From positions 1-25,546 of IMG/VR virus record IMGVR_UViG_3300010293_000035: DNA of 25,546 nucleotides; one strand, written 5' to 3'. The notes beneath the pieces are model-generated. The model worked only from the letters and a program-made list of their open reading frames with translations, ran no database searches and had not been told where the DNA came from. This DNA comes from a virus. A program made the translations under genes and the position numbers. Of the stretch, positions 1 through 25,546 are shown piece after piece (position 1 is the first letter of the stretch; each line of letters starts with the position of its first letter).

Positions 1-995
1 AGCGTCTGACTCCCACCCATGCCGGGAGCCGCAGCCGTGCCGTGGCGACGCAACAGCGTCTGCGGGCAAGGAGCCTGCTGGGCCGTGGCGTTGACCCACG
101 CGGTGTTGATGGGCATGCCCCCCTCGTGATACGCCGTCAGCGACGTGCCGTCGCGGTAGCACGTCGCCACCGTGCCCGTTCCATCGTCGAGGACGTGGAT
201 GTGGCCGTCGCCAAGCGTCGGGAACTGGTAGGGGTGGCCCGTGAGCAGCGTCTCGGCCTCCCCTTGTGTCACAAGCTGGCTGGTGACGAACCCGCGCTGA
301 ATCTTGCCATTGAACGGGAACTGATCGGGGCGCACGATGGCAGACGGATCGTAGCATCCACCGCCAATGCTCAGGCGGTTTCGGATCACAGTCCCGCTGA
401 CGTCGAGGGTGTCACCTTGCACGACGGTCGCGCCATCCTTCACGACGTTCTGCTCCACGCCGTTCACCCAGCAACGAACACGAGCCGCGACTCCAGCAGA
501 CGTGCCGAGTTCCGTGGCCTGCGAGGTGTCCAGCTGCCACCACACCCTTGTCCAATTCCCTGCCGTTGGCGGTGTCACGCTGAAGGCACGAATGGCCGTA
601 GGAGTCACCCAGAACGAGAGCTGGCACTTCAGCACCGCCGCCACGTTGCGAACGCGAACCGACGCGGGAGCGCCTCCACTACCGTACCACCCACCATAGA
701 GATGCCCATCGTGTACCGTGTCAGCGTTGTAGACAGCACCGATGCTCATGGTTGGCTTGTTGTCCACGAACGCCATCTGGTAGTCCGTGGCACCGGTGTC
801 CCACAGCCAGTTGACGTCTGCCGTGTCACCGCTGAAGTCCAGCGCCTGCCCGCACGACGAGGTGAGGTTGCGGGCGCCCATGCGGTCGGAGACGGCGGCT
901 TCCTCGTCCATCCTCCAGTCGTGGACAAGCCCGGCGGCAATCACGTCGTCGCCCAGCCGGCGCTGTTGTAGAAGCAGCCCGCTACTCAGCATCAT
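1..995 (-). CDS. LamG-like (concanavalin fold) tail or fibre protein, 3' end beyond window
   Basis: An open frame runs from ATG at 995 to the left edge with no stop, so at least 331 residues are present and the C-terminus is missing. GTAGGAGG lies just upstream, overlapping the stop of the preceding gene. Around residues 55-230 the layout resembles LamG/laminin-G jelly-roll domains: an opening strand with LDFSGD, a later FWVTP strand, CWVNGVEQ, then SIGGG and FNGKIQRGFV, ending in a short helix with GEAETLLTG. Such domains in phage tails bind carbohydrates or help trimer formation. Its place after the tail hub, last in the tail module, fits a receptor-binding or tip-decorating role. The fold is inferred from pattern only; the binding target is unknown. 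Confidence 0.6.
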   Translation of the reverse strand, partial: MMLSSGLLLQQRRLGDDVIAAGLVHDWRMDEEAAVSDRMGARNLTSSCGQALDFSGDTADVNWLWDTGATDYQMAFVDNKPTMSIGAVYNADTVHDGHLYGGWYGSGGAPASVRVRNVAAVLKCQLSFWVTPTAIRAFSVTPPTAGNWTRVWWQLDTSQATELGTSAGVAARVRCWVNGVEQNVVKDGATVVQGDTLDVSGTVIRNRLSIGGGCYDPSAIVRPDQFPFNGKIQRGFVTSQLVTQGEAETLLTGHPYQFPTLGDGHIHVLDDGTGTVATCYRDGTSLTAYHEGGMPINTAWVNATAQQAPCPQTLLRRHGTAAAPGMGGSQT

Positions 996-1004
996 GGCGA
1001 CCTC

Positions 1005-1295
1005 CTACGTCCACGCGCTGTAGGTCTGCCCCGGCGCGTTGAACACGATGATGCCCGTGCCACCAGCCGTCCGCTGCACACTCGTCCAGCAGCCGGGAAG
1101 CACGTCGCCGTCCTTGATGACGTGGCCGCTCCAAGTGATCCCGCCATCGTCGATCAGTGTCACGGTGACGTCGCCGCCCACCGCCTTGACCGCCACCGCC
1201 TGCCCCACGTGGGCGTTGGTGTCCGTGAACTTGCGAACGCCGTAGGCACCGAGGCTGGCCCGCAGACACTCGTCGCCGCTCATCTTGAAAGGCAT
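1005..1295 (-). CDS. Small beta-rich virion protein of unknown function
   Basis: 96 residues from ATG at 1295, preceded by GGAGGAGG seven bases away. The N-terminus (MPFKMSGDECLRASLGAYG) is followed by alternating beta-type segments (VAVKAVGGDVTVTLIDDGG, GIIVFNAPGQTY) with many glycines and aspartates, suggesting a small beta-sandwich. It lies between the tail hub and the LamG-like protein, so a tail-tip accessory role is likely. I do not recognise the family. The stop TAG sits inside the ribosome-binding region of the next gene, which suggests translational coupling. Confidence 0.6.
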   Translation of the reverse strand: MPFKMSGDECLRASLGAYGVRKFTDTNAHVGQAVAVKAVGGDVTVTLIDDGGITWSGHVIKDGDVLPGCWTSVQRTAGGTGIIVFNAPGQTYSAWT

Positions 1296-1345
1296 CTCGA
1301 CCTCCTCCGATCAGACAGGGCCTCAGTCCAGTCTCCTCTTGTTTT

Positions 1346-3571
1346 TCATGGCGAGGGGACTGGTCCGCTGTCCCTGTTCATGTCCTCAACCCTGATCCCA
1401 CGATACTCGATAGTCATGCGCTGCCAGTCGAACACGACGGAGTAGACGATGAAATCTTCGCCCACCGTCGCTTCGGTGAGCGGGTGCTTGACCGTCACCG
1501 AATCCATCACCTCGACCGCAAGGGATTGGATTCCGCTCGACTTCCAGCGCGCCAGCTTGGGGCACTTCCGCCGCCGCCAAACGTGCCAATCCAGAGCCTT
1601 TCGTGCAGCATTCTCCGAGGCGATCCACTTCAGGTCGATCTTGAGTTCCTGTGTCACGCCGTAGGCGTCGAAGCTCTCCTGACAGGCACGCTGCAGATAG
1701 AACCACGAGGAGCCCTCGACGATCCCGCTGTCCTTGTTGATGCTGACGCTGCTCCAAAGCTGCGTGGACTCGTTGTAGCCGTAGCGAAGGACAAAGCTGT
1801 TCCGCACCTCGCTGAGTCGCGTGGCGTCGAGCACGAGGCTCCCGGCAAGGATGTCGCCGAGGTCGAACTCGTAGACGCTGGTCTGCGGCTGCACCATCGC
1901 CAGCTTGATCGTGCCGTCGAAACCCTGCAGGTAGGCGAGGCCGAACTCTTCGCAGATGTCCTCGATGCAGTCGCGCAGGTTCTGCTTTCTCGTCTGCCAG
2001 CCGCCAATCGCCCACTCGTCCTCGATCTCCGTCGCCGCCCTGCCCCAGGCGTTGCAGTCGGTGTAGGCCTGATTGAAAGAGGTCTCGTTGATCTCCGACA
2101 GCGCAGGAGGGTGATACAACCGCAGCAGATGCTCGATGGCGGCAACGGGTGACGAGATGTAGAGCGTGCTTGGATCAGCCCCGTAGCGCACGCCGTCAGC
2201 CATGTCGGTGTTGTTGTACTCTCTGCCGTAGACGCCGAGTGACAGAAAATCAGCGGAACTGAAAGACTCGGCGACAACCCAATCCATCTTGATCTCGAAC
2301 AGGTCGGTGAATCGCTCCACGGTCACGTCGTTGCCGCTCTCCCTGGCCACGCGCATTCCGCGCGCCACGAGACCGGCGAACGTCCAGTCGCCAGCGGAGA
2401 CGCCGAAGAAGAACTTTTCGTGCGGCTCGAAGCCGTCGAGTTCCACGTTGTCGCCGACCGTCAGCCCAGCCGACCACGAGGAGCCGCTGTCGGCCAGCAT
2501 GAACTTGAACCACGGATGATTGTAGGTCGCCACGTTCCGCGTCTTGACACGCACAGCGACGCCCCACAGGTCTCTCAAGATGGGGCTGTCGCTGTCGAGG
2601 CCGTGGGTCATGCCGGTGAAATCAACGCGGTGTGAGTTGTAGGGAGGCGCACCAATCGTGCCGTTGACCCGCGCACTGGTGCTGAGATTGTCGTCGTAGA
2701 CGTTGGCCTGCGTCGTCCCAATAAACCAGAAGGTGTACGCCTCATTGGTCCAGCCGGTCGGGCTTGTGTCGTAGACGCCCTCCAGCGGCACAAGACCGGC
2801 GTTAGGCGGTGCCGACGCGCTGACGGGCATCCAGTCGATGTAGTTCTTGTCCGCAGCGATCTCCACCATGTCGCGGTCGCAACGATAGCCGCTCACCCAC
2901 AGGCTTGACAGGCCGTAGCATTTCTCGGTGTCGATCTGCACCCGTTGCTCGCCGAACGTGGTGATGGTCACGACGGAGGGAACATAGAGATCAGCGACGT
3001 TGCCGTAGACGAACGGGATCTCCGTCTCACCCTTGGTATACTCTGGATCGCCGTCCCAGCCGGCAACGTCTCGCACGACCGAGACAGGGACTTGCACGTA
3101 GCCGTCTTTCCCGTCCGTCTGCACGTTGACGCTGTAGGTGTCGAGATCGAAGCTGGTGCTCACCACCTTGCCGTAGCCGATGATCGCCGCAGCCGTCCAC
3201 GTGGCATTCGTTGCGTCGAAGATCAGCCGCACCTCGACCGTTGCGCCCTCCATCGTCACCCCTTCGTCCACGAGATACTCGTCGAATCGGGTGGTGCCGG
3301 AGTAGGCCGCGTTCACGAGATCGAAGTCGAAGTTGCCGAGGATGTTGCGGCTCCCAAAGCGTGGGATGTCAACTTCGGTGCTGATGCTGCTCACGTGGCT
3401 GATGACGTCGCCGACGAAGGTATCACCCGTCCAGTCGATGAAGTCGGCGGTGCTCTTGGTAGACCAGCGGAAGATGGTGCCGTCAGCGAGCGTCACGAGC
3501 AACAGCAGCACAGGCTTGCTGCCCACGTCGCCGGCAATGCCGTTGGTGACGTTCGTGCTCAGCGTTCTCAC
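1346..3571 (-). CDS. Large tail hub / baseplate-like protein
   Basis: 741 residues. The start chosen is GTG at 3571, which overlaps the TGA of the upstream gene (GTGA) and has GAGGAG eight bases before it; the frame extends further upstream but only as a shadow of the preceding gene. The first ~200 residues are beta-rich (FRWSTKSTADFIDW, NFDFDLVNAAYSG, EVRLIFDATN), like the opening domain of phage tail hubs. The middle is a long insertion with Trp- and Gly-rich strands. The last ~200 residues (LSEVRNSFVLRYGYN, MDSVTVKHPLTEATVGE, IEYRGIRVED) resemble the closing barrel of hub proteins that recover intermediates from metal or lipid exchange-like folds. It would form the ring capping the tail tube. 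Position directly after tape measure and a small tail protein supports this. No lytic motif was recognised. Confidence 0.6.
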   Translation of the reverse strand: MRTLSTNVTNGIAGDVGSKPVLLLLVTLADGTIFRWSTKSTADFIDWTGDTFVGDVISHVSSISTEVDIPRFGSRNILGNFDFDLVNAAYSGTTRFDEYLVDEGVTMEGATVEVRLIFDATNATWTAAAIIGYGKVVSTSFDLDTYSVNVQTDGKDGYVQVPVSVVRDVAGWDGDPEYTKGETEIPFVYGNVADLYVPSVVTITTFGEQRVQIDTEKCYGLSSLWVSGYRCDRDMVEIAADKNYIDWMPVSASAPPNAGLVPLEGVYDTSPTGWTNEAYTFWFIGTTQANVYDDNLSTSARVNGTIGAPPYNSHRVDFTGMTHGLDSDSPILRDLWGVAVRVKTRNVATYNHPWFKFMLADSGSSWSAGLTVGDNVELDGFEPHEKFFFGVSAGDWTFAGLVARGMRVARESGNDVTVERFTDLFEIKMDWVVAESFSSADFLSLGVYGREYNNTDMADGVRYGADPSTLYISSPVAAIEHLLRLYHPPALSEINETSFNQAYTDCNAWGRAATEIEDEWAIGGWQTRKQNLRDCIEDICEEFGLAYLQGFDGTIKLAMVQPQTSVYEFDLGDILAGSLVLDATRLSEVRNSFVLRYGYNESTQLWSSVSINKDSGIVEGSSWFYLQRACQESFDAYGVTQELKIDLKWIASENAARKALDWHVWRRRKCPKLARWKSSGIQSLAVEVMDSVTVKHPLTEATVGEDFIVYSVVFDWQRMTIEYRGIRVEDMNRDSGPVPSP

Positions 3572-3933
3572 AAGGTAATCTCCTCGCGCAGCTTCATCGT
3601 GACGAAGTAGAACAGGCCCGCCTTGCGGGAATCGAAGGACATCACCCGCACTCTGTAGACCGTCCCGGTCGCGGAGTTCGCATCGGGATACCACCAGTGA
3701 ACAAAGCCTGCGAAGTCGAAGACGCTGACGTGGGCGTAGAGGGCATCGAACATGGTAGAGGTCATGGGCGACGTCACCACGGAGAACACCCGCTCGGTCG
3801 GGCTGCTGCGGACGTAGCTGCGCGCCTTCCCGTTCTCGGCGATCAGCACGACCGCGTTTCCCGGCGTCTCAATCGGGATCTCGGCAACGCCATCAAAGGC
3901 CACGCCAACAGAGTCACCGTCGTAGAGGTACAT
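3568..3933 (-). CDS. Small minor tail protein (tail-tip assembly)
   Basis: 121 residues starting at ATG 3933. It lies between tape measure and hub, the position held by lambda gpM-like or distal-tail proteins. The first 60 residues are beta-rich, then come FDALYAHVSVFDFAGFVHWW and YRVRVMSFDSRKAGLFYFVT, a layout (aromatic Trp-Trp-Tyr patch, then a strand pair ending in a charged tail) that loosely recalls gpM-type proteins. The likely role is joining the tube end to the hub. The stop overlaps the hub GTG start by four bases. Assignment is mostly from position, so the specific family is uncertain. Confidence 0.55.
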   Translation of the reverse strand: MYLYDGDSVGVAFDGVAEIPIETPGNAVVLIAENGKARSYVRSSPTERVFSVVTSPMTSTMFDALYAHVSVFDFAGFVHWWYPDANSATGTVYRVRVMSFDSRKAGLFYFVTMKLREEITL

Positions 3934-3940
3934 GGCTTCC

Positions 3941-6607
3941 TCAGCCTGCTGAAAGCACCGACTCCCGCTCCATCAGCTCGCGGAAGAACCTCGCCCCGTC
4001 CTGCGTCGTGAAGTAGCGACGGATCGCCTCCTTCGTGACTTCCGAGCGGGCATCGACGTTGACGACAATGCCGCCCCCGCCGCCGCCAGGAAGCGTGCCC
4101 GTGCGGTTGATGTGGTTCAGCGTGCCCACGCCCACGCCCCGAACGCTCGACGCCTGCACCACGTACTCGCCAGGCGAATAGAGCATGAGGTTGCGATCCT
4201 CGCGCTCACCGCCCACGCCGCCCAGCAGACCACCACCAGCGCGACGAGCGGCGTTGCGGATCATTGCCACGAACATCCCGATCGCCGCAGCGGCAGCGAC
4301 GAGGCCCACGGGGCCGAGGCGGGCAAAGAACGCTGTGACACCCGAAGCCGTCTCCACGGTCTGCTTGGCCGTGTTCGCACCCGACGCCGTGGCCTCCTTG
4401 GCGCGGACAGCCGTGCGTAAGCTCGCGCCACCAGCCGCAGCAAAGGACTTCGCCTGCTCGCTGGCGATGGTCACCGCCTTCATGCCGGCCTCGTGGGACA
4501 CCTTAGCGATCATCTCCGCGCTCATTGTGCTCAACAGCTTGCTGAGCATCGACGAGAGGAGCTGGTGCTGGAGGGCTTTGCGGATGTTGCCCCACTTCTT
4601 CTCGCCGCCAATCATCATCTGGCCCGCCGTCTGCGCTGCCGAGAACATCGAGTCGTGGAAGAACCTGTCGCGGCTCTCTATCTCGGAGTAGGCTTCGTCG
4701 TAGACCGCCACGAGGTCTTTGGTGGCGACCTTCACCTCCTCGACCTTATCGATCGTGATCTTATTGCTCTCCCCCAGCCATGCCTCACGAGCGGAGAGGT
4801 CGCTGGCAAACCACGACACGTTATCACTGGTCATTAACTTGAGCACGGCTTTGTTGTGTGTCACCTTCGGGTCTGTCGCCGGATTGCTCGCTCCAGCGTC
4901 ACCCTTCGGCTTCACGAGCGCGAGTCGAGCAATCGCCAACTTGAGCCTGTCCTTGTCGAGCTGAAGCAGCTCGGTCTCCTTGTTGATCTGATCGTTCAAG
5001 CCCGTGGAAGTGGCGAGCGCAACCTGCTCGATGACGGTCTTGCCCGCCGACCTCCACTCGTCGTACTTGCCCAGCATCCCGTCGATGATCTTCTGCCGCT
5101 CACGGACGGCGGTCGTCAACGACTCGACCTCCGCCGTCAGACCAGTCACGCTGGTGATGTCCTCCAGCTTCGTCCTGTAGTCATCGAGCGCAGTCGTGGC
5201 CTCGACCACTGCCTCCTTGTTCTCCTTCACGCCCGTGGTGAAGTAGCCAATGGCGGTGGTGGCAAGGCCGATGGCGGTAGCGACGATTCCAAGAGGGTTC
5301 GCCTTCCACGCGAGATTGAACAGCTGCGTGGCGGTCTTGGCGGTCTTGAGAACGCCAACGAATCCGATGAACTGCTGGACGAGGGCCCCGATCTTGAGCG
5401 CGACGAAGGTCGTAACCAGCCCGCCAAGCACGGTGATGAGGATGCGCGAGTTTTCGATCAGCCACGAGAAGGCTTGGACAAGGCCCGTGGTGATCTTCTC
5501 CACCATCTTGGCGATGGAGTCCTTGTTTTTGTCGAACCAGCCCGCCAGCTCTTTCACCTTGTCGGTAAGCAGCTGCACGGCTTCACGCAACGCGGGCTTC
5601 ATGGCGTCCCACATGGTGATGCCGGCCAGCCCCGCCGTGTTCTGCAACTTCAGCAGGTCGCCTTCCATGTTGTCGAAGCTGACCGCAGCCTTGTCGGCAG
5701 CAAACGTCGTGTCCGTCACCTTGTCGGTGTAGTCGCGGATCGCATCGCCGCCAGCCTGCATCAGAAGCGCCACGGCGTTGCCGCCCTCGGCTCCCAACAG
5801 GGTCAGCGCCTCCTGCGCCGTGAGGCCGTTCGCCTTCAGCTTGTCGAGCGTGACCGCCAGACCGTCGCTGGCGATGTTCACATCCTTCATGTACGGCCCG
5901 AGCTTGCCGCCGGTGTCGCGCAGCTCGCGCAGCGCGGCAGCGAACGTCGTGCCAGCCTGGCTGCCTTTGTAACCGAACGTCGAGAACGCCGACAGCGCGG
6001 CGAGCGTCTCCTCGAAGCCGAGGCCGGTGATGTGGGCCTGCCCGCCCACCATCTTCAGCGCCTCGCTGAGATGCGGCATCTCCATGTTCGCCGCGACCAC
6101 GGTGGCCACCAGCGCGTTGCTGATGCGGTCGGCCTCGCCAATGCTCATCTCGAACTGGCCGAGCGTGTTCGTCATCAGCGTGGCGGATTCAGCAAGGCCG
6201 TAGTTCTCGGCCTGCGCCATCTGCAGAGTGGGACCGAGTGTGCCGATGGCCTGTTCCACCGACAAGCCCGCGCTGGTGAGATTGTAGAGGGCGTCCGCGG
6301 ATTGATTGGCGCCGAAAATGGTCGTCTCCATCGCCGCAATCGACGCCTTCTTGAGCTGGTCGTACTGCTGGCCTGTCGCCCCGACGTTGGCGGCAAGACG
6401 GCTCATGCTGGAGTCGAAGGCGATGCCGACCTTCGCCGACGCGACAACGAGGCCTCCCGTGGCAACAGCGGCAGCGGCGAAAGCGGTCTTGAGCTTGTTG
6501 CCCAGCGCCGTCGCCATCTTCTCCTGCCGCTCCCACGCCTTCTTGGCCGCGGAGTCGTCGAGATCGACCACGATTTTGAGACCGCGTTCACCGAGGGTCA
6601 GGGCCAT
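3941..6607 (-). CDS. Tail tape-measure protein (TP901 type)
   Basis: 888 residues from ATG 6607, with GGAGG about nine bases upstream inside the end of the preceding gene. Residues ~50-350 carry the TP901-type tape-measure core: a hydrophobic Ala/Gly segment, AFDSSMSRLAANVGATGQQY, ALYNLTSAGLSVEQAIGTL, and repeated amphipathic helices with GTTFAAALRELRDTGG. A hydrophobic stretch around residues 380-470 (ILITVLGGLVTTFVALKIG, AIGLATTAIGYFTTG) looks able to insert into membrane. The C-terminal part is helical, then Gly-rich (GGGLLGGVGGERE, LPGGGGGGIVVNV). The protein sets tail length and is ejected with DNA. At ~1.5 angstroms per residue, 888 residues predicts a tail of roughly 130 nm. It is one of the longest stretches almost free of the GTGWCAC heptamer (two copies in 2.7 kb). 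Confidence 0.93.
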   Translation of the reverse strand: MALTLGERGLKIVVDLDDSAAKKAWERQEKMATALGNKLKTAFAAAAVATGGLVVASAKVGIAFDSSMSRLAANVGATGQQYDQLKKASIAAMETTIFGANQSADALYNLTSAGLSVEQAIGTLGPTLQMAQAENYGLAESATLMTNTLGQFEMSIGEADRISNALVATVVAANMEMPHLSEALKMVGGQAHITGLGFEETLAALSAFSTFGYKGSQAGTTFAAALRELRDTGGKLGPYMKDVNIASDGLAVTLDKLKANGLTAQEALTLLGAEGGNAVALLMQAGGDAIRDYTDKVTDTTFAADKAAVSFDNMEGDLLKLQNTAGLAGITMWDAMKPALREAVQLLTDKVKELAGWFDKNKDSIAKMVEKITTGLVQAFSWLIENSRILITVLGGLVTTFVALKIGALVQQFIGFVGVLKTAKTATQLFNLAWKANPLGIVATAIGLATTAIGYFTTGVKENKEAVVEATTALDDYRTKLEDITSVTGLTAEVESLTTAVRERQKIIDGMLGKYDEWRSAGKTVIEQVALATSTGLNDQINKETELLQLDKDRLKLAIARLALVKPKGDAGASNPATDPKVTHNKAVLKLMTSDNVSWFASDLSAREAWLGESNKITIDKVEEVKVATKDLVAVYDEAYSEIESRDRFFHDSMFSAAQTAGQMMIGGEKKWGNIRKALQHQLLSSMLSKLLSTMSAEMIAKVSHEAGMKAVTIASEQAKSFAAAGGASLRTAVRAKEATASGANTAKQTVETASGVTAFFARLGPVGLVAAAAAIGMFVAMIRNAARRAGGGLLGGVGGEREDRNLMLYSPGEYVVQASSVRGVGVGTLNHINRTGTLPGGGGGGIVVNVDARSEVTKEAIRRYFTTQDGARFFRELMERESVLSAG

Positions 6608-6893
6608 GCTCTCGCGCCTCCTCCTCTTGCTGCTGCCGTTGCAGCGCGTGAACGTAGTCTGCGGCCTGCCACACGATCTCGGGCACCAGATCGGCCTCGC
6701 TCCAGCCGATTGTAAGCTGCCCGCCGTCGATTGCCTGCACCGCCTTCACCAACGCCACGCTGCGGTCGTCAATCAGACTCAGCGGGCATTGCGTCTGCCA
6801 CTCACTGCGGTTGTCGGGCAGTTCGCCAATCGGCTGTCCGTGTGACCGCTTGAACCAGTCGGGCCACGGCCACGCCATGTGGCGTCGATTCAA
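6588..6893 (-). CDS. Downstream frame of tail assembly chaperone (gpT-like), possibly frameshift-expressed
   Basis: About 101 residues, overlapping the upstream gene's TGA through a TTGA junction (TTG at 6893). The first ATG is at 6878. Neither start has a clear ribosome-binding site. The frame is -1 relative to the upstream gene, as in lambda G/GT tail assembly chaperones, and the position immediately before the tape measure is the same. Residues include SLIDDRSVALVKAVQAIDGG and WQAADYVHALQRQQQEEEAR, mostly helical, ending in a Gln/Glu-rich tail. It may be made alone from TTG, or as an extension of the upstream protein by slippage at CCC-CTT just before the stop. See the finding on this junction. 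Confidence 0.6.
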   Translation of the reverse strand: MNRRHMAWPWPDWFKRSHGQPIGELPDNRSEWQTQCPLSLIDDRSVALVKAVQAIDGGQLTIGWSEADLVPEIVWQAADYVHALQRQQQEEEAREHGPDPR

Positions 6894-7411
6894 GGGGTCT
6901 GCGTGGTATCCGTGGAACCCGCATCCCCGCTCTCGATGCTCGGTGCAGCCGGCGCAGGTGAGACGCTCGGAGCGTCCTCCTCTCCATCGCTGGAGGCTCC
7001 CTGCGTGGAGGACGCAGTAGATTTTACCGCCGTGGCGAAGTCGAGGCTGCTGAGCGCCAGCACCGTCTCACCCAGCTGTCGGATGACCTCCACGGGGAGC
7101 CGCCGGAGCAGGTCGGGAACCACGCGCTCGACCTTCGAGGTGCCGATGGTGACGGCACGACGTTCGAGCAGCACGGGCTGGCCCTGTTCGTCCTCGACAC
7201 CTTCCCACGCGACGAGGCCGAACGCCGTGGCGTCGGTGTAGAGGCCCGCCAGCCCGCCGGGGCGATACTGACTGCCGAAGTCGGGGCTGCGGGTGTCCAT
7301 GTCCAGCGCGGCCTGGCTGATCGCCATGTTCACGAAGGAAGGCAGGGCGCTGACGGTGAACGCCGCGCCCTCCACTTCCACCACTTGGGTTTTCAACGCT
7401 GCGAGCTTCAT
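6890..7411 (-). CDS. Tail assembly chaperone (gpG-like)
   Basis: 173 residues from ATG 7411 with GGAGG close upstream. The first ~120 residues look like a compact folded domain (FTVSALPSFVNMAISQAAL, RRAVTIGTSKVERVVPDLL, IRQLGETVLALSSLDFATA). The last ~50 are Ser/Ala/Pro/Asp-rich and disordered. In siphoviruses the gene between tail tube and tape measure encodes a chaperone that coats the tape measure until tube polymerisation. Order here (tube, this gene, overlapping -1 frame gene, tape measure) matches that arrangement closely. Sequence similarity to a named chaperone family was not recognised by eye, so the call leans on synteny. Confidence 0.65.
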   Translation of the reverse strand: MKLAALKTQVVEVEGAAFTVSALPSFVNMAISQAALDMDTRSPDFGSQYRPGGLAGLYTDATAFGLVAWEGVEDEQGQPVLLERRAVTIGTSKVERVVPDLLRRLPVEVIRQLGETVLALSSLDFATAVKSTASSTQGASSDGEEDAPSVSPAPAAPSIESGDAGSTDTTQTP

Positions 7412-7445
7412 CCATCCTCCGCTGTCGGTTTGGCGCTGGCGCTGG

Positions 7446-8465
7446 CTACGCCGCGCAGTCCAGGAAAATCGTCATCTCGTTGTCGTTGCCGTAGAGGCTT
7501 CCCTCGATCTTGTCCACCGAGACGCCGTTGCGCTCCTCGCCGCTGATGCCGGTGATGACGAAGGTGTTGGCCTTCACATAGTGCTGCCACGTCGCGCCCG
7601 CACCAAACAGCGCCTTCAGCGACAGCGGCGTGCCCGCTGTCATCAGCGACCACCAGTTGATCGCCGCGCTGGGCGTCAGCCGTTCGGGCGTGAACGTGAT
7701 CTTGGCGGCACGGGCGGTGATGAGGAAGCCCAGGACGCCACTGGCCTGCTGGCAGTCCTCGCGCATCTGCACGCTGAGGCCGAGGTCGATCTCGACCGAC
7801 TGCACCGGCCCCATGCTGCTCGACACGTCGGTGTTGGTGCCGCCGACGTCCTTGATGAGAGTCAGCGTCGTGCCCAGCCACGCCTGCTCCTGCGTCGTCT
7901 CCTCGCTGCCGGTGTAGACCTGGCCAGCGTAGGCCGTGGGCGTGTTCCACCTGCCTTGAAACGTGAACTCGATGTAGGGGAACTGACCGTTGGTGAGAAC
8001 GATCTTCGCCGAGCCAACGCAGCCCTGCAATTTCGACACCGTGCCGATGTTGGTGGACTGCGGGCTGTCGAGAATCCAGATCGACATCGAGTCCGGCCCG
8101 TTCGTCTGCGGCGGCGTGAGGCTGCTGCAGGCCAGAGTGTCGCTGGCGTTGGCCACGAACGTCTCGACCATGCTGCACGCCTTGATGAAGCGCGTCCAGC
8201 GCGGGATGCTCCCAACCGTGGCGACGGCACCACTCGGCCCCCACAGCGGCGTCTTGAACGTCACCTGTCCGCTGCGCTTGCCCACCAGAGACTTCTCGGC
8301 GCTCATGTTCGCCTTGTTGGTCGTTCGCGAGATCGTCTCCAGCGACGGGCTGCTCTTCAGGTCGTAGACCTCGATGAGGCCGCCACCGGCTGGCGCGCTG
8401 TCCACGCCGTAGGTCACCTCGCGCTGGGCGACTACGAACACCCGATTGGGAATGTGCAGGCTCAC
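7446..8465 (-). CDS. Major tail tube protein
   Basis: 339 residues from GTG 8465, which overlaps the TGA of the small upstream gene (GTGA) and has AGGAGG six bases away. The sequence alternates beta strands and loops rich in Ser/Thr/Gly: IEVYDLKSSPSLETISRTT, SGQVTFKTPLWG, YIEFTFQGRWNTPT, TALVDVG-like loops, SVEIDLGLSVQMRED, AKITFTPERLT and, near the C-terminus, DKIEGSLYGNDNEMTIFLD. Tube proteins of siphoviruses have this size and a beta-sandwich plus extra domain. It precedes the chaperone and tape-measure genes, as expected. It contains no GTGWCAC heptamer, although its neighbours upstream do. Confidence 0.75.
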   Translation of the reverse strand: MSLHIPNRVFVVAQREVTYGVDSAPAGGGLIEVYDLKSSPSLETISRTTNKANMSAEKSLVGKRSGQVTFKTPLWGPSGAVATVGSIPRWTRFIKACSMVETFVANASDTLACSSLTPPQTNGPDSMSIWILDSPQSTNIGTVSKLQGCVGSAKIVLTNGQFPYIEFTFQGRWNTPTAYAGQVYTGSEETTQEQAWLGTTLTLIKDVGGTNTDVSSSMGPVQSVEIDLGLSVQMREDCQQASGVLGFLITARAAKITFTPERLTPSAAINWWSLMTAGTPLSLKALFGAGATWQHYVKANTFVITGISGEERNGVSVDKIEGSLYGNDNEMTIFLDCAA

Positions 8466-8626
8466 TGCTGGCCTCCTTCATCTTCGCCGTCGCCGTCATC
8501 CGGCTCGGGCGTGTCACCGCCACCTTCCGCAGCGGGCGGCTGCTGCTGATCCTGCGGCCCGTCATCTTCGACGGGCAGCGCGTTCACGAGTTCGCCGTTG
8601 GCGGCTCGGAAAGCGGTTCTCGGCAT
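8462..8626 (-). CDS. Short acidic, proline- and glutamine-rich protein of unknown function
   Basis: A 54-residue frame from ATG 8626 to TGA 8462, with GGGAG upstream. After MPRTAFRAANGELVNALPVE the rest is highly acidic and low-complexity (DDGPQDQQQPPAAEGGGD, DDGDGEDEGGQQ). Its stop overlaps the GTG start of the tail-tube gene, and its last codons supply that gene's AGGAGG site. It could be a translational coupler, a disordered tail-assembly factor, or a genuine small structural gene. Support is a good ribosome-binding site, exact fit between neighbours, and GTGA coupling. Confidence 0.6.
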   Translation of the reverse strand: MPRTAFRAANGELVNALPVEDDGPQDQQQPPAAEGGGDTPEPDDGDGEDEGGQQ

Positions 8627-8639
8627 CGTCGTCTCCCTT

Positions 8640-9107
8640 CTACTTCGCGGGCTTCGGCCACACGCCGCGACACCAGTACGCCATGCGAAGCCTCACGCAC
8701 AGCACATCGCTGTCGTCGACCTCGACATCGGACTCGATGAAGTCGCAGCGACCCCTGTGATAGGCGTTGGACGGGCACTTGTGTGGCACCGTGAGCAGCA
8801 GCATCACCTGTGTCACGATGTCGACAGCAGCCAGCCGTGAACTGCTCTTCCGAGAGACCTTCTGGCTCACCCAAACATCAAAGGGCTGAAGCCACGTCGG
8901 AGAGCTGCTGTCATCGGTTTGCGGCATCAGCGGAAGGGCCTCCAACCAGAAGTGGTTTGCCTGCTGCTGCGCCGTAGGTTGTGCGTCGCCAACAAGCGCG
9001 ACGACAACGAACTGAAGTCCGTTCGCGGCTACCACGCCAGTGATCACCTCTCCGATGATGTCGCTGAGATAGGTCGCGTGATTGACTTGGTTCGGTGTCA
9101 CAGGCAT
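8640..9107 (-). CDS. Tail terminator-like protein
   Basis: 155 residues from ATG 9107. The leader AAGGGCGTGAGAC before the start is nearly the same as that before 9518 and 20962. The N-terminal helix contains HATYLSDIIGEVITGVVAAN and is followed by strands LQFVVVALV, FDVWVSQKVSRK and AVDIVTQVMLLLTV, then a Cys-containing beta segment (CDFIESDVEVDDSDVLCVRLR). Size, alpha/beta mix and position directly before the tail-tube gene fit a tail terminator, the ring that caps the growing tube and joins head to tail. Codons 3-5 (GTG ACA CCG) hold a GTGACAC heptamer. Family membership is inferred from position. Confidence 0.5.
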   Translation of the reverse strand: MPVTPNQVNHATYLSDIIGEVITGVVAANGLQFVVVALVGDAQPTAQQQANHFWLEALPLMPQTDDSSSPTWLQPFDVWVSQKVSRKSSSRLAAVDIVTQVMLLLTVPHKCPSNAYHRGRCDFIESDVEVDDSDVLCVRLRMAYWCRGVWPKPAK

Positions 9108-9110
9108 GTC

Positions 9111-9518
9111 TCACGCCCTTCCGAGTCGTGTCAGAGGCCCAGCGTCCACGGTCGTTGCGTTATCCTCGTTGCCATCTTCCATCAGTCGATAGCTGATGTT
9201 CGGCCATGCCTCGTTGAAGCGCTCCTCGTAGTCGGCCTGCACTTCAGCGAAGCGCTCGTCAGCCGAACCACCAGCACCAGTCTGCAAGTCCTGATGCAGA
9301 AGCTCCAACGCCTTGAATCCGATGACACGATTGAAGTGCGAGGAGTCGTCCTCGACAACCGTGTCGGGATCAACTCCCTGCTCTCGCAACAGGTTTTGAA
9401 CGTAGGCGAACGCAGCAGCAGAGTAGGTCGTGAGGTCTGAGGTTGCGTAGCCATAGCGCGCCCACGAAGGCCACAAAGCGCTGAGCATTGAGGATGTCAC
9501 GTTGTTCACGAGTGCCAT
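9111..9518 (-). CDS. Head-tail connector candidate (helical)
   Basis: 135 residues from ATG 9518 with GAGGG eight bases upstream. Mostly helical: MLSALWPSWARYGYATSDL, YSAAAFAYVQNLLREQG, FNRVIGFKALELLHQDL, then a charged segment and LGRA at the end. Its length, helical content and position after the capsid genes match adaptor proteins that dock under the portal. The stop is in AGGGCGTGA, directly followed by ACATG of the next gene, so both genes share the junction sequence. No motif decides the exact family. Confidence 0.45.
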   Translation of the reverse strand: MALVNNVTSSMLSALWPSWARYGYATSDLTTYSAAAFAYVQNLLREQGVDPDTVVEDDSSHFNRVIGFKALELLHQDLQTGAGGSADERFAEVQADYEERFNEAWPNISYRLMEDGNEDNATTVDAGPLTRLGRA

Positions 9519-9544
9519 GTCTCACGCCCTCACCTTCAGCAGCA

Positions 9545-9781
9545 CTACTCGCCCTCGCCACCCTCGCCGCCGTTCGCCTTGTCCACGGCATCCTTCACGA
9601 TGGAAGGATCTCCGAGGCTGGGGTTCGGCTCTTCCTGCTGTTTCAGCGACGGGGCCACGCTGGTCTGCACGCCGACCAACTCCCAGCCTTCCTTCAGGTA
9701 GGCGGGCAGATAACAGTCGCCGATGATGCGTGTCTCACGCTGCTTCGTCTTCGGGTTGATGCGCTTCACTTCCTGTGCCAT
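9545..9781 (-). CDS. Small hypothetical protein, capsid/connector region
   Basis: 78 residues from ATG 9781, with GGAG eight bases before. The N-terminal half is basic and looks folded (VKRINPKTKQRETRIIGD, CYLPAYLKEGWELVGVQ), and the C-terminal third is disordered and acidic (KDAVDKANGGEGGEGE). It lies between the decoration-type protein and the connector candidate. Function not recognised. It could be a head-completion or minor structural protein. Confidence 0.5.
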   Translation of the reverse strand: MAQEVKRINPKTKQRETRIIGDCYLPAYLKEGWELVGVQTSVAPSLKQQEEPNPSLGDPSIVKDAVDKANGGEGGEGE

Positions 9782-9900
9782 CGGTCATTCTCCGCTGTCT
9801 TGGTTTGATGTGTCACAGGTTCCGGCGTGACGGCGACGGGCTGCTGCCTACCGTGCAGCGGAGGGAGTGCCCGCCGCCGTCTGCCAGAACCGGGGGGCGA
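9782..9900. other. 119-base gap with nested inverted repeats and one GTGTCAC
   Basis: No gene seen. It contains one heptamer at 9810-9816 and nested inverted repeats: outer arms at 9829-9835 and 9875-9881 (GACGGCG/CGCCGTC), inner arms at 9843-9847 and 9855-9859 (GCTGC/GCAGC). It follows the decoration-type gene, so a transcript hairpin that slows or partly ends transcription is possible. There is no T-run after it on the minus strand, so it is not a standard intrinsic terminator. Confidence 0.35.
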
Positions 9901-10326
9901 TTACTCGCTGCCGATCCACGCCGTGATCTTGCCCAGACCGCCCGTGAAAGTGCCGGAGGGCGTCGCGACGAGTCGGAGGTACCGCAGGCCCTTGCCGCTG
10001 GGGATCTCGATGCGCGTGTGGCCATCGCCGGAGTTGAGCTTGGCGAGGGTGACGGCCTCGGTGCTTCTGACAGTCAAGCCGCTGCCCGCCACGCCATCCG
10101 CGTCCATCTCCACGCTGAACACCACGCTGGTGCCACCAGCGAAGACCCCGGCGGGGTTGAAGTAGGCGTAGAGCTTCGTCGGCGCACCGGGAGCCGCGCT
10201 GCCGAGATCGATGAAGCTGCCGTTGAGGGCGGCTCCGGCGAGGGCCACGGCGTCGAGGGACACGCTGGCAGCGTCGACGGGCGGAGCATATCGCGCCCGA
10301 ATGTCGGTGCCGATCTTGCTGAGCAT
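9901..10326 (-). CDS. Bbp16-like capsid decoration / cement protein
   Basis: 141 residues from ATG 10326, with GGAG nine bases upstream (AAAAAAAGGAGAGGC leader). A short N-terminal tail is followed by a beta barrel-like pattern: LNGSFIDLGSAAPG, LYAYFNPAGVFAGGTSVVFS, LTVRSTEAVTLA and the closing IPSGKGLRYLRLVATPSG with GKITAWIG. This resembles the Bbp16 family, found beside the major capsid gene in epsilon15- and BPP-1-like phages. It probably stabilises the capsid surface. The GP7-like capsid gene lies directly upstream, as expected. The match is from memory of the pattern, not a search. Confidence 0.55.
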   Translation of the reverse strand: MLSKIGTDIRARYAPPVDAASVSLDAVALAGAALNGSFIDLGSAAPGAPTKLYAYFNPAGVFAGGTSVVFSVEMDADGVAGSGLTVRSTEAVTLAKLNSGDGHTRIEIPSGKGLRYLRLVATPSGTFTGGLGKITAWIGSE

Positions 10327-10408
10327 GATGCCTCTCCTTTTTTTCGTTGTCGTGTGTCACAGCCCCTGCACAGGGTCGACGTGTCACACCGACGAAGGTG
10401 TCACCGAG
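10327..10408. promoter_or_regulatory. 82-base gap holding three GTGWCAC heptamers and small hairpins
   Basis: Between the capsid gene stop and the decoration gene start there are three heptamers, at 10354-10360, 10381-10387 and 10398-10404, the densest intergenic cluster in the window. On the minus strand ACACC-TTCGTC-GGTGT can fold, then CCCT-GTGC-AGGG. No T-run follows, so it is not a clear terminator. It may be a protein-binding or transcript-processing site that separates the expression levels of the two capsid proteins. Confidence 0.4.
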
Positions 10409-11305
10409 CTACTTGTTGGTCTCGGTGGTCAGCAGGTTCTCGTCGATGTAGATGGGCAGGCCTCCGTAGTCGGAGAACCAGCGGCCCAGTTCGTCGCGGC
10501 GCAGGCTCACGGCGGCGCGGGCCTTCTTCTGGAACTGCAGGAAGCCCGTGCGCGGCATGACCACCATCGTCGGGTTGTCCACGCGGGACAGCGCATCGTC
10601 GAACTGGTCGAGGTCGAAGATGTTGCTGCTGCCCGCGTTCTTGATGTTGCCATACTGGCACAGCGCACGCGGCGACACCACGGCGATGCCCGCCTTGAAG
10701 AAGGCGTGGCCGAGGTAGCCCATCGTCTTCTTCGTCTCGTGCTTCTGCAGGCCGGGAATCATGCGGGCGTCGAGGTAGTCCTCGTCCTTGGGGATGATGC
10801 CCTGCACCTTGTTCGGGCCGAGGGCGAGAATCCACACGGAGTAGGTGTCACTGCCGCTGCCCGCCGCCGACACGAACTGCCCGCCGCTGGAGAGAATGCG
10901 CGTGTTCAGGCCGTCGAACGCCTTGGGGTTGACACCGCGATCCCCGTAGAAGAAGGCGTCACAGAACGTCTGCTTGATGACCTCGGCGGAAGCCATCAAC
11001 TCGTCCGCCATCGCGGCGGCGGGGTTCCCGGTGATGGCCGCGCGGTCAATCCATGGGTTGTTCTCCAGCACCGCGCACCCTTCCTGATAGGGATTGACGA
11101 CGCTCACGCTGGGAGTGATGGTGTCGTTGATGCCACGGAAGCCGATGGTGGGCAGCGCCTCGCGCACGGCGTACTTCTTCACGCCGCCGGGGCACCTCTC
11201 GAAGGGCAGGAACTGCATGATCGGCGACAGCTTGTTGAGCTGCTCGGCGATGAAGCCCACCTCTTCGCGCTTCGCCATCTCGGCGAGGGTAATGAACTCG
11301 GGCAT
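10409..11305 (-). CDS. Major capsid protein, epsilon15 gp7-like (HK97 fold)
   Basis: 298 residues from ATG 11305 with GGAGAACCCC upstream. It begins MPEFITLAEMAKREE and carries an N-terminal helix with IAEQLNKLSPIMQFLPFE, then YAVREALPTIGFRGIND, the NPYQEGCAVLENN segment, VIKQTFCDAFFYGD, AFDGLNTRILSSGGQF and a closing DYGGLPIYIDENLLTT. This is the layout of the GP7-family major capsid proteins that adopt the HK97 fold without a large cleaved N-terminal domain; a separate scaffold gene lies just upstream. It assembles the icosahedral shell. Only one heptamer (10845) is inside. Confidence 0.85.
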   Translation of the reverse strand: MPEFITLAEMAKREEVGFIAEQLNKLSPIMQFLPFERCPGGVKKYAVREALPTIGFRGINDTITPSVSVVNPYQEGCAVLENNPWIDRAAITGNPAAAMADELMASAEVIKQTFCDAFFYGDRGVNPKAFDGLNTRILSSGGQFVSAAGSGSDTYSVWILALGPNKVQGIIPKDEDYLDARMIPGLQKHETKKTMGYLGHAFFKAGIAVVSPRALCQYGNIKNAGSSNIFDLDQFDDALSRVDNPTMVVMPRTGFLQFQKKARAAVSLRRDELGRWFSDYGGLPIYIDENLLTTETNK

Positions 11306-11354
11306 GGGGTTCTCCTTGTCTGCGTTGTGTCACATGCGCGGCAGCAGCTTTCGC

Positions 11355-11981
11355 TCAGGCTTTGCCCTCGTACTGCTTCCGCAGTCGCCGCTCGAACTTG
11401 TCGCGGGATGTCTCACCGTTGGTCGTGTCCGGCCTTCCCGGTCGGCTGCGGCCCGCGCTACCGCTGGGAGCCTCCTCGCCATCGTCGGCGAAGAGTCCCG
11501 CCTCGCTCAGTCGCTCGAACGTATCGAGATTGAACTCGATGTCGGCCACCTCCTCGCCGTCGCGGAAAACTCCCTTGTCCATCGCGCCCTTGAACTTGGG
11601 GTCGTCCTTGTGCTTCTCGGCGAGGGCTTTCCACCGCTTCGAGCGCTCCTTGTTCACGCTCTCCTCGACCTTGCGAAGCCGCTCCAACTCGGCGTTGGCT
11701 GTCTGGAGTTCGCCCTTCGTCCTCGTCAGGAGTTCCTGCGTGTCACCGCGACGAGCAGCGTCAGCCTCCATCAGCGTCTCGACCTGTTTCGTGAGGTCGG
11801 TGACCTTCGCAGTAAGCTCGGCCTTCTCGGCTCCGTGCTTCTCGATGATCTTGTTGAGGCGACTCTGCGGCACCATGTTCTCGCTGCCGCCCTTGTCGCC
11901 CTTGTCGCCCTTGTCGCCACCGCCACCGCCATCGGTGTCGCCAGCTTCGGTCATGAGACGCTTGTTCCACCAGTCCTTCAC
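11355..11981 (-). CDS. Capsid scaffold protein
   Basis: 208 residues from GTG 11981, with GGAGG six bases upstream. After a short Trp-containing N-terminus (KDWWNKRLM) comes a Gly/Lys/Asp repeat (GDKGDKGDKGG, from three 9-base tandem units near 11893-11925). A long charged coiled coil follows at residues ~45-125 (SRLNKIIEKHGAEKAELT, ELERLRKVEESVNKERSK), then the C-terminus is Gly/Pro-rich and ends basic (RDKFERRLRKQYEGKA). A coiled coil plus basic C-terminal capsid-binding helix, immediately before the major capsid gene, is typical of scaffolding proteins. Confidence 0.8.
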   Translation of the reverse strand: MKDWWNKRLMTEAGDTDGGGGGDKGDKGDKGGSENMVPQSRLNKIIEKHGAEKAELTAKVTDLTKQVETLMEADAARRGDTQELLTRTKGELQTANAELERLRKVEESVNKERSKRWKALAEKHKDDPKFKGAMDKGVFRDGEEVADIEFNLDTFERLSEAGLFADDGEEAPSGSAGRSRPGRPDTTNGETSRDKFERRLRKQYEGKA

Positions 11982-11991
11982 GTCGAGCCTC

Positions 11992-12037
11992 CATCAGTTT
12001 TCCGCCCTGCGGCGACATCAGGTTTCAGCCCTGCGGC
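11992..12037. repeat. Imperfect tandem direct repeat, two 22-base units
   Basis: Units at 11992-12013 and 12016-12037 match at 20 of 22 positions (mismatches at unit positions 7 and 12), separated by two bases. Each contains GCCCTGCGGC. They lie in the 88-base gap upstream of the scaffold gene; the first unit ends next to its ribosome-binding region. Role unknown; possibilities are a duplicated leader element or replication slippage. Confidence 0.6.
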
Positions 12038-12069
12038 CCCGACACTCAACGCCAGTCGGCTGCGATGTG

Positions 12070-12528
12070 TCACAGAATCTTCGTGCCCGCGTCGTACTCT
12101 TCGCGGGTGATTGGCACGAGACGGCAGCGGCAGTTGTGGTGACACTTCGTGGTTCCCGTTGCGGGCATGCCCTTCGCCACCATCTCCGCTGCTGTGCCAA
12201 CCTTGTTGTTGCGCTCCGTGCAGTCAGCGCAATGTTTCGCCGTTGGTTCCCATGTCCAGCGGAAGTACGGCGACTCCTGCTGCACCTCTCCGAAGCTCGC
12301 CGAGTACGTCATGGCGTTGATGCCGCTCATGATCTCGCGTGTCATCGCGGACGCTGCTGCTTCGAGTCTCTCCTCTGCGTTGTCGCGCATCCATGCTGTG
12401 ATCTGTCGCTGCGTCATCCCGCTTCCTGCCATCATGGCAACGTCACCAGACACGGACTCGGCAGCGTTGCGTGACACGCGCCGAACGTCTCGAATTGTCA
12501 AGGCGATGGTGAGCGGTGCGGTCAACAT
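12070..12528 (-). CDS. Minor head protein (Mu F / SPP1 gp7-like)
   Basis: 152 residues from ATG 12528. The N-terminal ~75 residues are helical (SGMTQRQITAWMRDNAEE), and the C-terminal half has a cysteine/histidine cluster, C100-x2-C103 and C129, C133, C135 (HCADCTERN, TKCHHNCRCRLVPI), with GMPATGT between. This is the hallmark C-terminal module of Mu-F-like minor head proteins, with a C-x2-C then a H-x-NCRC ending. The protein is shorter than usual because the N-terminal region is reduced. These proteins help start capsid assembly and genome ejection. The start has no good ribosome-binding site, and TGA of the upstream gene lies seven bases before it, so it probably depends on coupling. Confidence 0.7.
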   Translation of the reverse strand: MLTAPLTIALTIRDVRRVSRNAAESVSGDVAMMAGSGMTQRQITAWMRDNAEERLEAAASAMTREIMSGINAMTYSASFGEVQQESPYFRWTWEPTAKHCADCTERNNKVGTAAEMVAKGMPATGTTKCHHNCRCRLVPITREEYDAGTKIL

Positions 12529-12534
12529 AGCGTG

Positions 12535-13059
12535 TCACACTTTCAGCTTCACAGGGATCTCGCCGCTGAATCTTGCTCCATTCGATAGCTGTTTCAACAC
12601 TTCCTCACGGATAAGGTGGTACGAGATGTTGTTCGTCTCATCTGTGACACCCCACCAGTTGTGCGTGTCAGCCCCCGTGTTGACATCAGGGTTGTCCTTC
12701 TGGTTGTAGGCTCCGACCTCAGCGAAAGTCGCTCCACTCTTCACGGCCTTGCGCTTGCCATTTGCAGGAAGGCCGGGATGCGTCTCGTCGCTGAGATAGA
12801 TCAGGAGGCTCATGTCTTTCACTTCGCTCTTGATCCCCTTGTCGAGGAGAGCGCCTGTGGCACGAAGCCTCGTGCTGCCGATGATGCCGTGGGCCTTCCG
12901 TGCCAGCAGTGTAGACTCTCGAAGCGGATGAACTGTGCCTCCGTCGATAGCGCGGCGGCTTCGGACGTAGGATTTCATCTGCTTGACAACCATGCTCACG
13001 ACGTTGGAGAGGACGCCTTTGAGCTTGAGTTGCGGCCAGCTTGCTTTCGGCTTCGCCAC
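12535..13059 (-). CDS. Virion morphogenesis / neck-type protein (Mu gpG- or HK97 gp10-like)
   Basis: 174 residues from GTG 13059, with GAGG five bases upstream. Pattern: helix LSNVVSMVVKQMKSYVRS, then RRAIDGGTVHPLRESTLLAR, STRLRATGALLDKGIKS, a beta hairpin (SLLIYLSDETHPG), then HNWWGVTDET and a closing helix IREEVLKQLSNG with GEIPVKLKV. A Thr-x3-K motif, TGxL, then a conserved H-P-G loop and a final strand is the arrangement of tail-completion / virion-morphogenesis proteins. The call rests on this and the position between portal and minor head genes. It ends in GTGTGACAC. Confidence 0.5.
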   Translation of the reverse strand: MAKPKASWPQLKLKGVLSNVVSMVVKQMKSYVRSRRAIDGGTVHPLRESTLLARKAHGIIGSTRLRATGALLDKGIKSEVKDMSLLIYLSDETHPGLPANGKRKAVKSGATFAEVGAYNQKDNPDVNTGADTHNWWGVTDETNNISYHLIREEVLKQLSNGARFSGEIPVKLKV

Positions 13060-13301
13060 TCTCGCCTCACTTCCTTGCCGTAGCGTTTGCCTTCATCGCG
13101 TGCTTCAATGAGCATCCGGCGTGTCACATCAACCGCCACGCGCTCCAACTGCGCGAAGGCGCGTGCGCGGCCTTCAGGCGTTGCCAGCATCTCCGGCTTG
13201 ATCGTCTTCGCCGCTTCCAGCATCGCCGCCCTCACCCTCTCGTGGAGACGTGTCACCGCCTCCCAGTGCGTCTTCGACGCTTCGAGCGAGTAGGAGTTCA
13301 T
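12996..13301 (-). CDS. Helical protein overlapping the portal 3' end
   Basis: A frame of 101 residues from ATG 13301 overlaps the portal gene by 128 bases and the next gene by 64. Starts at ATG 13301 (weak ribosome-binding site) or ATG 13223 (GAGGG five bases away, so better) are possible. The product is basic and helical (RLHERVRAAMLEAAKT, ARAFAQLERVAVDVTRR) and ends KASSPTS. Its length and position match small proteins seen between portal and minor head genes, but I do not recognise it. The overlap with an unusually acidic portal tail is notable. Confidence 0.5.
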   Translation of the reverse strand: MNSYSLEASKTHWEAVTRLHERVRAAMLEAAKTIKPEMLATPEGRARAFAQLERVAVDVTRRMLIEARDEGKRYGKEVRREWRSRKQAGRNSSSKASSPTS

Positions 13302-14706
13302 CGTTGATCGCCTTGTTCTTGCGGAACTGCTCCATCGCAGCCTTCTCGTCGAGGTCGGGATTGAGTTCCATGATGAAGTCGACTGGCGTGCGGATGTGGT
13401 TGGCGATCTGGTGTTGCTGCAACTGCACGACGTCTGCCGTGCTGGGCTTCACGTCCAGTTCGGAGAAGTCGACGTGGTAAACGAGACTCTCCTCGAATGT
13501 GACACCGCCATCGACTTCCAGCACACGGCGCAACACAGTCCACAGATCAGCCTCGAAGCGCCGGAAGGACTCCAGTCGCTGCTCACGAATCTCCTCGAGG
13601 TCGGCGTTGTCCATCTGCTTCGACACGCCGCTCTTGTTGTCGACGGCCGCGTTGACCACGCTGGCGACGCGCTCGCTGCTGAGGCCGTAGCGCCATGAGA
13701 TGAAGCCCACCAGCATGTTGAGAATCTTGCTGATGGGATCGAGCAGAGGATCGGGTGTCACGAAGGACAGGCTCGGCGGCACTTCACCCTCGGCCACATC
13801 CTCCACGAAGATGCCCACGCGAGGGCCAAGCCCACGAGAAGGCTGCTGGTTCGTGACACCGCCGCTCGTCTCCGACTGCACCGTGACTTTGCGACCGAGG
13901 CCCGTGTTCACGCCGAACGGGATCGAGAACCCCTGCTGCATCCCATTCTCCAGCAGCAACGCAAGCTGGGCGATGAACTGCACATTGGCGTCCACGAGGT
14001 CGTCGGCACCAGCACCCCAGAACTCGCCCATGTCCTCCATGCGCAGCACGGCGAACGGAAGCATGCCGTACTTGTTGGCCGTGTCGTCACTACCATCGAG
14101 GCCTGTGACACCAGTAGTCGTGATCTCTTCCGCCGTGGTTGCCGTCCAGCGTGTCACATGCCACGACTTCGCGCCGAACTCGCTGACCATCTGCGTGTAG
14201 TACTGCACCGCTTCCGGCTTGAGGTAGTCGGCGTCGAGGCCCTTCACGTCGGTGTGAGCGGGATTGTAGGTCAGGAAGCGCACCACGGGAATCTTGCCGA
14301 CGAAGCCATCCACCACGGGCCGCACGAGAACCGTGTTGAACAGGAAGCCCAGCGCATCCCACGAGCGACTGGCGCTGTCGATGTCGCTCTTGACGAGAAT
14401 TTCCTTGAGCCGCTCGCTGGCCTCGTCCTTGCCGTCGGTGAAGTAGCGGCGGGCGGGTCGCTTGTAGACCATCGCGATCTGCGAGGCCACGCGCCTCGTG
14501 ATGTTCACCAGCAGGCGAGGAATCTTCTCGATATCCACGTCGGAGACGCGACGGAGTTCCGCGTCCACAAGCTCCAGCACCTCTTCGCGGAAGCCGTGGT
14601 ACACATTGAGCATCTCAGCCGCACGCTCACGACGAGCCTCCTCTTCGGCTGCCGCAAGGCCCTGAAGCTGGAAGGCTTTGTCCATGCCGACGCCGGGGAT
14701 TGGCAT
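13174..14706 (-). CDS. Portal protein
   Basis: 510 residues from ATG 14706, with GAGGG seven bases upstream. A longer frame from GTG 14739 exists but its extra 11 residues (RAHSHEGHV) are not portal-like. The long N-terminal helix (LVDAELRRVSDVDI), IPRLLVNITRRVASQIAM, VYKRPARRYF, YNPAHTDVKGL and the region ENGMQQGFSIPFG are followed by the stem and wing helices (LNMLVGFISWRYGLSSERV, ESFRRFEADLWTVLRRV) and an acidic, low-complexity C-terminus (GDTSPREGEGGDAGSGED). It forms the dodecameric ring at the capsid vertex through which DNA is packaged. Six GTGWCAC heptamers fall in it, in all three reading phases. Confidence 0.88.
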   Translation of the reverse strand: MPIPGVGMDKAFQLQGLAAAEEEARRERAAEMLNVYHGFREEVLELVDAELRRVSDVDIEKIPRLLVNITRRVASQIAMVYKRPARRYFTDGKDEASERLKEILVKSDIDSASRSWDALGFLFNTVLVRPVVDGFVGKIPVVRFLTYNPAHTDVKGLDADYLKPEAVQYYTQMVSEFGAKSWHVTRWTATTAEEITTTGVTGLDGSDDTANKYGMLPFAVLRMEDMGEFWGAGADDLVDANVQFIAQLALLLENGMQQGFSIPFGVNTGLGRKVTVQSETSGGVTNQQPSRGLGPRVGIFVEDVAEGEVPPSLSFVTPDPLLDPISKILNMLVGFISWRYGLSSERVASVVNAAVDNKSGVSKQMDNADLEEIREQRLESFRRFEADLWTVLRRVLEVDGGVTFEESLVYHVDFSELDVKPSTADVVQLQQHQIANHIRTPVDFIMELNPDLDEKAAMEQFRKNKAINDELLLARSVEDALGGGDTSPREGEGGDAGSGEDDQAGDAGNA

Positions 14707-14779
14707 TACGTGTCCCTCGTGACTGTGTGCGCGTGTCACGAAGGTGCTTCAACAGCCTCTCGTTTCGCAAGGAGCGATT

Positions 14780-15052
14780 CTATTCGGCCTCAGCTTCGCC
14801 GTCTGGTGTGGTGGTGTCTTCGGTGAGAGGATCGAGGACGGAGTAGCGGTCGCGGCGGCGGGCGTAGACGGCCACGCAGTCGCATGTGGTACCAAAATTG
14901 TCGGCGACGAGTTCCTGTGCATCCGCAACAGCGAGACCTGTGTCACGGAGCGCCCAGTAGCTGCAATGGATGCGGATGCGACGGAGCTTCGACTGGCTGA
15001 TGATCCCGGCCTCTGCCAGCACAGCAGCAGCGCGGAGCGTCTTGTTACTCAT
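14780..15052 (-). CDS. Small protein between terminase and portal
   Basis: 90 residues from ATG 15052, coupled to the terminase stop through ATGA and with GGAGG nearby. It begins TLRAAAVLAEAGIISQSKL with helical HTH-like spacing, then has CSYWALRDTGLAVADAQELV and TTCDCVAVYARRRDR, and an acidic Thr-rich tail (PLTEDTTTPDGEAEAE). Three cysteines could bind metal, but no standard motif is present. Function unknown; position suggests a packaging or early head role. Confidence 0.55.
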   Translation of the reverse strand: MSNKTLRAAAVLAEAGIISQSKLRRIRIHCSYWALRDTGLAVADAQELVADNFGTTCDCVAVYARRRDRYSVLDPLTEDTTTPDGEAEAE

Positions 15053-16425
15053 GCTGCCCTCCTGCCTTTGCCGCTCATGCGCTCCTCGATTGTCGGGCCA
15101 GCCTTCCAGTCGCGGAAGATGCGGTAGCCGAGAGCCGCAGCCGCGTGTCCCAGCGTGCCCTTCTGGTCATCCTCTTCTCGCGTGCCCTCGCGATAGGTCT
15201 GTCTCACAAGGTCGGTGACCAGCGGCTTTCCACGCTCCTCGTCCACCAGTAGCCGATCGCTGGACACAAAGGCGTTCACAGCCGCATGGCGATCAGGTTG
15301 CCACGGGTTCGTCTTCATCCATCGCGTGTCGTAGCCACGGCCCTTCGCGTGCCACGCTGTGCCGATCACACCGTTGCCAGCAGAGACGCCGATGATGTCG
15401 CGGTCGCTTCGTCCTGCGGCACCGCTGCTGCGATGGCCCTTCCCTGTGGCGTCGCCGTAGATCAGGCATGGGCCACGATGGTGCCCGAACTCCTTGAGCG
15501 CAACGTGACACGCATCCTCTGTGCTGGACGAGCGCGGTTGCAGCACCGCAAGAACGAGCAGCCGTGGATGCTGATACTGTGTCACGACAATCGTCATCGG
15601 ATTCACGTTGAAGTCGAAGCAGAACTCGATAGGCAAGTCGGGGTCTCGCATCTCGTAGACACCGCGTGCCACATGCTTGTCGCGCCGGAAGCCGGAGTAG
15701 ATGGCTCCCGTCGTGAGGTTCACGAACTCGCCGAAGATGTAGGCTTTGATGCGCTGCGGGTCGTAGTCCCTCATGAGGTCGTTGATGTAGTCCGGCGGAA
15801 GGTTGTCCGCGTTCTCGTAGGTGCTGGCGCGGAAGAGTTGGTAGTGCATCGCAAGCTCGGGCCGTGTCACAAGGCGGGACTCCCACCACTCCCAGAAGAA
15901 GCCGAAGCCCTCTGGTGTGCCAGCGATGTCGAAGCTGTTGGTGGCTCCCGGCACACGCAGACGCGAGAGCATCTTCTTCCACATCACCTCGATCTTCGAC
16001 ACCCGCGTGCGGAAGCACAGTTCGATCTCGTCGCCGAGGATGAACGGGAAGCCCGGCCCCATGTAGCGGTCGTAATTCTCGGCAGAGAGCAGGCGCATGT
16101 GACACTCGCGCCCGCCAAACGTGAAGGTCAACAGATGGTCGTCTTGCTTATAGTGGTGCGGGATGCGGTAGGAGTCGAACAGGTCCATCAAGTTCGGCTG
16201 CACGAGGTTGGAGATCATGTCGTAGGTGGGCGCGAGGTACACTCCCGGCGACTTGCGGCTCATGTAGCGGTGGTTCTGCTCGATGCGACGCAGCAGCTTC
16301 GCGCGCAGGCCGTGAGACTTGCCAGCACCCATGCCAGCTACCATCAGGCCGTGCTTGGCGTCCGACTCTGCGAATTGAATCTGCGTCGGATTGAGTTCCA
16401 CCAGCGCATCCACGGCGCGGCTCAT
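15049..16425 (-). CDS. terL: Terminase large subunit (DNA packaging ATPase and nuclease)
   Basis: 458 residues from ATG 16425, overlapping the small-subunit stop (ATGA). The ATPase half has Walker A GMGAGKS at residues 31-37, Walker B-type FILGDE at ~128-133 and coupling motif AGT at 168-170. The C-terminal RNase-H-like nuclease has its first acidic residue in CFDFNVNP (D271) and the second in LIYGDATGKG (D325). It cuts the DNA concatemer and pumps DNA into the prohead through the portal, the next large gene downstream. Length is normal to slightly short. Nothing appears disrupted. Confidence 0.93.
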   Translation of the reverse strand: MSRAVDALVELNPTQIQFAESDAKHGLMVAGMGAGKSHGLRAKLLRRIEQNHRYMSRKSPGVYLAPTYDMISNLVQPNLMDLFDSYRIPHHYKQDDHLLTFTFGGRECHMRLLSAENYDRYMGPGFPFILGDEIELCFRTRVSKIEVMWKKMLSRLRVPGATNSFDIAGTPEGFGFFWEWWESRLVTRPELAMHYQLFRASTYENADNLPPDYINDLMRDYDPQRIKAYIFGEFVNLTTGAIYSGFRRDKHVARGVYEMRDPDLPIEFCFDFNVNPMTIVVTQYQHPRLLVLAVLQPRSSSTEDACHVALKEFGHHRGPCLIYGDATGKGHRSSGAAGRSDRDIIGVSAGNGVIGTAWHAKGRGYDTRWMKTNPWQPDRHAAVNAFVSSDRLLVDEERGKPLVTDLVRQTYREGTREEDDQKGTLGHAAAALGYRIFRDWKAGPTIEERMSGKGRRAA

Positions 16426-16913
16426 GCTTCGTCCTTCGTCTTGCGTGGCACGAACTTGAAGCCCACAACCTCAACCGCATCGCTCGGCTCGTCTCCAATT
16501 CCGGCCCGCCTCTGCTGGTCCACGATCTCGGGATTGAAGTGGGCGTTGCGGCGGTCAAGCCAGTAGCGGATCATCGGGCCGTCGCCGCCACGCACCAGCT
16601 TGAGGCCAGCCGTGACAACAAGGGCCCTCGCTTGTGCAAGGGCCTGTCTCACGAGGAAGTCCACCGCCTCGTCACGCTGTCGCCGCTTCGCAAGTGTGTC
16701 TGGCACGACGTTTGCAAGGAAGCAGGCATCGTCGATGCTGAGACTGCTTTGAATGCCTCTCAGTATCAATTCGAGGCGTTCATCCGTGAGTTGAACGTGC
16801 GGCTTCCGAGGCTTGATCGCAGATGGTGTCACAGGAAGGTTCGTAGCGTCCTTGGCGGCAGCTTTGCGGCTCCGTCTCACGGGCTTGGGTTCGGGCTGCT
16901 TTGGCTTTGCCAT
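16422..16913 (-). CDS. terS: Terminase small subunit
   Basis: 163 residues from ATG 16913. The N-terminus is basic and disordered (KPKQPEPKPVRRSRK). The middle has a helix-turn-helix-like segment SSLSIDDACFLANVV and TLAKRRQRDEAVDFLVRQ, and later LVRGGDGPMIRYWLDRRN. This is the usual layout of small terminase subunits that bind the packaging start. It directly precedes and overlaps terL. A GTGACAC heptamer encodes PVTP near residue 30. The start has only a weak ribosome-binding site, and the FolE stop is 14 bases upstream, so coupling is likely. Confidence 0.75.
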   Translation of the reverse strand: MAKPKQPEPKPVRRSRKAAAKDATNLPVTPSAIKPRKPHVQLTDERLELILRGIQSSLSIDDACFLANVVPDTLAKRRQRDEAVDFLVRQALAQARALVVTAGLKLVRGGDGPMIRYWLDRRNAHFNPEIVDQQRRAGIGDEPSDAVEVVGFKFVPRKTKDEA

Positions 16914-16927
16914 GACAGGTAGAAACC

Positions 16928-17494
16928 TCAGCGAATGAGAGCGGTGAACTCGGACCTCGCCGATTCGCTTGTCATGAAGATGCCACGAAGGGCACTCGTG
17001 ACCGTCTGCTGGCCTTGTGTAGCGACCCCACGACTCTCCATGCACAAGTGACGGCAGCGGAGTACCACGGCCACCCCAAGCGGCTCCAGATTCTTCTGCA
17101 AGGCATCAGCAATCTGATTGCCGAGGCGCTCTTGCACTTGCAGGCGGCGTGCGAAGACTCGTGACACGCGAGTCAGCTTGCTGAGGCCCACCACTTTCCC
17201 TTGCGGAATGTATCCGATGTCAGCGACTCCGAAGAACGGAGCGAGGTGGTGTTCGCAATGCGAGTAGATGGGTATGTCGCGGACGACAACCAGTTGGCTG
17301 TGTTGGCCGACATAGTGTTCAGCACCGTCCTCGAACACCTTGAGGACGCTCTCCACGTCCTCGTCGTATCCACCGAACCACTCGCCCCAAGCCTTCGCGA
17401 CGCGCTTCGGTGTCTCTTCGAGTCCACCTCGTGCCACAGGTTCGATGAGTCGCACCAAAGCGGAGGCGATCACCAGAGCAGCCTTGTCGTTCAT
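16928..17494 (-). CDS. folE: GTP cyclohydrolase I
   Basis: 188 residues from ATG 17494, overlapping the QueE stop (ATGA). FolE opens GTP to 7,8-dihydroneopterin triphosphate, the first step of 7-deazaguanine (and folate) synthesis. Family motifs are clear: ETPKRVAKAW near residue 27, IPIYSHCEHHLAPFFG with zinc ligands C80 and H83, GYIPQGKVVGLSKL, RLQVQERLGNQIA and RHLCMESRGV with the third zinc ligand C151. The length is the normal bacterial size. In this cassette it supplies substrate for QueD. It is the most downstream gene of the modification set and abuts the terminase genes. Confidence 0.95.
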   Translation of the reverse strand: MNDKAALVIASALVRLIEPVARGGLEETPKRVAKAWGEWFGGYDEDVESVLKVFEDGAEHYVGQHSQLVVVRDIPIYSHCEHHLAPFFGVADIGYIPQGKVVGLSKLTRVSRVFARRLQVQERLGNQIADALQKNLEPLGVAVVLRCRHLCMESRGVATQGQQTVTSALRGIFMTSESARSEFTALIR

Positions 17495-18153
17495 TCCAGC
17501 CCCATCAGCTTGTGGGTTTGCAGACTCAGACGCCAGCCGGCCAAGTCGGGATTGGAAAGCAGTTCCTGCGCTGCGACCCAGCAGTCACGAGAGGCAGACA
17601 CCTCTCCTTTGCCGTGTGTCACGTCGATGGGCTGGATGAAGTGGGCATCGGCTTTGATGCCGACAGTCTCAGGATTGACAGTCCGCCCGTCCGGTGTCGG
17701 GAGCCACGGCCACAAGAGCTTCAGCGTGTGGCAGTAGCCGAGGATGAGGTTGTCCAGCGTCTTCGGAGAGCAGACGATGTGGATGCTCGCCACGCGCCGG
17801 AACTTCGGTGACACGGTGCCATTGGTTTCCACGTTGATCTTGAAGTAGAGTGCTCGCAGACGGTCGACGAGGGGCTGATCGAGTTGCAGCAGCGGCTCTC
17901 CGCCCGTGAAGGTGACGCTTCGAATGTGGCCTGCCGCGTTGCGGATGCGGTCCACCAGTTCATCCAAGGTGTCGGAGAAGTTCCGCTTGAAGTTGGTGTC
18001 ACAGATGCGGCACTTGGCTTCGGCGCGATGGTGTTCGTTGCCGTCCCAGAGGTTGCAGCCAGCGAAGCGGACGAACACGGTCGGCTCCCCGGCTTTCGAT
18101 CCCTCGCCTTGGATGCTGAGGAACACGCTGGTCAAGTGATAGCGGTCGCTCAT
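17491..18153 (-). CDS. queE: 7-carboxy-7-deazaguanine synthase (radical SAM)
   Basis: 220 residues from ATG 18153, overlapping QueD's stop (ATGA) with GGAGG nine bases before. QueE contracts 6-carboxytetrahydropterin to CDG using a [4Fe-4S] cluster and SAM. Visible: IQGEGSKAGEPTVFVRF at residues 14-30, the cluster motif C33-x14-C48-x2-C51 (the extended C-x14-C-x2-C form known for Burkholderia QueE), TFTGGEPLLQ (SAM-binding GGEP at ~84-87), NVETNGT and CSPK. All key residues are present. CDG would be the last product made by the genes visible here, since QueC is absent. Confidence 0.95.
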   Translation of the reverse strand: MSDRYHLTSVFLSIQGEGSKAGEPTVFVRFAGCNLWDGNEHHRAEAKCRICDTNFKRNFSDTLDELVDRIRNAAGHIRSVTFTGGEPLLQLDQPLVDRLRALYFKINVETNGTVSPKFRRVASIHIVCSPKTLDNLILGYCHTLKLLWPWLPTPDGRTVNPETVGIKADAHFIQPIDVTHGKGEVSASRDCWVAAQELLSNPDLAGWRLSLQTHKLMGLE

Positions 18154-18617
18154 GCTGTGGCACCTCCGTGTCGCGGCAACATCATCTCCTCGGCGTTGTC
18201 CAAGGAGCAGGACGCGACGCAGTTCTCAGTCTCCTCGATCTCCACACGGATGCACACGCAACCCAGCGGGCCAAGTAGGTCGGGCAGCACATCACAGAGC
18301 AGATGCTCGGCCATGCCCTCGGCGGTCGGCGGGCCTTCCGGCATGATGTAGCGACGCATGTCCATCGAGTCGATGAGGTTCAACACATCTCGATCGGTCC
18401 GGTCGGCGATGAAAGCGTGATCCCAGTTCTCGTCAATCCACCCCTTCACGGCCCGCTTCACGTCGGCGAAGTCGAGAACCATGCCCTCCTTCGTCTCGGG
18501 TGCCACGATGGTGACACGGAGGACGTAGTTGTGGCCGTGGAGGTTGCGGCATCCGCCCTTGTGCAGCGGGAGTCGGTGCCCAGCACAGAACGGGATGCGT
18601 CGGGTGATCGTCAGCAT
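18150..18617 (-). CDS. queD: 6-carboxy-5,6,7,8-tetrahydropterin synthase
   Basis: 155 residues from ATG 18617 with AAAGGGG seven bases before; the frame extends upstream, but that part is a shadow of the transporter gene. QueD converts dihydroneopterin triphosphate to carboxytetrahydropterin. Zinc ligands are H14 (FCAGHRL) and H27/H29 (LHGHNY), and the catalytic Cys is C23 (HKGGCRNLHGH). VLDFADVKRAVKGWIDE, DHAF, GPPTAEGMAEHL and EIEETENC complete the family pattern. It overlaps the transporter stop by seven bases. Confidence 0.93.
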   Translation of the reverse strand: MLTITRRIPFCAGHRLPLHKGGCRNLHGHNYVLRVTIVAPETKEGMVLDFADVKRAVKGWIDENWDHAFIADRTDRDVLNLIDSMDMRRYIMPEGPPTAEGMAEHLLCDVLPDLLGPLGCVCIRVEIEETENCVASCSLDNAEEMMLPRHGGATA

Positions 18618-19123
18618 GTTTGGCCCCTTTTGGTTTTGGTGACACGGGTGAGAATGAAGACCCAAGCAACGCCACCGACGAACTTGTAAGCCCACTGCTG
18701 GATTGAAAGCGCAGGGACGATGACAGCGAAAGCGACGAGCGGGAACACCACGGAATCGACAGCCGCAGAAGCAGCGTTCGAGGCGTTCATCCGCCACGCC
18801 CTGCTTCTGTTACTGAGGCCGTGGTACACAAAGGCGTCAGCGGCTCCAGCGGCAGCGAAGCTCACGAACGAGGCGACGGCGACACGCCATGAGTAGGGGT
18901 TCGCGAGCATGGAGAACACCGACCCTCCAGCCACCAGCATTGCCATCCGGCTCCACAACGAAGGCCCTCGCCACCTCTCGTGCAGCGTGTCACGAACCGT
19001 GAGGTCGAATGGTATCAACACGAAAGCGGTGAACGGGAGCGCAGACTGGCCGTAGGTGTTGACAACCATGTTCGCAGCTACCGCCGATGATAGATAGAGA
19101 ACGATGATCCACGCGGTGTTCAT
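18611..19123 (-). CDS. Queuosine-precursor transporter (YhhQ/VUT family)
   Basis: 170 residues from ATG 19123, with GGAGG seven bases upstream. The protein is an integral membrane protein with about five to six hydrophobic segments: IIVLYLSSAVAANMVVNTY, LPFTAFVLIPFDL, MAMLVAGGSVFSMLA, VASFVSFAAAGAADAFVYHG, DSVVFPLVAFAVIVPALS and YKFVGGVAWVFILTRV. FDLTVRDTLHERW between segments two and three, and MNASNAASAAVDSVVFP, fit the YhhQ/VUT family, which imports preQ0 or preQ1. It sits inside the deazaguanine cassette, between QueD and the QueD-like gene. This would let the phage take up free precursor through the host inner membrane. Confidence 0.78.
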   Translation of the reverse strand: MNTAWIIVLYLSSAVAANMVVNTYGQSALPFTAFVLIPFDLTVRDTLHERWRGPSLWSRMAMLVAGGSVFSMLANPYSWRVAVASFVSFAAAGAADAFVYHGLSNRSRAWRMNASNAASAAVDSVVFPLVAFAVIVPALSIQQWAYKFVGGVAWVFILTRVTKTKRGQTC

Positions 19124-19467
19124 CGGAAAGCCTCCACCCTTGCGCCGTGAGCGTGGTCCTCCCAAACCTCGCACGCCGTGTCACAGCCACACATCGACCC
19201 CATCGCTTCCATGATGTTCCGCGCCCACGTCTCGCACGACCAGCGAGGCGTCTCGCTGTTGTCACGCAACAGGCCTCGGATCACAGCGTCGAGTCGTTCA
19301 CGAACGTCGTGGAACTCAAGCTCTCTCTCTTCGTGTGACACCACAGCCTCGAATCGAACACGGAAAGCGTGGAAGTGCTGACACCTCAAGTAGGCTCGAT
19401 GGTCGGGTGCGGTTGTCCACGCATGTGAAGCGAAGAACTCGGTGGCGACGATGATTCTCGTGTTCAT
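19120..19467 (-). CDS. Second, divergent QueD-like (T-fold) protein
   Basis: 115 residues from ATG 19467, overlapping the DpdA stop (ATGA). Pattern parallels QueD: FFASH with H15 as first zinc ligand, then RCQHFHAF with C29 and H31/H33 as candidate catalytic Cys and zinc ligands, EERELEFHDVRERLDAVI (like the DF-x2-VK segment), SCETWARNIMEAM (like PTAENLA) and CEVWEDHAHGARVE (like the final Glu motif). The Cys-to-His spacing is C-x-H rather than C-x3-H. The family resemblance is seen by eye. It may carry out a step on CDG or another pterin/deazaguanine intermediate; a duplicate QueD is the plain alternative. Confidence 0.65.
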   Translation of the reverse strand: MNTRIIVATEFFASHAWTTAPDHRAYLRCQHFHAFRVRFEAVVSHEERELEFHDVRERLDAVIRGLLRDNSETPRWSCETWARNIMEAMGSMCGCDTACEVWEDHAHGARVEAFR

Positions 19468-20378
19468 TCGAACGGGCTCCTCACTTCTTCTTCGGCTTCG
19501 AAGAGATAGCGTCCGATTTTGGTGTGGCACATCGCATTGAACACGCGAACACCATAGCGGCTGAACATGAAACGAGAGTAGCGGATGTTCGACCTCAACG
19601 TGACACGGCCCATGATGTTTTCATCCTTGGGTTCATCCTTGCCTCCAGAGAGCTTTCGAAACTCATCTGGAAGCCTGTGATGGCTGCTCCCATAGCGGTT
19701 CGATTGCTTTTCGAGATCAGCAGATGTGACACCCATTGTCGCCAACGCTCTCCTCTGTGAGAGCGTCAACGGAATTCTCTTGAACACCTTGCCGCTCGGC
19801 CTCTCGGTGTCGAAAACTCCACCGCCCGTGTAGACTGTGAGAAGTCCATAGCGGTAGCCGCTCACCGCGTTCGACGAGTCGCACGAATAGGGCCGGAACC
19901 TGCAGAGCATGTCGTGATTGGTGTAGCCGAGCCAATGAACTCGCCGACCTCTTGACCACGAGTGCTTGAGTGCCACATAGGACTTCGGCGAATGCAGTCG
20001 GTGTGGCCTTCGCAGTCCAGCAAGTGCCACGTACTCGCTGAACTCGAAAAGCTCATCGAGACGCTGCTCGTCGTCTCCCCACACATGAATGGGGACGGGC
20101 TTCAGCCCTTCGGACAACATGACACGGAGGTTCTCTGCTGTCGCCTCGGGATTGCCAACCACATCGAGCGCCATGTAGCCGTGAAGGTAGCTGCCCCACT
20201 TGTGCAAGAAGGCCATGTAGTCGTCGAGCTTGATCGTCCATCCAGCGTTGAGTGCTGTGAATCCACCGCTGTCGAGGAGCCACAAGAACCCCGGCCTCTC
20301 GAACATGGCCTGCAGCGTTTCGTCAGGAAGGTCGCCGAAGTAGGCGTAGCTGATGAGAACATGGTTGGGGTCTTGCAT
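19464..20378 (-). CDS. dpdA: DNA guanine transglycosylase, DpdA type
   Basis: 304 residues from ATG 20378, coupled to the ParB-like stop (TGATG); a GTG nine codons upstream is less likely. It is related to tRNA-guanine transglycosylases, which swap guanine for a 7-deazaguanine. Motifs: LLDSGGFTAL (D36, general base region, ~34-43), YMALDVVGNP, PIHVWGDDEQ, VALAGLRR, RVHWLGYT and SCDSSN with D167 as candidate nucleophile. The C-terminal part (SNIRYSRFMF, ACN-type zinc site not visible) is basic. The zinc-binding C-x-C-x2-C cluster of tRNA TGT was not seen, as expected for DNA-acting DpdA proteins. It would insert the modified base after replication. Confidence 0.85.
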   Translation of the reverse strand: MQDPNHVLISYAYFGDLPDETLQAMFERPGFLWLLDSGGFTALNAGWTIKLDDYMAFLHKWGSYLHGYMALDVVGNPEATAENLRVMLSEGLKPVPIHVWGDDEQRLDELFEFSEYVALAGLRRPHRLHSPKSYVALKHSWSRGRRVHWLGYTNHDMLCRFRPYSCDSSNAVSGYRYGLLTVYTGGGVFDTERPSGKVFKRIPLTLSQRRALATMGVTSADLEKQSNRYGSSHHRLPDEFRKLSGGKDEPKDENIMGRVTLRSNIRYSRFMFSRYGVRVFNAMCHTKIGRYLFEAEEEVRSPFE

Positions 20379-20962
20379 CAGTAGAGAACCACCTTGAAGC
20401 CCCACCCATTCTGCTCCATCGTGTCACGGATTGCGGACTCGACTTCACTTCCGAGGTTCTGTGGGATGCCTTCGATCTTCACGCTTTTCGTGTCACTTGT
20501 TGGGTCGTAGGGTTCAATGTCCAGCTTGGCCGGATGCCGGGAGGTGCCAGCGATGAGTTCATCGATGTCCCTTTCGCTGAAACCAGTCGCCGCCAACAGG
20601 TCGTCTTCGAGCTTCTGGATCGTTGCCGCAAGCGAGCCGAAATCCCACTCGGCAAGCTCGGCGGTTCGGTTGTCCGCGATGGCGTATGCAACAGCCTCGC
20701 TCCCCGATAGCCTGCTGCGTGCCACATCGATCTCCACCCACCCCAACGCACGAGCCGCGATGAGTGTGCCGTTGCCAGCGATCACCACGTTGTCGGCCCC
20801 GACCACGATGGGACGCTGCTGGCCGAAGCGGGCGAGGCTCCCCTTGATGGCTTCGAGATTCCGCTCGTTGTGTTGCCTGAGGTTGCTGGGGTCGATGATG
20901 AGGGAGTCGGTCGCCACTCGCTCCACAACCACGGCGTCTTGTTTCTTGCCTGTCTTCGCCAT
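20378..20962 (-). CDS. ParB/sulfiredoxin-like domain protein next to DpdA
   Basis: 194 residues from ATG 20962, with GAGGG eight bases upstream and GTGACAC directly against the ATG. The N-terminal ~120 residues form the ParB/Srx fold: NLRQHNER (27-34), GQQRPIVV (47-54), IAGNGTLIAARALGW (61-75) and ADNRTAELAEWD (96-107). The AGNG-type motif replaces the GERR of partition ParB proteins, as in phage ParB domains linked with DNA modification. No DNA-binding helix-turn-helix is obvious after it. The C-terminus contains IRDTMEQNGWGFKVVLY. Bacterial DpdB, partner of DpdA, is also reported to be ParB-like, so a partner role is plausible. An independent nuclease or methylase-associated role is the alternative. 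Confidence 0.75.
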   Translation of the reverse strand: MAKTGKKQDAVVVERVATDSLIIDPSNLRQHNERNLEAIKGSLARFGQQRPIVVGADNVVIAGNGTLIAARALGWVEIDVARSRLSGSEAVAYAIADNRTAELAEWDFGSLAATIQKLEDDLLAATGFSERDIDELIAGTSRHPAKLDIEPYDPTSDTKSVKIEGIPQNLGSEVESAIRDTMEQNGWGFKVVLY

Positions 20963-20965
20963 GTG

Positions 20966-21205
20966 TCACGCCCTCGGAGTCTGGAGGCTGATGTGGACTC
21001 CGCGAAGCGGCTTCGGTGTCATCTGCGGGGCGGGCCGCCCTGTGGTTTCCTGCTGGGATTCCACGCGCCACAGGCTTTCACCGGGAGCGGAGGATGCGCT
21101 GATGTAACCAACGGCCTGTCCGGTCTTGCGCTGCAAGTCGTTCAGCAGCGTGAGGATGGCAAGCTCCGTGGTGGCTCGCTCCTTGTCGATGTCCTGTTGT
21201 GTCAC
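20966..21205 (-). CDS. Small protein between RuvC and ParB-like gene
   Basis: 79 residues. The start is GTG at 21205, which lies in a GTGACAC heptamer and overlaps the RuvC TGA (GTGA). It begins TQQDIDKERATTELAILTLL, a helix, followed by LQRKTGQAVGYISASSA and a Pro-rich end (RPAPQMTPKPLRGVHISLQT). It ends with RA and the stop in AGGGCGTGA, the junction shared with 9111-9518. Function not recognised. Confidence 0.5.
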   Translation of the reverse strand: MTQQDIDKERATTELAILTLLNDLQRKTGQAVGYISASSAPGESLWRVESQQETTGRPAPQMTPKPLRGVHISLQTPRA

Positions 21206-21696
21206 GATCCGATCTCCTTGGCTTGTGGATAAGTGTGGCACGCAAGATCGAGAATCCACAGCGCGTCAGCTTCGTTGTCGTCGACTGGCCTCCAGCCTCG
21301 GAGCTTCGCCGCGCCGATCATCTTCTCCTTGTCGCAGTTGCCCTTTCCTGTTGCGTGCTTCTTGATCTCGGACGGAGTGAAGTGCGTGTGCTGGATGTTG
21401 TGCTGGGCGCACCACGCTTGCAGAATCATCTCCAGCCCGCCGTAGATGTGGGCCGCTTGCGTGTTGGTGTGTCCACGCTGGCCGTGGTGTTCAACCTTCT
21501 CGTAGGCAACGAGAAACGGCCTCCACCCCTGAGAGTGAAGGCCGTCGAGCCATTGCCAGAATCGAAGGCCGCGCATCCCCGGCGACTCTCCCTTGCGAAC
21601 TCCGATGTAGGCGCTACCGCTGTGGATCACAGTCCCAGCAGAGAACGCCCATCCGAAGGTCGTGCCGAGATCGACGCCGAGGATGCAACGTGCCAC
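21202..21696 (-). CDS. RuvC-like Holliday junction resolvase
   Basis: 164 residues from GTG 21696 with AAGGAG seven bases before; the start lies in GTGGCAC. The RNase-H fold is recognised by ILGVDLGTTFGWAF with D9, VAYEKVEHHG with E66, AAHIYGGLEMILQAW, THFTPSEIKKHATGKGNCDK and DDNEADALWILDLA with D144. These are the RuvC catalytic carboxylates (Asp, Glu, Asp). It likely resolves branched DNA during late replication so the concatemer can be packaged. Its stop overlaps the next GTG start. Confidence 0.88.
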   Translation of the reverse strand: MARCILGVDLGTTFGWAFSAGTVIHSGSAYIGVRKGESPGMRGLRFWQWLDGLHSQGWRPFLVAYEKVEHHGQRGHTNTQAAHIYGGLEMILQAWCAQHNIQHTHFTPSEIKKHATGKGNCDKEKMIGAAKLRGWRPVDDNEADALWILDLACHTYPQAKEIGS

Positions 21697-21700
21697 GCCC

Positions 21701-22249
21701 CTACTCCTTCACGGCAGCGGCCACCACCTCGGAGGGCAGCGCCGACTTACCGGTCATGATCTCGCCGCTCTTCGTGTTGACGACCGTGACACGGAGAACG
21801 CCATCCTCCTCGCTGACCTTGGCCTCGTAGCAGTAGGAGTCGGCAAACAGCGGCGCACGCTTGGCCCAGCCGTTCACGCTGTCCACGCGCTCGGACAACC
21901 ACTCGACGTTGTGTTCGACGAACTGGATCGCGGCCTGCATCCGCAGCACCTCGTTCATCTTCTCGGCGGTGACGAGGCCCTCGCGGGCCTTCTTCTCGAT
22001 GCCGCGCATCATCCGCCAGAACTCAGCCCAGCCGCCCGTGGCCGTCATCTCAGCGGAGTCGACGATGGCGCAGACCTCGCGGTAATAGGGAGCGAGGTCG
22101 CTCCCGGCCTGCTCCTCCTTCGGCACGATGGAAGCGGCCACCACCTCCACGCCTTCATCAGGGGCCTTGGGGACATGCTTGCTGTGGGCGTCGACGCGCT
22201 GCACGGTCTTCATCGTGCCACCACCCTTGTCACTCTTCGGCTTCGTCAT
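21701..22249 (-). CDS. Hypothetical protein, helical middle and beta C-terminus
   Basis: 182 residues from ATG 22249, with GGAGG six bases upstream. The first ~50 residues are basic and disordered (KSDKGGGTMKTVQRVDAHSK). The middle is helical (FWRMMRGIEKKAREGLV, MNEVLRMQAAIQFVEHNVEW), and the end is a beta hairpin (LRVTVVNTKSGEIMTG). The end provides the ribosome-binding site of the RuvC gene. No family recognised. Position among nucleic acid enzymes suggests a DNA- or replication-linked role. Confidence 0.6.
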   Translation of the reverse strand: MTKPKSDKGGGTMKTVQRVDAHSKHVPKAPDEGVEVVAASIVPKEEQAGSDLAPYYREVCAIVDSAEMTATGGWAEFWRMMRGIEKKAREGLVTAEKMNEVLRMQAAIQFVEHNVEWLSERVDSVNGWAKRAPLFADSYCYEAKVSEEDGVLRVTVVNTKSGEIMTGKSALPSEVVAAAVKE

Positions 22250-22463
22250 GAGGAACCTCCATGGAGAACATATCTCCGGTTGAATTGGTGCGCTGCTGCT
22301 TCTGCTTCGGATACTCCCGATGCAAAGTGGAAGCGGCCTCGCGTGTGAGAATCTGCTCAAGGGTTCGAAAGCGTTGGTTCATCGAGTCCTCGTCAGCAAA
22401 GCTCTCGTGACACACACGATCACGACCTTGCCAGACGATTCGATAGGGCCTGTCGAGTTTCAC
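22230..22463 (-). CDS. Small basic hypothetical protein
   Basis: 77 residues from GTG 22463, overlapping the upstream TGA (GTGA), with GGAGGACGAG directly before. Sequence is basic with RPYRIVWQGRDRVCHESFA, MNQRFRTLEQILTREAAST and Gln/Lys-rich RE-YPKQKQQRTNS. It may bind nucleic acid, but no motif shows this. It overlaps the next gene by 20 bases. Confidence 0.5.
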   Translation of the reverse strand: MKLDRPYRIVWQGRDRVCHESFADEDSMNQRFRTLEQILTREAASTLHREYPKQKQQRTNSTGDMFSMEVPHDEAEE

Positions 22464-23197
22464 TCCTCGTCCTCCGTTGTCACAGATGTCTTGCCCTTGT
22501 TGGACACGCGGTAGTGCGTGCATGTGACACGAGAATCTCTGCTGCCGATTCGACGACACGCAGAGACAAGGGAGATCAGGCTCTCGCGTTCGTTGTGTTC
22601 AAACGCTTGGCCGTGGTGACGCTGCTTGAGTCTTGGATTGCGGTAGTCATTGGACACCGGGAGTTCGATCAGTCCCCAGCCGAAAGGCAGTTCTTCGGCC
22701 CTGAGTAGTCCTTCGGGGCAAACGTAGCACCTTCGATTCCCAAGTCCAACCCCTGTGTCACGCCATTCTTTCTTGCGGTCGGCATGGAAGTCGCTGCGGC
22801 TCGTCTTCGCTTCGAGAACCCAGCATGTGCCATCAGCTTCCCAGCCGATGACATCCGGCTCCTCGTTGGTCGTGTTCTTCCAGCCGCTTCTGGGTTCTGT
22901 GACGACCACCACGCAGCCCCGGCTCATCAGCCACTTGCGACCGAGATCGACGAGGAGGTTGTGTGTCACACCATGCTCCCGCGCCGTGGGCCTTGGCTTC
23001 GTGAGACGCCATGTCCGCACCACCAGAGCGGGCCACATCTCAGCCTCGTCTGGCTTGTCAACAGGATGTGCCCACGCGCTCGACGGCCCGTTCGTGATGA
23101 GGCCGATGTTGGTGCTGACTCCGATGACCACCATCTCCACCCAGCCGCTGCCGACCTTCCGCCAGAGATGTCGGCCAACCTTGAACTTCTGGCTCAT
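22460..23197 (-). CDS. PD-(D/E)XK nuclease, MmcB-like
   Basis: 245 residues from ATG 23197 with GAGG seven bases before. The core at residues ~110-200 has a nuclease pattern: EEPDVIGWEADGTCWVLEAK (D then E-x-K at the end of the next strand), then SRSDFHADRKKEWRD and CYVCPEGLLRAEELPFGW, closing with GLIELPVS. This resembles MmcB-type PD-(D/E)XK repair nucleases, whose E-x-K and DF-x-D-K-W motifs it shares. The N-terminal ~100 residues are unlike that family (WAHPVDKPDEAEMW). It may process DNA ends or host DNA. Activity is inferred from the motif. Confidence 0.68.
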   Translation of the reverse strand: MSQKFKVGRHLWRKVGSGWVEMVVIGVSTNIGLITNGPSSAWAHPVDKPDEAEMWPALVVRTWRLTKPRPTAREHGVTHNLLVDLGRKWLMSRGCVVVVTEPRSGWKNTTNEEPDVIGWEADGTCWVLEAKTSRSDFHADRKKEWRDTGVGLGNRRCYVCPEGLLRAEELPFGWGLIELPVSNDYRNPRLKQRHHGQAFEHNERESLISLVSACRRIGSRDSRVTCTHYRVSNKGKTSVTTEDEE

Positions 23198-23403
23198 CAC
23201 AGCACCTCGTAGGTTTCAGTTGCGAAGAGCGTGACCCCACCGCCGTTCTCAAAGTCGGCGACACGACAGCCGAGAAAAGCTGCCTCGTTCCGATACGGCC
23301 CACGATAGGGTTCGATGCGCTCCACGCGGCGGGCACTCCCCGGCGAGTACATGGTGACAACGAGGTCGCCCACCTCTACATCTCTGCCGAGCTTCCGTGT
23401 CAC
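23197..23403 (-). CDS. Small beta-rich hypothetical protein
   Basis: 68 residues from GTG 23403, in a GTGACAC heptamer and overlapping the previous TGA (ATGTGACAC). It reads RKLGRDVEVGDLVVTMYSPG, then RRVERIEPYRGP, AAFLGCRVADFENGG and VTLFATETYEVL. The strand-loop pattern suggests a small beta barrel, maybe SH3-like. Function unknown. Confidence 0.5.
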   Translation of the reverse strand: MTRKLGRDVEVGDLVVTMYSPGSARRVERIEPYRGPYRNEAAFLGCRVADFENGGGVTLFATETYEVL

Positions 23404-23804
23404 ATGCCCCTCCTGTTGTACTCGGTGGGTGACATCGACAGCGCGATCTCGGCCTCGGCGGCAATCTCTTCGGCTGAGGTCGTGCAGCCGCGCAACTGGT
23501 GATTCTCATTGACACGACGGCGTGTCTCGGCAAGGAGGCGCTTGTGGAGTCGCACCAGCTTGGCGTCCTCGAAGCTCTTCACAGGTGCCACACCGACGAG
23601 CGGCATGATCTGGTCGAGCATGATCCGCACGTCTGCCAGTTCCTCCTGCACATGCTCCAAGCTATCGGAGCGGCGGAAGTTCACGAGGCGGATGATGGCC
23701 GCTGCCGCCTCGGCCATCTCTTCTGCGGCCTTCATCATCTGGCTCTCAGCGCCGTTCAAGTAGACAGCCCAAGCCAGCACGTTCTCTCGATCCTGTTGTT
23801 GCAT
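23400..23804 (-). CDS. MazG-like nucleotide pyrophosphohydrolase
   Basis: 134 residues from ATG 23804, with GGGAG five bases upstream; a GTG five codons earlier is less likely. Helical, with the MazG-type metal-binding motif EEMAE (residues 28-32), then E-x2-D in HVQEELADVR (E55, D58) and IMLDQIMPLVG. The MazG fold hydrolyses nucleoside triphosphates to monophosphates. In phages it may cleanse unusual nucleotides or lower (p)ppGpp. It could also process deazaguanine nucleotides, but nothing in the sequence shows that. Confidence 0.75.
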   Translation of the reverse strand: MQQQDRENVLAWAVYLNGAESQMMKAAEEMAEAAAAIIRLVNFRRSDSLEHVQEELADVRIMLDQIMPLVGVAPVKSFEDAKLVRLHKRLLAETRRRVNENHQLRGCTTSAEEIAAEAEIALSMSPTEYNRRGM

Positions 23805-23831
23805 CTCAACTCCCTGCACTTTGGCCGTGTG

Positions 23832-24035
23832 TCACGTTCCACGTGGAACATCGTCCCCGCCCTGTTCTACGACCGCTCGGCGTAGAACCACCTCAACGCC
23901 CATTGCCACAGACAACTCCCTCGCAACGGTTGCAGCCGCCTGATGCGTCATCCACGAGGCGAAGTCGCAAGTGATCTCAAGAGAGAACCCTCTTCGCACG
24001 CTCACGATGACACGCTGGAGATCAGGGTCGGCCAT
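23832..24035 (-). CDS. Small hypothetical protein whose 3' end carries a parS-like palindrome
   Basis: 67 residues from ATG 24035 with GGGAG seven bases before. It begins ADPDLQRVIVSVRRGFSLE, then FASWMTHQAAATVARELSVA and EVVLRRAVVEQGGDDVP, an alpha/beta pattern without a known family. Its last codons, for VPRGT, lie on the palindrome GTTCCACGTGGAAC and its TGA lies in a GTGACAC heptamer. It overlaps the upstream gene by 14 bases. Confidence 0.5.
   Translation of the reverse strand: MADPDLQRVIVSVRRGFSLEITCDFASWMTHQAAATVARELSVAMGVEVVLRRAVVEQGGDDVPRGT
23835..23850. other. parS-like palindrome (15/16 match to chromosomal centromere site)
   Basis: CGTTCCACGTGGAACA differs from the bacterial parS consensus TGTTNCACGTGNAACA only at the first base. 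The inner 14 bases are a perfect palindrome. It lies at the 3' end of a small gene, touching a GTGWCAC heptamer on the left. ParB of most bacteria binds parS to organise and partition chromosomes. No parA was seen; the only ParB-fold gene in the window (20378-20962) lacks a visible helix-turn-helix. Resemblance is direct; use by host or phage ParB is inferred. Confidence 0.6.
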
Positions 24036-24270
24036 GATTCCACTCCCTGACGAGGCGGTACTCGGCGATGCGATTGCTGCCGAATCGGCCCAGCATGAGG
24101 ACACGATGCGTGTCGATGATGTGACCTCGACGGCGCAAGTCGTAGATGCGGCTGGCGAGCCTCATGCAGCCGAGTTCACGGATTGCGTCGAGTTGTGTCA
24201 CCGGCTGCTCGCGCAGAAGCTCCAACAACTGTTCGCATTGCTTCTCGGCTGTTTTGCGGTTCACGCTCAC
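24022..24270 (-). CDS. Winged-helix (HTH) DNA-binding protein
   Basis: 82 residues from GTG 24270, overlapping the upstream TGA (GTGA) and with AAGGAGG before it; the longer frame starting at 24342 is a shadow of the previous gene. The middle has the winged-helix layout seen in small phage regulators: KQCEQLLELLREQPVTQLDA, then IRELGCMRLASRIYDLRRRG as recognition helix, then wing strands IIDTHRVLM and RIAEYRLVRE. It probably binds DNA as a regulator or replication accessory. The target is unknown. Confidence 0.72.
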   Translation of the reverse strand: MSVNRKTAEKQCEQLLELLREQPVTQLDAIRELGCMRLASRIYDLRRRGHIIDTHRVLMLGRFGSNRIAEYRLVREWNHGRP

Positions 24271-24530
24271 CGTGTCACCTCCTTCGCCTTCGGTGTGGGA
24301 AGCCCGCCAATGAACACGGCCTCTCCACTGGTGAGCTTCCATCCACGCTTCTTCGTCGCTCGGTAACCACGAGCGGCACGAATGCGAGAGGCGAGCGTCT
24401 CACGCATCGCGGCCTCAAGGTCATCGAGTTCCTTGTCACCGACTTTCGAGTAGCCGCCCTGATGGAGAATCAGCCGGAGTTCGCTCCGACTCAACAACCT
24501 CCCAGCGACACGCTGCCTCTTTTGTGTCAC
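24267..24530 (-). CDS. Small basic hypothetical protein
   Basis: 87 residues from GTG 24530, in a GTGACAC heptamer and overlapping the previous TGA; GGAGG lies eight bases upstream. An ATG five codons earlier is a weaker choice. It is basic: KRQRVAGRLLSRSELRLIL, DKELDDLEAAMRETLASRIR, YRATKKRGWKLTSGEAV. It ends in AAGGAGG, which serves the next gene. Function not recognised. Confidence 0.5.
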   Translation of the reverse strand: MTQKRQRVAGRLLSRSELRLILHQGGYSKVGDKELDDLEAAMRETLASRIRAARGYRATKKRGWKLTSGEAVFIGGLPTPKAKEVTR

Positions 24531-24787
24531 AGCACGTTCCTCCATCGCTTCAAGTCACAGTGGTTGTTGCCGCAAGCAACGTGCTCTCCTCTGTGCCCAG
24601 CAGGACGAGTGCAGATGCTGCCCTTCCACATGCTTCCGCATACCGCCGTGTCACGACCATCGCGGTAGGTCGGAGCGCAGAAGCGGCACCGCTGCTCGCC
24701 GTCCACTCGATACTTGGCCTCCGCTGGTTTTCGGGGCCGCACCTTGTATGGCAGCACAGCACAGCGACGGATGATTACTTGTGACAC
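24527..24787 (-). CDS. Cysteine/histidine-rich zinc-binding protein
   Basis: 86 residues from GTG 24787, within a GTGTCAC heptamer, with GGGAG five bases upstream; the longer frame is a shadow of the upstream gene. Metal-binding residues cluster at C34, C37 (CRFC), C50, C59, H65, H69, C72 and C77, including PAGHRGEHVACGN. Two zinc sites are likely. The overall fold may be a zinc ribbon or a treble clef. Possibly nucleic acid or protein binding. It overlaps the upstream gene by 13 bases. Confidence 0.6.
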   Translation of the reverse strand: MSQVIIRRCAVLPYKVRPRKPAEAKYRVDGEQRCRFCAPTYRDGRDTAVCGSMWKGSICTRPAGHRGEHVACGNNHCDLKRWRNVL

Positions 24788-25047
24788 AACTTCTCCCGAT
24801 TTCTGTGGTCGATGTAAGACTGCACGAGAGGGATAAGCGGCTCCGGCACCGTGTAGTGCTGGGCACCTTCTCGCGGCAGCTTCCGAAAGATTGAGTGCCA
24901 CACGAAACCTCGCGACCACAACCGTTCGACACGAATCTGAAGAACTTGGAAGTAGCCTCGTCCGTCGCGATAGGCGTATCCGGCCCACGTGAGAAACGCC
25001 TTGAAGTCGTCGAGCTTGTCAACGTGGAGAAGATTGCGGCGAGCCAT
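24775..25047 (-). CDS. Small hypothetical protein
   Basis: 90 residues from ATG 25047, with AAGGAGG five bases upstream, which fixes the start. It begins MARRNLLHVDKLDDFKAFL, continues TWAGYAYRDGRGYFQVLQI and VERLWSRGFVWHSIFRKLPR, and ends VQSYIDHRNREKLCHK. The aromatic-rich middle and charged helices suggest a compact DNA- or protein-binding domain, but no family was recognised. The last codons overlap a GTGTCAC heptamer. Confidence 0.6.
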   Translation of the reverse strand: MARRNLLHVDKLDDFKAFLTWAGYAYRDGRGYFQVLQIRVERLWSRGFVWHSIFRKLPREGAQHYTVPEPLIPLVQSYIDHRNREKLCHK

Positions 25048-25243
25048 CGTTTCCTCCTTCACGCTCTCGCGGCCTGTTGTCGGGTTCGCAGAAGTCGACA
25101 CCGTACTCTCGCTGCCAGCATGGATCACAGAGCGTGAATCCCGGCTGAACTGGTGTGCCACACGCACGGCATGTCTTCGCCTTCTCAGCGACCCTCTCAA
25201 CACAAGGCCCGCAGCGGTCGAGTTCTTTCTTCAGCTTACTCAT
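25019..25243 (-). CDS. Zinc-ribbon-like small protein
   Basis: 74 residues from ATG 25243, with AAAGGAG five bases before; overlapping the upstream TGA (ATGA). Three C-x2-C pairs (C11-C14, C25-C28, C39-C42) within the first 45 residues point to zinc binding. The end is disordered and charged (NRPREREGGNDGSPQ). It overlaps the next gene by 29 bases. Likely a small regulatory or replication-accessory protein. Confidence 0.6.
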   Translation of the reverse strand: MSKLKKELDRCGPCVERVAEKAKTCRACGTPVQPGFTLCDPCWQREYGVDFCEPDNRPREREGGNDGSPQSSPR

Positions 25244-25473
25244 GTCGTCTCCTTTGGTTCGTCTGCGCTGAGATCGAGCGGCCTGAGATCGGCGAGCCGC
25301 TGCTGCACCCATTCCGCCCGCTTTCTCACGTGCCACGGCGGTTCATGACTCCACTTCGCCTCGTGTTCCAACGCCTCGCGTTCTCGCCAGAGTCCACGGC
25401 CACGCAACCACACCCTCGCTTCGGGGAAGCGTTTGGCGAACTCCTGCCAGTCGGCTGCAATGAGATGCTGCAC
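25240..25473 (-). CDS. Small charged hypothetical protein
   Basis: 77 residues from GTG 25473, with GGAGG six bases before. It reads QHLIAADWQEFAKRFPEAR, LRGRGLWREREALEHEAKW and HVRKRAEWVQQRLADLRPL, strongly helical and charged, with many Trp. A nucleic acid or protein interaction role is possible; no family recognised. Confidence 0.5.
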   Translation of the reverse strand: MQHLIAADWQEFAKRFPEARVWLRGRGLWREREALEHEAKWSHEPPWHVRKRAEWVQQRLADLRPLDLSADEPKETT

Positions 25474-25474
25474 A

Positions 25475-25546
25475 CTACACCTCCAGCACAAGCTGCGTTG
25501 TGCCCATCGACTCCCCGCCACGAGTTCTCGTGGTGGAGATCTCCAC
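25475..25546 (-). CDS. Fragment of upstream gene (3' end only)
   Basis: An open frame from the right edge reads at least 23 codons (ending MGTTQLVLEV) to TAG at 25475. Its end gives GGAGG for the next gene. This is the expected pattern for an upstream gene, but too little is visible to name it. Confidence 0.4.
   Translation of the reverse strand: MEISTTRTRGGESMGTTQLVLEV
25519..25546. repeat. Two abutting palindromes at the right edge
   Basis: CACGAG-TT-CTCGTG at 25519-25532 is directly followed by GTGGAGATCTCCAC at 25533-25546, which is a perfect 14-base palindrome and ends exactly at the window edge. Both lie in the upstream gene fragment. They may be coincidental, or part of a structured region continuing beyond the window. 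Confidence 0.45.

Follow-up and report, generated by a model that had tools for sequence, protein, structure and literature searches.

A virus-specific QueD-like protein family that probably takes the place of QueC in phage 7-deazaguanine DNA modification cassettes

A small viral T-fold protein, here called X, probably acts after QueE and in place of QueC in phage 7-deazaguanine DNA modification cassettes. On balance, sequence comparison and a structural model favour X being a zinc-dependent enzyme built on the QueD/PTPS fold that is used after QueE instead of QueC, with decarboxylation of 7-carboxy-7-deazaguanine (CDG) as its most likely reaction. Such a role would assign a function, and a reaction that can be tested, to phage proteins annotated as unknown, and would explain why many phages have FolE, QueD, QueE and DpdA yet no QueC. 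If it is correct, the final DNA base should be predictable from gene content, that is, from the presence of X versus QueC.

Gene array containing X

X lies in the window, by which we mean the whole stretch of DNA analysed, 25,546 nt long (IMG/VR virus record IMGVR_UViG_3300010293_000035, positions 1 to 25,546). It belongs to a minus-strand array in which each junction is a stop/start overlap. In array order, the genes encode a ParB-like protein (20378..20962; phrog_620, E 9.5e-33), a DpdA-type DNA guanine transglycosylase (19464..20378; phrog_887, E 4.6e-28), X itself (19120..19467; 115 aa), which is the proposed CDG-processing enzyme standing in for QueC, a VUT/YhhQ-type queuosine-precursor transporter (18611..19123; PF02592, 41.9 bits), a canonical QueD (6-carboxytetrahydropterin synthase, 18150..18617; PF01242, E = 8.6e-29), QueE (CDG synthase, a radical SAM enzyme, 17491..18153; TIGR04508, 150 bits; phrog_2076) and FolE (GTP cyclohydrolase I, 16928..17494; PF01227, E 3e-63). 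The ParB-like gene overlaps the start of DpdA, which has an ATG at 20378 and a reading frame open to a GTG at 20405. With DpdA and the precursor-synthesis genes FolE, QueE and QueD in one array, the locus is a DpdA-dependent 7-deazaguanine DNA modification cassette.

A reading made from the sequence alone had described a 115-residue protein that starts within the stop of DpdA, with a normal QueD in the same operon. The reading frame (19467..19120, minus strand), its ATGA overlap with DpdA and the QueD gene are all confirmed, and the stop of X also overlaps the transporter start; X is translationally coupled within the array. A chance reading frame is rejected given 68 homologs. The window's DpdA has no sequence match in the PDB, and a defence-system reading of the locus found no match in PADLOC.

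A longer contig (G001, IMGVR_UViG_3300025115_000033, 36,472 bp) contains the window at 100% identity and makes ~11 kb of extra flank readable. No QueC was found in the window array or in this contig, and the idea of a QueC hidden elsewhere on the contig is rejected.

The X family and its fold

X scores 12.7 bits against PF01242 (PTPS/QueD), below the cut-off of 22.4, and matches phrog_17812 (annotated 'unknown function' in PHROGs v4) with an E-value of 4.7e-8. This PHROG is matched by 68/68 non-redundant viral X homologs, namely the window X and 67 sequences from IMG/VR, which together form our alignment. The window X belongs to the same family as phrog_17812 and is a divergent copy (~30% identity); it departs from the family at two near-invariant sites, Arg32 (Phe in the window) and Glu106 (Ala), which counts against the favoured reading.

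The family is virus-specific. It comprises at least 90 viral loci in all, at least 80 of them in a profile scan of IMG/VR, and the profile scan of ~85,000 prokaryotic genomes gave only 4 loci. Searches with X and two relatives returned homologs in Pseudomonas PA5oct-like, Acidovorax ACP17, Xanthomonas X1 and Cellulophaga phiST phages, and further homologs come from Vibrio, Aeromonas, Rhizobium, Sinorhizobium, Synechococcus, Chryseobacterium and Faecalibacterium phages. X cassettes were also seen on contigs binned to archaea (L097 and L099, Methanoperedenaceae/Methanosarcinales MAGs) and to Bacteroides (L096); these contigs are probably viral despite the binning. No recognised DpdA was found near X in L097 or L099.

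The AlphaFold model of X, built from the 68 sequences, has a pLDDT of 92.8 and the order beta-alpha-beta-alpha-alpha-beta-beta. Its closest solved structures are QueD/PTPS enzymes (Foldseek E 5e-5; Z 12.9 for 2dj6/4ntk), with an rmsd of 2.6-2.7 over 105-113 residues, followed by QueF-like archaeosine synthase (Z 10.3), dihydroneopterin aldolase and GTP cyclohydrolase I. When the profiles of X and QueD are aligned with each other, the E-value is 1e-5. The T-fold that was suspected from the letters, and for which structure prediction had been named as a check, is thus borne out by the model, with QueD as the nearest match. The QueD-like order of motifs noted at the same time also holds: FASH (H15), HFH (H31, H33), EF (E51-F52), SCE (77-79) and a late Glu (E103).

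Fifteen alignment columns are invariant in 68/68 sequences: H15, L27, H31, H33, F35, V43, H45, R48, E51, F52, S77-C78-E79, E103 and D104. His15 (codon 19423..19425, minus strand) aligns with a zinc-binding His of QueD and is the first predicted zinc ligand; in the His-Phe-His of codons 31-33 (19369..19377, minus strand), H31 and H33 are predicted to be the second and third, so that the three-histidine zinc site of QueD appears to be matched in X. Ser-Cys-Glu at codons 77-79 (19231..19239, minus strand) aligns with P-T-x-E of QueD, and Glu103 (19159..19161, minus strand) with the Glu that anchors the pterin. X and QueD (PF01242, TIGR03367) are therefore alike in the T-fold, the His zinc triad, the E-F/D-F strand motif, SCE versus PTxE and the late base-binding Glu.

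The catalytic residues of QueD are a Cys and an Asp-His pair, and the window QueD has both (Cys24 and Asp67-His68). In X, by contrast, the catalytic Cys, four residues before H-x-H, is replaced by Leu27 (codon 19387..19389, minus strand) in 68/68 sequences, and the Asp-His loop that precedes PTxE is a gap in both profile alignments. The C-x-H-x-H motif with shortened spacing that had been noted in the sequence is misleading: its Cys29 occurs in 1/68 sequences, the window copy only, and is rejected as a QueD-type catalytic Cys; it is Leu27 that aligns with that residue. X is a T-fold protein for which a zinc site is predicted; it seems to have kept base recognition and to have lost the chemistry of CPH4 synthase.

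Since the QueD catalytic residues are lost in 68/68 sequences, X does not duplicate QueD. It is not a member of QueD at all, as it lacks three defining features (the catalytic Cys, the Asp-His pair and a PF01242 score above the cut-off); moreover, it is restricted to viruses, occurs alongside a genuine QueD and excludes QueC. The sequence-only reading was wrong in calling X a duplicated enzyme. With ~20% identity to QueD and a viral-only distribution, X belongs to an ancient separate family, and a fresh copy of the adjacent QueD is rejected.

X and QueC across viral genomes

In a sample of 50 X-bearing records (5 complete phages and 45 contigs), QueE was found in 47/50, QueD in 37/50 and QueC above the cut-off in 0/50; many of the 13 records without QueD are fragments. 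Controls were viral contigs gathered by QueD, with X not considered. QueC occurred in 1/12 X-bearing versus 30/38 X-free records among 50 control records (46 QueD-anchored contigs plus phages 9g, CAjan, nt-1 and Dp-1; Fisher test, P = 2e-5), and in 1/19 versus 47/61 among 80 QueD-anchored loci (P = 2e-8); lineages are not independent and IMG/VR contigs may be incomplete, so that these Fisher values overstate the association and the DpdA tree described below is the fairer test. Phages 9g, CAjan, nt-1 and Dp-1, whose DNA modifications derive from preQ0 (measured dG+/dPreQ0/dPreQ1) (PMC6884629), have QueC and lack X.

The earlier proposal that X may make the final base, for instance from CDG, was accompanied by the suggestion to look for X in QueC-less cassettes. 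The strong association of X with such cassettes supports this pathway position well. Nor is X equally common in phages without deazaguanine genes, given the QueE counts above and DpdA in 83/91 X loci. QueC or Gat-QueC (in 9g, CAjan, Dp-1 and nt-1) and X would occupy the same slot of the pathway, after QueE and before DpdA. However, QueC is a PP-loop ATPase with a fold unrelated to that of X, and the two almost never occur together.

Among the first nine records scanned, QueC scored once, in Vibrio phage D479. The match is to a partial PP-loop protein next to a nicotinamide phosphoribosyltransferase (25.8 bits for NCBIfam QueC, versus 150) and is rejected as an exception. Also rejected is L171, where the supposed X resembles the family only weakly and lacks the SCE motif. 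In L161 (G074), which has X, the QueC match is fragmentary, at 17.6 bits (29 when neighbours are included).

On a tree of 77 DpdA proteins, X has taken the place of QueC at least five times. Presence of X requires 6 changes on this tree, at least 5 of which are forced by supported branches, and in all five independent pairs QueC switches opposite to X (p = 0.06 from the pairs test alone). The window DpdA falls within a supported set of four, together with L109 and L116, which have X, and L141, which has QueC. In Cellulophaga phage phiST (X, no QueC) and its close counterpart Flavobacterium immuto_2-6A (QueC and QueF, X not found), the QueE proteins are 76% identical.

These distributions also bear on a role for X upstream of QueE, as an alternative or auxiliary QueD that would act on a pterin (H2NTP or CPH4). 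Such a role would suit the QueD-like fold and the 13/50 X-bearing records that show no QueD. We consider it extremely unlikely, because 68/68 sequences lack the Cys and Asp/His that QueD uses for catalysis, canonical QueD is also present in most of the large X-bearing records, and the loss of QueC would be left unexplained. In addition, Faecalibacterium phage Roos carries X without QueE or QueD.

Candidate reaction and partner enzymes

In the pathway we propose, FolE, QueD and QueE would make CDG, and X would convert it into the base that DpdA swaps for guanine in phage DNA. X would most likely do so by removing the carboxyl group of CDG, which would leave 7-deazaguanine and, after insertion, dDG in the DNA. 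In this scheme Glu103 grips the base at its 2-amino-4-oxo edge, Arg48 and the zinc bound by His15/His31/His33 position the carboxylate, and either His45 or Cys78 would be the proton donor to C7. We infer CDG as the substrate, its decarboxylation and these residue roles; decarboxylation is favoured because it needs no cofactor, because the fold binds 2-amino-4-oxo rings with zinc beside the position of the side chain, and because the product is a base that DpdA could insert.

A paper by Cui et al. 2023 (NAR 51:9214, doi 10.1093/nar/gkad657) is cited in PMC12783734. Cui et al. reportedly found both dDG and dCDG in the DNA of phages and proposed that a protein named DpdL decarboxylates CDG. DpdL is expected in the context of FolE, QueD, QueE and DpdA without QueC, with a nitrile-free product, and the context of X is alike. 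X is likely to be DpdL, or else a relative or a different protein. If it is DpdL, its function has been proposed in print before, and the present analysis contributes the fold, the comparison of residues, the switch between QueC and X, and the partner genes.

The DpdA proteins found within the stretch analysed in 83 of 91 X loci fall into four sequence groups: 9g-like (25), nt-1-like (20), a 420-residue group (8) and a 500-residue group (30). Proteins of the last group have no Pfam, PHROG or PDB sequence match and a TGT-like predicted fold (pLDDT 86). This DpdA-like group of 500-550 aa, with a DSGGFQ motif (35 X loci, among them L078:4940-6466), was found only in X loci. A DpdA3 profile was compared with seven records, namely immuto_2-6A and six X records that lack a local DpdA3, and gave no match, so that it points to no transglycosylase for Phosso, Bakedbeans and a few contigs. 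As four different transglycosylase groups accompany X, it appears to track the type of base and not the inserting enzyme.

The same observation weakens the idea that X is a base-binding partner or carrier that hands CDG (or another deazaguanine) to DpdA, in which case CDG would be inserted directly, as dCDG. X does adjoin DpdA directly in many loci, and it stays with DpdA and the transporter where FolE, QueD and QueE are absent. However, a carrier would have to serve four unrelated-looking transglycosylase groups, and the invariant zinc triad and acidic/Cys motifs point to catalysis; we regard a carrier role as distinctly improbable.

Minimal cassettes of this kind are seen in Roos (L003, a complete 54-kb genome), which has X, DpdA and the transporter and lacks FolE, QueD, QueE and QueC, and in the fragments L024, L035 and L098 (X, DpdA and the VUT transporter, with no FolE, QueD or QueE). 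Hence, the substrate in these phages would have to be host-made or imported, which counts against the favoured reading. In the QueD-anchored control loci, the VUT/YhhQ transporter occurs in 7/19 loci with X versus 0/61 without, the loci concerned coming from related lineages. The control loci with this transporter are L108, L109, L110, L116, L134, L140 and L158.

An imported or host-made base, as implied by the transporter-only cassettes of Roos, L024, L035 and L098, would suit a different assignment of X, namely as a T-fold enzyme distantly related to QueF that uses a nitrile or amide deazaguanine from the host, and a QueF-like archaeosine synthase is one of the structures that rank next after QueD/PTPS. 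Yet QueD/PTPS fits the model better (Z 12.9 versus 10.3), and X phages, being without QueC, make no nitrile themselves. This assignment seems very unlikely to us.

In 56/91 X loci (e.g. L019:6773-7906), X has a GT4-like glycosyltransferase in its neighbourhood, never together with an nt-1-like DpdA. Among QueD-anchored control loci it occurs in 9/19 with X versus 0/61 without (P = 4e-7), and it is found in none of the QueC loci. In a search of 50,697 phage records with this glycosyltransferase, the first 16 matches were all X-bearing. No such glycosyltransferase was found in 35/91 X loci, in any of the 20 DpdA2-type loci or in the window. In L066 (9353-10261), L138 (448-1227) and L139 (6643-7440), X is fused behind an N-terminus resembling PIG-L/LmbE de-N-acetylases, a sub-threshold Pfam match, with L138 and L139 near-identical. 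The X frame of L138 and L139 (G060/G061) contains one in-frame TGA, which may represent read-through, recoding or a boundary effect.

The glycosyltransferase linkage suggests, from gene neighbourhood, that a glycosylated 7-deazaguanine is present in the DNA of these phages. Why X should be accompanied by a glycosyltransferase family and by a PIG-L-like fusion is not obvious if the product is bare 7-deazaguanine, and this counts against decarboxylation. Accordingly, X might act on CDG in place of QueC without decarboxylating it, making another group that serves as an acceptor, for example for glycosylation; the glycosyltransferase counts and the PIG-L-like fusions are in line with such a reaction. 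We nevertheless consider it unlikely. The X loci that have no glycosyltransferase, the window among them, imply that the product of X must also serve as an end product, and a glycosyltransferase could use C7 of 7-deazaguanine or another base.

Decarboxylation of CDG thus remains our preferred reaction for X. More tentatively, X may catalyse the committing step of a widespread branch of phage DNA modification that runs without QueC, and the product of X would often be glycosylated in DNA by the GT4-like glycosyltransferase and in some phages processed by PIG-L-like deacetylation. Phages PA5oct, ACP17, X1, BUCT-ZZ01 and Phosso likely belong to a glycosylated branch, which bears on resistance to restriction and CRISPR. 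In the literature searched, we found no report of the linkage to a dedicated glycosyltransferase, of X fused to PIG-L, of the fourth TGT-like group, of repeated switching between QueC and X, or of sugar-bearing 7-deazaguanine in phage DNA. A radical SAM protein of ~460 aa is found near X in some DpdA1-type loci (L027:5508-6887, and L021, L026, L029, L040, L056 and L057), where a further modification of the base is possible.
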